64,000 nucleotides of DNA from Nocardioides aromaticivorans (GTDB lineage: Bacteria > Actinomycetota > Actinomycetes > Propionibacteriales > Nocardioidaceae). Shown one piece after another: positions 1-64,000 of the stretch (the stretch's first letter is position 1; each line of letters opens with the position of its first letter). A model generated the notes under the pieces. That model was given only the letters and a program-made list of their open reading frames with translations. It was not told the origin of the DNA and did not search any database. The position numbers and the translations under genes are program-made. The stretch lies in contig NZ_JACBZM010000001.1 in NCBI RefSeq assembly GCF_013408525.1, forward strand, positions 434,001 to 498,000, in the 5' to 3' direction.

Positions 1-3011
<3,011 letters not shown>

Positions 3012-3142
3012 GCCAAGGACGCTAGGGACGCCGCGACAACGGAACGTCACCTGACCGGAAGTGTCCGGCGACCGCCGCGTGAACGGCTGGGGTGCCCCGA
3101 ATCGGGACGTGACCCATTTCATAGAAGGTTCGTTACGGCAGC

Positions 3143-4855
3143 GTGGAGATCTCTCGCCGTGACCTGATCCGCAAGACCATCGCCGCCGGAGGCCTCGCCG
3201 CCGCCGCCACCGCCCTGCCCGGGGTGCTCCGCTCGTCCGCGGCCAACGCCGCCGGCAGCAGCACCGTCCAGCGGACGTTCACCACCGGCACCCCCGGCGC
3301 CGGCGGCTACCGCCCCGTCATCTCGGTCGCCGGCGAGGCGCACGGCGTACGTGCCGGCCTGGGCGTCCCCGCCGGTGCGGGCCGTGCCCGCGAGGGCATG
3401 ATCGCCTTCGTCCAGCTGAGCGACATCCACATCGTCGACGCGCAGTCGCCGCTCCGCCTCGAGTGGACCGACCGGCTCGACGACCCGAGCCCGCTCCCCG
3501 CGACGGGGCTGTTCACGTCGTCGTACCGACCGCACGAGATGCTCACCGGCCAGGTCGCCGACTCGATGGTGCGCGCCATCAACGAGATCGCCGACGGCCC
3601 GGTCACGGGCAAGCCGCTCGCGCTGGCGATCCAGACCGGCGACAACTCCGACAACTCGCAGCTCAACGAGGTCCGCTGGAACATCGGGGTGCTCAACGGC
3701 GGCTCGGTGCGGGTCGACTCCGGCAACCCCAACAAGTGGGAGGGCGTCGCCGACAGCTCGCCGCTCACCTACGACACCGCCTACTGGCACCCGCACGGGG
3801 CGCCGGCCGGCAAGCCCGTCGACCGGCCGCGCGCGGAGTACGGCTTCCCCGTCGTACCGGGTCTGCTCGACGCCGCCCGCCGGCCGTTCAACGCCGAGGG
3901 CCTGAACATGCCGTGGTACTCCGTCTTCGGCAACCACGACGGCCTCGTCCAGGGCAACTTCCCCACGAGCACCCTCCAGCTCAACCTGCTGGCGCTGGGC
4001 ACCCTCAAGATCGTCTCCCCGCCGCTCGGCCTCAACCCGGCGCAGCTCTTCGACGACCTGATGACCGACCCGGCCGCGCTGCTGACCAACCTGCTCGGCG
4101 GGGCGCTGAACACCGTCGTCCGCACCGTCCAGCCCGACCTGAACCGCCGCCTGCTCACCCGCAAGCAGGTCGTCGAGCAGCACTTCGCGATGGGCGGCGC
4201 ACCCTTCGGCCACGGCTTCACTGCCGCCAACCGCCAGGCCGGCACGGCGTACTACCACTTCGACAACGGCGCCTTCCGCTTCGTCGTCATGGACACGGTC
4301 AACCCCAACGGGTACGCCGACGGGTCGCTCGACAAGACGCAGTTCGCCTGGCTCGAGGCGCTCCTGGACCAGTCCGCCGACAAGATCGTGCTCGTCTTCA
4401 GCCACCACACCTCCGACACGATGGGCAACCCGCTCATCGCGACCGGCGGCAGCCTGGAGGCGCGGGTCACCGGCGGCGCCGTGCTCGACGCGCTCCTGGC
4501 GCGACCGCAGGTCATCGCCTGGATCAACGGCCACACCCACCGCAACAAGATCACCCCGCGCCCCCGCCCCGCGGGCGGCGGCCTGTGGGAGATCACCACG
4601 GCCTCGCACATCGACTGGCCCCAGCAGGCACGGATCATCGAGGTCGCCGACAACGCCGACGGCACCCTGTCGATCTTCACGACGATGGTGGACCACGCCG
4701 GCCCGCCGTCGGCCGGGGCGGGTACGGCGAACGCCGTCCAGCTCGCCGGTCTCGCCCGTGAGCTGGCGGCCAACGACTGGCACGAGCACCTGGACGGCTC
4801 CGGCGCGCCGGAGGACCGCAACGTCGAGCTGCTGGTCGGCAACCCGCTGGCCTGA
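3143..4855 (+). CDS. Tat-exported metallophosphoesterase (TIGR03767/PPA1498-like)
   Basis: A 570-residue secreted calcineurin-like phosphoesterase. The N-terminus SRRDLIRK followed by an Ala-rich hydrophobic stretch is a twin-arginine signal. Metal-binding motifs occur in order: LSDIHIVDAQ near 91, QTGDNSDN near 163, FGNHDG near 262, FSHHTSD near 418 and NGHTHRN near 462. The architecture matches the actinobacterial family typified by Propionibacterium PPA1498, whose substrate is not known. The GTG start at 3143 has AGAAGG about 14 bases upstream, which is weak. The gene stands alone and is followed directly by a copy of the dispersed hairpin repeat. Confidence 0.85.
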   Translation: MEISRRDLIRKTIAAGGLAAAATALPGVLRSSAANAAGSSTVQRTFTTGTPGAGGYRPVISVAGEAHGVRAGLGVPAGAGRAREGMIAFVQLSDIHIVDAQSPLRLEWTDRLDDPSPLPATGLFTSSYRPHEMLTGQVADSMVRAINEIADGPVTGKPLALAIQTGDNSDNSQLNEVRWNIGVLNGGSVRVDSGNPNKWEGVADSSPLTYDTAYWHPHGAPAGKPVDRPRAEYGFPVVPGLLDAARRPFNAEGLNMPWYSVFGNHDGLVQGNFPTSTLQLNLLALGTLKIVSPPLGLNPAQLFDDLMTDPAALLTNLLGGALNTVVRTVQPDLNRRLLTRKQVVEQHFAMGGAPFGHGFTAANRQAGTAYYHFDNGAFRFVVMDTVNPNGYADGSLDKTQFAWLEALLDQSADKIVLVFSHHTSDTMGNPLIATGGSLEARVTGGAVLDALLARPQVIAWINGHTHRNKITPRPRPAGGGLWEITTASHIDWPQQARIIEVADNADGTLSIFTTMVDHAGPPSAGAGTANAVQLAGLARELAANDWHEHLDGSGAPEDRNVELLVGNPLA

Positions 4856-4860
4856 GCCCC

Positions 4861-4900
4861 GGTGGTCGAGGAGGTCGCGCAGCGACCGTCACGAGACCCC
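4861..4900 (+). repeat. Dispersed hairpin repeat, copy 2
   Basis: Same element as 761-800, with core GGTCGC-GCA-GCGACC. It begins 5 bases after the metallophosphoesterase stop and lies between two convergent genes, where a hairpin could end transcription. There is no T-run, so it is not a standard intrinsic terminator. Confidence 0.85.
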
Positions 4901-4917
4901 GCGCCCCGACCTCCCGC

Positions 4918-5730
4918 TCAGCCGATCGGGAGCAGCCAGGACCGCTCCTGCCCGAACGCGGCGAAGCCCGCCCGGCGCAGGATCGGTCCGGACGTCTCCA
5001 CCCGGCCCTTGACGATCGCGAGGTCGGCTCCCACCTCCCGCGCGTAGGCGAGCCGGGCGGCGAGCACGGCCCGGTAGACGCCGCGCCCACGCGCCTCGGG
5101 CAGGACGACGCCGCCCCACAGCCGCGCGTCCGGGCCGGCGAGCGTCACCCCGCCCGAGCCGACCGGGCGACCGTCGAGGTAGGCGACGACCGCTCCCCCA
5201 CCGCCGCCGCGGACCTTCGCCGCCTCTCCGGGGAAGGTCGCCTTGAGCGCCGTGCGGTCGGTGGCCACGCCGCCGAAGACGTCCGCGGCGAGGCGGACCG
5301 CGTCGGCGAAGACCGCGAGGTCGTCGCTCCAGCGCAGCTCGACGTCCCCGGCCGGGTGCAGCTGCGGCTCGTCGTCCGCCGCGTCCGCGATCGTCCGGGC
5401 CAGCACGTCCACGGTCTCGTCCGGCCGGGCGCCGTGGGCGACCAGGGCCTCCTCCAGCCCGTCCGGGGCGTCCAGGCGGACCCACCAGGCCACGTCCGCC
5501 GACGACGGCACGGCCGGGTCCACCATCGGGCGGGCTCGCTCGAGGACCTCGTCGACGACCTCGGCCATCGGCCGGCCGGCATGCGTCCGGACCACCTGCA
5601 CCGGTCGCTCGGTCCAGTCGGGGTGGCGGACGAGGAGGTACTCGTCGGCCTCGGCCCGCGGCGCGCCGGCGGGGACGAAGACCCACGCCGCGCTCGCCGC
5701 GTGCACCCGCTCCCGAGACGGCGGGATCAC
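4918..5730 (-). CDS. GNAT-family N-acetyltransferase, two-domain
   Basis: A 270-residue protein whose C-terminal half has the acetyl-CoA-binding GNAT motif ([19 protein letters not shown], near residues 210-228), with the end segment [15 protein letters not shown]. The N-terminal 100 residues look like a degenerate second GNAT-like domain. The start ATG overlaps the rlmN stop by 4 bases, so translation is probably coupled to rlmN. The target amine (protein, antibiotic or metabolite) cannot be inferred. It converges on the metallophosphoesterase across hairpin repeat copy 2. Confidence 0.8.
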
Positions 5731-6866
5731 TCCGCGGCGGCCAGCTGTCCGCAGGCGGCGTCGATCTCGCTGCCCCGCGTGTCCCGCATCGTCGCCGCGA
5801 TCCCCTTGGCCTCGAGGCGACGGACGAACTCGTCCATGTCCTCCTCGCGCGAGCGGGTGAACTGCGAGCCGGGGACCTCGTTGAGCGGGATCGGGTTGAC
5901 GTGGACCCAGCTGGTGCCGCGACCGTCGGCCGCGAGCACGTCGGCGAGCAGGTCGGCGCGCCAGCCCTGGTCGTTGATGTCGCGCATCAGGGCGTACTCG
6001 ATCGAGACGCGCCGTCCGGTCTTCGCGAAGTACTCGTACGCCGCATCCACGGTCTCGGCCACGGAGAAGCGGGTGTTGATCGGCACCAGGTCGTTGCGCA
6101 GCTCGTCGTCGGGGGCGTGCAGCGACAGGGCCAGCGTGACGGGGACGCCCTCGTCGGCCAGCTGTCGGATGCGCGGGACCAGGCCGACGGTGGAGACCGT
6201 GACGTGGCGGGCCGACAGGCCCAGCCCGGACGGAGCCGGGTCCGTGAGGCGGCGTACGGCGCCGACGGTGGCCTTGTAATTGGCGAGCGGCTCACCCATG
6301 CCCATGAACACCACGTTGGACAGGCGACCGGGGCCGCCGGCGACGTCGCCGTTGGCCATCGCCCGCGCGCCGACGACGACCTGGTGCACGATCTCGGCCG
6401 TCGACATGTTGCGCTGCAGGCCGCCCTGGCCGGTCGCGCAGAACGGGCAGGCCATGCCGCAGCCGGCCTGGCTGGAGATGCAGATGGTGGCGCGGTCCTT
6501 GTAGCGCATCAGCACCGACTCGACGAGCGAGCCATCGAAGAGCTTCCACAGCGTCTTGACGGTCTTGCCCTTGTCGGCGCTCTGCTGCCGGATCGGGTCC
6601 ATCAGGTCGGGCAGCAGGGCACCCACCAGCTCGTCGCGCTGGGCGGCGGGCAGGTCGGTCATCTCGGCGGGGTCGTGGACCAGCCGGCCGAAGTAGTGCG
6701 TCGAGAGCTGCTTGGCGCGGAAGCCCGGCAGGCCCATCTCGACGAGCAGGTCCTTGCGCTCGGTGTCGGTCAGGTCCGCGAGGTGCCGGGGAGGCTTCTT
6801 GCGCCCACGCGGCTCCGCGAGGACGAGGGGAAGCGACTTCGGCGGGGTCGCGGGCTGCTCGGACAT
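5727..6866 (-). CDS. rlmN: 23S rRNA (A2503-C2)/tRNA (A37-C2) methyltransferase RlmN
   Basis: A radical-SAM methylase of 379 residues that methylates C2 of A2503 in 23S rRNA and of A37 in some tRNAs. The CxxxCxxC cluster motif is in [28 protein letters not shown] and the catalytic cysteine segment near the C-terminus ([12 protein letters not shown]) are all present. ATG at 6866 is preferred; a GTG at 6884 is in frame and would add six residues. It lies downstream of the frr-cdsA region, as is common in actinobacteria, but kynA-kynU and a membrane protein intervene here. It is followed by the overlapping GNAT gene. Confidence 0.95.
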
Positions 6867-6912
6867 CACCGTCGATTGTCCCACCGACCCGGCGGCGTAC
6901 CCAATCGTGCGC

Positions 6913-7287
6913 TCAGGCGTCCTTCTTGAGCAGGAACCAGAGCACGGCCGCGGCGACGCCGCCGACCACGAGGATCGTCGCGACCATGCCGAGCAGCATG
7001 TACTTCGCGAAGCGGCGGGTGTGGTGCGGCACCAGCATCGCGATCGGTACGACGAGCAGCAGGAGCACGAACGGGAAGAGCTCCTCGGCCCGCTCGTAGC
7101 CCGCGATGCTCTTGACCACCGCGGCGTACAGGCCGGGGACGACGATGATCGACGCCATGCCCGTGAAGAAGCCGGCCAGCGGGAAGAACACCGGGTGCCC
7201 GCGGTGGAACCAGTCGGGCCGCCGCGACCGCTCGGCCGCGTCGTCCGTCTCGTCCGCCAGCGCGCGGTCCTCGAATCCCTGGTTCAT
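6913..7287 (-). CDS. Small three-TM membrane protein of unknown function
   Basis: A 124-residue protein with a charged N-terminal tail of about 30 residues, then hydrophobic segments near 35-57 ([17 protein letters not shown]), 70-87 ([17 protein letters not shown]) and 96-119 ([13 protein letters not shown]), ending in LLKKDA. Start ATG at 7287. It lies upstream of rlmN on the same strand with a short gap and diverges from kynA. No known family is recognised. Confidence 0.7.
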
Positions 7288-7364
7288 GTCCGGCCGATCG
7301 TAGCCAACGGGCCCATCGCGCGTCCCGCTGGCCGTCCCCCCGGCCGACCTGTGACAGTAGGCCC

Positions 7365-8156
7365 GTGAACGACCAGCACCCCGCGCTCACCTACAGCGCC
7401 TACCTCTCGCTCGACGACGTCCTCTCCGCGCAGCACCCCCGCTCGGACGAGCACGACGAGCTGCTCTTCATCGTCATCCACCAGGTCTACGAGCTCTGGT
7501 TCAAGCAGATGCTCCACGAGACCGCGGGCCTGCAGGCCCGCCTCGAGGCGGGCGACACCCCCCGCGCGCTGCACACGCTGGGCCGCGTGCTCGCCATCCT
7601 CAAGGTCGCGGTCGCCCAGGTCGACGTCCTCGAGACGATGACGCCGCGCCAGTTCACCAGCTTCCGCGGCCGCCTCGACGCGTCCAGCGGCTTCCAGTCC
7701 GAGCAGTTCCGCGAGCTCGAGGCCACCCTGGGCCGCCGCGACCGCCGCGTCTTCGAGCACTACCCCGAGGGCAGCGCCGGCCGCGAGCGGATCGCGGCCG
7801 CGATGTCGCGTCCGTCGGTCTTCGACTCCTTCCTGCGCTACCTCACCACGCAGGGGTACGACGTCCCGCGGGCCGCGCTCGACCGCGACCTGACCAGCCC
7901 GTGGGAGCCGTCGCCGGAGGTCCAGCAGCTGCTGCTGGCGGCGTACACGGACGACGGCGGGGCGGCCCAGGTCGCCGAGCGGCTGGTCGACCTCGACGAG
8001 GGCCTCCAGGAGTGGCGCTACCGGCACGTGAAGATGGTCGAGCGGACGATCGGGGCCAAGCCGGGCACGGGCGGCTCCTCGGGCGCGACCTACCTGTGGA
8101 GCACGGTCACCCGGCAGCTGTTCCCCGACCTCTGGGCGATCCGGAGCGAGATGTGA
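7365..8156 (+). CDS. kynA: Tryptophan 2,3-dioxygenase
   Basis: A heme enzyme opening the indole ring of L-tryptophan to N-formylkynurenine, the first step of the kynurenine route. 263 residues, normal for bacterial TDO. Diagnostic segments are LTYSAYLSLDDVL at the start, IVIHQVYELWFKQML with the proximal-region histidine, FRELEATLGRRD, and the substrate loop GTGGSSGATYL near the C-terminus. Start GTG at 7365. The stop overlaps the kynU start by 3 bases, so the pair is one transcriptional unit. No kynurenine formamidase gene is nearby. Confidence 0.95.
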   Translation: MNDQHPALTYSAYLSLDDVLSAQHPRSDEHDELLFIVIHQVYELWFKQMLHETAGLQARLEAGDTPRALHTLGRVLAILKVAVAQVDVLETMTPRQFTSFRGRLDASSGFQSEQFRELEATLGRRDRRVFEHYPEGSAGRERIAAAMSRPSVFDSFLRYLTTQGYDVPRAALDRDLTSPWEPSPEVQQLLLAAYTDDGGAAQVAERLVDLDEGLQEWRYRHVKMVERTIGAKPGTGGSSGATYLWSTVTRQLFPDLWAIRSEM

Positions 8157-9277
8157 CCTCTGCGCCGCTCGCCGCCCACTACTCCCGGTTCCGGGTGGCG
8201 GAGCGGCTGCTGCTGACCGGTCACTCCCACCAGGCGTGGCCGGACATCGCCCGGGAGGGCGTCCTCGAGGCGTGGGACGACGCCGCCCTCGACCTCGGCC
8301 GGAAGTGGGACCGGGCCGCGGCCAAGGCGGAGCGGCTGCGCGACGGCGTCCGGGTGCTCGTCGGCGACCCGATCGCCGACGTGGCGCTCGGCGGCAGCGC
8401 CCACGAACTGCTGGTGCGCTTCCTCTCCGCGCTCGACCTGTGCGCCCGGCCCCGGCTGGTCACCACCGACGCCGAGTTCGACTCCGCCCGTCGCCAGCTC
8501 GACCGGCTCGCCGACGCCGGGCTCGAGGTGGTGCGGGTGCCGGCCACGCCGGTCGACTCGCTGGCCGAGCGCGTCGCGGCAGCGGTGGACGACCGGACCG
8601 CGGCCGTGGTGGTGTCGTCCGTGCTGTACGAGACCTCCCTGGTCGTGCCGGGGCTCGCGGCCGTGGCCGCTGCCTGCGAGCGGACCGGGACCGAGCTCCT
8701 CGTCGACGCCTACCACCAGCTCGGCGTGCTCCCGCTGGACGTGGGGACCGATGGGCTGGACGAGGCCTGGATCCTCGGCGGCGGCTACAAGTACCTCCAG
8801 CTCGGCGAGGGCAACTGCTTCCTGCGCATCCCCCCGCACGCCAGCGGCCTGCAGCCGGTGGTCACCGGCTGGTTCGCCCACGACGGAGACCGGTTCGCCG
8901 GGTCGACGTACGACCCGACCAGCCACTACCGCGCCGCCCGTGTGCTCGACTTCTTCGACGAGCAGGGCCTGGCTCCCCCGGTCCTCCGGGCCGTCTCGCA
9001 ACGCCAGCGCGGGCTGCTCACCGCTGCCTTCGACGCCCTCGACCTGCCCGACGACCTCGTCACCCGGGACCGGGCGACCCCGGCCGAGGGCTTCGGCGGC
9101 TTCCTCGCGTTGCGCTCGCCTCGCGCGGCCGAGCTGCGGGCGGCACTCGCCGGGCGCGGCGTGCAGGCCGACCACCGGGGACAGCACCTCAGGCTCGGCC
9201 CGGCGCCGTACCTCTCCGACGAGCAGCTGGCCGAGGCGATGGCGCTGCTCGGCGAGGTCGCCGCCGGCCTCAGGTGA
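8153..9277 (+). CDS. kynU: Kynureninase
   Basis: A fold-type I PLP enzyme cleaving kynurenine to anthranilate and alanine. 374 residues, slightly shorter than typical (about 410). The PLP lysine is in GGGYKYLQLGEGN near residue 214, preceded by the aspartate-containing LLVDAYHQLGVLP. The start is the GTG embedded in the kynA end (ATGTGA). Sequence alone would also fit a general class-V aminotransferase, but the tight coupling to kynA makes kynureninase the best call. Its last 8 bases overlap the convergent cdsA. Confidence 0.85.
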   Translation: MTSAPLAAHYSRFRVAERLLLTGHSHQAWPDIAREGVLEAWDDAALDLGRKWDRAAAKAERLRDGVRVLVGDPIADVALGGSAHELLVRFLSALDLCARPRLVTTDAEFDSARRQLDRLADAGLEVVRVPATPVDSLAERVAAAVDDRTAAVVVSSVLYETSLVVPGLAAVAAACERTGTELLVDAYHQLGVLPLDVGTDGLDEAWILGGGYKYLQLGEGNCFLRIPPHASGLQPVVTGWFAHDGDRFAGSTYDPTSHYRAARVLDFFDEQGLAPPVLRAVSQRQRGLLTAAFDALDLPDDLVTRDRATPAEGFGGFLALRSPRAAELRAALAGRGVQADHRGQHLRLGPAPYLSDEQLAEAMALLGEVAAGLR

Positions 9278-10163
9278 AGATGCCGTAGTGCAGCAGCAGC
9301 CAGATCGGGGCGATCGTGGCGAGCAGCGAGTCCAGGCGGTCCATCAGGCCGCCGTGGCCCGGGATCACCTGGCTCATGTCCTTGATGCCGAGGTCGCGCT
9401 TGATGACCGATTCGCAGAGGTCGCCGAGCGTGGCCATGACGACCGCGATCAGGCCCAGCGCGACGCCGATCCACCAGTCGCCCTCGAGCAGGTAGACGAC
9501 CAGCGCGACACCGGCGCCGACCGTCGCGAGCGTGGAGCCGGCGAAGCCCTCCCACGACTTCTTCGGCGAGATGACCGGAGCCATCGGGTGCTTGCCGAAC
9601 AGGACGCCGGCGATGTAGCCGCCGATGTCGGAGGCGATCGTCACCAGGATGAAGGTGATGATGCCCTGCACGCCCTTGTCGTCGAGGCCGCCGCCGGTGC
9701 GGCCGCCCTCGGCCAGCATCAGCGCCACGAAGGAGCCCAGGAAGGGCAGGTAGACCAGCGCGAAGACCGACGCGGTGGCATTCTTGACGTAGCCGTCGAC
9801 GCCGCGACGCAGCAGCCACAGCATGATCACCAGCGCGCTGACCGCGGTCGCGGTCACCAGCGCCGCCGAACCCCACACGTAGGCCACGACGACCATCACG
9901 ACGCCGCCGATCATGAGCGGCTGCTCGGGCAGGTCGATGTCCTTGGCGAGCAGGCCCTTGCGCAGCTCCCAGACGGCGACCACCACGGCGACCGCGACGA
10001 TCACCATGAAGGCCGGCTTCCAGAAGACCAGCGAAGCGGCGATCGCGCTCAGCAGCACGACCGCGGACCCGACCGCGGCCTTGAGGTCGCGGCCGGCGCG
10101 GCCGTGGTCCTTCTTCGGGGTCGCCTCGGAGGTGGAGGACTCAGACGACGGCGGTGTCGACAT
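9270..10163 (-). CDS. cdsA: Phosphatidate cytidylyltransferase
   Basis: An integral membrane enzyme making CDP-diacylglycerol from phosphatidic acid and CTP, the entry to phospholipid head-group synthesis. 297 residues with about 8 hydrophobic segments after a charged N-terminus. The family signature is intact: SDIGGYIAG with GKHPMAPVISPKKSWEG, and the C-terminal GDLCESVIKRDLGIKDM and GHGGLMDRLDS. It follows frr by 23 bases in the usual pyrH-frr-cdsA order, so it belongs to that operon. Confidence 0.95.
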   Translation of the reverse strand: MSTPPSSESSTSEATPKKDHGRAGRDLKAAVGSAVVLLSAIAASLVFWKPAFMVIVAVAVVVAVWELRKGLLAKDIDLPEQPLMIGGVVMVVVAYVWGSAALVTATAVSALVIMLWLLRRGVDGYVKNATASVFALVYLPFLGSFVALMLAEGGRTGGGLDDKGVQGIITFILVTIASDIGGYIAGVLFGKHPMAPVISPKKSWEGFAGSTLATVGAGVALVVYLLEGDWWIGVALGLIAVVMATLGDLCESVIKRDLGIKDMSQVIPGHGGLMDRLDSLLATIAPIWLLLHYGIFT

Positions 10164-10186
10164 CAGGAATGGGAGCGGCTCGAGGA

Positions 10187-10744
10187 TCAGACCTCGAGCA
10201 GCTCGGCTTCCTTGCTCTTGAGCAGCTCGTCGATGGCGTCGGTGTGCTTCTTGGTGAGGCCGTCGAGACGCTTCTCGGCACCGGTGACGTCGTCCTTGCC
10301 GACCTCGCCGTCCTTCTCGAGCTTCTCCAGGCTCTGCTTGGCCTTCTGGCGCACCTGGCGCACGGCGATCTTGCCGCCCTCGGCCTTCTCCTTGGCGAGC
10401 TTGATGAACTCCTTGCGGCGCTCCTCGGTGAGCTCGGGGAAGACGCAGCGCAGCACCTGGCCGTCGTCGGACGGGTTGATGCCGAGGTCGGAGTCGCGGA
10501 TGGCCTTCTCGATGTTGGCCTTCGCGCCGACGTCGAACGGCGACACCAGGATCACCCGCGGCTCGGGCGCGCTGAACGACGCGAGCTGCTGGATCGGGGT
10601 CGGCGAGCCGTAGTAGTCGACGAGGATCTTGCTGAACATGCTCGGGTGCGCCCGTCCCGCCCGGATCGCGGCGAACTCCTCACGGGTCGCGTCGACCGAC
10701 TTCCCCATCTTCTGGTCGGCCTCGTTGAGGGTGTCGTTGATCAC
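10187..10744 (-). CDS. frr: Ribosome recycling factor
   Basis: Splits post-termination ribosomes together with EF-G. 185 residues, the standard length. The GTG at 10744 gives the typical start INDTLNEADQKM; the frame is open further upstream but that part is not family-like. The conserved core includes REEFAAIRAGRAHPSMF and RVILVSPFD. The C-terminal long helix has EKDGEVGKDDV. It lies between pyrH (43-base gap) and cdsA in one operon. Confidence 0.97.
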   Translation of the reverse strand: MINDTLNEADQKMGKSVDATREEFAAIRAGRAHPSMFSKILVDYYGSPTPIQQLASFSAPEPRVILVSPFDVGAKANIEKAIRDSDLGINPSDDGQVLRCVFPELTEERRKEFIKLAKEKAEGGKIAVRQVRQKAKQSLEKLEKDGEVGKDDVTGAEKRLDGLTKKHTDAIDELLKSKEAELLEV

Positions 10745-10787
10745 CGGTTCTCCATTCTTGGCTGGTTCGGGCGGAGCAGGGCAGGAC

Positions 10788-11501
10788 TCAGCCTGCGCTG
10801 ACCCGCGTCCCGATCTTCTCACCCCGGACCACCCGAAGGATGTTGCCCTCCGGCTCCATGCCGAAGACGATCATCGGGAGCTTGTTCTCCCCGCAGAGCG
10901 CGAACGCGGTCTGGTCCATGATCCGCAGGCCCTTCGAGATGGCCTCGTCGTAGCTGAGCTCGTCGTACTTGGTGGCCGTCGGGTCGACCTTGGGGTCGGC
11001 GGTGTAGACGCCGTCGACGCCGCTCTTCGCCACGAGGACGACATCGCACTTGCTCTCGAGCGCGCGCTGGACGGCGACGGTGTCGGTCGAGAAGTAGGGC
11101 ATGCCCATGCCGGCGCCGAAGATCACGACGCGGCCCTTCTCCATGTGCCGGATCGCGCGGCGCGGGATGTAGGGCTCGGCGACCTGGCCCATCGTGATGG
11201 CGGTCTGCACGCGGGTCTCGACGCCCAGCTTCTCCAGGAAGTCCTGGAGCGCCAGGCAGTTCATGACGATGCCGAGCATGCCCATGTAGTCGGCACGGAC
11301 GCGGTCCATGCCCCGCTGCTGGAGCTCGGCACCGCGGAAGAAGTTGCCGCCGCCCGTCACCACGGCGATCTGGACGCCCGCGTCCACGACCGCCTTGATC
11401 TCGCGGGCGATCGCCTGCACGACGTCGGGATCGACGCCGACCTTGCCTCCGCCGAAGACCTCACCCGAGAGCTTCAGCAGGACTCGCTTGTAACCGGGCA
11501 C
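10788..11501 (-). CDS. pyrH: UMP kinase
   Basis: A hexameric bacterial UMP kinase (amino-acid kinase fold) making UDP. 237 residues. Signature parts: [15 protein letters not shown] at the start, [15 protein letters not shown], and [13 protein letters not shown] for the nucleotide pocket. GTG at 11501 is chosen because GGAAGGA lies 6 bases upstream and the family start ([13 protein letters not shown]) follows. In most actinobacteria pyrH follows tsf; here four cassette genes lie between, ending 41 bases before this start, so pyrH may be expressed from the cassette's transcript. Confidence 0.96.
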
Positions 11502-11542
11502 CAGGGTCCTTCCAGTCGTGTGCGGTGAGCGGTCCGAGGTTA

Positions 11543-12712
11543 TCAGTGACCCTCGCCGGCAGCGCGTTCGATGATCGCGTCGTACCAGCGCACGTAGCGG
11601 CGCCACGATCCCCGGTCGGGCGCGATCTCGAGCGCCAGCTCGTCGCGCGGCAGGGAGTCCGACCCGAAGTTGTCGCTGCCGGTGATGACCCGGCGGTGCC
11701 GGGCACCGTCGGCCGCGGTCCACTCGAGCAGGCTGAGCTTGCTGTGGACGTCGTTGCCGTTGCGGAACCGCGCGCTGTGCACCTCCACGCCGGCCGCCCG
11801 CAGGCTGGCCACGATCTCCTTGCCGATGTTCAGCGAGATGACCTGCACCCGGGCTCCGCCGCGGGCCTTGTCCGCCACGATCTCCGCCAGCCGGCGGCCG
11901 CGCTCGCTGTGCCAGGCGTACATCGCGAAGCGCAGCACCGTGCCGCGGGCCGGCAGGTCGCGGAGCAACGCCTGGACGGGGTCGGTCTCCTCGTCCCAGC
12001 CGGGGAAGAACCACGCCCGGTCCCTGCCGAGCACCGGCGCGTAGCCGGGGCCCCGGGGCTTTTCGATCCCGACCTGGTCGCGGAAGTCGCGGTCGAAGGC
12101 CCGCCACACGTCGGTCCGGTCGACGAAGACGTACATGTCGCTGTACTGCTGGGTGGAGTAGTAGGACAGGTTCGCGGAGCCGACCATCACGACGTGGCGC
12201 GAGTCGCCGACCCGGCTGAAGGTCCAGGTCTTCTGGTGCGTGCCGGTCCGCGGGCCCCGCCGCGAGCCGCTCGACAGGTAGATGAAGGAGTCCTTGCGCC
12301 GGTCGGTGCCGACCTCGTCCCTCATCTTCGCGACCGCGCGGAAGCTCTTCGACGCGAACCGGTTGGCGATGATCTGCACCGAGACGCCCCGCTGGTGGGC
12401 GTCGACCAGCGCGTCCGCGACGGGGTGCAGCGAGAACGACCGGGTGATGATCCGGATCCGCTCCCCCTTCGGGGTGTGGGCGATCAGCTCCAGGAGCCGG
12501 GCGACCACCGGGTGCTCGGCCGCCTGGGTCTCCGTGTCGTCCACCGGCGTCCCGAGTACGACGCCCGGCCGGACGTCGTACGGACCGGGGACGAGGCCCG
12601 CGGGCTGGTCTCCGCGGGGCTCGTCGGAACGGGCATCGGTGCAGGCCGTGACGAGGAGCAGGGCTGCCAGCAGGGGCCCGAGAAGCCGGCAGACGCGCTC
12701 ACGCGCGCTCAT
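11543..12712 (-). CDS. PLD-like secreted lipoprotein
   Basis: A 389-residue predicted lipoprotein: charged start, hydrophobic stretch, then lipobox LVTAC with the cysteine at about residue 24. Two phospholipase-D-type half sites follow: THQKTWTF with downstream GSANLSYY, and [10 protein letters not shown] with [10 protein letters not shown]. Both keep the HxK pair but lack the canonical aspartate (Ser and Glu at that position), as in many divergent PLD-superfamily members. It would act on phosphodiester bonds at the outer membrane surface; the substrate is unknown. Its start overlaps the preceding small gene by 4 bases, making it the last gene of the SPFH cassette. Confidence 0.8.
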
Positions 12713-12981
12713 TGGACCCGCTGGACCCGCTCGCGGTAGTCGTCGCTGTTGTCACCGTCGATGTCGGGGTCCGTGGTCTTCGAGATGTGGTCGACCTTCT
12801 CCTCGCCGCCCTGCACCGGCTGGGCCTCGATGATCGTGTCGCGCTCGTAGGCGTGGGACTTGTCGGTGTTGCGGTAGTAGCGGTAGATCAGCCAGTACGT
12901 GCCGGCCGCGCCGGCCGGCCCTGCCGCGAGCAGCCAGACCAGTCCGTCGTCACTGGCCATCGCGATCAGCTGGGCGATCAT
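12709..12981 (-). CDS. Small single-TM protein of the SPFH cassette
   Basis: A 90-residue protein with one clear transmembrane helix ([20 protein letters not shown], residues about 13-32), followed by a Tyr/Arg-rich juxtamembrane RYYRNT and a strongly acidic tail with DPDIDGDNSDD. Both ends overlap neighbours by 4 bases (zinc-ribbon gene upstream, PLD gene downstream), so it is an integral cassette member. No family is recognised; a role as a membrane adaptor is inferred from context only. Confidence 0.75.
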   Translation of the reverse strand: MIAQLIAMASDDGLVWLLAAGPAGAAGTYWLIYRYYRNTDKSHAYERDTIIEAQPVQGGEEKVDHISKTTDPDIDGDNSDDYRERVQRVQ

Positions 12982-14246
12982 GCGGACGCCACCAGGATCG
13001 AGCCGGCGATGCCCTCGAGGAAGGTGCCGACCGTGAACGCCGCGAGCAGCAGCTTGGGCTGTGAGACCGGGATGCTGCCCATCGTCTCCCCCGTCCGCGC
13101 GTTGACCGCGATGTAGTGCAGGAGGCCGTTGCTCTCCTGCTGGTAGGAGTAGAGCCACACCGGGAGGTACATCGACACCCAGCGCGATCCGCCGACGTCG
13201 ACCTTCTCCTGCTCCCACCGCACGCCGCGGTCGAACCGGCCGAGCGAGGCGTGCACCTGCGAGCGGCCGATCGAGAGGAGCTGGTCCTCGAGGACCGGCT
13301 TGACCGCCTCGACGTTGAGGTCGCGCTTCTCGCTGGTGAAGCCGACGAGGTAGCTGGCGTTCCACTTCACGGCGTTCTTCGTGTCGAACGGCAGGATCGA
13401 GTTGACGATGTTGTTGGTGTTCGCGGTGCCGAACTGCGCGCGCTCCGAGGAGCCCTCGACGGTGAGGTCGTCGACGGTGAAGCTGACCTGGCGCGTGACC
13501 TGGTAGATGTCGGCGGCGTAGTAGGTCGTCGTGCGCTTGTTGTCCCCGCTGCCCGTCGTCTCGGTCCAGCGTCGGGTCTGGACCTCGCCCTTGCCCCAGT
13601 ACTGCGACTCGGCGCGGGCGTCGATGACCAGGTAGGGCAGGTAGACACCCAGGACGTTCTCCGGCACGAACTCCTTCTTGAACCGGCGGTGCGCGAACAG
13701 CCGACGGCTGCCCGCGAAGGCGCGGATCTTCTCGACCGCCTCCTCCTTGGTGAGCCGGAACGGCAGGACCGCGTCGGGTACGGCGCCGTTGGGGATCTGC
13801 TGGTTGACGTTCAGCGTGTGCCGGCACCAGTGGCAGCGGGCGTTGAGCGCGTGCGCGGTGTCGACGACGACCTCGGCCCCGCAGGCCTCGCACTTGAAGG
13901 TGAGCACGTCGCTGGCGTCGGCCCGGATGTCCTCCGCGCCGCTGGCGATGACCGTGCCCTCGAGCTCGTCGATGCCCTCACCGAGGCCGAACTCCTCCTC
14001 GACCCGCGCCTCGTGCCACTCGTTGCGGCAGAACAGGCACACCAGCATCCCGGTCGACGCGCGCAGCTGGACGTCGGTCGAACCGCACTTCGGGCACCTG
14101 TTGAGGCCGTCCTTGAGCGACTCGTTGACGGTCTCGATGCTGGGCCCCGCCTCTGGCTCGGCCTTGGCCGCGGCCAGCTCCTCCTCGAGCGACAGCGGCG
14201 GACCGTCGAAGGTCGGCTGCTGCGGCTCCACCGGCTCCTGCGTCAC
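12978..14246 (-). CDS. Double zinc-ribbon membrane protein (YdjG-like)
   Basis: A 422-residue protein with two N-terminal zinc ribbons: CPKCGSTDVQ...CLFCRNEW (about residues 46-70) and CEACGAEV...CHWCRHTL (about 110-135). The following region, with VLPFRLTKEEAVEKI and GVYLPYLVIDA, resembles the TFIIB-type zinc-ribbon proteins related to B. subtilis YdjG. The C-terminus is hydrophobic (LLLAAFTVGTFLEGIAGSIL), suggesting membrane association. The GTG at 14246 overlaps the SPFH stop by 4 bases. In B. subtilis YdjG works with the SPFH protein YdjI in membrane stress; the same partnership here is inference. Confidence 0.8.
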   Translation of the reverse strand: MTQEPVEPQQPTFDGPPLSLEEELAAAKAEPEAGPSIETVNESLKDGLNRCPKCGSTDVQLRASTGMLVCLFCRNEWHEARVEEEFGLGEGIDELEGTVIASGAEDIRADASDVLTFKCEACGAEVVVDTAHALNARCHWCRHTLNVNQQIPNGAVPDAVLPFRLTKEEAVEKIRAFAGSRRLFAHRRFKKEFVPENVLGVYLPYLVIDARAESQYWGKGEVQTRRWTETTGSGDNKRTTTYYAADIYQVTRQVSFTVDDLTVEGSSERAQFGTANTNNIVNSILPFDTKNAVKWNASYLVGFTSEKRDLNVEAVKPVLEDQLLSIGRSQVHASLGRFDRGVRWEQEKVDVGGSRWVSMYLPVWLYSYQQESNGLLHYIAVNARTGETMGSIPVSQPKLLLAAFTVGTFLEGIAGSILVASA

Positions 14247-15445
14247 AGACCGAGCGCCTTCGCCTTCGCCGCGTCGTAGTCCTCCTGCGTGATGAGGCCG
14301 GCGTCGAGCATCTCCTTGGCGCGCTTGAGGACCGCCATCGGGTCCTCGGCGGCCGGGGCCGCCGGAGCTGCCGGAGCCGCCGGGGCGGCCGGGGCGGGAG
14401 CCGGGGCGGCGGGGGCCGGCGTGGCCGGCTGCTGGAGGCCACCGAGGCCCATCCCGCCCGTCGCCATGCCCATCCCGATCAGGCCGCCGGGACCGGCGTT
14501 CTCGCCCGCGGCCTCGATGCCCGCGGCGACCGACGCCTGCAGGTTGGAGTTGCCGCGCGAGCCGGACAGGGCGTCGGCACGCTGGACGTTCTTGAGCAGC
14601 TCGCGGGTGTTGGCGTCGTACTCGATGGAGACGAGGGCGACCTTGACGATCTCGAGGCCACGGTCGGTGCGCCACTGGTAGTTCTGCTCGACGGCGGCGG
14701 AGAGCGACTGGGCGAACCCGATCGAGTCCTGCTGGAGCCGGGTGATCCGGTTGCCCTTGGCAGGGTCGTTGGTGTACATCGAGAACGCCGGGGCCAGCGA
14801 GCCCACGACCTCGTTGAAGAGCTGCTCGCCCGCCGGGTTGTCGATGTCGGTGAAGTCGAACTGCTGGCGCCCGCCGATGACGTCGGCCGGGACGAAGTTG
14901 CGGATGAAGGTCAGCGGGTCGGTGATCTTCAGCGTGTAGGTGCCGCGGGTGATCGCGCCGACCTGGGTGTTGAGGAAGGCGTCGTCCCAGTAGATCTCCG
15001 ACTGGGTGCCGAACTTGTTGTTGGGCAGCTCCTTGAGCGTCACGAAGATCGCGGACTGCTGGGCGGACGGGCGACCGCCGAACTTGAAGCGCTCCCAGCT
15101 CTGCTTGATGATCGAGTCGACCAGCCCGCCGCCGGTGAAGACCGACTGCGAGGCCGGGTCGTCGGAGTTCCAGATGTAGGCGCCCGGCTCGGCGGCGAAG
15201 CCCGTGAAGGCGCCGTCCTCGAGCAGCACCAGCCCGTAGCCCTCCGGCACGATGATCTTGGAGCCGTTCGTGATCACGCCCTCGGAGCCCTGCGTGTTGC
15301 TGCCGCGGCCGGCGTTCTGGCCCTTCGCGACCGCGGGGAAGACCGCAACCGTCGAGCCGACGCCGTCCGGGACGCCGTAGAAGTCGACCCACTGGTCGGC
15401 GAGCGTGCCGCCGATCGCGCCGACAGCAGCCTGGATGAGTCCCAC
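14243..15445 (-). CDS. SPFH-domain protein with C-terminal SHOCT motif (YdjI-like)
   Basis: A 400-residue protein of the virion-core/YdjI type of SPFH (band 7) proteins, which scaffold membrane microdomains. The SPFH body covers about residues 50-310 (VPEGYGLVLLEDG, ITDPLTFIRNFVPADV, VALVSIEYDANTRELL). An Ala/Pro linker follows, then a SHOCT-like end (MAVLKRAKEMLDAGLITQED). GTG at 15445 is preferred because AAAGGAGA lies about 7 bases upstream. B. subtilis YdjI instead ends in a zinc ribbon; here the ribbons are on the next gene. It is the first gene of a four-gene overlapping cassette, preceded by the tsf terminator, so it probably has its own promoter. Confidence 0.85.
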   Translation of the reverse strand: MGLIQAAVGAIGGTLADQWVDFYGVPDGVGSTVAVFPAVAKGQNAGRGSNTQGSEGVITNGSKIIVPEGYGLVLLEDGAFTGFAAEPGAYIWNSDDPASQSVFTGGGLVDSIIKQSWERFKFGGRPSAQQSAIFVTLKELPNNKFGTQSEIYWDDAFLNTQVGAITRGTYTLKITDPLTFIRNFVPADVIGGRQQFDFTDIDNPAGEQLFNEVVGSLAPAFSMYTNDPAKGNRITRLQQDSIGFAQSLSAAVEQNYQWRTDRGLEIVKVALVSIEYDANTRELLKNVQRADALSGSRGNSNLQASVAAGIEAAGENAGPGGLIGMGMATGGMGLGGLQQPATPAPAAPAPAPAAPAAPAAPAAPAAEDPMAVLKRAKEMLDAGLITQEDYDAAKAKALGL

Positions 15446-15494
15446 GTGACGATCTCCTTTGCAGACGCGTGCGTCCGCGTGTGGGCGCACGTCA

Positions 15495-15508
15495 CGGACA
15501 CATGTCCG
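15495..15508. promoter_or_regulatory. Inverted repeat upstream of the SPFH cassette
   Basis: CGGACA-CA-TGTCCG is a perfect 6-bp inverted repeat with a 2-base spacer, 50 bases upstream of the SPFH start and between it and the tsf terminator. Its size and place fit an operator for the cassette, but no known regulator consensus is matched. Confidence 0.35.
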
Positions 15509-15554
15509 AAGCCGGGATCCACAAACCTACCCCGTGCGCCGCGACGGCACAGGC

Positions 15555-15602
15555 AAAAAGCCGACGGCCGGTGATCACCCCAGGGTGACCACCGGCCGTC
15601 GG
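15555..15602 (-). terminator. tsf intrinsic terminator
   Basis: A 19-bp stem (15561-15579 with 15584-15602, one A-C mismatch, 4-base loop) is followed on the minus strand by five T (15555-15559). It lies 17 bases after the tsf stop and ends the rpsB-tsf transcript before the SPFH cassette. Confidence 0.9.
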
Positions 15603-15618
15603 TGCGATCAGTGCGCGA

Positions 15619-16428
15619 TCAGGCGCCGACCTCGAAGCGCGCGAAGCGCTTGACCGTCGTGCCGGCCTCGTCGAGGACGGCCTTGACCGTCTTCTTCGAC
15701 TCCGAGACCGACTCCTGCTCGAGGAGCACGAGCTCCTTGAAGAAGCCGCCCAGGCGACCCTCGACGATCTTGGCGACGGCAGCCTCGGGCTTGCCCTCCT
15801 CGATCGTCTTCTTGGTCAGGACGTCCTTCTCGGCCGCGACGATGTCCGCGGGGACCTCGTCGCGGGTGAGGTACTGCGCCTTGAGCGCGGCGACCTGCAT
15901 CGCGGCGCCACGGGCAGCGGCCTCGTCGCCGTCGTACTCGACGAGCACGCCGACGGCGGGCGGCAGGTCGGCCGCACGCTTGTGCAGGTAGACCGCGACC
16001 GGGCCGTCGAAGTACGCGACGCCGCCGAGCTCGATCTTCTCGCCGATGGTGATGGCGAGGTTCTCGACCACCTGGCCGACGGTGCTGTCGCCCAGCGGCA
16101 GCGCCTTGGCGGCCTCGGTGTCGGTGGCCTTGCCCGCGTCGACCGCCTCGGCGATCTGCTGGGCGGCCTTGATGAACTCCTCGTTCTTCGCGACGAAGTC
16201 GGTCTCCGACTTCAGCTCGATGAGCGCGCCGCCGGCGTTGGCCACGAGACCGGCCGAGGTCTCGCGCTCGGCGCCGCGGGCGGCCGCCTTGGCGGCGCCC
16301 TTGACGCGGAGCAGCTCGACGGCCTTGTCGAAGTCGCCGTCGGTCTCGTCGAGCGCCTTCTTGCAGTCCATCATTCCGGCGCCGGTCAGCTCGCGGAGCT
16401 TCTTGACGTCAGCAGCAGTGAATGCCAT
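15619..16428 (-). CDS. tsf: Translation elongation factor Ts
   Basis: Guanine-nucleotide exchange factor for EF-Tu. 269 residues, typical for actinobacteria. It starts [20 protein letters not shown], followed by the EF-Ts signatures [16 protein letters not shown] and [12 protein letters not shown]. It follows rpsB closely (39-base gap) in the conserved rpsB-tsf operon and ends at a strong terminator. Confidence 0.98.
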
Positions 16429-16467
16429 GAATCCTCAATCGCTTTCTGGATCGGGTGGGGGTGTCGC

Positions 16468-17385
16468 TCAGGCCTCGGCCGGGGCGTCGGCCGGGGTCTC
16501 CTCGGCGGCGGGCGCCTCGGCGGCGGGCGCCTCGGCAGCCTCGCTGGACGCACCGGTCGACTCGGACGCGGGGGTGTCCTCGGTGGGCTCGCCGCCGGTC
16601 GCCTCCACGGCAGCCTTCTCGGCGTCACCCTCGAGCAGCTCGCGCTCCCACTCGGCCAGCGGCTCCTCGGCGGTGGCGCTCGACGCACCCGCGCCGGAGC
16701 GGGCCATGAGGCCCTCGGCGGCGGCGTCGGCGATCACGCGGGTGAGCAGGCCGACCGCGCGGATCGCGTCGTCGTTGCCCGGGATCGGGAAGTCGACGTC
16801 GTCCGGGTCGCAGTTGGAGTCGAGGATGGCGATGATCGGGATGCGCAGCTTGCGCGCCTCCTCGACGGCCAGGTGCTCCTTGTTGGTGTCGACGATCCAC
16901 ACCGCGGAGGGGGTGCGGGTCATGTCGCGGATACCACCGAGCGACTTGTTCAGCTTGTCGCGCTCGCGGCGCATCTGCAGCAGCTCCTTCTTGGTGCGGC
17001 TGCTGCCCGCGACGTCGTCGAAGTCGATCTCGTCGAGCTCCTTGAGGCGGTTGATCCGCTGGTGCACGGTCGAGAAGTTGGTGAGCATGCCGCCCAGCCA
17101 GCGCTGGTTGACGTAGGGCATGCCGACGCGGGTCGCCTGCTCGGCGATCGCCTCCTGGGCCTGCTTCTTGGTGCCGACGAACATGATCGTCCCGCCCTTG
17201 GCCACGGTCTCCTTGACGAAGGCGTAGCTGCGGTCGATGAAGGCCAGCGACTGCTGCAGGTCGATGATGTAGATGCCGTTGCGGTCCGTGAGGATGAAGC
17301 GCTTCATCTTCGGGTTCCAGCGACGGGTCTGGTGTCCGAAGTGGACGCCGCTCTCGAGGAGCTGGCGCATGGTCACGACAGCCAT
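16468..17385 (-). CDS. rpsB: 30S ribosomal protein S2
   Basis: 305 residues. The core ([58 protein letters not shown]) is standard S2. A tail of about 65 residues rich in Ala and Glu (repeats of AEAPAAE) extends beyond the family core, an acidic low-complexity extension common in actinobacterial S2. ATG at 17385 is preceded by AGGAGA. It heads the rpsB-tsf operon. Confidence 0.98.
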
Positions 17386-17700
17386 GATTTCTCCTGTACT
17401 TGTTTCAGTTGGTCCTGTCGTCTGCACGCGATCCGACCGCCGATCCGGTGATCGGCGGACTGAGGATCGACGCCCACGGGCGACCGGGGCCACTGTTCTC
17501 AAGGAGAGGGACCCCGTCGTGGTCTGCGGACGAGCGAATTCCGGTCCAGGGCGGACCGGTGCCTCCCAGCGTACGGCGCGAGGTGCTCCCCGGACCAATT
17601 GCGGCCACCGACCATCCACAGCGCACGTCCGGCACGTCCTCCTCCACAGGAGCGCGAGCGCCCGGGCTGCTTCCCCGGGCCACGAGCGCAGGCTCGTCCC
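17386..17700. other. Divergent intergenic region, rpsB / M23-like gene
   Basis: A 315-base gap between divergent starts, with no convincing gene. On the rpsB side there is a perfect 9-bp stem, CCGCCGATC-CGGT-GATCGGCGG (17437-17458 region), that would lie in the rpsB leader; without a known actinobacterial S2 leader to compare, its regulatory role is a guess. The rpsB promoter must lie here, but no clear -10/-35 pair could be fixed by eye. Confidence 0.4.
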
Positions 17701-18285
17701 ATGCGCCCGTCCTGGCTCGTGGTGGCCCTCACCAGCATCGCCCTGACCCTCTCGTCCACCGGCCCCGTCCCCGCCGATGCGGCCGAGGCCGACGACCCCG
17801 TCGGGGTGTGGCCGCTGCAGCCCGAGCCCGAGGTCGTCGCGCGCTTCGACCCACCCGACCAGCCGTGGGGCGAGGGCCACCGCGGGGTCGACCTCGCCGG
17901 CCGGGTCGGTCAGGTCGTCCGCTCGGCGCTGCCGGGGCGCGTGGTGTTCGCCGGCCGCATCGCGGGGCGCGGGGTGGTCGCGGTCGGCCACGGGAGCACC
18001 CGGACGACGTACGAACCGGTGGCAGCGACGGTCCGGGTCGGTGACGAGGTGTCCGCGGGCGGGTCGATCGGCACGCTCGAGCTGGCCGGCTCCCACTGCT
18101 TCCCCCGCGCCTGCCTCCACTGGGGCTGGCTGCGTGGCGAGGACTACCTCGACCCGCTGCGCCTGGTCGGGGCCGGTCCGGTGCGCCTGCTGCCGCTGTG
18201 GCGGGCGCTGCCGGCGCTCGCGGTGCTCGGTGCTAGGCCCGTGGATGTGCTTGCTGGTAGGCCCGGCGCAGCCGGTCGGTGGTGA
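17701..18285 (+). CDS. Secreted M23 (LytM)-like protein
   Basis: A 194-residue protein with a signal peptide ending near AAEADDP and an M23 endopeptidase fold. [11 protein letters not shown] supplies the first metal ligands (H and D). The usual HxH motif reads CLHWG (in RACLHWGWL): the metal-binding second histidine is kept but the catalytic first one is cysteine. This short actinobacterial type is common, so it may be a peptidoglycan-binding or altered-activity member rather than broken. ATG at 17701. It converges on xerC, overlapping it by 53 bases at the 3' ends. Confidence 0.8.
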
Positions 18286-19171
18286 CGTGGGTGTAGCGCT
18301 GGGTCGTGGCCAGCGACGCGTGGCCGAGCAGCTCCTGGACGGACCTGAGGTCGGCACCGCCCTCGAGGAGGTGGGTCGCCGCGGTGTGGCGCAGTCCGTG
18401 GGGTCCCAAGTCGGGCGCTCCGGGGACGTCGGCCAGTCGCCGGTGCACCAGCGTGCGCACCGCGCGCTGGTCGATCCGTCCGCCCCGGGCGCCGAGGAAG
18501 AGCGCCGGCCCCGAGCCGGGACGCGCGAGCCGGGGGCGCCCCGCCGCCACCCACCGGTCGAGAGCAGCAGCGGCGGGATGCCCGAACGGGATCGTCCGCT
18601 CCTTGCGGCCCTTGCCGAAGACGCGGACGACGTTGCGGTCGCGGTCCACGTCGTCGACGTCGAGGGCGCACAGCTCCCCCACCCGCATGCCGGTGGCGTA
18701 GAGCAGCTCGAGCATCGCCACGTCACGGGCGCCGACCGGGCTGCCGTCGTCGGCGAGCTCGGCGGCAGCGGCGATCAGCTCGCGGGCCTCGTCGACCCGC
18801 AGCACGTCGGGCAGCGTGCGGTGCGGCTTGGGCGACCCCAGGGCGGACCCGACGTCCGACGCCGCCCTGCCGGTCCGCGCCAGCCAGCCCGTGAAGACCC
18901 GTGCAGCGGTCGCGCGGCGGGCCAGCGTGGTCCGCGACAGCCCGGACGCCTGCTGGCGCGCGAGCCAGCTGCGCAGCGTGCGCAGGTCGAGCTCGTCGGG
19001 TCCCTCGAGCCCCAGCCGGGCGGCATGGTCGAGCAGGTTGCCGATGTCGCCGAGGTAGGCCGTCACCGTGTGCGGGGCCAGGTCCCGCTCGGCGACCAGG
19101 TGCCGCTCGTACGACGCCAGCACGCCCGCCGCCCACTCGGGCAGCACGTCCTCGGTGTCCGCGGCGCTCAC
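18233..19171 (-). CDS. xerC: Tyrosine recombinase XerC
   Basis: Resolves chromosome dimers at dif with XerD. 312 residues. SAM-like N-terminal core-binding domain ([17 protein letters not shown]), then the catalytic set: Arg in [12 protein letters not shown], Lys in [11 protein letters not shown], HxxR in HGLRHTAAT, His in [11 protein letters not shown] and Tyr in TQRYTHV. GTG at 19171 is 28 bases after the dprA stop. The setting next to dprA and comM is the usual housekeeping place, so it is not a mobile-element integrase. Confidence 0.95.
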
Positions 19172-19199
19172 TCGTTCATCGTAGGGACGCCAGGTGTCG

Positions 19200-20336
19200 T
19201 CACCGCCTCCCCCGCTCGGTGAGTCGCCACCCGGTCGGCAGCAGCTCCACCAGGCCGTCGGCCTCGAGCCCGCTGAGGATGCGGTCGACCTCCGTGACAC
19301 CGAGACCGGCCACGAGTGCGACGGACTCCGACGGAGCCGGTGCCGCGACCGGGACCGCGTCGACCACCTGCCGCGCCCGCACGCTGAGCCGGTCGCGAGG
19401 CTGCTCGGGCGCCCGGGCGTCGGCGACCAGCTGCTCCCCCGCCGAGCCCACCAGCTCGAGCACGTCTGCTCCACCGGTGACGAGGGCGGCGCCACCGCGG
19501 CGGATGAGCTGGTGGACGCCCTCGGAGGCGACGCTCGTCAGCGGGCCGGGCGTCCCCATCACGACGCGGTTGAGCCGTTCGGCCCAGTTGGCGGTGTTGA
19601 GCGCACCGCTGCGCAGGGCGGCCTCGACCACGACCGTGCCGCGCGAGAGCGCTGCGATCAACCGGTTGCGGGCCAGGAACCGGATCCGGAACGGCGACGC
19701 TCCGGGCGGCGCCTCGGAGACGACGAGGTGGTGCTCGGCGAGGTGCTCGAGCATCGCCCGGTGCGCCGCCGGGTAGGCCCGGTCGACGCCGCAGGCCAGC
19801 ACCGCCACCGTGCTCGCCCCCGCCGCCACGGCTCCTCGATGGGCCGCGTAGTCGACGCCGAACGCGCCTCCGCTGACCACCGGGCGGCCGGCGGCCCCGA
19901 CCACGGCCGCGAGGTCGCCGGCGACCTCGTCGCCATAGGTCGTCGACGACCGCGACCCCACGACCGCGACCGCGTCCGCGAGCTCGTCCAGGCGCTGCGG
20001 CCCCCTGACCCACAGGCCGGCGGGGACGCCGCCGCGCTCCTGCAGCGCCCCGGCGGCGTCGAGGTCGTCGAGCTGGCGCGGCCACTCGGCGTCGCCCGGG
20101 ACCACGAACCGGATCCCCCGGCTCGCGGCGCTCGCGAGCACCCGCTCCGGCTGGACCGTCGCCAGGCGCCCCGCGGCCGCGGTGAAGGTGTCGCGGAGGT
20201 CGGCGTGGTCGCGGAGCACCTCGAGAAAGCCTGCCGGCCCGAACTGGCGGCTCAGCCCGAGGACGCGCAGGTCGCCCGGCTCGGCGACCAGGCTGATGGT
20301 CGCCCTCGCCACCCGCTCCTCCTCGCTCACGCTCAT
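19200..20336 (-). CDS. dprA: DNA-processing protein DprA
   Basis: A Rossmann-fold ssDNA-binding protein that loads RecA on incoming DNA. 378 residues. Family motifs: [35 protein letters not shown], and [19 protein letters not shown] winged-helix-like C-terminus follows. ATG at 20336 overlaps the comM stop by 4 bases. It belongs to a yraN-comM-dprA-xerC run. Confidence 0.95.
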
Positions 20337-21940
20337 GCCGCACCCTCCGCGCCGCGGACCGTGCGGGCGTCGAGCGCCCGGCCCATCCGCAGCCGCAGGG
20401 CGACCTCGACCTCGCCCGGACCCGGCGGGACGTCGCGACCCGAGCGGACCGCCCGCAGGTCGGCGACCGTCCACGCGAGGCGCTGCACACGGACGGCGCC
20501 CCGTGCGCCCAGGCGTCCGGCGTAGGTCTCGTTGTCGATCAGCCGCCGGGCCTCGTCGGCGAGGGGCCACGTGTCCTTGAGCCGGGGGCTCGGGATCTGC
20601 GCGTTGAGGCGCCACCCGTGACCCGCGAACCGGAGGCGCTGGCGCTCGCGCGCGGCCGCGACGCGCTCCCGCACCGTCGCGGACGACTCGGCCGGCTGGA
20701 ACGGGTCGTGGCTCGCCGGCGAGGCGGGGCGCACGTGACGGAGGATGTCGATCCGGTCGGCGATCGGTCCCGACAGGCGGCCCTGGTAGCGCCGCCGCAC
20801 GGGCTCGGGACAGGTGCAGTGGTTGGTGCGGTTGTTGGCGGTGTAGTTGCCACAGGGACACGGGTTGCTCGCCACCACGAGCATCCCGCCGGCGGGCAGG
20901 GTGATCGACTCGTCGCGTCGCGCGATCGTGATGTCACCGCTCTCCAGGGGCTGGCGCAGCGCCTCGATGACGTCGGAGCGGAAGAGGGGGAACTCGTCGA
21001 GGAAGAGGACCCCGCAGTGCGCCCGGGAGATCTCGCCGGGATGGATGCGGCCGTGGCCGCCACCGATGATGCTCACCTTGCTGGCGTCGTGGTGCGGCGC
21101 AGCGAAGGGTGGGCGGGTGAGCATCCCGGCGGCGGGGTCGAGCGCACCGGCCAGCGAGTGCAGCGCGGTGAGCTCGAGGGACTCCTCGGTCGTCAGGTCG
21201 GGCAGGATGGTCGGCAGCCGCTCGGCGAGGCTGGTCTTGCCGCACCCCTTGGCGCCCGAGAGCATCAGCGCGTGGCCGCCCGCCGCAGCAACCTCGGCGG
21301 CGTACTTCTCGTCCAGCATCCCGCGGAGGTCGGCGAGGTCGAGGTCGTCGAGGCGGTCGGAGCCGCGCCACTGCACGAGGTGGATGCCCGAGGCCGACGC
21401 CACCGGCGGTGCGTCCGGCGGCAGGTCCCCGACCAGGACGGCGACGACCTGCGCCAGGGACCGCACCCCGATCACCACCACGTCGGGCACCATCCGCGCC
21501 TCCTCGACCTGCGGCTCCGGTACGACGACCCGCCGCACGCCCCGGCTCACCGCAGCCATGACCATCGGCAGGACCCCGACCGCCGGCCGCAGCCCGCCGG
21601 CGAGGGTCAGCTCGCCGATGAACGCCGTCCCCGCGACCTGGGGATGCTCCACCTGTCCCGTCGCGGCCAGCACGCTGACCGCCATCGCGAGGTCGAAGTG
21701 GGTGCCACCCTTCGGCAGGTCCGCGGGCGAGAGCAGGATGGTGGTGCGGAACGCGGCCGGCCACTTCAGGTCGCTGTTGACGATCGCCATCCGGACCCGG
21801 TCGAGCCCCTCGCGCAGCGCGGCACCGGCACGCCCGACGACGACCACTCCGGCCTGCCCGTTCGACACGTCGGCCTGGACGTCGATCAGGTGGCCACGGG
21901 CGCCGTCGAGCGCGACGCAGTGCGTGGTGGCGAACGCCAT
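20333..21940 (-). CDS. comM: Mg-chelatase-like AAA+ ATPase ComM/YifB
   Basis: 535 residues. N-terminal Lon-like domain with MAFATTHCVALDG, Walker A GAKGCGKTS, Walker B LFLDEFPLF and a cysteine-rich CPCGNYT...CTCPEPV segment, all typical of YifB/ComM. ComM is a branch-migration helicase used in natural transformation of Vibrio. The ATG at 21940 overlaps the yraN stop by one base (TGATG). Confidence 0.95.
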   Translation of the reverse strand: MAFATTHCVALDGARGHLIDVQADVSNGQAGVVVVGRAGAALREGLDRVRMAIVNSDLKWPAAFRTTILLSPADLPKGGTHFDLAMAVSVLAATGQVEHPQVAGTAFIGELTLAGGLRPAVGVLPMVMAAVSRGVRRVVVPEPQVEEARMVPDVVVIGVRSLAQVVAVLVGDLPPDAPPVASASGIHLVQWRGSDRLDDLDLADLRGMLDEKYAAEVAAAGGHALMLSGAKGCGKTSLAERLPTILPDLTTEESLELTALHSLAGALDPAAGMLTRPPFAAPHHDASKVSIIGGGHGRIHPGEISRAHCGVLFLDEFPLFRSDVIEALRQPLESGDITIARRDESITLPAGGMLVVASNPCPCGNYTANNRTNHCTCPEPVRRRYQGRLSGPIADRIDILRHVRPASPASHDPFQPAESSATVRERVAAARERQRLRFAGHGWRLNAQIPSPRLKDTWPLADEARRLIDNETYAGRLGARGAVRVQRLAWTVADLRAVRSGRDVPPGPGEVEVALRLRMGRALDARTVRGAEGAA

Positions 21941-22308
21941 CAGAGGAGCCCTACCACGTGCTCGACGGACGGGGCGCCGCGCCGCGGGACGAGGACCGCG
22001 ACGAGGTCGATCCGGATGCCGTCGGGGCGGATGCCGCGCTCGCCGGCCCACCGCTCCCCCAGCCGCTTGAGCCGGGCGAGCTTGTCGTCGGTGATCGCCT
22101 CCTGCGGGCTGCCGGCCACCAGGCTGGTGCGCGTCTTGACCTCGCACACGACGAGGGTCGCGCCCTCGCGCAGCACGATGTCGATCTCGCCCTCGTCGCA
22201 CCGCCAGTTGCGCTCGAGCACGATCATCCCGAGATCGGCGAGGTGCCGGGCGGCCCGTCCCTCGCCGTACGCCCCGATCGCCCGCCGGGCCTGCGCTGTC
22301 GTCGTCAT
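21940..22308 (-). CDS. yraN: UPF0102 (YraN) nuclease-fold protein
   Basis: 122 residues of the restriction-endonuclease-like fold with EGEIDIV and VCEVKTR active-site motifs. MTTTAQARRAIGAYGEG at 22308 is the preferred start; an in-frame GTG at 22374 would add a non-family extension. It is commonly linked to comM/dprA. Its role is unproven, though a nuclease function is suspected. Confidence 0.9.
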   Translation of the reverse strand: MTTTAQARRAIGAYGEGRAARHLADLGMIVLERNWRCDEGEIDIVLREGATLVVCEVKTRTSLVAGSPQEAITDDKLARLKRLGERWAGERGIRPDGIRIDLVAVLVPRRGAPSVEHVVGLL

Positions 22309-22436
22309 GCCCGCCAGCGTGGCGGTCAAGGCCGGCGGCGCCGGGCCGGGCAGCGGCGCCCTGTGGACGACCACCCGTCGTCCACAGGAGGACCGCGCAC
22401 ACCTGGACGGTCAGGCCACGCGCGGGACGCATGGGG

Positions 22437-24197
22437 TCACCCGACGAGCCGTACTCCGTTGCAGACCGGCGTCGGCACCGCGAAGACGTCGGCGCCGCCG
22501 AGCTGCAGGCCGAGCAACTTCGACAGCGGCGTGATCAGCGCGGACTGGAGGGCCGTCACCAGCGGGTTCAACGAGGAGGCGACGCCCGACAGGATGGGGT
22601 TGAGCACGGTGCTGTAGAGCGGGTCCGCGTTGAGGACCGCCTTGGTCTGGGTGCCGAACAGCCCGTAGACCACCGTCATCTTCGTGGTTCCCGACGTCGT
22701 GGCCGTCGTCGGGCCGAGGATGATCCCGCTCCCGCTCCCGACCGGAGTCGTGTAGCCACCCGGCAGGGGGACGGTGACGATCTTGTCGAAGGTGCTCACA
22801 CCGGACGAGCTGGCCGTGAGGGTCAGCCCCGTGTCGAGCTTGATCTCGGGTGGGTTCAGCAGGCTGCCGAGGCCGAGCAGGCTGAGGATCTGGTTCAGCA
22901 GCCCGCCGCTACCCAGCAGCGGCACGGTCACGTTGAGGTGGGCACCCAGGGACGCGGTCACGTTGATGCCGCCGACGACGGCTGAGGCGAGGTCGACCTT
23001 GATCGAGTCCGGTCCCGAGGCGTTGCAGGTCACGGCCATGAGCTGCGCGACCGCCTTGCCGAGGTCGATGTCGACGCTGACCTGCGTCTGGTCCAGCGCG
23101 ACGCCGACGTTCGCGAGGCCGAGGATGGAGACGTTGAGGTTCTTGGCCGGGATCGTCCCGGTCAGCTTGAGCCGGACCTGGGCCGTCTCGTTCGTGGTGC
23201 CCTTGCGCCCGCACTTCGTCCGCGGCGACTCGATGACGGTGAGCGTGGTGGTCGTGCTGACGAGCCCGGGCAGCGTGATCCCGAGGTTGGGGATGTTGAT
23301 CGCGTGACCCTCGTTGGCCACCAGGGCCGCGCCCGTGACCAGGTCCAGGACGTTGACCTGCGCGTCGAGGGCGGCCGCGTCGGTCGGCGCGGCGTCGAGG
23401 ATGTCGCCGATGCTGATGTGGGGTGTGCTGGCACCGATGGGGATGGCGCGCAGGAGGTTGGCCTCCACCAGCTTGCCCTGGGAGTCGAGCACCTTCGCCG
23501 CGGCGATGAAGAGCGCTCCGACCGAGACGTTGTCGAGCTCCAGGAGCTCGTCGACGGTGCCCACTCCCAGGCCGCCGACCTCGACGAGGTCGAGGAGTGA
23601 CACATTGGCGGCGGCCAGGCCCTTGTAGCTGACCAGGCTGAGGTTGAGGCTGCTGCTGAGGAGCCCCCCGAGCAGCGGGTTCAGCAGGGTCCCCTGGCTG
23701 CTGTCGAGGGAGGCGATGAACGACCCCAGACGGAAGCAGGCCGACTCGACCGACTCCGCCACTGCCCGGCGCCCCGCGTCACCGCTGGCGACGCCGGTGA
23801 CCCCGCCGAAGGCGAAGTCGACGCTCGTGTCCGCGGTCACCTCGACCGCCGTGGGTACGTCGCCGGCGGCGCCGGACACGAACGCGCCGTCCTGCATCGT
23901 GCCGAGGTCCCAGTCGAGGTCGGGGAGGTCGCCGATGGTGTCCCGGTTGCGTGCGAGGCTCTTCGCCATCGCCGCATCCATCGTCGCCCCGAGTGCGGAC
24001 TTGGTCCGCCCGTCCAGGTTGCGGGCGAGGTCGAGGGCGACCACGTCGGCGAGGGCCTGCATGTCGCGCCGGGCCGTGCGCTGCATCCCGATGTCGACCG
24101 CGAAGGCCGCGATCAGCACGAGCACCAGGGTCAGACCGACCCCCATGATCACCGCTGCTGCGCCGCGCTCCCCGCTCTCGCGGCGGCGGCTCGGCAT
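22437..24197 (-). CDS. Large secreted TadG-like protein A
   Basis: A 586-residue protein with the TadE/TadG-type N-terminal anchor: ERGAAAVIMGVGLTLVLVL, then FAVDIGMQRTARRDMQALAD. The remainder is a long extracellular domain, rich in Leu/Val/Ser/Thr repeats, with cysteines near its end (TPVCNGVRLVG). The ATG at 24197 overlaps the TadE-like gene stop by one base. A diverged paralogue (24863-26617) lies next door, with a similar ending (GADVFAVPTPVC and GADVYGVHATC). No pilus ATPase or prepilin peptidase gene is in the window. Function unknown. Confidence 0.75.
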   Translation of the reverse strand: MPSRRRESGERGAAAVIMGVGLTLVLVLIAAFAVDIGMQRTARRDMQALADVVALDLARNLDGRTKSALGATMDAAMAKSLARNRDTIGDLPDLDWDLGTMQDGAFVSGAAGDVPTAVEVTADTSVDFAFGGVTGVASGDAGRRAVAESVESACFRLGSFIASLDSSQGTLLNPLLGGLLSSSLNLSLVSYKGLAAANVSLLDLVEVGGLGVGTVDELLELDNVSVGALFIAAAKVLDSQGKLVEANLLRAIPIGASTPHISIGDILDAAPTDAAALDAQVNVLDLVTGAALVANEGHAINIPNLGITLPGLVSTTTTLTVIESPRTKCGRKGTTNETAQVRLKLTGTIPAKNLNVSILGLANVGVALDQTQVSVDIDLGKAVAQLMAVTCNASGPDSIKVDLASAVVGGINVTASLGAHLNVTVPLLGSGGLLNQILSLLGLGSLLNPPEIKLDTGLTLTASSSGVSTFDKIVTVPLPGGYTTPVGSGSGIILGPTTATTSGTTKMTVVYGLFGTQTKAVLNADPLYSTVLNPILSGVASSLNPLVTALQSALITPLSKLLGLQLGGADVFAVPTPVCNGVRLVG

Positions 24198-24688
24198 CAG
24201 CTGACCCTCGCGACGGCGGAGTAGCCCAGGTTGTCGGGAAGCACGATCCCCACGCCCGGGACGGGCAGGAGCGGATGGTCGTCGTACGCGTAGTCGAGGC
24301 TCACGGTGGCGCACTGGACGCTGGCGTCGTTGGCGCAGGCGGCGATCGTGATCGAGCAGGTCCCGACGTTCTCGTCGTTGCGCCGCAGGTTGCCGGCGAC
24401 GCCGGAGCAGGTCACGCCGTAGCTGTCGAGGGCCTCGTTGACCGCGTCGAGGGCGTTGCCGTCCCGATCCGCCGCGACCTGGGCCACGGCGGCGGCCCGG
24501 GCGCCCTCGGCGGCCGCCTGGCTGATCGCCTGACGGAAGCTCAGCATGTAGCCGTAGCTGATGATGCCGAAGACGAGGAGCAGCAGGATCGGCATGATCA
24601 GCGCGAACTCGACAGCGGCTGCCCCGCGCTCGGACCGACGCTCACCCGAACGTTCTCGAGCGCGCCCCCACAGCACACAACGCCCCAT
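24197..24688 (-). CDS. TadE-like pseudopilin-type protein
   Basis: 163 residues with the TadE signature ERGAAAVEFALIMPILLLLV, a hydrophobic N-terminal helix cleavable by a prepilin-type peptidase in related systems, and an exposed domain with four cysteines (VTCSG, GTCSI, AACAND, QCATV). ATG at 24688 has GGGGAGG 7 bases upstream; an in-frame GTG at 24763 is less likely. It is translated immediately before TadG-like protein A. Confidence 0.8.
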   Translation of the reverse strand: MGRCVLWGRARERSGERRSERGAAAVEFALIMPILLLLVFGIISYGYMLSFRQAISQAAAEGARAAAVAQVAADRDGNALDAVNEALDSYGVTCSGVAGNLRRNDENVGTCSITIAACANDASVQCATVSLDYAYDDHPLLPVPGVGIVLPDNLGYSAVARVS

Positions 24689-24862
24689 CGACCGGCCTCC
24701 CCGCCCTCGCTCCCATGACGCCCTCCCGAGTGGCGATTTCCGCACCCTAGTGCTGGCGTGCACGACGAGGGAACGCTTCCCGGGCGATTCTGCCCGTCCG
24801 AGCGACCGGGTCTAGTCCGTTGTGACTAGCCCCGTCATGACCTCGGTGACCCCGCCGTGGCG

Positions 24863-26617
24863 TCACCGCGAGAGCCGGGGTCGAGCGCACGTGGCGTGCA
24901 CGCCGTAGACGTCGGCGCCCGCGAGCCGGAGGCCGATCATCCGCGCGACCGGGCCGATGAAGTCCTGGTTGATGTTCGCGACGAGCGGGGTGAGCGACTT
25001 CTCGAAGAATCCCTTGCCCGAGGTGACGAGGGCATTCGTGATCAGCGACGTGAGTGCGGTGACGGCCGAGAGGTTGGCCGCCTTGCCGCCGAGCTTCACC
25101 GACAGGACCGTCGGCACGACCGTGGCCGGGTCGAGGACCATCGGCGAGCCCGTCGAGATCGGGGTCGTGTCGTTCGGGGGGAGCTTCAGGTCCGCGTGAC
25201 CGGTCCCGCCCGCGCTCGCGGTCCCGATGCTGAGCCGGACGTCCACCTCGATCGCCACCTTCGTGTTCAGCCCGAGCAGGCCGAGCAGGTTCGTGACCAG
25301 CGGGCCGAGACCGAGGTCCTGCAACGCCTTGAACTGGACGTCGCCGCCCACGGTCACGTTCGTCTCCAGCCGGTACGACGCCAGGCCGGTCGAGACATCG
25401 ACGCGGAAGGTCGTCGGGTCGGCCGCCGTGTTCTTGCCGCAGTGCACGGCCGGCGGGCTGACGACCTGGCCCTTGCCGGAGCCCGCGACGACCTGCAGGG
25501 ATCCCGTGCCCTTCGCGGTCTGGAGGGTTCCGAGGCCGGAGATGTTGAGGCTGGGCATGTTGGTGAACGTGATGCCGATGGTGCCGTCGAGCTGGGAGGT
25601 GTCCGCCACGGCCTGGGCGGAGTTGGGGGCGCCGCAGGCCAGCTCCGCGGCCGAGATGAGGTAGAGGGCCCCGGTGAACTGGAAGCCGACGCCGGGCACG
25701 TGGGCCTGGATGTTCGGGACCCCGAGGAAGTACTTGCCGTTGGCGAGGCGAGCCGAACCGACGAGGTCGAGCACGTCGAGGTCGACCGCGAGGGCCGCGG
25801 CGTCGGTCGGCGCGACGTGCAGCACGTCGCTCAGGGCGATGGCACCGACCGTGGCCGTGGTGTTCGAGGCGAGGATCTTGGTGAGCGCCTGGACGGCGAC
25901 GGTGTTGCCGCCCGGCTCCTTGCTGAGCGCCTCGATGGTCGCCGCGAGCACGTCGGAGTACTGGACCTGCCCGGACAGCAGCTCCTCCGGCGTACCGAAG
26001 ACCGAGGAGGCGGCCAGCTGGGCCAGCCGCACGTCGGCACCCGCCAGGGCCTTGTAGGAGACCAGGTCGAGCTTGACGCCCAGCAGCGCGTTCAACGGGG
26101 CGAGGACGGTGCTGTCGTCGGCGCGCACCGCCGCCACGAAGGAACCGAGCCGGAAGCACGTCGTCGAGGAGCTCTCCGCGACCGCGCTGCGCGCCGCGGC
26201 GCCGGACTCCGTCCCGGTGAAGGCGGCGAAGGCGAAGGCGACCTCGGTGCTCGCACCGACGCGGACCGCCGTGGGAACGCCGCTGCCGACCTCGTCGAAC
26301 TCGCCCTGCCACATCCGGCCCAGGCTGTAGTCGAGGTCGGCGTCCTCGCCGACGGAGTCGGCGTTGCGGGCCAGGCTCCGGGCGAGCGCCGCGTCCATCA
26401 CCGGCTGGAGCTGGCTGACCGTGCGGCCGTCCAGCTCCCGGGCGAGGTCCAGCGCGACGAGGTCGGCCACCGCCTGCATGTCGGACCGGGCGACGCGCTG
26501 GAGACCGAGGTCGACGACGAAGGCCGACCCGATCATCATCACGGCCAGCACGAAGACGACGACGAGCGTGACCGCTCCCCGCTCGTCCGTCCGGGTGCCC
26601 CGGAGCCGTCGCCACAT
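24863..26617 (-). CDS. Large secreted TadG-like protein B (paralogue of A)
   Basis: A 584-residue protein with the same architecture as 22437-24197: TadG-type anchor (DERGAVTLVVVFVLAVMM, VVDLGLQRVARSDMQAVADLVALDLAREL), a long extracellular domain and the terminal GADVYGVHATCARPRL. Shared blocks such as FRLGSFVAAV / FRLGSFIASL show tandem duplication followed by strong divergence. ATG at 26617 has GGGGAGG 5 bases upstream. It is separated from the TadE-like gene by about 175 bases, so it may have its own transcript. Confidence 0.75.
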   Translation of the reverse strand: MWRRLRGTRTDERGAVTLVVVFVLAVMMIGSAFVVDLGLQRVARSDMQAVADLVALDLARELDGRTVSQLQPVMDAALARSLARNADSVGEDADLDYSLGRMWQGEFDEVGSGVPTAVRVGASTEVAFAFAAFTGTESGAAARSAVAESSSTTCFRLGSFVAAVRADDSTVLAPLNALLGVKLDLVSYKALAGADVRLAQLAASSVFGTPEELLSGQVQYSDVLAATIEALSKEPGGNTVAVQALTKILASNTTATVGAIALSDVLHVAPTDAAALAVDLDVLDLVGSARLANGKYFLGVPNIQAHVPGVGFQFTGALYLISAAELACGAPNSAQAVADTSQLDGTIGITFTNMPSLNISGLGTLQTAKGTGSLQVVAGSGKGQVVSPPAVHCGKNTAADPTTFRVDVSTGLASYRLETNVTVGGDVQFKALQDLGLGPLVTNLLGLLGLNTKVAIEVDVRLSIGTASAGGTGHADLKLPPNDTTPISTGSPMVLDPATVVPTVLSVKLGGKAANLSAVTALTSLITNALVTSGKGFFEKSLTPLVANINQDFIGPVARMIGLRLAGADVYGVHATCARPRLSR

Positions 26618-26741
26618 GGCGCCCTCCCCGATGCCGTGTCGCAGACAGGACGACCCCATGCCGTCCCTGACACCATGAGGTCGGCAGGTGGGCCGACGAC
26701 GCAAGGCATCGGCCGGAAATCAGGACGAAGTCCCGCTCCGG

Positions 26742-27050
26742 TCAGGACTTCGGGAGCTCCAGGTCCGAGGTGGCCAGCTCCTCCACGTTGACGTCCTTGA
26801 AGGTCAGGACCTTGACGTTCTTCGCGAACCGGGCCGGGCGGTACATGTCCCACACCCAGGCGTCCGCGATCGTGACCTCGAAGAACACGTCCGTGCCCTC
26901 CGAGCGGGCCTTCACGTCGACCGAGTTGCAGAGGTAGAACCGGCGGTCGGTCTCGACGACGTACTTGAAGATGCCGACGACGTCGCGGTACTCCCGGTAG
27001 AGGTTCAGCTCCTGCTCGGTCTCGTACTTCTCGAGGTCCTCGGCGCTCAC
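26742..27050 (-). CDS. DUF2469 family protein
   Basis: A 102-residue cytoplasmic protein (SAEDLEKYETEQELNLYREY, WVWDMYRPARF). This family is found next to rnhB across actinobacteria. Its function is unknown. The GTG at 27050 overlaps the rnhB stop by 4 bases. Confidence 0.9.
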   Translation of the reverse strand: MSAEDLEKYETEQELNLYREYRDVVGIFKYVVETDRRFYLCNSVDVKARSEGTDVFFEVTIADAWVWDMYRPARFAKNVKVLTFKDVNVEELATSDLELPKS

Positions 27051-27748
27051 GAGCCCGACTCTAGCCGCCGCTCGTCCACTTCCTCCGGCAACGGCTCGAG
27101 TCCGGCCGCGCGTCGTACGTTCACGAAGCGCATCCGGTGGATCGGCGAGGGTCCGTGCTCCTCGAGCGCAGCGGTGTGGGTGGCCGTGATGTAGCCCTTG
27201 TGGGTCTTGAAGTCGTACGCCGGCCACTGCTCGTCGAGGTCGAGCATGATCCGGTCGCGGGTGACCTTCGCCAGCACCGACGCGGCTGCGACGCAGGCCG
27301 CGACCCGGTCGCCCTTCCACACCGCGAGCCCGGGCACGCCCAGCCCGTCGACCGGGAACCCGTCCGTCAGCACGTACGACGGCGGGACGGCCAGCTTCGC
27401 GACGGCCCGCCGCAGCGCCTCCACGTTGGCGACGTGCATCCCCAGCCGGTCGCACTCCTCCTGGGAGACCACGACGACCGACCAGGCCAGGGCGCGTCGG
27501 ACGACCTGCTCGTAGCAGCGCTCCCGCGCCGCGGCGGTCAGCAGCTTGGAGTCGGCGAGCCCGGGGACGATGCCGGCCTTGCCCGGCGGCAGGATCGCCG
27601 CACCGGCGACCAGCGGCCCGGCGCAGGCGCCGCGGCCGGCCTCGTCGACGCCGGCGACCGGCTCGAGGCCGTGGCGGCGCAGGGCGCGCTCGTAGCCGTA
27701 GATCCCGGCGTCGCGTCGTACGGTCGAGCCGCGGGGCAGTGTGGTCAT
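27047..27748 (-). CDS. rnhB: Ribonuclease HII
   Basis: Removes ribonucleotides from DNA. 233 residues. The active-site motif GVDEAGRGACAGPLV is present. Other family blocks: LADSKLLTAAARE, ASVLAKVTRDRIML and FKTHKGYITATH. It follows lepB by 22 bases and is coupled to the DUF2469 gene. Confidence 0.96.
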   Translation of the reverse strand: MTTLPRGSTVRRDAGIYGYERALRRHGLEPVAGVDEAGRGACAGPLVAGAAILPPGKAGIVPGLADSKLLTAAARERCYEQVVRRALAWSVVVVSQEECDRLGMHVANVEALRRAVAKLAVPPSYVLTDGFPVDGLGVPGLAVWKGDRVAACVAAASVLAKVTRDRIMLDLDEQWPAYDFKTHKGYITATHTAALEEHGPSPIHRMRFVNVRRAAGLEPLPEEVDERRLESGS

Positions 27749-27770
27749 GCCGGCACCTCAGTCGCCCGTC

Positions 27771-28616
27771 TCAGCCGACCTGGGCGACGCCGACCTTCTC
27801 GGCCTTCTCGACCAGGTCGTCGGACGGCGACCCGGGGACATCGTCGAAGACCTCCGGGCGGCTGATCCAGCGCCAGCGGTCACGGGGCCAGATCAGCGTG
27901 AAGACCTTGCCGACCACGAGGTCGCGGTCGACCCACGGGCTCTGCGTGCAGGGGTCCTCGTCGGGGCTGCAGAGGTGGGCACGGGAGTCGGCGGAGTGCT
28001 CGCGGTTGTCGCCCATCACGAAGAGCTTGCCCTTGGGCACCGGCCCGATGGTCCACGAGCACGGGCGCACCTTGGAGGAGTCGGGCTCGACGACCCACTC
28101 GATGTAGCCGTCGCAGCCGCGCGAGTCGTGGCGGACGTAGTCCTCCTCGTCGATGGCCTTGCCGTTGACCTCGATCCGGCCCTGCTCGTCGCAGCACACG
28201 ATGACGTCGCCCTCGGCGCCGATGACGCGCTTCACGAGGTGGCCGCCGGTCGGGTAGAGGCCCACCTTCGACAGGAGGTTGGCGAAGCCGGTCGGGCCCT
28301 GGGAGTCGGCGGTGGCGAGCCAGGAGCCGGGGTCCTCGAAGACGACGACGTCGCCGCGCGACGGGTTGCCGCCGAACCAGTAGGAGACCTTCTGGACCAG
28401 GATCCGGTCGTTCTTGACCAGGCCCGGCTCCATCGACTCCGACGGGATGTAGAAGGCCTGCACGAACAGTGCCTTGATCAGCACGGCGAGGCCCAGGGCC
28501 ACGGCGAGCAGCAGGATGCTCTCCTGCCAGACCGGCAGGTGCTTGCGGGGCGCGGCGTGGCCGTGCCGCCCCCGGGCGCCGTCGGTGGCCGGGGCGTCGG
28601 TCTCGTCGCTCGTCAC
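27771..28616 (-). CDS. lepB: Type I signal peptidase
   Basis: Cleaves Sec and Tat signal peptides at the outer membrane face. 281 residues. N-terminal transmembrane helix (ILLLAVALGLAVLIKALFV), catalytic Ser in IPSESMEPG, Lys in LVKRVIGAEGD and GDNREHSADSR near the end. GTG at 28616. It is separated from rplS by a hairpin that should limit read-through. Confidence 0.95.
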   Translation of the reverse strand: MTSDETDAPATDGARGRHGHAAPRKHLPVWQESILLLAVALGLAVLIKALFVQAFYIPSESMEPGLVKNDRILVQKVSYWFGGNPSRGDVVVFEDPGSWLATADSQGPTGFANLLSKVGLYPTGGHLVKRVIGAEGDVIVCCDEQGRIEVNGKAIDEEDYVRHDSRGCDGYIEWVVEPDSSKVRPCSWTIGPVPKGKLFVMGDNREHSADSRAHLCSPDEDPCTQSPWVDRDLVVGKVFTLIWPRDRWRWISRPEVFDDVPGSPSDDLVEKAEKVGVAQVG

Positions 28617-28653
28617 GATGGTCGAGTCTATGCACGTCCCGGTCGGGAAAGCA

Positions 28654-28684
28654 CGAAGGCCCGACCATGACGGTCGGGCCTTCG
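28654..28684 (-). terminator. rplS terminator hairpin
   Basis: A perfect 13-bp stem (28654-28666 with 28672-28684, 5-base loop) starts 15 bases after the rplS stop. The T-run is short (TTT), so termination may be partial. Confidence 0.8.
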
Positions 28685-28698
28685 GGACGAAGCGGGGA

Positions 28699-29061
28699 TC
28701 AGACCTCGCGACGCTCCTTGATCTTGGCCTTCTTGCCGGTGAGGTTGCGCAGGTAGTAGAGCTTCGCGCGGCGCACGTCACCGTAGGTGACGACCTCGAT
28801 CTGCTCGAAGATCGGCGAGTGGAGCGGGAAGGTGCGCTCGACACCGACGCCGAAGGAGACCTTGCGGACCGTGAAGGTGCGGCCGACGCCCGAACCGTGG
28901 ATGCGGATGACGACACCCTGGAAGACCTGGACGCGGGACCGGTTGCCCTCGACGACCTTGACGTGGACCTTGACGGTGTCACCGGCGCGGAAGGCGGGGA
29001 CGTCGTCACGCTTCGCGGCGTTGCCGAGCTCGGTGACGACGGCGGGGCTGGGGTTGCTCAT
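28699..29061 (-). CDS. rplS: 50S ribosomal protein L19
   Basis: 120 residues with the standard L19 blocks ([39 protein letters not shown]). ATG at 29061 has AGGAG 6 bases upstream; the in-frame extension to 29082 is not family-like. In actinobacteria trmD normally lies directly upstream; here Fic and amt1 intervene. Confidence 0.98.
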
Positions 29062-29224
29062 GATTCTCCTCGCGAGTGCCACAGGTCAGCCGCGGTAGTA
29101 GTGGTTCGATCGAAGCGGCGGCACGGTCGACGATTCCCCTGTGGCAGAAGCGTCCGCGACACCGACGAAGAATCTTCGCACAGCCGTCACCGCGACCGGA
29201 AATCCCGGCTGGAAGGATGCTCCC

Positions 29225-30478
29225 ATGACCGGACCCGCGGAGGAGGCGCCGCCTCCCGACGCCTCGCGCGACTGGCAGCCCCACGCGCGCGAGGTCCGGC
29301 CCTGGCGCCAGCGCGCACCCCGGGGGCCCGCCGCCGACCGCCGCCTGGACCGGATCACGGTCGCCCTGCCGCCGTACGTCGCCGGGCTGGACCTGCCGAT
29401 GGACCGCTCGCTGGCGGCGATGACGACGGCCAGCGCGGGCGACCTGAGCCACCTCGACCTCGTCCACGGGCGCACCCTGAGCGCCCTCAACCACCTCCTG
29501 CTGCGGACCGAGGCGGTGGACTCGTCGAAGATCGAGAACGTCGACGCCAGCCTCGCCGACTACGGGCGGGCGCTCCTCGGCGTCGGCGCCAACGCCTCGG
29601 CGGTGTCCATGGCGTCGGCGACGGCGGCACTGACGCGCATGATCCGCGACGCCGACACCTCGCGCGCGATCCGCCCGGAGGCGATCCTGCAGGCCCACCA
29701 CGACCTGTTCCGTCGTACCCCGTCCGAGGCCCACCGTGCCGGCACCTTCCGTACGACGCAGAACTGGGTCGGCGGCAGCGACTGGTCCCCGCTCGGCGCC
29801 CTCCACGTGCCGCCACCACCGGAGACCGTGGCCGGCTACCTCGACGACCTGTTCACCTACGCCAACCGCGACGACGTGCCGCCCGTCGTGCAGGCCGCGG
29901 TCGTGCACGCCCAGTTCGAGTCGATCCACCCGTTCATCGACGGCAACGGCCGGATCGGGCGCGCACTGATCCACGCCGTGCTCCGACGTCGCCGCGCCAC
30001 CCGTCACCTCACCGTGCCGATCGCGTCGGCGCTGGTGTCCCACCGTGAGCGCTACTTCGCTGCCCTCGGCGACTACCGCGACGGCACCGCACGGACGATG
30101 GTGGCGATGCTGGCCTCGGCCGTCCGGATCGCGACCGCGGAGTCGTGGGTGACGGCCACCCGGCTCAACGAGGTCCGCGGGGCCTGGGGTGCGGCCGTCG
30201 GCGGCTCGCGGCCGGGCACTCCCCTGCACCGCACGCTGGACCTGCTGACCGAGCAGCCGATCGTGAACGCCGCGCTGGTGGCCGAGCGGGTCGACGTACC
30301 GGAGGACGAGGCGGCGGCGGTGATCGATGCGCTGACGAGGGCAGGGGTGCTGCGCCGGGCCCCCCGCTCCCGCCGTGCGCCGGTCTGGCTGGCCGGCGCG
30401 GTGCTCGACGAGGTCACCGACCTGAGCGACCGGATCCAGGCCTCGAGCCGCCGCATGCGCGAGGCCCGCCCCGGCTGA
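29225..30478 (+). CDS. Fic-domain AMP-transferase, class II
   Basis: 417 residues with a complete catalytic motif HPFIDGNGRIGR in the second half. Near residue 100 is SSKIEN, matching the inhibitory (S/T)xxxE(G/N) helix, placed N-terminal to the Fic core, which defines class II Fic proteins (self-inhibited). A winged-helix-like C-terminal region (EQPIVNAALVAERVDVPED) follows. ATG at 29225 has GGAAGG 8 bases upstream. No antitoxin gene is adjacent, as expected for a self-inhibited type. It stands on the opposite strand inside a ribosomal-protein block, suggesting a later insertion. Confidence 0.88.
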   Translation: MTGPAEEAPPPDASRDWQPHAREVRPWRQRAPRGPAADRRLDRITVALPPYVAGLDLPMDRSLAAMTTASAGDLSHLDLVHGRTLSALNHLLLRTEAVDSSKIENVDASLADYGRALLGVGANASAVSMASATAALTRMIRDADTSRAIRPEAILQAHHDLFRRTPSEAHRAGTFRTTQNWVGGSDWSPLGALHVPPPPETVAGYLDDLFTYANRDDVPPVVQAAVVHAQFESIHPFIDGNGRIGRALIHAVLRRRRATRHLTVPIASALVSHRERYFAALGDYRDGTARTMVAMLASAVRIATAESWVTATRLNEVRGAWGAAVGGSRPGTPLHRTLDLLTEQPIVNAALVAERVDVPEDEAAAVIDALTRAGVLRRAPRSRRAPVWLAGAVLDEVTDLSDRIQASSRRMREARPG

Positions 30479-30510
30479 GCCGGAGCGGGCCTCGTGCGGA
30501 GCTGGGTGGA

Positions 30511-31734
30511 TCAGTCGATCGCGTAGCCCTCGCCGTGCAGGACCAGGTCGATTCCGGCGATCTCGTCCTCCTCCTTGGCGCGGAAGCCGATCGTCTTCTC
30601 GATGACCGTGCCGATGACGAACGCCATCACGAAGGAGTACGCCGCCACGCCCAGCGAGGTCACCACCTGGGTGCCGAGCTGGTCGAGGTTGCCGCCGCCG
30701 GTGAACAGGCCGGTGTCGGTGGCGAAGAAGCCGAGGAACCAGCAGCCGATGAAGCCGCCGACCATGTGGATGCCGACCACGTCGAGCGTGTCGTCGAAGC
30801 CGAGCTTGAACTTCAGGTCGATCGCGAAGGCGCAGACGGCGCCCGCGATGAGGCCGAGGAGCAGCGACCAGGCCGGGGTGAGGAACGCACAGGCCGGGGT
30901 GATCGCGACCAGGCCGGCGACGGCACCGGAGGCGGCGCCGACCGCGGTGGCCTTGCCCTCCTTGAACTGCTCCACGACGATCCAGCCGATCATCGCGGCC
31001 GCCGGGGCACCGACGGTGTTGAGGAAGATCAGGCCCGCGCCGGCCTCGCCGGTGTTGAGGCCGGTGTTGAAGCCGAACCAGCCGAACCACAGGATCGCGG
31101 CACCGATGAGCACCAGCGGGACGTTGTGCGGCTGCGCCTCCTCCTTGGAGAAGCCGACCTTGCGCTTGCCGAGGACCAGCGCGAGGGCGAGCGCCGCGGC
31201 GCCGGCGTTGATGTGGACCGCCGTACCACCGGCCCAGTCCATCGTGGCGGTGTCACCGAAGCCGAACTTGCCGACCCAGCCGGTCATGCCGTTGTCGTCG
31301 AACGCCCAGACCCACCCCTGGACGAGGAAGTACACGGTGGTGGCCCACACGCCGGCGAAGAGCATCCACGGCCAGAAGCGCGCACGGTCGGCGATGGCTC
31401 CCGAGATGAGCGCGACCGTGATGATGGCGAACGAGGCACCGAAGGCCACGCCGGCGAGCGGGGAGCCGTCGGTCACCTTGGACAGGTCCTCGAGGGCGAA
31501 GTCGGAGAACGGGTTGGCGACGAAGTTGCCGATGCCCTCGCCGTCCAGCAGGCCCATGTTGAACCCGTAGAGGATCCACAGGACGCTGACGAGGCCCATC
31601 GAGCCGAAGCTCAGCATCATCATGGAGACGACGCTCTTGGACTTGACCAGGCCGCCGTAGAAGAAGGCGACGCCTGGCGTCATGAAGATGACGAGTGCGG
31701 TGCTGAGCAGCAACCACGCGGTCGAGTCGGTCAT
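30511..31734 (-). CDS. amt: Ammonium transporter Amt (amt1)
   Basis: An 11-helix Amt/Mep/Rh channel, 407 residues. The pore twin-His pair is intact: AVHINAG and VVGIHMVGG. It begins MTDSTAWLLLSTALVIFM. ATG at 31734 has GAGAGG 6 bases upstream. Unlike amt2 and amt3 it has no adjacent glnK. A GlnR-like site lies 100 bases upstream. It converges on the Fic gene and sits downstream of trmD. Confidence 0.95.
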   Translation of the reverse strand: MTDSTAWLLLSTALVIFMTPGVAFFYGGLVKSKSVVSMMMLSFGSMGLVSVLWILYGFNMGLLDGEGIGNFVANPFSDFALEDLSKVTDGSPLAGVAFGASFAIITVALISGAIADRARFWPWMLFAGVWATTVYFLVQGWVWAFDDNGMTGWVGKFGFGDTATMDWAGGTAVHINAGAAALALALVLGKRKVGFSKEEAQPHNVPLVLIGAAILWFGWFGFNTGLNTGEAGAGLIFLNTVGAPAAAMIGWIVVEQFKEGKATAVGAASGAVAGLVAITPACAFLTPAWSLLLGLIAGAVCAFAIDLKFKLGFDDTLDVVGIHMVGGFIGCWFLGFFATDTGLFTGGGNLDQLGTQVVTSLGVAAYSFVMAFVIGTVIEKTIGFRAKEEDEIAGIDLVLHGEGYAID

Positions 31735-31833
31735 TGGTACCTCTCGGGTCTCTCGGGAACCTGCGGGAGCAGCGGTGCTCCTCGCGTCTGCCCCGACTCT
31801 GACCCCGCGTGGTTTCACCCAGAGGAGACGATC

Positions 31834-31869
31834 GTTTCCCGCTTGTTACAGGTTTCACCAGCGTGTGTC
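31834..31869 (-). promoter_or_regulatory. GlnR-like operator upstream of amt1
   Basis: On the + strand the element reads GTTTC-n6-GTTAC-n2-GTTTC-n8-GTGTC. The reverse strand contains the GTnAC-n6-GAAAC half-pair of the Streptomyces GlnR box. The same spacing pattern is seen before amt3 and, nearly, amt2. It lies between the trmD stop and the amt1 start. Confidence 0.65.
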
Positions 31870-31903
31870 GCCCCGGTGAACACGGGCCCGGCCGAACCGC
31901 CGC

Positions 31904-33058
31904 TCAGCGGCGCTTGGTGAGCACGACCGCGTTCGGCGGCGCGGGCAGGTCCGGCCGCAGCCGGAAGCCCGCCTTCCGGTACATCCGCTGGTTGCGCACG
32001 CTCCCCGCCCCCGTGAAGAGGACGTACGACGTCGCCTCGGCCGGCGCGACCGCCTGGATGTGCTCGAGGAGCACCCGTCCGAGACCGGAGCCCTGCAGGT
32101 CCGGGGCGACCATGATCCGCCCGATGTCCCAGCGCTCACCGCCCTCGAGCCGCCCGCGGACCGCGCCGACGAGGCGCCCGGCCCGCCGCACGACCCAGGT
32201 GTCCCACTCCCCCAGCCAGGCCCGCACGTCGTCGAGCGACTCGTGCAATGCGGGGATGTCGAGGGTGTCGTTGGCCTGGGCCTCCTGCAGCCAGCAGGCG
32301 CGCTGGAGGGTGAGGATCTCCCCGGCGTCGCCGGGCCGGGCGCGCACGATCGGCGTGCCGTCGTCGAGGACCGAGGGGTGCAGCAGGTCCGGCCGGCGCT
32401 GCGCCGTACGACGGCGGGCCTCCTCGCGGCGCCACGCCGCGACCTTGCCGTGGTCGCCGCTGAGCAGGACGTCGGGTACGTCGCGGCCACGCCACGTGCG
32501 CGGCTTGGTGTAGACGGGGTACTCCAGCAGCCCGGACGCCCCGTGCGACTCCTCGACGAGCGACTCGGCGTTGCCCATGAAGCCCGGCAGCAGCCGGACG
32601 ACCGCCTCGGTGACGGCCAGCGCGGCCACCTCACCGCCGTTGAGGACGTAGTCGCCGAGGCTGATCTCGCGGACCTCGGCGATCTCGCGGGCGTGGTCGA
32701 TCACGCGCTGGTCGATGCCCTCGTAGCGGCCGCACGCGAAGACGATCCGCCCGCGGGTGGCGAGGTCCTCGGCGACCCGCTGGTCGAACGGCTCCCCCGA
32801 GGGCGTGGTGAAGACGACTGTCGTGTCCGCGTCGACGCCGATCGCGTCGAAGGCCTCGCCCCACGGCTCGGGCTTCATCACCATGCCGGCGCCGCCGCCG
32901 TAGGGGGTGTCGTCGACCGTGCGGTGCCGGTCGTGCGCCCACTGCCGCAGGTCGTGCACGTGGAACTCGAGGAGGCCGCTCGCGGCGGCCTTGCCGGGGA
33001 GCGAGAGCTCCAGCGGCGCGAAGAAGTCCGGGAAGATCGTGAGGTAGTCGAGCCTCAC
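31904..33058 (-). CDS. trmD: TrmD (tRNA m1G37 methyltransferase) fused to a GNAT domain
   Basis: A 384-residue protein. Residues 1-230 are a complete SPOUT TrmD that makes m1G37 in t[57 protein letters not shown]. Residues 236-384 form a GNAT acetyltransferase domain with the acetyl-CoA loop [18 protein letters not shown] and ending [10 protein letters not shown]. Typical TrmD is 230-280 residues, so this is a real C-terminal fusion in one open frame. The start overlaps the rimM stop by 4 bases. The acetylation target is unknown; link to the tRNA or to translation is inference. Confidence 0.92.
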
Positions 33059-33618
33059 TCCCCGCCCTCCTCGTCGCTGTCCTCGGGGAACGGGCTCACC
33101 AGCCCCGGCCGGTCGGCGATCACGACCCGGCCACCGGCCACGTCGACCTCGGGCACCAGCGCGCTGACGAAGGGCACCAGCGCCTCGCGACGGTCGAGGG
33201 TCTTGATGCGGAGCAGGTCCTGGGCGCCGTGGACGAGGCCGACCAGCTCGCCGAGGTGGGTGCCGTCGACGTCGTACGCCGCCAGGCCGACCAGCTGGTG
33301 GTCGTAGAACTCCTCCGGGTCCTCCGGCGCCTCGTCGGCCGCGACGACGGCCCGGAGCACCACGCCGCGGGCCGACTCGGCCGCGTTGCGGTCGGGCAGC
33401 TCGCTGAACGCGACGAGGAGGACGCCCTGGTGCCAGCGGGTGCGCTCGACGGTGAGGGTGCGGGCGGCGAACGCGGAGCCACGGGGCGCCTCGGCCTGCA
33501 GGACCGCGCCCGCGACGTAGCGCCGGTCGGGCTCGTCGGTGCGGACGTCGACCGTCACCTCGCCCCGGATGCCGTGCGGCTTGCCGATCCGGCCGACGAC
33601 GACCTCGATGCTCTCCAC
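33055..33618 (-). CDS. rimM: Ribosome maturation factor RimM
   Basis: 187 residues, assisting 30S head assembly with ribosomal protein S19. Starts [20 protein letters not shown], which is the family signature. PRC-barrel C-terminal domain with YDHQLVGL. It is coupled to trmD by a 4-base overlap, in the usual rpsP-khpA-rimM-trmD order, after a strong hairpin. Confidence 0.96.
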
Positions 33619-33652
33619 GGGTCCGAGGTTAGGGCCAGCCGGCCGGGAACGA

Positions 33653-33690
33653 CGAACGGGCGCCTCCCCCGGAGGGGAGGCGCCCGTTCG
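33653..33690 (-). terminator. Perfect 17-bp hairpin between khpA and rimM
   Basis: CGAACGGGCGCCTCCCC (33653-33669), loop CGGA, then its exact complement (33674-33690). It starts 23 bases after the khpA stop. There is no long T-run, so it may act as a partial terminator or mRNA-end stabiliser that lowers rimM-trmD relative to rpsP. Confidence 0.75.
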
Positions 33691-33712
33691 GCTGCTTCGA
33701 ACCTGCGTCAGG

Positions 33713-33952
33713 TCAGCGGCGGTCGGTGTCGACGAAGTCGATCCGGGTGTTGCCGTTGCCCGCGATGGCGCCGATGACCGTGCGGAACGCGGTGGCCGTG
33801 CGGCCGCCCCGTCCGATCACCTTGCCGAGGTCGTCGGGGTGCACCCGGACCTCGAGCACCGAGCCACGACGCAGCTGCTTGTCGCGCACGACCACGTCAT
33901 CGGGGTGGTCCACCACTCCGCGGACGAGGTGCTCCAGCGCGTCGGCCAACAT
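33713..33952 (-). CDS. khpA: KH-domain RNA-binding protein KhpA
   Basis: 79 residues, one KH domain with the GxxG loop (KVIGRGGRTATAF). It opens MLADALEHLVRGVVDHPDDV, typical of KhpA. It lies 4 bases after rpsP, as in most actinobacteria and firmicutes. KhpA partners KhpB in other bacteria; the partner is not in this window. Confidence 0.94.
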   Translation of the reverse strand: MLADALEHLVRGVVDHPDDVVVRDKQLRRGSVLEVRVHPDDLGKVIGRGGRTATAFRTVIGAIAGNGNTRIDFVDTDRR

Positions 33953-33956
33953 CGAC

Positions 33957-34454
33957 TCAGGCCTCGGTGCTCTCGGCGGCGGGAGCCTCGGCCTCGGCGG
34001 CCGGCTCCTCGGCCGGGGTCTCCTCGGCGGCGGCCTCGGCCGGCGCCTCCTCGACCTTGTCGGCCTTCTTCTTCTCGGCCTTCTTGGTCACCGCGGCGCC
34101 CTTGGGCTCGTTGGCGGCGTCCTTGAGGGCCTCGTTGAAGACCTCGAGCTTGTCGCGCTTGGGCTCCTTGACCTTGAGGGTGCCCTCGGCGCCCTCGATG
34201 CCCTTGAACTTCTGCCAGTCGCCGGTGACCTTGAGGATGGCCTCGACGGCCTCGGACGGCTGCGCGCCGACACCGAGCCAGTACTGCGCCCGCTCGGAGA
34301 CGACGTCGATGTACGACGGGTCCTCCTTGGGGTGGTACTTGCCGATCTCCTCGATCACGGCGCCGTCGCGCTTCTTGCGCGAGTCGACGATCACGATGCG
34401 GTACTGCGGGACCCGGACCTTGCCCAGGCGCTTCAGACGGATCTTGACGGCCAC
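33957..34454 (-). CDS. rpsP: 30S ribosomal protein S16
   Basis: 165 residues. Core [34 protein letters not shown] is standard. A tail of about 75 residues rich in Lys, then Ala and Glu ([16 protein letters not shown]) follows, longer than the usual 80-140-residue S16. GTG at 34454 has AAGGAG 11 bases upstream. Confidence 0.97.
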
Positions 34455-34762
34455 GTTTGTGGTGTCTCCTTGAGAACTAGTGTGGGTGAGGCGCGGGCGA
34501 CCAGGTGGGGAACACCGGGACCCGGACTCGATGGGCGCTGCACCCACCGGTTGAGAGGGTCCGGAAGGCGCAGAACTCAGCCGCCAAGTCTGCCAGACGA
34601 CCCGCCGCTCAAGAAATCCTGTCCGCCCCCTCTCCGCGACCGGGACCCGGGGCCCGGTCCGGTGGTCCCTTCCGGCCACCGTGGACCGGCCGCGCGGGGG
34701 TGGGGAGGACCTGTCCCCGCGACGGACGATCGTCGGGAACTGCTGCCCGTGGAAGGACCACC
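34455..34762. other. Divergent intergenic region, rpsP / secreted protein
   Basis: A 308-base gap holding no convincing gene. It must contain the rpsP promoter (minus strand) and that of the secreted gene at 34763. A TTGAGC hexamer on the minus strand near 34610 is a candidate -35, but its -10 is poorly spaced. No riboswitch or T-run terminator is seen. Confidence 0.4.
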
Positions 34763-35545
34763 ATGCACCCGATCCGTCGTACTGCCGCCGCCGTCATCGC
34801 CGCGGCTGCCCTCGCCACCGCTCCCCTCGCCCACGCCGAGGCCGCCGCCCACGCGAAGCCGCACGGCGTCCACGCCTCCCACGGGGACAAGGCGGGCGGG
34901 AAGTCCGGGAAGTCCGGGAAGGCCGCGGCCCGGGTCCGCGCGGCGCTGAAGCAGGTCGCCGTCAAGGACCGCGCGCTGGCTCGGGTCGCCAGGTCGAAGG
35001 GCCTGACCGCCCTGCCCGCGGAGCAGTCGAGCGTGCTCGTCGCCTCCGTCGCCGCGGACCGCGCCGCGCTCGCCGAGCTGCGTGCCGCCGTCACGGCCGG
35101 TACGACGACCCCCCGGGGCGCTCGCGCTGCGCTGAAGGCCTACCGCGTGGAGAGCTACCTCCAGGCCGTCGCGATCCTGCGCGACGCCGCCGAGCTGGCC
35201 GACCTCGCCGTCGACCTGCCCGAGGTCCTCGACCTCGTCGAGGGCGTCGTCGACGGTGTGCTCGGCGTGACCTCGACCGGCGGCCGGACGCTCGTGCGCA
35301 CGGCCCACGCCGACCTCGAGGACGCCTGGGCGCTGTACGAGGAGCTGAGCGCCGAGCCCGAGGAGTGCACGGTCGACGAGACCGAGGACTGCACGGACGA
35401 CGGCGGGGACGACGGGACCGAGGACGGTGACGACAGCGGCACCGACGGCGGCACCGACGGCGGCACCGACGGCGGGGACGACGGCGGCACCGACGGCGGC
35501 ACCGACGGCGGCGGGGACACGCCCGAGGTGGAGCCGGTCGGCTGA
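34763..35545 (+). CDS. Secreted protein with Asp/Gly-repeat C-terminus
   Basis: 260 residues. Signal peptide: [20 protein letters not shown] then PLAHAEAAA. The middle is Ala/Lys/Arg-rich and helical. The C-terminal 55 residues are acidic, with repeats of GTDGG and four cysteines earlier ([10 protein letters not shown]). ATG at 34763 follows GGAAGGA. It is unique in this window and unrecognised. A calcium-binding or cell-wall role is conceivable but unproven. It is followed by a hairpin terminator. Confidence 0.75.
35435..35518 (+). repeat. 12-base in-frame repeat in the secreted gene
   Basis: Units of GGCGGCACCGAC, encoding GGTD, are repeated with one GGCGGGGACGAC variant, at the acidic C-terminus. 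This is slippage-prone low-complexity coding DNA, not a CRISPR or regulatory array. Confidence 0.8.
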
Positions 35546-35551
35546 CCGCCC

Positions 35552-35583
35552 GACGGGCGGCCCGTTTCGCCGGGCCGCCCGTC
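35552..35583 (+). terminator. Hairpin after the secreted gene
   Basis: 13-bp stem GACGGGCGGCCCG (35552-35564) with CGGGCCGCCCGTC (35571-35583), 6-base loop. It begins 6 bases after the stop. No T-run. Confidence 0.75.
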
Positions 35584-35599
35584 CGGGCAGGCTGTGCCC

Positions 35600-36127
35600 A
35601 TGACGTCGTACCCTCCCCCGCTCCGGAAGGCCCCCCGCACCGGCATCTGGATCGGCGTCGGCCTGATGGTCGCGGCCGTCGCGGTCGCGGTCGTCGCCGG
35701 CGTCCTGGTGTGGCGCCTGCTCGCGGGTGAGGTCGAGGTGATCGACGCCGACGGCACGCCGCACGAGGTGACGCTGCCGGCCGACGAGACCTACGGCACC
35801 TGGGTCGAACCGGCCCGGCCCGCGACCTGCCGGGTCGTCGACGCCGATGGCGGCGAGGTCACGCTCGAGCGACCGGACGGCAGCTACGAGGTCAACCAGT
35901 GGGACGCCGACCGGTCCTTCGAGACGGGGAGCGGCACGCTGACGGTCACCTGCACGCCCGGCGCCGACGCCGCCGGCACCGAGGTGCGGCTCGGCCCGCT
36001 GCCGAGCATCCCCGGGCTGGTCGGCCTGGTGTTCGGCGGCGTGTGCCTCGGGATGCTGCTCGGCACCGCGGGGCTGGTGGTGATCGTCGTGACCGTCGTC
36101 CGACGGAGCCGGCCGTCGCCGGCCTGA
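35600..36127 (+). CDS. Two-TM membrane protein of unknown function
   Basis: 175 residues. TM helix 1 about residues 14-38 (IWIGVGLMVAAVAVAVV), an extracytoplasmic-looking domain with two cysteines (ATCRVVD and VTCTPG), TM helix 2 about 138-168 (LVGLVFGGVCLGMLL), then a basic tail. ATG at 35600 preferred; GTG at 35594 also possible. It converges on the amidohydrolase with 4 bases between stops. No family recognised. Confidence 0.65.
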   Translation: MTSYPPPLRKAPRTGIWIGVGLMVAAVAVAVVAGVLVWRLLAGEVEVIDADGTPHEVTLPADETYGTWVEPARPATCRVVDADGGEVTLERPDGSYEVNQWDADRSFETGSGTLTVTCTPGADAAGTEVRLGPLPSIPGLVGLVFGGVCLGMLLGTAGLVVIVVTVVRRSRPSPA

Positions 36128-36131
36128 GCCC

Positions 36132-37205
36132 TCAGGCGACGACCTTGCCCCGCAGCACCACGCGTGCCGGCTCGGCCAGCACCGAGAGGTCCTCCAGCGG
36201 GTTGCGCGGGTAGACGACGAAGTCGGCGGCGTCGCCCTCGTCCAGGCCGGGGTTCCAGCCGAGCCACGCGCGCCCCCGCCAGGAGGCGGCGCCGAGGACG
36301 GTCTCGGCGGACAGGCCCAGCTCCACCATCGCGAGGATCTCCTCGTGGAGGACGCCGTGCCGTGAGGAGCCGCCGCCGTCGCTGCCGACGTAGAGCGCGA
36401 CACCCGCGTCGTGGGCGTTCATCAGCACCTCGCGGCGGCGGGCGTACAGCCGCTCCATGGTCGCGGAGTACGCCGGGAACTTCTCCCGGCCGTCCGCCGC
36501 GAAGCCCGGGAACTTCGAGGTCTGCAGCACCGTCGGCACCAGCGCGACGCCACCGGCGACCATCCGGTCGAGGTGGGCCTCGGTGAGGCCGGTGCCGTGC
36601 TCGATGCAGTCGATGCCGGCGTCCAGCAGCGGCGCGAGCGACTCCTCGCCGAAGCAGTGGGCCGTCACCTTGGCGCCGTGCGCGTGGGCGACCTCGATCG
36701 CCGCCGCGACCGCGTCGGCGGGGAAGGACGGCGCGAGGTCGCCCTCCTCGCGTGAGATCCAGTCACCGACGAGCTTCACCCAGCCGTCGCCCGCCTGCGC
36801 CTGCTCGGCGACCGCGTCGACCAGGCCGTCGGGCTCGACCTCCTGGCCGTAGTTGCGGATGTAGCGGCGGGTGCGCGCCACGTGGCGTCCGCAGCGGATC
36901 AGCCGCGGCAGGTCCTCCCGCTCGTGGACCCAGCGGGTGTCGGCGGGCGAACCGCAGTCGCGGGTCAGCAGCACCCCGTTGTCGCGGTCGGCGATCGCGG
37001 TCCGCTCGATCTCCTCGTCGGAGACCGCTCCCCCGTCCTCGAGGCCGAGGTGATTGTGGGCGTCGACCAGGCCGGGCACGATCCAGCCCTCCGCGGCCGT
37101 CTCGGCACCCGCCGGCCGCTCATAGGTGACGTGGCCGTCGACGACGAAGAGCTCGCGCACCTCGCCGTCGGGCAGGACCGGACCGGAGAACCGCAGCGCA
37201 CTCAC
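36132..37205 (-). CDS. Amidohydrolase-superfamily metal-dependent hydrolase
   Basis: 357 residues with the TIM-barrel metal site set: DAHNHLG, a lysine candidate in WVKLVGDW, HCFG, IEHG and GSDGGG. It resembles imidazolonepropionase/prolidase-type members, and the natural substrate is unknown. GTG at 37205. It lies downstream of ffh and the NYN gene on the same strand, with a 57-base gap. Confidence 0.85.
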   Translation of the reverse strand: MSALRFSGPVLPDGEVRELFVVDGHVTYERPAGAETAAEGWIVPGLVDAHNHLGLEDGGAVSDEEIERTAIADRDNGVLLTRDCGSPADTRWVHEREDLPRLIRCGRHVARTRRYIRNYGQEVEPDGLVDAVAEQAQAGDGWVKLVGDWISREEGDLAPSFPADAVAAAIEVAHAHGAKVTAHCFGEESLAPLLDAGIDCIEHGTGLTEAHLDRMVAGGVALVPTVLQTSKFPGFAADGREKFPAYSATMERLYARRREVLMNAHDAGVALYVGSDGGGSSRHGVLHEEILAMVELGLSAETVLGAASWRGRAWLGWNPGLDEGDAADFVVYPRNPLEDLSVLAEPARVVLRGKVVA

Positions 37206-37262
37206 GCGAGCGAACCTACCAACGTCGTACGACGCCGCGGCGTCCTCCTTCGAGGAGGATCC

Positions 37263-37631
37263 TCAGAGGTGGGACAGCAGCCAGGTCGGGCTGAGCGTGG
37301 TCGCCCCGACGCCGTGCACCCGCGCGTCGAGGGCCCGGTCGGCCGTGACCACGACCGTCCGGTGGCCCTTCTCGACGGCCTTCGCCGCCTCGGCCAGGAT
37401 CGTCGCGTCGCCGTCCTTCGGCGCGTGCACGGTGCGCACGTGGGCGTCCCGACCGGCGCGGACCCCGCCCTTGGCCTGCCCCTCGAGCACGAGCACCACG
37501 ACGTCGTACGGGACGTCGGCGACGAGGAGCTGCTCGTGGAGCCGCTGCGCGGCACCGGCGCGGTCCTTCCACCAGCCGTCGGGGCGGGCACCGACGACAT
37601 TGGCGCCGTCCACGATGAGCGTGGAGGTCAT
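37263..37631 (-). CDS. NYN/PIN-like (YacP-type) predicted ribonuclease
   Basis: 122 residues opening STLIVDGANVVGARPDGWW, which matches NYN/YacP proteins: the aspartate of DGAN is the metal site, with further acidic residues in LEGQ, GDATI and TADRALDARV. Database entries sometimes call it an NTP pyrophosphohydrolase; the fold suggests RNA cleavage. It is placed 39 bases after ffh in the same direction. Confidence 0.75.
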   Translation of the reverse strand: MTSTLIVDGANVVGARPDGWWKDRAGAAQRLHEQLLVADVPYDVVVLVLEGQAKGGVRAGRDAHVRTVHAPKDGDATILAEAAKAVEKGHRTVVVTADRALDARVHGVGATTLSPTWLLSHL

Positions 37632-37670
37632 CTCGGCTCCTGGCCTACCGGGTCCCGACGCGCCGGTCGG

Positions 37671-39239
37671 TCACTTCAGGAACTTCGAGAAGTCCTTCGG
37701 CAGCTGCAGGTTCTCCGCCGCGGCCTCGTAGTCGATGTCCTGGCCGATGCCGAACGGGTTCGGCTTCGCCTCGGCGGCCTTCGCCTTCGCGGCGGCGGCC
37801 TCCTGCGCGGCCTTGGCCGGGTTGCCCGACTTGCGCGCGCCCTTGCCCTTGCCCTGCTTGGCCTTCTGCTTGGCGCTGACCCGCTTGCCGCCACCGGGAC
37901 CGCCCAGGCCGGGCATGCCCGGCATTCCGGGCATCCCGCCGCCGCGGGCCATCTGCATCATCATCTTCCGCGCCTCGAAGAAGCGGTCGACGAGGCCGTT
38001 GACGTCGGACACCGTGCGGCCGGAGCCCTTGGCGATGCGGGAGCGGCGCGAGCCGTCGATGATCTTCGGGTTGGCGCGCTCGGCCGGGGTCATCGAGCGG
38101 ATGATCGCCTCGACCCGGTCGATCTCGCGCTCGTCGAAGTTCTCGATCTGGTCGCGGATCTGGCCCATGCCCGGGAGCATCTTGAGGATGCTGGTCATCG
38201 AGCCCAGCTTCTTCAGCTGCTGCATCTGGGCCAGGAAGTCGTCGAGCGTGAAGTCGCCGCCGGTCAGCTTCTCCGCCGCGCGGAGCGCCTCCTCCTGGTC
38301 GAACGCCTTCTCGGCCTGCTCGATCAGGGTGAGCACGTCGCCCATGTCGAGGATGCGCGAGGCCATCCGGTCGGGGTGGAAGACGTCGAAGTCGGTGAGC
38401 TTCTCGCCGGTGGAGGCGAACATGACCGGTCGACCGGTGACCTGGCGGATCGACAGGGCGGCACCACCGCGGGCGTCACCGTCGAGCTTGGTGAGCACCA
38501 CGCCGTCGTACCCGACGCCGTCGAGGAAGGCCTGCGCCGTGGTGAGGGCGTCCTGGCCGATCATGGCGTCAACGACGAAGAGGACCTCGTCGGGCTGCAC
38601 GGCGTCGCGGATGCCCGCGGCCTGCGCCATCATCTCGGCGTCGACGCCGAGGCGGCCGGCGGTGTCGACGATGACGACGTCGTGGAGCTTGCGCTTGGCC
38701 TCCTCGATCGACGCCTTGGCGACCGACACCGGGTCGCCCGTGCCGTTGCCCGGCTCCGGGGCGAAGACGGGGACGCCGACCTTCTCGCCGTTGACCTGGA
38801 GCTGCTGGACCGCGTTGGGACGCTGCAGGTCACAGGCCACCAGCAGGGGCGCCTTGCCCTGGTCCTTGAGCCACAGCGCGAGCTTGGCCGCGAGCGTGGT
38901 CTTGCCGGCACCCTGGAGGCCGGCGAGCATGATGACCGTCGGGCCGGTCTTGGCGTAGCGCAGCCGGCGGGTCTCGCCGCCGAGGATCTCGATGAGCTCC
39001 TCGTTGACGATCTTGACGACCTGCTGGGCGGGGTTCAGCGCCTGGCTGACCTCCTCGCCGCGGGCGCGCTCCTTGACCGCGGCCACGAAGTCCTTGACAA
39101 CGGGCAGCGCGACGTCGGCCTCGAGCAGGGCGATCCGGATCTCGCGCGCGGTCGCGTCGATGTCGGCCTCGGAGAGCCGGCCCTTGCCGCGGAGGTTCTT
39201 GAAGGTCGCGGACAGGCGGTCGGACAGTGTGGCGAACAA
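37671..39239 (-). CDS. ffh: Signal recognition particle GTPase Ffh
   Basis: 522 residues: N/G domains (GLQGAGKTTLAAKLA, DTAGRL, TKLDGDARGG) and a methionine-rich M domain, with a Gly-Met-Pro tail (GMPGMPGMPG). Targets ribosome-nascent chains to FtsY (48841-49989 here). The TTG at 39239 gives the conserved FATLSDRLSATF start; an in-frame GTG at 39290 would add 17 residues. It heads the ffh-NYN-amidohydrolase run. Confidence 0.96.
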   Translation of the reverse strand: MFATLSDRLSATFKNLRGKGRLSEADIDATAREIRIALLEADVALPVVKDFVAAVKERARGEEVSQALNPAQQVVKIVNEELIEILGGETRRLRYAKTGPTVIMLAGLQGAGKTTLAAKLALWLKDQGKAPLLVACDLQRPNAVQQLQVNGEKVGVPVFAPEPGNGTGDPVSVAKASIEEAKRKLHDVVIVDTAGRLGVDAEMMAQAAGIRDAVQPDEVLFVVDAMIGQDALTTAQAFLDGVGYDGVVLTKLDGDARGGAALSIRQVTGRPVMFASTGEKLTDFDVFHPDRMASRILDMGDVLTLIEQAEKAFDQEEALRAAEKLTGGDFTLDDFLAQMQQLKKLGSMTSILKMLPGMGQIRDQIENFDEREIDRVEAIIRSMTPAERANPKIIDGSRRSRIAKGSGRTVSDVNGLVDRFFEARKMMMQMARGGGMPGMPGMPGLGGPGGGKRVSAKQKAKQGKGKGARKSGNPAKAAQEAAAAKAKAAEAKPNPFGIGQDIDYEAAAENLQLPKDFSKFLK

Positions 39240-39423
39240 GAGCGTTGCGTCCTCGTCGGAATCGTCGGTAGAAGTGAGGTCTTCGAACACCGATCGTAGC
39301 CGCCACGGCCCACGGGCCTGACGTCTGCGGTGGACGTTCGAGGGTACTGCGCTGGCGCTCGGGGCCTGCGCGGTGGTCGGGAGTGCCATCGGGGGCACCC
39401 CGCCGGGGTCAAGGAGGATCCTC

Positions 39424-41603
<2,180 letters not shown>

Positions 41604-41607
<4 letters not shown>

Positions 41608-41789
41608 GCGTCGTACGCCACTGGTGGGCGGGCCTGCGCTGGTTCGTCCGGGAGTCGACGGGCGAGGCCCGCTGGGACGAGTACGTCGCCCGGTGCGCCG
41701 CGTCCGGCACCGTGCCGATGACGCGGCGGGCCTGGGAGCGGCACCGCGCCGACCAGCGGGAGCACAGCCCGCAGTCGCGCTGCTGCTGA
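41604..41789 (+). CDS. YbdD/YjiX-family (DUF466) small protein
   Basis: 61 residues, starting GTG at 41604 inside the cstA stop (GTGA). Family features: WWAGLRWFVRE at the start, ARWDEYVARC, and MTRRAWERHRADQRE. DUF466 proteins pair with CstA/BtsT and are needed for transport in E. coli. Ends CC. Confidence 0.9.
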
Positions 41790-41829
41790 TCCCGCTGCCC
41801 CGCTCCCGGCACCGGCCTACGCTGGGACG

Positions 41830-42114
41830 ATGGTGACGGTGGCGGTGTTCGTGGGGGCGGGGCTGCTCCTGCTGGTGCTCGTCGTCGTCGCCGGCAACCG
41901 GGTGCTCCGCTCGGACAACCCCGTCTCGAGCGGGATGGCCGACGGCCTGGGCAGCTTCATCGACGTCTTCGACCCCGCCCGGGCGCGCGCCGACCGCGAC
42001 CTCAAGTCGCACGACAACCAGGGCGTCGTCACGCCCAACCCGGACGACGACGACGACCGGCCGGTCCGCGTCGACCTGGACCGCCGGGTGGCGAAGGTGC
42101 GCAAGCCCCGCTGA
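41830..42114 (+). CDS. Small membrane-anchored acidic protein
   Basis: 94 residues. One N-terminal TM helix (VAVFVGAGLLLLVLVVVAG), then a charged cytoplasmic tail with DDDDDRPVRVDLDRR. It follows the YbdD-like gene by 40 bases. No family recognised; it may be a membrane adaptor or scaffold, but this is inference. Confidence 0.6.
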   Translation: MVTVAVFVGAGLLLLVLVVVAGNRVLRSDNPVSSGMADGLGSFIDVFDPARARADRDLKSHDNQGVVTPNPDDDDDRPVRVDLDRRVAKVRKPR

Positions 42115-42226
42115 GCCACCCCGCCCGGACGTGACGCAGGTCTCACTGACCGGGACCGGCGCCCTGGGCCGGACTGCTCCTCCCGATGCTCGGGCCTCCG
42201 CGCACACCGAACCCGGAGGACAACCG

Positions 42227-43015
42227 ATGAAGCGCCGTACCCGACTCTCCGCCCTCGCTGCGACGATCGCCGTCCTGGCCACGACGCCCGCCGTCGTGGG
42301 CCTCCAGGCCGACGCCGACCCGAAGCCCAAGCAGGTCTCCCCCGGCTACGACCTGCTCTTCGTCCGCCACGCCAAGTCCGTCTACCCGGTGCCGGAGGAG
42401 GAGCTCAACGCCGTGGGCATCCAGCAGGCCGCCAGGCTGGTCGAGTTCCTGCACGACGAGCCGATCGCCTCGGTCGACTCCTCGATCATGGTCCGGACCT
42501 ACCAGACCGCCGACGGTGTCGCCGCCGACCACGACGTCCCCGTCCTCGCCGACGAGGACCTCCGCGAGGTCGAGCTCCCCTCCAAGGACGAGCGCATCGC
42601 CGGCGGCATCATGTACCAGTGGGTCAACGACCCGTCGACGCGCGGCAACGCGTTCGGCGGGGCCGAGGACTACTACGACGTCCAGGAGCGCTGGGAGCGC
42701 TGGTGGACGCAGTACGCCCGCGAGCACCGCAACGACCGCGGCACCGGTGTCGTCGTCGCCCACGGCGGCATCTACGGGCTGATGCTGCCGGAGACCTGCG
42801 CCAACAAGCCGCAGCTGCCGTTCTCGGAGCGCTTCCCGGGCAACACCGAGTTCATCAAGGCCCACCTCAACCCCAACGGCACCCTGGTCTGCACCGCGTT
42901 CGGCGTCAGCCCCGACCCTGCCGCCATGCCCAACGCGGACGGCTCGCCGCACTACTACTACGAGGTGGACCCGGTCACCGGTGCCTCGACGAAGGTGGTC
43001 TCCCCGACCCCCTGA
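42227..43015 (+). CDS. Secreted histidine-phosphatase-superfamily protein
   Basis: 262 residues with a Sec signal peptide (MKRRTRLSALAATIAVLATT). Histidine phosphatase motif: LLFVRHAKSVYP with catalytic RHA, and a second histidine in VVVAHGGIYG. ATG at 42227 has GGAGG 6 bases upstream. It is an extracellular phosphatase or phosphoglycerate-mutase-like enzyme; the substrate is unknown. It converges on glnD with 12 bases between stops. Confidence 0.85.
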   Translation: MKRRTRLSALAATIAVLATTPAVVGLQADADPKPKQVSPGYDLLFVRHAKSVYPVPEEELNAVGIQQAARLVEFLHDEPIASVDSSIMVRTYQTADGVAADHDVPVLADEDLREVELPSKDERIAGGIMYQWVNDPSTRGNAFGGAEDYYDVQERWERWWTQYAREHRNDRGTGVVVAHGGIYGLMLPETCANKPQLPFSERFPGNTEFIKAHLNPNGTLVCTAFGVSPDPAAMPNADGSPHYYYEVDPVTGASTKVVSPTP

Positions 43016-43027
43016 TCGGGCGAATCG

Positions 43028-45265
43028 TCACTCCGGGCTGATCGCGGCCCGGACCGTGTGGGCGGCCTCGGCTGCGCGCGTCTCCGAGAGCGCGCCGGCC
43101 GAGGCCTCCTGCACGTAGAAGACGTCGACGGCCTGGGGGCCGAGCGTCGAGACGTGGGCCGAGCGCACCGTCATGTCGAGGCCGGCGAGCGCGGCACTGA
43201 CCTGGTAGACCACGCCGATCCGGTCGGCCGCCCGGACCTCGATGACCGTCGCGTGGTCGCTCGCCTCGGGCCGTACGACGACCGTCGGCGCGAGCTCGCC
43301 CTCGGCGGCCGGGCGCGGGGCCAGCCGCTGGGCCGGGTCCACCCGGCGGGCGGCGATGCCGTCCAGCTGGTTGCGCAGGGCACCGGCGTCGAGGAACTCG
43401 TCGGCGACGTCCCACACGGAGACGCCGTAGTCGCCCTGGGACCAGACCCGGGCGGCCCGGACCGGGACCCGGCGCAGCGCGAACATGGCGGCGACGTCGG
43501 CCAGCAGGCCGACCCGGTCGGGAGCGACCGTGGTGACCCGGGCGCCGTCGTCGACGGGCGCGACCTCGATGGAGACGCCACCCGCGAGGGCGGCCGGCGG
43601 GACCTCGATCTCCTCGACCCGGAAGGCGGGCGGGACGCTGCCCTGCTGGAGCGCGGCGCGGGCCCGGCGGGACAGGTCGAGGACCAGCCCGGCCCGCCAC
43701 GACGACCAGGCCTTGGCGGAGGCGGCCTTGGCGTCGGCCTCCGTGAGCGCGGTCAGCAGGGCGAGCGCCTCCGGCGTACGGATGTGCTCGGTCAGCGCGT
43801 CGATGGTCGCGGGGTCGTCGGGGTCGCGGGTGGTCGCGATGTCGGCGAGCAGCAGGTGCCAGCGCACGAGCTGCGCGACCAGCTCGACCTCGTCGGCCGC
43901 GAAGCCCATCCGCTCGGCGATCTCGCGGGCGATCGGCGCCCCGGCGACGCTGTGCTCGGTCAGCCCGCCCTTGCCGATGTCGTGGAGCAGCGCGGCGACG
44001 ACCAGCACGTCGGGGCGGGACACGTCGCGGATCAGCGCGGCCGCCTCGACGCACGTCTCGACGACGTGGCGGTCGACGGTGAAGCGGTGGATGACCGAGG
44101 CGTGCGGCAGCAGCCGGATCCGCTCCCACTCGGGCAGGATCCGGGCCAGCGCCCCCGTCTCCTCGAGCGTCTCCCACACGCCGAGCAGGCCGCGTCCGGC
44201 GGCGAGCAGGCGGACCATCTGCTGGCGCGCCTCGTCGGGCCACGGCACCGGCAGCGGAGGGCACTCGCGCACGAGCCGCGCGGCGGTAGGCGGGGCGAGC
44301 ACGGCGTCGCGGGTGGCGGCCTCGGCGGCCGCCCGCAGCAGGAGCACCGGGTCCTGGGCCGGGCGTGCGCCCTTGTCGAGCACGACCTCGCCCTTGGACA
44401 GGGCCACCCCGGCCGCGATCCGCTCGAGCTCGGGCCGCCGTGGCCGCGCCGCGGGAGTACGCCGCACCGCGTCGTCGGCCCGCCGCCAGGCGAGCCGTGA
44501 CAGGTGGGTCAGCCGGCGACCGAGCTCACGCACGTGGCGCTGCGCCGCGCGCTCGTCCGGGAGGTCGAGCCCCTCCGCGAGGGGCGTCCAGAACTCGGGG
44601 GCGATCCGGTCGGTGGCCCGGCCCGCCGCCTCGTGCAGCACGTCGCGCACGTCGAGCAGGTGTACCCGGCAGCGCTCGAGGTCGGCCGCCGGCACGTCGA
44701 CCAGCCAGGTCGCGGTGAGGCTCTTCAGGACGGTCGCGTCGCGGAGCCCGCCCTCGGCCTCCTTGAGGTCGGGCATCGACAGGTGCGCCAGCTCGCCGAT
44801 CAGCCGGTGCCGGTTGCGCACCATCTCGTGCAGCTCGGGCAACCGCTCGCGGGCCTGGCGTCGCCACTGGGCGAGGATCGTGGTCCGCAGCCGCAGGGTG
44901 AGGTTGGGGTCGCCCGCGACGTGGCGCACGTCGAGCAGGCCGGAGGCGACCCGCACGTCCGCCCCCGCGGCGGTGAGCATCTCCGGCAGTGAGCGCACCG
45001 AGTGGTCGAGCTTCATCCCGGTGTCCCAGAGCGGGTACCAGACCTGGCCGGCGAACTCCGCCCACCACTCCCCCCGCTCCTCGGCCACGCCCTCGTCGGA
45101 GACGAGGACCAGGTCGAGGTCGGAGTAGGGCGCCATGTCGCCGCGTCCGTAGCCGCCGACCGCGACCAGCGCCACGCCCGTGTCGGGGCCGCCCGCGTCG
45201 TCGTACGCCTTGGCGCAGAGGGCGTCGGCGGCGGCGGTCCGGGCGACGCGGTCGGCGGCGGTCAT
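43028..45265 (-). CDS. glnD: PII uridylyltransferase/uridylyl-removing enzyme (GlnD)
   Basis: 745 residues. N-terminal nucleotidyltransferase motif GGYGRGDMAPYSDLDLVLV, HD domain (LLHDIGKGG), two C-terminal ACT domains (VAPDRVGLLADVA, AADRIGVVYQV). Uridylylates PII (GlnK) at low glutamine; in Streptomyces the homologue can adenylylate GlnK. ATG at 45265, 22 bases after glnK2 stop. Follows amt2-glnK2. Confidence 0.95.
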   Translation of the reverse strand: MTAADRVARTAAADALCAKAYDDAGGPDTGVALVAVGGYGRGDMAPYSDLDLVLVSDEGVAEERGEWWAEFAGQVWYPLWDTGMKLDHSVRSLPEMLTAAGADVRVASGLLDVRHVAGDPNLTLRLRTTILAQWRRQARERLPELHEMVRNRHRLIGELAHLSMPDLKEAEGGLRDATVLKSLTATWLVDVPAADLERCRVHLLDVRDVLHEAAGRATDRIAPEFWTPLAEGLDLPDERAAQRHVRELGRRLTHLSRLAWRRADDAVRRTPAARPRRPELERIAAGVALSKGEVVLDKGARPAQDPVLLLRAAAEAATRDAVLAPPTAARLVRECPPLPVPWPDEARQQMVRLLAAGRGLLGVWETLEETGALARILPEWERIRLLPHASVIHRFTVDRHVVETCVEAAALIRDVSRPDVLVVAALLHDIGKGGLTEHSVAGAPIAREIAERMGFAADEVELVAQLVRWHLLLADIATTRDPDDPATIDALTEHIRTPEALALLTALTEADAKAASAKAWSSWRAGLVLDLSRRARAALQQGSVPPAFRVEEIEVPPAALAGGVSIEVAPVDDGARVTTVAPDRVGLLADVAAMFALRRVPVRAARVWSQGDYGVSVWDVADEFLDAGALRNQLDGIAARRVDPAQRLAPRPAAEGELAPTVVVRPEASDHATVIEVRAADRIGVVYQVSAALAGLDMTVRSAHVSTLGPQAVDVFYVQEASAGALSETRAAEAAHTVRAAISPE

Positions 45266-45287
45266 CGGGCGGTGGCGGCGTCCGGCG

Positions 45288-46981
<1,694 letters not shown>

Positions 46982-46982
46982 T

Positions 46983-47019
46983 GTTACCGCCGTGTAACGC
47001 GTCTCCCGGTACGCGTTAC
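46983..47019 (-). promoter_or_regulatory. GlnR-like operator upstream of amt2
   Basis: On the + strand: GTTAC-n6-GTAAC-n2-GTCTC-n9-GTTAC, the same grammar as before amt3 and amt1 with one base more in the last spacer. It overlaps the perfect inverted repeat 46987-47026. Confidence 0.55.
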
Positions 47020-47026
47020 ACGGCGG
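46987..47026. terminator. Perfect 16-bp inverted repeat between glnK1 and amt2
   Basis: CCGCCGTGTAACGCGT (46987-47002), 8-base loop, then the exact complement (47011-47026). As RNA it is a strong stem 28 bases after glnK1 stop and only 5 bases before the amt2 ATG, so it could end the amt3-glnK1 transcript, mask amt2 translation, or serve as a DNA operator. The sequence alone does not decide. Confidence 0.6.
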
Positions 47027-47054
47027 TGAATGGCTCGGCTGGAGCCCGCTGCGC

Positions 47055-47399
<345 letters not shown>

Positions 47400-47411
47400 C
47401 TACCTCTCGCT

Positions 47412-48725
47412 TCAGGGGGTGAGGACCGAGGCACGACGGGCGCCACCGCCGGTACCGAGGTCGTAGGCGGACTCGCCGTGCTCGACGAAGTCGATGCCCT
47501 CGACCTCGTCGTCGGCCTCGAGCCGGAGCCCGATCGTGAACTTGATGGCGAGCCCCACGACCAGCGTGGCGAGCGCCGACCAGACGACCGCGTAGAGCGC
47601 GACCACCAGCTGCACGACGAGCTGCTTGGGACCGCCGCCGGTGAGCAGGCCGCCGTCGTTGGAGGCGAGGAAGCCGACGCCGATGGTGCCGATGAGGCCG
47701 CCGACGAGGTGGACGCCCACGACGTCCAGCGAGTCGTCGTACCCGAGCTTGTACTTGAGGCCGACGGCCAGGGCGCAGACGCCACCGGCCACCGCGCCCA
47801 GCACGATCGAGCTCCACGGCACGAGGTTGCCGCAGGCCGGGGTGATCGCGACCAGGCCGGCGACGACGCCGGACGCGGCGCCGAGGGAGGTGGCGTGGCC
47901 GTCACGCAGCTTCTCGACGAGCAGCCAGCCCAGCATCGCGGCGCAGGTGGCGAGCGTGGTGTTGAGCCAGACCAGGCCGGTCTCGGTCGTGTAGGCGTCG
48001 AGGTTGACGATCGAGCCGACGTTGAAGCCGAACCAGCCGAACCACAGCAGGCCGGCACCGATCATCGTGAGGGTCAGGTTGTGCGGCTTGAAGGGCTCCT
48101 TGCCGAAGCCGATCCGCTTGCCGACCAGCAGCGCGAGGACCAGGCCCGCGACACCGGCGTTGATGTGGACGACCGTGCCGCCGGCGTAGTCGATCGGCGC
48201 GACCTCCGCGCCCTCCGGGCCGGAGAACAGCCAGTCGGCGAGGCCGCCCTCGACACCGCTGAGGAATCCGCCGCCCCACACCTGGTGGGCGAGCGGGAAG
48301 TAGGAGAGGGTCACCCAGATCGGCAGGAACACCAGCCACGCCGAGAACTTCAGCCGGTCGGCGACCGCACCGCTGATCAGGGCGGCCGTGATCACCGCGA
48401 AGGTGAGCTGGAAGGCCACGAACACGTAGTTGTCGGGGAGCGTCTTCTCGAGCCCGAACTGGTTGAACGGGTCGGAGAACAGCTTCGCGATCTCCTTGCC
48501 CGAGCCGCCGTCGGTGTCGCCGAATGTCGTGCTGTACGACATCGACCAGCCCCAGAGGGCGTAGACGATGCCGACGACGCCGAGGGCGCTGAACGACATC
48601 ATCAGCATGTTGAGGACCGACTTGGTCCGGCTCATGCCGCCGTAGAAGAGCGCCAGGCCAGGGGCGGTCATCAAGAGGACGAGCGAGGCCGACACCAGCA
48701 TCCAGGTGTAGTAGCCGTTTTCCAT
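47412..48725 (-). CDS. amt: Ammonium transporter Amt (amt3)
   Basis: 437 residues, 11-helix Amt. Both pore His are intact ([19 protein letters not shown]). Signature FYGGMSRTKSVLNMLMMSF. ATG at 48725. A GlnR-like operator lies 46 bases upstream. Followed by glnK1. Confidence 0.95.
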   Translation of the reverse strand: MENGYYTWMLVSASLVLLMTAPGLALFYGGMSRTKSVLNMLMMSFSALGVVGIVYALWGWSMSYSTTFGDTDGGSGKEIAKLFSDPFNQFGLEKTLPDNYVFVAFQLTFAVITAALISGAVADRLKFSAWLVFLPIWVTLSYFPLAHQVWGGGFLSGVEGGLADWLFSGPEGAEVAPIDYAGGTVVHINAGVAGLVLALLVGKRIGFGKEPFKPHNLTLTMIGAGLLWFGWFGFNVGSIVNLDAYTTETGLVWLNTTLATCAAMLGWLLVEKLRDGHATSLGAASGVVAGLVAITPACGNLVPWSSIVLGAVAGGVCALAVGLKYKLGYDDSLDVVGVHLVGGLIGTIGVGFLASNDGGLLTGGGPKQLVVQLVVALYAVVWSALATLVVGLAIKFTIGLRLEADDEVEGIDFVEHGESAYDLGTGGGARRASVLTP

Positions 48726-48770
48726 GCCCCGAACGTTCCTCGCGGTTGGTTTCGGCCGCAGAGGGGTCGT

Positions 48771-48806
48771 GTTTCGGGCAGGTAACGAGTTCCCCGGATC
48801 CGTTAC
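48771..48806 (-). promoter_or_regulatory. GlnR-like operator upstream of amt3
   Basis: On the + strand: GTTTC-n6-GTAAC-n2-GTTCC-n8-GTTAC. The minus strand contains GTTAC-n6-GAAAC, a GlnR half-pair, with GTAAC and GGAAC further upstream. It lies between ftsY and amt3. Confidence 0.65.
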
Positions 48807-48840
48807 GGGGTCATGACGGCCGGACGCCGTCCCGGAGGCC

Positions 48841-49989
48841 TCAGCTCAGCAGCGCGTCGACGAACGCCGCCGGGTCGAACGGCGCCAGGTCGTCGGGGCC
48901 CTCGCCGAGGCCGACGAGCTTGACCGGGACGCCGAGCTGGCGCTGGACGGCGACGACGATGCCACCCTTGGCGGAGCCGTCGAGCTTGGTGAGCGCGATG
49001 CCGGTGACGTCGACGACCTCGGAGAAGACCTTCGCCTGGATCAGGCCGTTCTGGCCCGTCGTGGCGTCGAGGACGAGCAGGACCTCGGTGACCGGGGTCT
49101 GCTTCTCGATGACCCGCTTGACCTTGCCGAGCTCGTCCATCAGGCCCTGCTTGTTCTGCAGGCGGCCGGCGGTGTCGACGACGACGGTGTCGACACCGCG
49201 GTCGATGCCCTCCTTGACGGCGTCGAACGCGACGCTGGCGGGGTCGCCGCCCTCGGGGCCACGGACGACCTCGACGCCGACCCGCTCGCCCCAGGTGGAC
49301 AGCTGGTCGGCGGCCGCGGCGCGGAAGGTGTCGGCGGCGGCGAGCAGCGTGGTGCGTTCGTCGGCGACGAGGATGCGGGCGATCTTGCCGACGGTGGTGG
49401 TCTTGCCGGTCCCGTTCACCCCGACCACGAGCACGACGCCGGGAGCATCGCCCTCGCCGCTGACCTTCAGCGCGCGGTCCATGGTCGGGTCGACCAGGTT
49501 GATCAGCTCCTCGCGCAGCACGGCGCGGGCGTCGGCGGCCTGGCCGCCCTCGACCCGGAGCCGGGTGCGGAGGTTCTCGACCAGCTCCTGGGTGGGGGCG
49601 ACGCCGATGTCGGCACCGATGAGGAGGTCCTCGATGGCCTCCCAGGTGTCCTCGTCGAGCTGGTCACGGCTGAGCAGGCCGAGCAGGCCGCGGCCCAACG
49701 CGTTGGAGCCGGCGAGGCGCTGGCGCAGGCGGACCAGGCGGGAGGCCGGCTTCTCCGGCGTCTCGAGGGTCGGGGCCGCCGGCTCGGCCGGAGCCTCGGG
49801 GGTCTCGACCTCGACGGTCGGTGGTGCCGTCGGCGCCTCGACCGTGGTGGACGGCGCCGGGGTGATGACGTCGGTGCTTGCCTTCTCGGGGAGGCCGCCC
49901 GGGCGTCGTACCCGCGTGGTGACGAAGCCGGCGATCGCGAGCACGCCGACGACGGCGATGCCGATGACCAGGTAGATCCACTCCTGCAT
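48841..49989 (-). CDS. ftsY: SRP receptor FtsY
   Basis: 382 residues. N-terminal TM anchor (WIYLVIGIAVVGVLAIAGF), Pro/Glu/Thr-rich linker, NG domain with GVNGTGKTTTVGKIA, DTAGRLQNKQ and TKLDGSAKGG. Works with Ffh. Start ATG at 49989. An smc-ftsY-amt-glnK-glnD order is typical in actinobacteria. Confidence 0.95.
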   Translation of the reverse strand: MQEWIYLVIGIAVVGVLAIAGFVTTRVRRPGGLPEKASTDVITPAPSTTVEAPTAPPTVEVETPEAPAEPAAPTLETPEKPASRLVRLRQRLAGSNALGRGLLGLLSRDQLDEDTWEAIEDLLIGADIGVAPTQELVENLRTRLRVEGGQAADARAVLREELINLVDPTMDRALKVSGEGDAPGVVLVVGVNGTGKTTTVGKIARILVADERTTLLAAADTFRAAAADQLSTWGERVGVEVVRGPEGGDPASVAFDAVKEGIDRGVDTVVVDTAGRLQNKQGLMDELGKVKRVIEKQTPVTEVLLVLDATTGQNGLIQAKVFSEVVDVTGIALTKLDGSAKGGIVVAVQRQLGVPVKLVGLGEGPDDLAPFDPAAFVDALLS

Positions 49990-50035
49990 GGACCCATCCC
50001 ATCACGCCGTCGGCACAGTCCGGCAATCGCGTGCG

Positions 50036-50072
50036 GGGGTCTCGTGACGGTCGCTGCGCGACCTCCTCGACC
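50036..50072 (-). repeat. Dispersed hairpin repeat, copy 3 (inverted)
   Basis: Reverse-complement copy of the element at 761-800 and 4861-4900, core GGTCGC-GCA-GCGACC. It lies just after the 50083 gene stop on the minus strand and before ftsY. Confidence 0.85.
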
Positions 50073-50082
50073 GCCGGAGGGA

Positions 50083-50271
50083 CTACTGCATGCGCAGCAG
50101 GTCGCGCTCCTCGTCCTCGATCACCGGAGCGGCGTCGACGGCCTTCGCCATCGCGTCGCCGAGCCACGGGACGCCGGGGACCTGCTCGCCGCGGTGCGGG
50201 TAGGCCACGTAGAGGACCACGACGCCGGACACGGCGAGGCTGAGCAGGATGGCCAGCAGGACGAAAAGCAC
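50083..50271 (-). CDS. Small single-TM protein
   Basis: 62 residues: N-terminal TM helix (LFVLLAILLSLAVSGVVVLYV), then a short acidic tail with DEERDLLRMQ. GTG at 50271 has GGAGG 8 bases upstream. Located between smc-thioesterase and ftsY. Function unknown; similar small membrane proteins occur here in other actinobacteria (recalled, not checked). Confidence 0.7.
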   Translation of the reverse strand: MLFVLLAILLSLAVSGVVVLYVAYPHRGEQVPGVPWLGDAMAKAVDAAPVIEDEERDLLRMQ

Positions 50272-50388
50272 GGTCGACTCCTCCGAGCAGGGATCGGTCT
50301 GTCCTCTCCATCCTGCCTCGCGGACCGCACCGATCGTGAACCGGCGTGGCCCGATCCGGTCACGGAGCGACCGACGTCACAACCGGAG

Positions 50389-50850
50389 TCACACCACGAG
50401 CGGCGCGACGGCCGCGCGGATCACGTCCGGGATCGGGGTGACCGGCCGCGCAGGGTCGGTGTTGTCGACGTACACGTGCACGAACCGGCCCTCCGCACAG
50501 GCCTCGTCGCCGTCACCCTGGAACAGGCCGACGCGGTAGACGACCGACGAGGTGCCGAGACGCTCGACCGCCAGACCCATCTCGATCGGGCGGGGGTAGC
50601 CCATCTCGGCGAAGTAGCGGCAGGACACCTCGGCCACCACTCCGATCGCCGGCAGGACGCGGATGTCGGTGCCGGTCTCCTCGTGGAGGTGGACGTTGAC
50701 CGCGGTGTCGATCAGGTCAAAGTAGCGGGCGTTGTTGAGGTGGCCGTAGACGTCGTCGTCGGACCACCGCGTGGTCGCCGTGCGCCATGCCTTGTACGAC
50801 GACCGGGTCGGCCGGCTCCGGTCCGCCTCGGTCTTCACGCCGTCGGTCAC
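50389..50850 (-). CDS. Hotdog-fold acyl-CoA thioesterase
   Basis: 153 residues of the 4-hydroxybenzoyl-CoA thioesterase type: RWSDDDVYGHLNNARYFDLI with the catalytic Asp and the YGHLNN motif. Start overlaps the smc stop by 4 bases. The acyl substrate is unknown. Confidence 0.88.
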   Translation of the reverse strand: MTDGVKTEADRSRPTRSSYKAWRTATTRWSDDDVYGHLNNARYFDLIDTAVNVHLHEETGTDIRVLPAIGVVAEVSCRYFAEMGYPRPIEMGLAVERLGTSSVVYRVGLFQGDGDEACAEGRFVHVYVDNTDPARPVTPIPDVIRAAVAPLVV

Positions 50851-53800
50851 GCGGTCTCCTTGCGGAGCCGCTGGCTGATCACGGCCGAGACGCCGTCGCC
50901 GCGCATGGTGACGCCGTAGAGCGCGTCGCCGACCTCCATGGTGCGCTTCTGGTGGGTGATCACGAGGAGCTGGGAGTTCTCGCGCAGCTCCTCGTAGATC
51001 TCCAGCAGGCGGCCGAGGTTGGTGTCGTCCAGGGCGGCCTCGACCTCGTCGAGGATGTAGAACGGCGAGGGCCGGGCCTTGAAGAGCGCCACCAGGAAGG
51101 CGACGGCGACCAGGGACCGCTCACCGCCGGAGAGCAGCGAGAGGCGCTTGACCTTCTTGCCCGGCGGGCGGGCCTCGACCTCGACGCCGGTGGTGAGCAT
51201 GTCGGACGGGTCGGTGAGGACGAGGCGTCCCTCGCCACCCGGGAAGAGGCGCGCGAAGGTCTGGTCGAACGCCTTGGTCACATCGGCGTAGGCCTCGGTG
51301 AAGACCGCCTCGACGCGGGCGTCGACGTCCTTGACGATGTCGAGGAGGTCCTTGCGGGTCTGGCGCAGGTCCTCGAGCTGCTCGGAGAGAAACTGGTGGC
51401 GCTCCTCCATCGCGGAGAACTCCTCCAGCGCGAGCGGGTTGACCTTGCCGAGCATGGACAGCGCCTTCTCGGCGGTCCGCAGGCGCTTGACCTGCTCCTC
51501 GCGGACGTAGGGCACCGTGCGCGGCTCGGGCTCGGCGCCGTCCGCGGCCTCCGCCTCGGCGTCCGCGGCTGCGTCGCCGTCGGCGGGCGGCTCCAGCACG
51601 GGGACCGGCTGGTCGGGGCCGTAGTCAGCGACGAGGCCGTCGGGCTCCAGGCCGAGCTCCTCGAGCGCTTTCGTCTCGATCTGCTCGATCCGCATCCGCT
51701 GCTGGGCACGGGCCATCTCGTCGCGGTGGACCGAGCTGACCAGCTCCTCGAGCTCCTTGCCGAGGTCGCGCAGCGCCTGCCGCACACCCATCAGCTCCTG
51801 CTCGCGGCCGCGGCGCGAGTCCTCGACGGCCTGCCGGCGCTCGGCCGCCTGCGCGACGGAGGCCTCCAGCCGCGTCAGGGCGTACGCCGCCGCCGTGGCG
51901 ACCGCCTGACCGGCCCGGCCCTCGGCGATCAACCGGGCGCGACGCTCGGCGGCGCGGGCGCGGGCGACCCGCTCGGCCTCGGCGGCCTTGCGCATCTGGT
52001 CGACGCGGCCGTGCAGTGCGCGAGCCCGCTCCTCCGAGGTGCGCAGCGCCAGGCGCGCCTCCATCTCGGTCTGGCGGGCGGCGCGGGTGGCCTCGACGAG
52101 GCGCTCCTGCTCGGTGGTGTCGGGCTCCTCCTCGCCACCGTCCTCCTCGGCGGCGGCGAGCCGCTGCTCGAGCTCGGCGAGGCCGACGAGCGCCTGCTCG
52201 CGGGCGGTCTCGGCCTGGCTGATGGCGGCCGTGAGGCGGTCGGCCTCGGCCCGGGCGGCGCGGGCCAGCGAGCCGTGCTGGCCGAGCTCCTCGGCGACCG
52301 CGGCCAGGGTGGCGTCGGACTCGTGGAGCTTGGCGAGCGCGACGTCGACGCGCTGCTGCGCCTCGGCGCGCTCGTTCTCGAGCCGGGAGAGGTCGAAGGA
52401 CAGCCGCTCGGAGGCGGCCACGGCCTCGGCGAGCTGCTCGGTCGCCTCGTCGACGGCGGCCTGGACCTCGATCAGGCTCTGGGTGGCGTGGGACCCGCCA
52501 GAGGCGAAGTGGGCGCCGAGCAGGTCGCCGTCGCGGGTGACCGCGACCAGGTCGGGCAGGTCGGCGACGAGGGCGCGGGCGCCGGGCAGGTCGTCGACGA
52601 CCGCGACCTTGCGCAGCAGCCGGTTGAGCGCCGGGCGGACCTGGGCGGGGCAGTCGACGACGTCGGCGGCGTACGACGTCCCGGGCGGGAGCGCGGGCCA
52701 CGACGAGACGGCCTCGGCCTCTCCCCCGCCGAGCAGCAGGCCGGCGCGGCCCAGGTCGTCGGCCTTGAGGTGGTCGATGGCGGCGACGGCGGAGTCGGCA
52801 TCGGTGACGGCGACCGCGTCGGCGGCGGCGCCGAGGGCGGCGGCGACCGCGCCCTCGTAGCCGGAGCGGACCGTCACGAGCGCGGCGACGGAGCCGAGCA
52901 GGCCGGAGACGGTGTCGCTGGCCGCGAGCAGCGCGCCAGCGCCGTCCTTGCGGGACAGGCCCAGCTCGAGGGCCTCCTTGCGCGCGGTCAGTCCGGCCTT
53001 GTCGCGGTCGGCCTGCTGGGCCTCCTCGCGGACCTTGGCCAGGCGCTCCTCGATGTCGTCGAGCGCGGCGACGGCACCCTCGTGCTCGGCGTCAAGGCCC
53101 TCCTCGCCGGCGTCGAGGCCGGCGACCCGGGTCTCGAGCGCGGTGAAGTCACGCTGGGACTTCTCGGCGCGGGCGACCGCGTCGGTGCGGGCGGCCTCCA
53201 GCCGGCCGATCTCCTCCTCCGAGGAGGTGGCGCGGGAGCGGAGTGTGTTGACCTGGCCGTGCAGCCGGGCGAGGCCCTCGCGGCGGTCGGCGGCGGCGCG
53301 GAGCAGCCCCGCGACGCGCCGCTCCTCGGTGGCCGCGGCGTCCTCCGCCTTACGACGGTCCTGGACCGCCTTCTCGAGCGCAGCCTGCTGCTCGGCGACC
53401 TGGGCGGCGATCTCCGCCTCCTGGGCGGCGAGCCGGGCGGCCTCGGCCTCGAGCTCCTCGGGGTCGCGCCCCTGCTCGACCTCGGCCTCGGTGACACCGG
53501 CGGCGTTGCGCACCCGCTCGGCGGCGAGGCTCTGGGTGCCGCGGAAACGCTCGCGCAGGGCGTTGAGGGACGACAGGGTCTCCTGGGCAGCGGACAGCGC
53601 GGGCAGGTCCTCCCGCAGCGCGGCCTCGAGCCGGGCCTCCTGCTCGCGCGCCTGGGCGACGGCCGCCTCGACCTCCTGGCGGCGGGCGAGCAGCACGCTC
53701 TCGTCGGCGAGCTCCTGCTCCAGCGAGGTCCGCGCGGTCACCAGGTCGTCGGCGAGCAGGCGGGCGCGGGCGTCGCGGACGTCGGCCTGCACCGTCGCTG

Positions 53801-54443
53801 CGCGGCGGGCCACCTCGGCCTGGCGGCCGAGCGGTTTGAGCTGGCGGCGGATCTCGCTCAGCAGGTCGTTGAGGCGGTTGAGGTTGCCGTCGGTGGAGTC
53901 GAGCTTCCGCAGCGCCTTCTCCTTGCGCTTGCGGTGCTTGAGGACGCCGGCGGCCTCCTCGATGAAGCCGCGGCGGTCCTCGGGGGTCGCGTGCAGGATC
54001 TGGTCGAGCTGGCCCTGGCCGACAATGACGTGCATCTCGCGCCCGATGCCGGAGTCGCTGAGCAGCTCCTGGACGTCGAGCAGCCGGCAGGTGGTGCCGT
54101 TGATGGCGTACTCCGAGCCGCCGGTGCGGAACATGGTCCGGCTGATCGTGACCTCGGAGTAGTCGATCGGCAGGGCACCGTCGCTGTTGTCGATCGTCAG
54201 CACGACCTCGGCCCGCCCGAGCGGCGGACGCCCCGACGTACCGGCGAAGATGACGTCGTCCATCTTGCCGCCGCGCAGGCTCTTGGCGCTGGCCTCGCCC
54301 ATCACCCAGGCGAGGGCGTCGACGACATTGGACTTGCCCGAGCCGTTGGGCCCGACGATGCAGGTGATGCCCGGCTCGAGCTGGAGGGTCGTGGCGGACG
54401 CGAAGGACTTGAACCCCTTGAGGGTCAGGCTCTTCAGATACAC
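50847..54443 (-). CDS. smc: Chromosome segregation protein SMC
   Basis: 1198 residues. Walker A GPNGSGKSN near residue 32, N-terminal half coiled coil, hinge near 520-640 (GSVAALVTVRSGYEGAV), second coiled coil, then signature LLSGGERSLVAVAFL and Walker B FYILDEVEAALDD. GTG at 54443 gives VYLKSLTLKGFKSF and has AAGGGAG 6 bases upstream; the in-frame extension is not family-like. Forms condensin with ScpA/ScpB, which are not in this window. Confidence 0.96.
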   Translation of the reverse strand: MYLKSLTLKGFKSFASATTLQLEPGITCIVGPNGSGKSNVVDALAWVMGEASAKSLRGGKMDDVIFAGTSGRPPLGRAEVVLTIDNSDGALPIDYSEVTISRTMFRTGGSEYAINGTTCRLLDVQELLSDSGIGREMHVIVGQGQLDQILHATPEDRRGFIEEAAGVLKHRKRKEKALRKLDSTDGNLNRLNDLLSEIRRQLKPLGRQAEVARRAATVQADVRDARARLLADDLVTARTSLEQELADESVLLARRQEVEAAVAQAREQEARLEAALREDLPALSAAQETLSSLNALRERFRGTQSLAAERVRNAAGVTEAEVEQGRDPEELEAEAARLAAQEAEIAAQVAEQQAALEKAVQDRRKAEDAAATEERRVAGLLRAAADRREGLARLHGQVNTLRSRATSSEEEIGRLEAARTDAVARAEKSQRDFTALETRVAGLDAGEEGLDAEHEGAVAALDDIEERLAKVREEAQQADRDKAGLTARKEALELGLSRKDGAGALLAASDTVSGLLGSVAALVTVRSGYEGAVAAALGAAADAVAVTDADSAVAAIDHLKADDLGRAGLLLGGGEAEAVSSWPALPPGTSYAADVVDCPAQVRPALNRLLRKVAVVDDLPGARALVADLPDLVAVTRDGDLLGAHFASGGSHATQSLIEVQAAVDEATEQLAEAVAASERLSFDLSRLENERAEAQQRVDVALAKLHESDATLAAVAEELGQHGSLARAARAEADRLTAAISQAETAREQALVGLAELEQRLAAAEEDGGEEEPDTTEQERLVEATRAARQTEMEARLALRTSEERARALHGRVDQMRKAAEAERVARARAAERRARLIAEGRAGQAVATAAAYALTRLEASVAQAAERRQAVEDSRRGREQELMGVRQALRDLGKELEELVSSVHRDEMARAQQRMRIEQIETKALEELGLEPDGLVADYGPDQPVPVLEPPADGDAAADAEAEAADGAEPEPRTVPYVREEQVKRLRTAEKALSMLGKVNPLALEEFSAMEERHQFLSEQLEDLRQTRKDLLDIVKDVDARVEAVFTEAYADVTKAFDQTFARLFPGGEGRLVLTDPSDMLTTGVEVEARPPGKKVKRLSLLSGGERSLVAVAFLVALFKARPSPFYILDEVEAALDDTNLGRLLEIYEELRENSQLLVITHQKRTMEVGDALYGVTMRGDGVSAVISQRLRKETA

Positions 54444-54507
54444 GCAGGCTCCCTTCAGGGGTCCGTCAGGTCCGGTCCGACGCAGGGGGAAGCTCGGCGG
54501 TCTCAGG

Positions 54508-55794
54508 CTACCCCGCCATCGGGTCCGAGTCCTGCACCCGTGTGTCGCCATCGTGCCCGTCGTGGTGGGCCTCGTCGACGTGTGCGATGTGGCCCAGCTG
54601 GCGCCACACCAGCAGGAGCGTGATCCCGGAGCCGACGAAGGCGAACCAGAAGGGCGCCGTGATGCCGCCGTGCTGGGCGATCTGACCGCCGAGCGCGCTG
54701 CCGACGACGATGCCGCCGAAGATCGCGACGCTGTAGACCGAGCCGACCCGGCCCTGGAACTCGGTCGGGACGGCCCGCTGCCGCACCGCCTGCGACAGGG
54801 TGCCCCAGACGAAGGCGTAGACGCCGAAGCCGAACATGATCAGCACCGCGACCCACGCCACCTTCGTGACCGCGAAGCCGAGGTGCATGACGACCTCCAG
54901 CGCGAGGCAGGTGCGCATCAGCGTCGCCAGCGGGACGTGCCGCTCGAGCCAGCCGAAGGCGAAGGTGCCGACCAGTCCCCCGGCCGCCGACGCGGTGGTC
55001 AGCAGGCCGTAGCCGACCGCGCCCATGTGCAGCACGTCGAGCGAGTAGAGGACGAGGATCGACCAGGCCGCCGCCCAGGTGACGTTGAAGGTGACGATGA
55101 CGAGCGCCAGCGTCCGCACCGGAGGGTGTCCCATCAGCCACCGCAGGCCGTCACCGATGTCGCGCAGGACGTGCGTGTCGACCTCGCCGCGCACCGGTCC
55201 CGGCGGCAGCGCGATCCGGGACACGAGGACGACGGCCAGCAGCCCGCACACGATCTGGACGCCGAAGGGCACCGCCATCCCGACCGCGAACAGTGCCGCG
55301 CCGACCGGCGCCCCGGCGAACTGGTTGAGCGTGATGAAGCCTGCCTGCAGGCGCGCGTTCGCGATGCCCAGGTCCGGCTTGGTGACCAGCATCGGCAGGA
55401 AGGTGCGGTAGGCGGTGTCCGCGAACACCTCGGCCGTCCCGAGCAGGAACATCGCGACGAGGACGACCGCGATGCTGACCACGTCGGTGAGGATCGAGGC
55501 GACCAGGGCGCCCAGCACGACCATCCGCAGGGAGTTCGCGAGGACGACCATCCGCTTGCGGTCGACCCGGTCGGCGACCGCGCCGGCCAGCAGGCCGAAC
55601 AGCAGCCACGGCAGCCCCACGAGCAGCATCGCCATCGACACCAGCGCCGGCGAGCGGGTCTGCGAGGCGACCAGCAGCGGGCCGGCCGCGAGGGCGATCC
55701 CGTCGCCCAGGTTGCTCACCCAGGTCGAGGCCATCAGTCGCCGGAAGTCCGGTCCGAGGCGGGCCGGCGCGACTGCTTCGACGATCCGGCTCAC
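54508..55794 (-). CDS. MFS transporter
   Basis: 428 residues with about 12 TM helices. Loop 2-3 motif GAVADRVDRKRMVV matches the MFS GxxxDRxxRR motif. C-terminal tail is His-rich (HIAHVDEAHHDGHDGD). It resembles the enterobactin exporter EntS-type efflux group. Substrate unknown. It lies 64 bases upstream of smc. Confidence 0.88.
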   Translation of the reverse strand: MSRIVEAVAPARLGPDFRRLMASTWVSNLGDGIALAAGPLLVASQTRSPALVSMAMLLVGLPWLLFGLLAGAVADRVDRKRMVVLANSLRMVVLGALVASILTDVVSIAVVLVAMFLLGTAEVFADTAYRTFLPMLVTKPDLGIANARLQAGFITLNQFAGAPVGAALFAVGMAVPFGVQIVCGLLAVVLVSRIALPPGPVRGEVDTHVLRDIGDGLRWLMGHPPVRTLALVIVTFNVTWAAAWSILVLYSLDVLHMGAVGYGLLTTASAAGGLVGTFAFGWLERHVPLATLMRTCLALEVVMHLGFAVTKVAWVAVLIMFGFGVYAFVWGTLSQAVRQRAVPTEFQGRVGSVYSVAIFGGIVVGSALGGQIAQHGGITAPFWFAFVGSGITLLLVWRQLGHIAHVDEAHHDGHDGDTRVQDSDPMAG

Positions 55795-55859
55795 GAGGAC
55801 GAGACGTTAGGCGTCGTACGGGGCCTGGCGCCACCGGATTTCCGCACGAGAAAAGCGGA

Positions 55860-55894
55860 CGAACCACGCTCGCCCGTCGGGGCGACGTGGTTCG
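55860..55894 (-). terminator. Hairpin upstream of the MFS gene
   Basis: Stem of CGAACCACG with CGTGGTTCG extended by CGCCC/GGGCG with one bulge. Located in the gap between the 55953 gene and the MFS gene; no T-run. Probably ends the upstream transcript. Confidence 0.55.
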
Positions 55895-55918
55895 TGTCGT
55901 GGTGGTGGTTCACCTGGT

Positions 55919-55939
55919 GACGGCGGCCAGGCCGCCGTC
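55919..55939 (-). terminator. Hairpin after small coiled-coil gene
   Basis: 9-bp stem GACGGCGGC-CAG-GCCGCCGTC, 14 bases after the stop of the 55953 gene (minus strand). It is the first of two stems in tandem. No T-run. Confidence 0.65.
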
Positions 55940-55952
55940 GGGAGTCAGTGAC

Positions 55953-56150
55953 TCAGGCGGGCTGCATCTCCGCAGCGTCGCCCGTGAGGATCTCGGCAGC
56001 ACGGGCCGACATCAGCTTGTCGTTCTCCTCCGACAGACGGAGGACGAGGGACTCCAGCTCAGCGACCCGGTTGCGGAGTCGAGCGTTCTCGACCGCGAGA
56101 CGGGGGTCGCGGAGGTCGCTGTTCAGGTGACCGATCAGCGCCTTGGCCAT
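55953..56150 (-). CDS. Small coiled-coil protein
   Basis: 65 residues. Starts MAKALIGHLNSDLRDPRLAV and contains a leucine-zipper-like heptad run with RLRNRVAELESLVLRLSEEN. ATG at 56150 has GGAAGG 9 bases upstream. Such proteins recur in actinobacteria without known function. Confidence 0.72.
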   Translation of the reverse strand: MAKALIGHLNSDLRDPRLAVENARLRNRVAELESLVLRLSEENDKLMSARAAEILTGDAAEMQPA

Positions 56151-56289
56151 GAAGTTGAGCCTTCCGGTTCGTGAGGTCTGGCCCGGGGGTGGGGGCCGTC
56201 TCCAAGAGTCCCACTTCACACGCCCCCGGTCAAACGCGCGGAGGCCTGTCCGGACACCTGTTCAGCGACGCCGGCTCAGTGGCGCAGGA

Positions 56290-57147
56290 TCAGTGGCGCC
56301 GTCGCGGCACCGGCTGGCACTTCGGGCAGAAGTACGACGACCGGTTCATGAAGGCCACGCGGCGGATCGGCGTCCCGCACCGGTCGCACGGCTGGTTCTC
56401 ACGGCCGTAGGCGTGCAGGGAGCGGTCGAAGTAGCCGGACTCGCCGTTGACGTTGACGTAGAGCGCGTCGAAGGACGTGCCGCCCTGGCCGAGCGCCTCG
56501 GTCATCACGGCGCGGGCGTGGCCCAGCAGGGCCACGGCCTGGGCGCGGGTCAGCCGGTCCCCCGGCCGCTCGCCGTGGAGCCCCGTGCGCCACAGCGCCT
56601 CGTCGGCGTAGATGTTGCCGACGCCGGAGACCAGGCCCTGGTCGAGCAGCAGCCGCTTCACGCCCGAGGTGCGCTTGCGCAGCCGCGCGATGAAGGCCGC
56701 GTCGTCGAACTCCGGGTCGAGCGGGTCACGGGCGATGTGCGCGATCTCGTGCGGCAGCTCGGCGCCGCCCGCGGAGACCGACAGACCGCCGAACATCCGC
56801 TGGTCGACGAAGCGCAGCTCACGACCGTGGTCGGTGCCGGCGAGCGCGAAGCGGACGCGCAGGTGCCGCTCGGCCGGGGCGTCGACCGGCTGGACGAGCA
56901 TCTGGCCGCTCATGCCGAGGTGGCCCAGGATCGCGTCGCCGTTGTCCAAGGGGAGCCAGAGGTACTTCCCGCGGCGGCGGGCGCCCTCGATCCGGCGGCC
57001 GGTCAGGGCCGCGGCGAAGCCGGAGGCGCCGCCGGGGTGGCGGCGTACGGGACGGTCGTGGAGGACGTCGACGAGCGTGATCGTGGCGCCGGTGACGTGG
57101 CGCTCGAGGCCGGCCCGGACTACCTCGACCTCGGGGAGCTCGGGCAA
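56290..57147 (-). CDS. mutM: Formamidopyrimidine-DNA glycosylase MutM
   Basis: Excises 8-oxoG and nicks DNA. 285 residues. N-terminal [13 protein letters not shown] with catalytic Pro, [10 protein letters not shown] lysine, C-terminal zinc finger CDRCG...CPKCQ. Follows rnc by 4 bases. Confidence 0.96.
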
Positions 57148-57151
57148 GGGC

Positions 57152-57964
57152 TCAGCTGCCCGCGGCGAGCGGGCGGCCGTTGGCGTCGAGGCCGAGCGCT
57201 GCGGCGATCTCGCCGTAGGCGGTCTCGGCGGCGCCCTGCTCGGCTTCCTTCTTGGAGCGGCCGTGGCCGTTGCCGTAGAGCTTGTCGCCGACGCGCACCT
57301 GGGCGACGAAGGTCTTCATGTGGTCGGGGCCGTCGTCCTCGATGACGTACTCCGGCACGCCGAGGCTCTGGTCGGCCGCGAGCTCCTGGAGGGAGGTCTT
57401 CCAGTCCAGGCCGGCGCCGAGCGCCGAGGCTGCCTCGATGAGCGGGTCGAAGAGCCGGTGGACGACGACCGAGGAGACCTCGATGCCGCCGCTGAGGTGG
57501 ATCGCGCCGATCACGGCCTCGACCGTGTCGGACAGGATCGACGCCTTGTCGCGGCCACCGGTGGCCTCCTCGCCGCGCCCCAGCTTGATGTGGGCGCCGA
57601 GGCCGATCTCGCGGGCCACGCCGGCGAGCGCACGAGCGTTGACCACGGCCGCGCGCAGCTTGGCCAGCCGACCCTCGGAGAGGTCGGGGTGGACTCGGTA
57701 CAGCGTCTCGGTGACCACGACGCCGAGCACCGAGTCGCCGAGGAACTCCAGCCTCTCGTTGGTCGGAAGACCACCGTTCTCGTAGGCGTAGGAGCGGTGC
57801 GTCAGGGCGCGGTCGAGCAGCTCGGGGTCCAGCGTGGGATCCCCGAGCGCTCGTCGCAGCTCGTCGTAGGCAGTGATGCCGTCGGCCTGACGCAGGTGGG
57901 TCAGGTCAGAGGACCTGGCGGCGGTCGGCGCGCGCGCCGTACTGACCGCAGGTGCCGCAGGCAC
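57152..57964 (-). CDS. rnc: Ribonuclease III
   Basis: 270 residues with the RNase III signature [13 protein letters not shown] and a C-terminal dsRBD ([29 protein letters not shown]). The only standard start is GTG at 57964, which overlaps rpmF by 59 bases; family homology starts only near [12 protein letters not shown], so a CTG or other non-canonical start after the rpmF stop is possible. Confidence 0.92.
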
Positions 57965-58091
57965 GGTGCGGCAGGTGCTTGGCGCCGCAGGCCGGGTTGG
58001 CGCAGGTCACCAGCGACGGGGCGACAGCCTTCCACTGCGAACGACGGTGACGCGTGTTGCTGCGCGACATCTTCCGCTTCGGAACAGCCAC
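57906..58091 (-). CDS. rpmF: 50S ribosomal protein L32
   Basis: 61 residues, [19 protein letters not shown], with zinc-ribbon cysteines (CANPACG, CGTCG), the Zn-containing (C+) type. GTG at 58091 has AAGGAG 6 bases upstream. yceD-rpmF-rnc is the conserved order. Confidence 0.97.
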
Positions 58092-58133
58092 TGTCTTCTC
58101 CTTGGTTCGGGTGCGCTCGGGGTCGAGCGCTCG

Positions 58134-58712
58134 TCAGTCTGTGGGGTCTTGCTCGAGCTTGGTCAGTGCCGCCCACCGCGGGTCGATCGGCGCCTCGTGC
58201 GCGTGGTCCGGCTCGTCGATGAGTCGCACCCCGCACTCGGGGCACAACCCGGGACAGTCGTCCTGGCACAAGGGCTGGAACGGCAGTGCGAGCACCACCG
58301 CATCCCGCAGCAGCGGCTCCAGGTCGACCAGGTCGTCCTGCAGCATGCTGACCTCGTCGTCCTCCTCCGCCTCCGCGGAGTCCCGGATGTCGTCGTAGAC
58401 GAACAGCTCCTGGAACGTCACCTCGAGCTCGTCGTGGATCGGCTCCAGGCACCGTGCGCACTCACCCTCCAGCACGGCCGAGGCCGTCCCGGTGACGAGC
58501 ACGCCTTCCATGACCGCCTCCAGGCGCAGGTCGAGCTCGACCGGCGCGCCCTCGGGAACGGAGAGGACTTCGATGCCCAGATCTGCTGGAGCCGGCACTG
58601 TCCGCGACACCTCACGCTGGGACCCCGGGCGGCGGCCGAGCTCGCGAGTATCGAGCACGAGCGGCGCTCTCGGGTCCAGGCCGTTCAGATGATCACTTCC
58701 AGGTCCGGGCAC
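58134..58712 (-). CDS. yceD: DUF177 (YceD) protein
   Basis: About 192 residues. Features: VLDTRELGRRPGS at the start and four-cysteine set with CARCLEP and CPGLCPECG. Linked to 23S rRNA accumulation in E. coli and plants. Start uncertain: GTG 58712, TTG 58727, or a CTG at 58688 with GGAAG 7 bases upstream. Confidence 0.88.
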   Translation of the reverse strand: MPGPGSDHLNGLDPRAPLVLDTRELGRRPGSQREVSRTVPAPADLGIEVLSVPEGAPVELDLRLEAVMEGVLVTGTASAVLEGECARCLEPIHDELEVTFQELFVYDDIRDSAEAEEDDEVSMLQDDLVDLEPLLRDAVVLALPFQPLCQDDCPGLCPECGVRLIDEPDHAHEAPIDPRWAALTKLEQDPTD

Positions 58713-58757
58713 AACAGATCGGAGCAACTGTAGTGGGGCGTGTGGGACGGCTCCAAA

Positions 58758-59255
58758 TCACTCACCCCGTCCCGTCGTGCGAGAGGCCAGCTTCGCGGTC
58801 AGCCGGGCCTGGACCGCGGGGGGCACGAGACCGGAGATGTCACCCCCGAGGGAGGCCACCTCCTTGACCAGGCTGGAGGAGACGTAGCCGAGGCTGGCCG
58901 TGGTCGGCACGAACACCGTCTCCACCCCGGTGAGGTGGGCGTTCATCTGCGCCATCGGCAGCTCGTACTCGTAGTCGTTGCCGCCGCGCAGGCCCTTCAC
59001 GATCGCCTGGGCGTCGATCTCGCGGCAGAAGTCGACGATCAGCCCGGTGAAGCCCATCACGGTCACGTTGGGCAGGTCGGCGCACGCCTCACGGAGCATC
59101 TCGAGGCGCTCCTCGGGGTCGAACAGCCGTGACTTGGAGATGTTGGTGCCGGTCGCGACGACCAGCTCGTCGAAGAGGGCAGCCGTCCGCCGGAAGATGT
59201 CGACGTGGCCGTTGGTGACCGGGTCGAAGGAGCCGGGACACACCGCGCGGGTCAT
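58758..59255 (-). CDS. coaD: Phosphopantetheine adenylyltransferase
   Basis: 165 residues. Penultimate CoA step (ATP + 4'-phosphopantetheine to dephospho-CoA). CPGSFDPVTNGHVDI contains the TxGH nucleotidyl-transferase motif. YVSSSLVKEVASLGGD near the end. Start overlaps rsmD stop by 4 bases. Confidence 0.96.
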   Translation of the reverse strand: MTRAVCPGSFDPVTNGHVDIFRRTAALFDELVVATGTNISKSRLFDPEERLEMLREACADLPNVTVMGFTGLIVDFCREIDAQAIVKGLRGGNDYEYELPMAQMNAHLTGVETVFVPTTASLGYVSSSLVKEVASLGGDISGLVPPAVQARLTAKLASRTTGRGE

Positions 59256-59851
59256 GGGGCGAGGCTATCGGTCGGCTCCGAGGCGGCCTCCGCCAGCCAC
59301 AGCGTGGTCTCGCCGTACTTCTTCTGGCGTCGCTTGCCGGCCAGCGGCTCCAGGCCCCGAGGCCACGTCGGCTCCGGGCTGCGGCGGGAGCGCTCCACGA
59401 CCACCAGCGCCCCGTCCGACAGCCAGCCCTGGGCCGCGAGGAGGGCGAGGTCCGTGGCGACCGCCTCGTCGCTGAGCGGGTACGGCGGGTCCGCGAAGAC
59501 GAGGTCGTACGACGACCGCGCGGTCTCGGCGAGCACGGCGGCCACCGAGCGGGCCACCACCTCGGCCACGTCGCACCCGACGCTGCGGGCATTGGCCCGG
59601 ATCAGGTCGGCGGTGCGCCGGTCGGACTCCACGAGGGTCACGGCCGCCGCGCCGCGGGACCAGGCCTCCAGCCCGATCGCCCCGGACCCGGCGTACAGGT
59701 CGAGGAAGCGCAGGTCGTGCAGCGAGCCCGACCAGGACTCGATCGCGGAGAACAGCGCCTCGCGGACACGGTCGCTCGTGGGTCGGGTCTGGTCGCCCTT
59801 GGGCGTCTGCAGGCGGCGGCCGCCGGCGCGGCCGGCGATGATGCGGGTCAC
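59252..59851 (-). CDS. rsmD: 16S rRNA (G966-N2) methyltransferase RsmD
   Basis: 199 residues. SAM motif LDLYAGSGAIGLEA, catalytic FADPPYPL. GTG at 59851 gives TRIIAGRAGGRRL; overlaps recG stop by 4 bases. recG-rsmD-coaD order is conserved. Confidence 0.95.
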   Translation of the reverse strand: MTRIIAGRAGGRRLQTPKGDQTRPTSDRVREALFSAIESWSGSLHDLRFLDLYAGSGAIGLEAWSRGAAAVTLVESDRRTADLIRANARSVGCDVAEVVARSVAAVLAETARSSYDLVFADPPYPLSDEAVATDLALLAAQGWLSDGALVVVERSRRSPEPTWPRGLEPLAGKRRQKKYGETTLWLAEAASEPTDSLAP

Positions 59852-62103
59852 GACTTGTCCACGAACTCGGCCTGCTGCGACAGCTCCAGGTCGCGCACGG
59901 CGGCGGCGAGACCGGGAGCCTGGCCCAGGTCGGTGTCGACGTCGAGCAGGCCCTCGGCGGCCTCCCGGGCGGCGAGGATCGTGTCCTCGTCGCGCAGCAC
60001 CCGCAGGTTGACCAGGCTGGAGCGGCGCCCGGCCTGCGAGGCGCCGAGGACGTCGCCCTCGCGGCGCATCTCCAGGTCGACCCGGCTGAGCGCGAAGCCG
60101 TCGGTGGTCGCGGCGACGGCGTCGAGCCGCTCGCGGGCGGGCGACTCTGCGTCGGCGTGGGTGACCAGCAGGCACAGGCCGGGCAGGCCGCCACGACCGA
60201 CCCGGCCACGCAGCTGGTGGAGCTGCGAGACGCCGAACCGGTCGGCGTCGAGGATGACCATCGCGGTGGCGTTGGCGACGTCGACACCGACCTCGATGAC
60301 GGTCGTCGAGACGAGGACGTCGATGTCGCCCGCGGCGAAAGCCCGCATCGTGGCGTCCTTCTCGTCGGCGGGCAGGCGACCGTGCAGGCGGCCGATCCGG
60401 AGGCCCTCCAGCGCGCCGGACGACAACCGCTGGACGACGTCCTCGACGGCCGCGGCGGGCGGACGGGGCCGCACCTCCTCCCCCTCCCCCGCGTCGTCGT
60501 CGGGGAGGTCGACGACGTCCACCTGGCCGGCTTCGGCCTCGTCACCGGAGATGCGCGGGCACACGACGTAGACCTGGTGGCCCTTGCCGACCTCCTCCCG
60601 GACGCGCTCCCAGACCCGGGCGAGCCACGCGGGCTGCTCGGCGAGCGGGACCAGGTTGGTCTGGATCGGCGCCCGACCGGCGGGCAGCTCGGTGAGCGTC
60701 GAGGTCTCGAGGTCGCCGAAGACGGTCATCGCGACCGTGCGCGGGATGGGGGTCGCGGTCATCACCAGCAGGTGCGGCGGGCTGGCCGCCTTGTCGGTGA
60801 GCGCAGCGCGCTGCTCGACGCCGAAGCGGTGCTGCTCGTCGACGACCACCAGGCCGAGGTCGGCGAAGAAGACGTTGTCCTGGAGCAGCGCGTGGGTGCC
60901 GATCACGATGCCGGCCTCACCGCTGGCGATCCGCGAGAGCGGGCCCGTGCGCTGGGACTTGTTCATGGAGCCGGTCAACAGCTCGACGCGCGTGCCGGCA
61001 CCGGAGCCGAAGATGGTGCCGCCCTCGGCGAGCTCGCCGAGCATGGTGACGATCGAGCGGTAGTGCTGCTGGGCGAGCACCTCGGTCGGCGCGAGCAGCG
61101 CCGCCTGGCCGCCCGAGTCGACCACGCGCAGCATGGCCCGGAGCGCGACGAGGGTCTTGCCCGAGCCGACCTCGCCCTGGAGGAGCCGGTTCATCGGGTG
61201 CGGCTGGGCGAGGTCGTGGTCGATCTCCTTGCCGACCGACGCCTGCCCCGCGGTGAGCTCGAAGGGCATCCGCTCGTCGAAGGCCGCGAGGACCGCGCCG
61301 TCACCGCCGTCGCGGACCGTCGCGCCCTGCTCGCGGACCGCCCGGCGTCGACGGCCGAGCACGAGCTGGGTGACCAGCGCCTCCTCGAAGCGGAACCGGT
61401 GGTGGGCACGCGCGACCTGCTCGCGGTCCTCCGGCCGGTGCACCCACTCGTAGGCGTCGGCGATGCCTGCGACGTCGTACTCCTCGCGCACGGGGGCGGG
61501 CAGCACCTCGGGCACCTCGCCGACGACCTCGCGGGCGAACTTCACCGCGCGGGCGACGTCCCAGGTCTGCAGGCCCTTGGTGAGGGGGTAGATCGGGTAG
61601 AGCGCCCCGAACTCGAGGACCTCCTGCACGGCGCTGTCCTCGTCGCCGTCGTCGGTCATCCCGAAGATGCTCAGTTGCGGGTTGGTCAGCTGCCATTGGT
61701 CGCGGAAGCGCCCGGCCTTGCCGAGGAAGACGCCGCGGTTGCCGATCGCGACGCGGCTGGCGTGCCACTCGGCCATGTGCGCGGTCTTCGCGAAGAAGGT
61801 CATCGTGAGGCTGGGGCCGCCCGTGCGGAGGGTGGCCTCGACCCGGTACGCCGGCCGGCCGGTACGACGATCGGTGTAGCGGTGGGTCGTGGACCCAGCG
61901 ATCTCGCCCACCACGCACAGCAGCTGGCCGATGCGGAGGTCGGAGACCCGCGTCAGGGAGCCGGTCTCGAGGTAGCGCCGCGGGAAGTGGCGCAGCAGGT
62001 CGCCGACCGTGCGCAGCCCGAGTCCGTCCTCGAACTTCTTGCGCTGCGCCGGCTTGGCCGCCCCGAGGACGGCGGTCAGCGGTGAGTCGAAGGTGATCGC
62101 CAC
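59848..62103 (-). CDS. recG: ATP-dependent DNA helicase RecG
   Basis: 751 residues. N-terminal wedge/OB domain, helicase motifs GEVGSGKTLVALRA (Walker A), DEQHRFGVEQR (II), TATPIPRTVA (III) and LRGRVGRGG (VI). Reverses stalled forks. Preceded by the DAK gene 12 bases upstream. Confidence 0.96.
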   Translation of the reverse strand: MAITFDSPLTAVLGAAKPAQRKKFEDGLGLRTVGDLLRHFPRRYLETGSLTRVSDLRIGQLLCVVGEIAGSTTHRYTDRRTGRPAYRVEATLRTGGPSLTMTFFAKTAHMAEWHASRVAIGNRGVFLGKAGRFRDQWQLTNPQLSIFGMTDDGDEDSAVQEVLEFGALYPIYPLTKGLQTWDVARAVKFAREVVGEVPEVLPAPVREEYDVAGIADAYEWVHRPEDREQVARAHHRFRFEEALVTQLVLGRRRRAVREQGATVRDGGDGAVLAAFDERMPFELTAGQASVGKEIDHDLAQPHPMNRLLQGEVGSGKTLVALRAMLRVVDSGGQAALLAPTEVLAQQHYRSIVTMLGELAEGGTIFGSGAGTRVELLTGSMNKSQRTGPLSRIASGEAGIVIGTHALLQDNVFFADLGLVVVDEQHRFGVEQRAALTDKAASPPHLLVMTATPIPRTVAMTVFGDLETSTLTELPAGRAPIQTNLVPLAEQPAWLARVWERVREEVGKGHQVYVVCPRISGDEAEAGQVDVVDLPDDDAGEGEEVRPRPPAAAVEDVVQRLSSGALEGLRIGRLHGRLPADEKDATMRAFAAGDIDVLVSTTVIEVGVDVANATAMVILDADRFGVSQLHQLRGRVGRGGLPGLCLLVTHADAESPARERLDAVAATTDGFALSRVDLEMRREGDVLGASQAGRRSSLVNLRVLRDEDTILAAREAAEGLLDVDTDLGQAPGLAAAVRDLELSQQAEFVDKS

Positions 62104-62115
62104 CGGGGTCCTTCC

Positions 62116-63825
62116 CTACTCGACGGACATCAGGAGCGGGTAGCGCTCCTGGCCACCGTCGTACACCACGACGTCGACATGGGGGTGGAACTCCTCCACC
62201 CACGCCGTGGCGCGCTCGGCGAGATCGCCGCAGTCGACGCCGCCCACGAGTGTCACCAGCTCGCCACCGGCGGCGAGCAGCCGGTCGAGGACCACGAGCG
62301 CGACGCCGCCGAGCTCGTCACCCACGACCGCGAAGTCACCGGCGATGACGCCGAGCGCGTCGCCGGGCTCGCAGGGACCGGCCATGGTCATCGCCTGCCG
62401 CGCCGCGATGGTGACGGCGCCGTGCCGCACGTGGCGCGCGGTGGCGGTCATCTCGGTCACGTCCTGGTCGAACCCCCGGCCGGGCTCGTGCACGGCGAGC
62501 GCCGCCAGGCCCTGGACCTGCGCATGGGTCGGGATCACGGCGACCCGCAGCCCCCGGCCCCCGTGGTCGGCCTCGGCGGTGCTCGCTGCGGCGAGCGCCG
62601 CGCGCACGGTCGGCTCGTCGTTGGGCAGCACGACGACCTCGCGCGCCCCGCAGCCGGTGATCGCCTCGAGCAGCTCGCCGGTCGACGGGCGCCGTCCCGG
62701 CCCCCCGTGTACGACGACCGCCCCCGCCTCCTCGAAGAGCGCGGCCAGTCCCGGCCCGGCCGCGACCGCCACCACCTGGCGGCCGGCCAGCGCCGGCAGC
62801 GCCGGAGCCTCCTGCTGCGCCTCCTGGCGGGCGATCTGCTCCGCGAAGTGGGTCACCCGGATCCGGTGCGGCCGCCCGAGACCGAGCCCCGCCTCGATCG
62901 CGGCGCCGACGTCGTCGGTGTGGACGTGCACGTTCCACAGGCCATCGCCCCCGACGACCACGACGGAGTCGCCGAGCTCGCCGAGCCGCGCGCGCAGCCC
63001 GGGTGCGACGTCGTCCGGGGTGTCGAGCAGGTACATCACCTCGTAGGCAGGGCCGTCCTCGCAGAGGTCCGCGCCCGCGCCCGCGGCGGCGACGTGCGGC
63101 ACCGGGATCGCGTGGCTGCCCAGCGGAGCGGTCACCGGGATCGGCCGGCGGCCGGTCAGCACCGTCTCGGCGGCGTCGAGGATCACCGACAGTCCGCGCC
63201 CGCCGGCGTCGACCACCCCCGCCTGGGCGAGGACCTCCAGCTGCTCGGGCGTGTGGCCCAGCGCCTCGCGGGCGGCGGCGGCCGCCTCGGTCAGGACGTC
63301 GCTGCTGCGCGCGCCCGGCTTCGCGGCCTGGACCGCGGCGGCCTCGGCCGCGGCCCGCAGCACGGTCAGCATCGTCCCCTCGACCGGCTCCCCGACCGCG
63401 GCATAGCTGGCCGCCGACGCCTGTCGCAGCGCGTCGGCGATCACCTCCGCGTTCACCTCCTGCGGGGTCGCGGCCGCGATGCGGCGTACGGACGCTCCGA
63501 GCATCTCGCTGAGGATCACGCCGGAGTTGCCGCGAGCGCCCAGCAGGGCGCCCCTGGCCAGCGCGGCGAGGACGGCGTCACGAGCGGCGCCGGGCTCCGC
63601 CTGGGCCTCCCGCACGGCGTCGCGGGCGGCGACGACCGTGAGGTACATGTTCGTGCCCGTGTCACCGTCGGGGACCGGGTAGACGTTGAGCGCGTCGATC
63701 TCCTCGCGCGCCTGGGCCAGGGCGTCGACGGCGATGTCGACGAAGCGGGCCACGGTGTCCAGCGCGATGCCGCCACCGGCGTCGCTGCCCGCACCGGCCA
63801 CCCCGGCCGTCGTCCCGTCCTCCAT
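62116..63825 (-). CDS. DAK-phosphatase-domain protein (FakA/YloV-like)
   Basis: 569 residues. DhaL/DAK2-like ATP-binding N-terminal domain with DALNVYPVPDGDTGTNM and GARGNSGVILSEM, then the FakA middle/C-terminal domain (HVHTDDVGAAIEAG). FakA phosphorylates fatty acids carried by FakB. ATG at 63825 with GAGG 4 bases upstream. Divergent from rpmB, upstream of recG as in firmicutes and actinobacteria. Confidence 0.9.
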   Translation of the reverse strand: MEDGTTAGVAGAGSDAGGGIALDTVARFVDIAVDALAQAREEIDALNVYPVPDGDTGTNMYLTVVAARDAVREAQAEPGAARDAVLAALARGALLGARGNSGVILSEMLGASVRRIAAATPQEVNAEVIADALRQASAASYAAVGEPVEGTMLTVLRAAAEAAAVQAAKPGARSSDVLTEAAAAAREALGHTPEQLEVLAQAGVVDAGGRGLSVILDAAETVLTGRRPIPVTAPLGSHAIPVPHVAAAGAGADLCEDGPAYEVMYLLDTPDDVAPGLRARLGELGDSVVVVGGDGLWNVHVHTDDVGAAIEAGLGLGRPHRIRVTHFAEQIARQEAQQEAPALPALAGRQVVAVAAGPGLAALFEEAGAVVVHGGPGRRPSTGELLEAITGCGAREVVVLPNDEPTVRAALAAASTAEADHGGRGLRVAVIPTHAQVQGLAALAVHEPGRGFDQDVTEMTATARHVRHGAVTIAARQAMTMAGPCEPGDALGVIAGDFAVVGDELGGVALVVLDRLLAAGGELVTLVGGVDCGDLAERATAWVEEFHPHVDVVVYDGGQERYPLLMSVE

Positions 63826-63888
63826 CGGCCTCACATTAGTGGGCCGGGACGGGTGTCCGACGATTTCGGCCACGGGACGTTCCTCGGC

Positions 63889-63894
63889 TATTCT
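63889..63894 (+). promoter_or_regulatory. Candidate -10 for rpmB
   Basis: TATTCT is 90 bases before the rpmB ATG, in otherwise G+C-rich sequence; a -35 is not obvious. Confidence 0.4.
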
Positions 63895-63983
63895 CTTCCG
63901 GTTGCCCGAAGCGCCGTCCGCGCGCGGGCCGACCAGCCTTCAAGACCAGTTTCACGAACTGACCGCGATCTCAGGAGTTACCC

Positions 63984-64000
63984 ATGGCCGCCGTGTGCGA
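63984..64000 (+). CDS. rpmB: 50S ribosomal protein L28 (5' end only)
   Basis: The first codons MAAVC match the L28 opening (MAAVCDVCGK). AGGAG is 6 bases upstream. The window ends after 17 bases. The DAK gene divergent from rpmB is a common actinobacterial arrangement. Confidence 0.85.

Follow-up and report, generated by a model that had tools for sequence, protein, structure and literature searches.

Three genes at one locus of Nocardioides aromaticivorans, here called A, B and C, appear from their sequences to form a conserved unit, while the fourth gene that overlaps them, D, seems to be a local addition and an unrelated lodger. The A-B-C trio is probably a variant of the YdjI/YdjG membrane-protection module that stands on its own, works without PspA and has a new small anchor, with D playing no part in it.

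Gene layout and putative control elements

The window is the whole stretch of 64,000 nucleotides that was analysed. As originally predicted, the four genes lie between the terminator of tsf and pyrH (Table 1) and overlap by four bases at each junction (GTGA for A/B, ATGA for B/C and ATGA for C/D). The names tsf and pyrH for the flanking genes follow the original prediction.

Table 1. Features of the locus, in window coordinates
Feature	Position	Strand	Remarks
tsf (upstream neighbour)	15619..16428	minus	
tsf intrinsic terminator	15561..15602	minus	19-pair stem, then CTTTTTGCCT; strong
GTAGGTTTG, -10-like block upstream of A	15522..15530	minus	consensus only
Palindrome CGGACA-n2-TGTCCG	15495..15508	minus	imperfect CGGACATGTGTCGG in 6/17 relatives
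Gene A (SPFH/Band_7_1 + C-terminal SHOCT)	15445-14243	minus	400 aa, GTG start; Pfam
Gene B (double zinc ribbon + C-terminal hydrophobic segment)	14246-12978	minus	422 aa, GTG start
Gene C (single-TM protein)	12981-12709	minus	90 aa, ATG start
Gene D (PLD-superfamily lipoprotein)	12712-11543	minus	389 aa, ATG start
TAACCT, -10-like box before pyrH	11537..11542	minus	directly after D stop codon; consensus only
pyrH (downstream neighbour)	10788..11501	minus	

Among the 17 cassettes found in the tsf-pyrH gap of the genus, the -10-like block GTAGGTTTG is exact in 10 (counted by eye). Behind the last gene of the cassette, the 17 named tsf-pyrH gap loci each show a TANNNT box (read by eye). The perfect inverted repeat that had been pointed out before A is indeed present, but the window has 61 such perfect repeats (6+6 bases, 2-base spacer) where about 46 are expected, and it was rejected as an operator on this count. 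In the six relatives the block is partly conserved and forms no perfect dyad; because of this partial conservation, we do not wholly dismiss an operator function. An Rfam search of four loci with empty tsf-pyrH gaps gave no match at the gathering threshold, and RNAalifold predicted no base pairs in the Nocardioides leader of A.

Conservation and composition of the A-B-C trio

The trio was surveyed in the loci of the best 80 of 454 B relatives. A, B and C were found together in all 80, from Nocardioides to Microbacteriaceae and Xanthomonadales, and the carriers belong to Actinomycetota and Pseudomonadota. Across these loci the identity was 65-97% for A and 44-80% for C, and in 79 of them neither the A-B nor the B-C gap exceeded 376 bases. 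Locus L278 carries 1.94 kb and two further genes between A and B. Within the genus the site of the cassette varies between the tsf-pyrH gap and other places, and the three genes stay together; in three genomes the trio has gcvP-side genes on one flank and a TldD-family gene on the other.

The resemblance of A and B to YdjI and YdjG of B. subtilis, proposed earlier, was judged through an Enterococcus (Firmicutes) SPFH–YdjG-like–TPM operon of the same make-up and was upheld by BLASTP: A is homologous to the SPFH protein (34% identity over 338 columns, E 8e-55) and B to the YdjG-like protein (27% over 388 columns, E 4e-38). Band_7_1 was over the Pfam cut-off in A and in the Enterococcus SPFH protein alike; A also contains SHOCT and has no clear TM. 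Its structure model has low confidence (mean pLDDT 53.9). With this poor model, SPFH proteins took the top four places in Foldseek, and the ten matches at E<=0.001, all with low TM-scores, were chains of nine SPFH-protein entries plus a vault cage. One of the nine entries is listed only as aquaporin bound to stomatin. Sequence searches of solved structures with A returned none at E<=1, and neither a flotillin domain nor NfeD was matched in A, B or C by Pfam at E<=1.

In B, the cysteines of the two zinc ribbons (C51, C54, C70, C73 and C119, C122, C138, C141) are invariant in 26 of 26 sequences, including that of Enterococcus; the Pfam zinc-ribbon matches all fall below the cut-off. A long conserved middle is followed by a C-terminal hydrophobic segment near residues 399-419. 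The structure model of B is of too low quality for a fold search (mean pLDDT 50.5), and solved structures found by sequence search were only zinc-ribbon fragments at E 0.036 or worse.

C is the small acidic TM protein that had been expected, with 90 residues, a net charge of -7 and one TM, and matches no Pfam family. The block after its TM is strongly conserved (R34, Y36, R37, N38, D40, K41 and S42 are invariant), and the alignment of 21 sequences has 21 invariant columns. The C profile was present in all six SHOCT-type loci tested and in none of the 14 GYF-type or Firmicutes-like loci. C is a core member of the trio and travels with SHOCT-type A, and this unannotated, highly conserved family deserves a name.

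Possible roles of the trio and of gene D

The absence of pspA, noted earlier for the locus, extends to the whole 5.26-Mb genome of the window, in which PF04012 gave no match at E<=0.001; a control search matched in 9 of 14 named genomes. At the same threshold 22 of 118 genomes of the genus had no match, and the other 96 matched clearly (E 2.6e-22 or better). Among 49 A-B-C genomes, which include many drafts or MAGs of unstated completeness, PspA was over the cut-off in 17 (20 at E<=0.001) and not over it in 32.

Gene content, architecture, co-conservation, the varied sites and the absence of PspA are the observations behind the PspA-independent reading. In the proposed mechanism, the otherwise soluble A would form a ring or cage at the cytoplasmic side of the membrane, where it would be anchored by C (one TM, with a conserved basic and aromatic block close to it on the inside) and by the TM segment of B. 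Proteins could dock on A through its SHOCT tail and on B through its two zinc ribbons, and the assembly would organise and fluidise stressed membrane patches directly, not as a landing platform for PspA. We infer that the A, B and C proteins bind one another and that C has its N-terminus outside and its conserved block inside; the trio may have been transferred between phyla. A membrane-protective effect would be expected by analogy with YdjI/YdjG/YdjH in B. subtilis, as described in passages of PMC8581546.

With more reserve, the trio could be a complete stand-in for PspA, in which an SPFH cage held by C guards the membrane alone. Once the cassette had lodged in the tsf-pyrH stretch, which belongs to the translation/lipid-synthesis cluster, pspA would have become dispensable and then been lost, apparently at least two times in the genus. 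We consider this scenario possible but doubtful. PspA was absent in all 17 genus genomes with A-B-C in the gap and present in all 15 with a strong B outside it (Fisher 1.8e-9 on raw counts). A tree-aware test gave four independent pairs, of which two or three were in favour and none against (p 0.25-0.5). Since only two or three independent events support the pattern, the association is not significant and was dropped as statistical proof. Genes that flank pspA in a relative were also sought in stretches of seven genomes. None was found in those of the window's genome, G002, G025, G027 and G084, and one only in those of G083; in G124 flanking genes are separated by 1.2 kb, and pspA and the genes close to it are missing. 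Syntenic proof of pspA loss was likewise abandoned.

We find it unlikely that the trio recruits PspA like an ordinary module of this kind, with the pspA gene at another locus or too diverged to be recognised. In B. subtilis, YdjI/G/H recruit PspA, and both the contacts and the membrane recruitment are known there (passages of PMC8581546); since that module serves PspA, a PspA from another locus may still act as a client, as in the 17 carriers that have one and in the 15 genus members with a strong B outside the gap. Against it speak the empty PF04012 searches (E<=0.001) in the window's genome and in 22 of 118 genus genomes, with PspA recovered from the other 96 by the same search, and the 32 of 49 carriers in which no match is over the cut-off. 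Less plausible still is a role not specific to membrane stress, in which the trio would be a small HflK/C- or chaperone-like platform for protein assembly or turnover. Parts of PMC11237479 discuss SPFH proteins as scaffolds or chaperones, HflK/C cages are among the fold matches of the low-confidence A model, and the promoter-like blocks resemble, by consensus only, housekeeping -10 boxes and not known stress promoters. However, those relatives for which data exist function in membrane stress (passages of PMC8581546), and the trio has no widely recurring neighbour: in the 50 loci outside Nocardioides, the commonest one is found in five or six, depending on the threshold.

D looks like the PLD-superfamily lipoprotein that was foreseen, to judge from its PLDc_2 match (Pfam, E 4.6e-18) and a hydrophobic start ending in VTAC, which we take to be a lipobox. 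Like the PLDc_2 lipoproteins of the genus, it keeps HxK and GSxN/GSDN in both halves, in eight of eight aligned sequences (one a paralog). It differs from the HKD signature, which we understand as two HxK(x4)D..GSxN motifs with the Asp included, in that this Asp is replaced in both halves, and its activity is only putative. Sequence searches of solved structures with D gave none at E<=0.01.

The original prediction joined all four genes in one system of membrane repair or defence that reaches from the cytoplasm to the outside. Membrane protection stands as the natural reading through the YdjI/YdjG homology. Anti-phage defence was rejected: B had a single marginal PADLOC match (E 0.008), A and C had none, and those of D, to DrmC, were weak (E 6e-6); with 23.3 bits against the curated NCBI cut-off of 133, D falls far under assignment to DISARM DrmC. 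The expected co-occurrence of the four families failed as well, and with it the single system, because just one of the best 80 of 454 B-relative loci has D next to A-B-C, as does one of 17 gap cassettes of the genus survey, that of the window's genome. D-like genes also occupy the tsf-pyrH gap in 3 of 110 genomes that have no SPFH cassette there, and in 1 of 110 one lies on the other side of a GYF-type SPFH cassette. Both kinds of gene occur in the gap of 2 of 110 genomes, where chance predicts about 1.0 (23 SPFH x 5 PLD / 110), and the side of the SPFH genes on which D lies differs between these two genomes. D-like genes therefore look like separate, recurrent tenants of this gap, and a four-gene system is very improbable, even though the four genes overlap, Nocardioides sp. 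J54 repeats the A-B-C-D-pyrH order (with a D that is 77% identical) and some proteobacterial PspA/band-7/flotillin operons reportedly contain a PLD-superfamily gene (parts of PMC11237479).

Comparison with known modules

With pspA-ydjGHI of B. subtilis (YdjI, SPFH; YdjG, double zinc ribbon and TM; YdjH, TPM) the trio shares an operon of an SPFH protein and a double-zinc-ribbon TM protein. It differs in that pspA is found neither in the operon nor in the genome, A carries SHOCT where YdjI-type proteins have C-terminal zinc ribbons, and C takes the place of TPM/YdjH without resembling it; no similarity to the Enterococcus TPM protein was found. The SPFH and YdjG members of the module are thus present, but the TPM protein and a PspA/LiaH-family client are not. 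According to passages of PMC8581546, YdjI needs YdjG/YdjH to reach the membrane, and deletion of ydjI decreases membrane fluidity.

Within the genus, the GYF-type two-gene cassette of an SPFH and a YdjG-like gene resembles the trio. Of 110 genomes, six carry it in the tsf-pyrH gap, all with Band_7_1 and GYF_2 over the cut-off, and five of the six keep PspA. In contrast to the trio, this cassette has a GYF_2 tail instead of SHOCT, lacks a C gene and encodes a B that is 24-33% identical. The YdjG-like gene of the G138 cassette is split over two frames.

SHOCT is most commonly associated with the band 7 domain of the type found in A (PMC3581485, in part); A has this Band_7_1–SHOCT architecture, and partners such as B and C are not described in those passages. 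Parts of Ravi et al. 2024 (PMC11237479) list band-7, ZnR and SHOCT among PspA partners and include, for PspC, Toastrack and flotillin-type proteins, operons that have no PspA. The same text links the SPFH–YdjG-type operons of Firmicutes to pspA, and section 19 and passages of the main text make no mention of the A-B-C trio or protein C. In a polyamine-gene operon described in the same parts, a band-7 + 2TM + SHOCT protein replaces the CesT/Tir-PspA pair, which sets a precedent for the replacement of PspA by a protein of the band-7–SHOCT type.

The trio makes it testable whether SPFH proteins can protect membranes by themselves, and natural comparisons are at hand in the genus, between genomes that have both PspA and A-B-C, PspA only, or A-B-C only. 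In its best-studied form, the SPFH/YdjG module helps PspA to reach the membrane; the trio is a widely shared and often PspA-less version of it.

Gene layout and conservation of the A-B-C trio

The four genes in the interval between tsf and pyrH (the tsf-pyrH gap) overlap as originally noted, with the junctions GTGA (A/B), ATGA (B/C) and ATGA (C/D). The CGGACA-n2-TGTCCG repeat, which had been singled out upstream of them, is present, but its kind is commonplace in the window, where 61 perfect 6+6 repeats with a 2-base spacer were seen against an expectation of ~46.

Features of the cassette in the window
Feature	Coordinates	Strand	Pfam
gene A	15445-14243	minus	Band_7_1 + SHOCT
gene B	14246-12978	minus	zinc ribbons, below cut-off
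gene C	12981-12709	minus	no family
gene D	12712-11543	minus	PLDc_2
tsf terminator	15602-15561	minus	
CGGACA-n2-TGTCCG repeat	15495-15508		

An alignment of B was scanned against a species genome collection, giving 454 relatives, from which the best 80 were kept. Co-occurrence of all four families, the original check on the idea of a single system, held for A, B and C, which were found together in 80/80 of these best relatives, but failed for D, which lay beside the trio in only one. This locus, in Nocardioides sp. J54, has a D that is 77% identical and the same gene order before pyrH as the window. Across the best 80, identities were 65-97% for A (a few matches being clipped by contig ends), 60-91% for B and 44-80% for C. 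The hosts among them were Actinomycetota (Nocardioides, Pimelobacter, Aeromicrobium, Leucobacter and other Microbacteriaceae) as well as Stenotrophomonas, Lysobacter, Pseudoxanthomonas, Xanthomonas, Dokdonella, Rhodanobacter and Paenacidovorax. No A-B or B-C spacing exceeded 376 bases in 79 of the 80 loci; the exception is L278, where A and B are 1.94 kb apart. The interval in L278 holds two related genes, each with a zinc-ribbon-like N-terminal start, one of them AIM24-like (PF01987, E 8.5e-17). When ORFs of at least 80 aa within 4.5 kb were counted at 50 non-Nocardioides loci, the commonest extra neighbour of the trio occurred in five (six under a looser overlap rule).

B keeps all of its eight zinc-ribbon cysteines in 26/26 sequences. 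In C, 21 columns are invariant in an alignment of 21 sequences, some trimmed to the matched stretch, including a block immediately after the TM segment (R34, Y36, R37, N38, D40, K41 and S42). No Pfam family was found for C; COX14 was touched by 2/21 members at E 0.049 or worse.

Of 396 genomes sampled across the phylum, 12 matched the B profile; the window's genome and G169 were the two strong matches. In a midpoint-rooted tree of A+B, the 41 Pseudomonadota rows cluster together (support 92), adjacent to Actinomycetota rows, and two separate A-B-C lineages lie inside the genus. Inter-phylum transfer is the likely cause of the A-B-C distribution, as judged from these sequences.

Tenants of the tsf-pyrH gap and their candidate expression signals

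The gap could be read in 110 of 118 genus genomes, leaving out G004, G096 and G132, which gave no tsf match, and G018, G069, G090, G110 and G135. It measures 46-317 bp in 82/110 and 730 bp in G017, holds A-B-C in 17/110, and in 6/110 holds a GYF-type cassette, a SPFH–YdjG-like gene pair with a GYF_2 tail in place of SHOCT. D-like genes occur in 5/110 gaps, as the lone tenant in three (G029, G089 and G128), with A-B-C in the window's genome, and on the tsf side of a GYF-type cassette in G077. The gap thus accommodates a variety of tenants as a permissive site, D being one of them. The divergent GYF-type cassettes (G008, G020, G076, G077, G119 and G138) share this site with the SHOCT type of other genus members. 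In the G027 gap (L090), MarR, MFS (two frames) and isochorismatase genes are inserted on the opposite strand.

Both halves of the D-like proteins carry HxK and GSxN/GSDN in 8/8 aligned sequences, one a paralog, and the Asp of HKD is not retained in this set.

The pyrH genes of the genus (for example at loci L061 and L062) fall into two classes, ~68-71% and 74-97% identical to that of the window. These classes do not track tsf (91% for tsf and 69% for pyrH in G025), and the sequences suggest pyrH replacement within the genus.

The gap cassettes begin after tsf, in the window with a terminator in between. Counted by eye, GTAGGTTTG lies upstream of A in 10/17 gap cassettes, and the 17 named gap loci have a TANNNT box ahead of pyrH, which in the window comes directly after the D stop codon. 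Upstream of A, TATANT was found in 30/40 Pseudomonadota loci. Judged by consensus matches, these boxes resemble housekeeping promoters more than stress promoters. A position between a terminator and a promoter would account for the gap's tolerance of inserted guests.

Among the 82 empty gaps, 28 contain GGAGGCCGG..ATG, for example L062 (G025), L093 (G006), L103 (G010) and L080 (G100). In the cases inspected, GGAGGCCGG makes up the 5' half of a hairpin (..CATCGGACCGGCC) in which a ribosome site and the start ATG of a small ORF are enclosed, a putative structure like a leader switch before pyrH; Rfam gave no match in the four empty-gap loci searched. An alignment of 38 of the 40 Pseudomonadota loci (L234-L281) has a leader dyad of the CGGGCA-n-TGCCCG kind ~25-45 bases upstream of A. 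RNAalifold predicted six pairs, all of them showing one or more double changes that preserve pairing, and a small covariation term (-0.3); the dyad may be an RNA hairpin or a DNA operator.

PspA in cassette-bearing genomes

As had been stated for the neighbourhood of the cassette, pspA is missing: the window's genome has no PF04012 match. PF04012 is absent from 22/118 genus genomes (G124 and G136 were assigned by elimination, as the two unlisted). PspA is absent from all 17 genomes with A-B-C in the gap and present in all 15 with a strong B outside it, and 5/6 GYF-type gap carriers keep it. Five further genomes without gap A-B-C also lack PspA (G020, G025, G027, G029, which has A outside the gap at the end of a contig, and G124), which counts against a simple rule linking the gap cassette to PspA loss. 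A tree built from rpsB, tsf, frr and cdsA gives four changes for the gap cassette and six for PspA. Four independent pairs have PspA changing in the same direction in 2-3 and in the opposite direction in none (p 0.25-0.5, with markers linked to the tsf-pyrH site). G083, a distant gap-cassette carrier on a long branch, also lacks PspA; in the A+B tree it stands beside the other genus cassettes of its lineage, in the gap and elsewhere alike. Beyond the genus sample, PspA exceeded the cut-off in 17/49 A-B-C genomes (20/49 at E<=0.001); these include eight Nocardioides/Pimelobacter and several MAGs, all 49 being of unstated completeness, so that some absences may be assembly gaps, and one of 50 (L242) was left out.

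Relation to YdjI/YdjG and other SPFH modules

The proposed likeness of A and B to the YdjI (SPFH)/YdjG pair was supported indirectly, via matches to an Enterococcus SPFH–YdjG-like–TPM operon. In the Enterococcus gallinarum record the genes run SPFH – hypothetical – TPM, and Pfam assigns them Band_7_1, zinc ribbon and TPM, respectively; no PspA is annotated in the 12.8 kb covered. A is 34% identical to the SPFH protein (E 8e-55) and B 27% to its neighbour (E 4e-38). This Enterococcus 'plasmid' record (L034, NZ_CP116511.1) also carries dnaX, recR, tmk and rplL, which gives it the look of a chromosomal fragment. The Band_7_1 profile also matches in the B. subtilis control genome. A is assigned as a putative SPFH protein from its Pfam match and from the ranking of Foldseek matches to a low-quality model.

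According to PMC8581546, the B. subtilis counterpart set, pspA-ydjGHI, includes PspA; YdjI depends on YdjG and YdjH for membrane placement and carries PspA there, and YdjH is the proposed anchor. For the architecture of YdjG and YdjH, PMC11237479 was followed. By analogy with B. subtilis for both binding and effect, A would most likely oligomerise on the inner membrane face, C and the TM segment of B would hold the oligomer there, and the assembly would protect the membrane without PspA.

The A-B-C trio, protein C and PspA loss in Nocardioides went unmentioned in the titles and abstract openings surveyed, which came mostly from non-subscription literature and for one query covered 10 of 307 papers. 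Sequence comparison points to three module variants: a SHOCT type with C, a GYF type without C, and a Firmicutes type with terminal zinc ribbons and TPM. The C profile was present in 6/6 SHOCT-type loci and in 0/14 loci of the other two types, six of which extend only 1.5 kb past B and one of which (L035) has no B match. PMC11237479 describes a type of operon where the CesT/Tir-PspA pair is swapped for a band-7 + 2TM + SHOCT protein, a replacement that provides a precedent and argues against full novelty.
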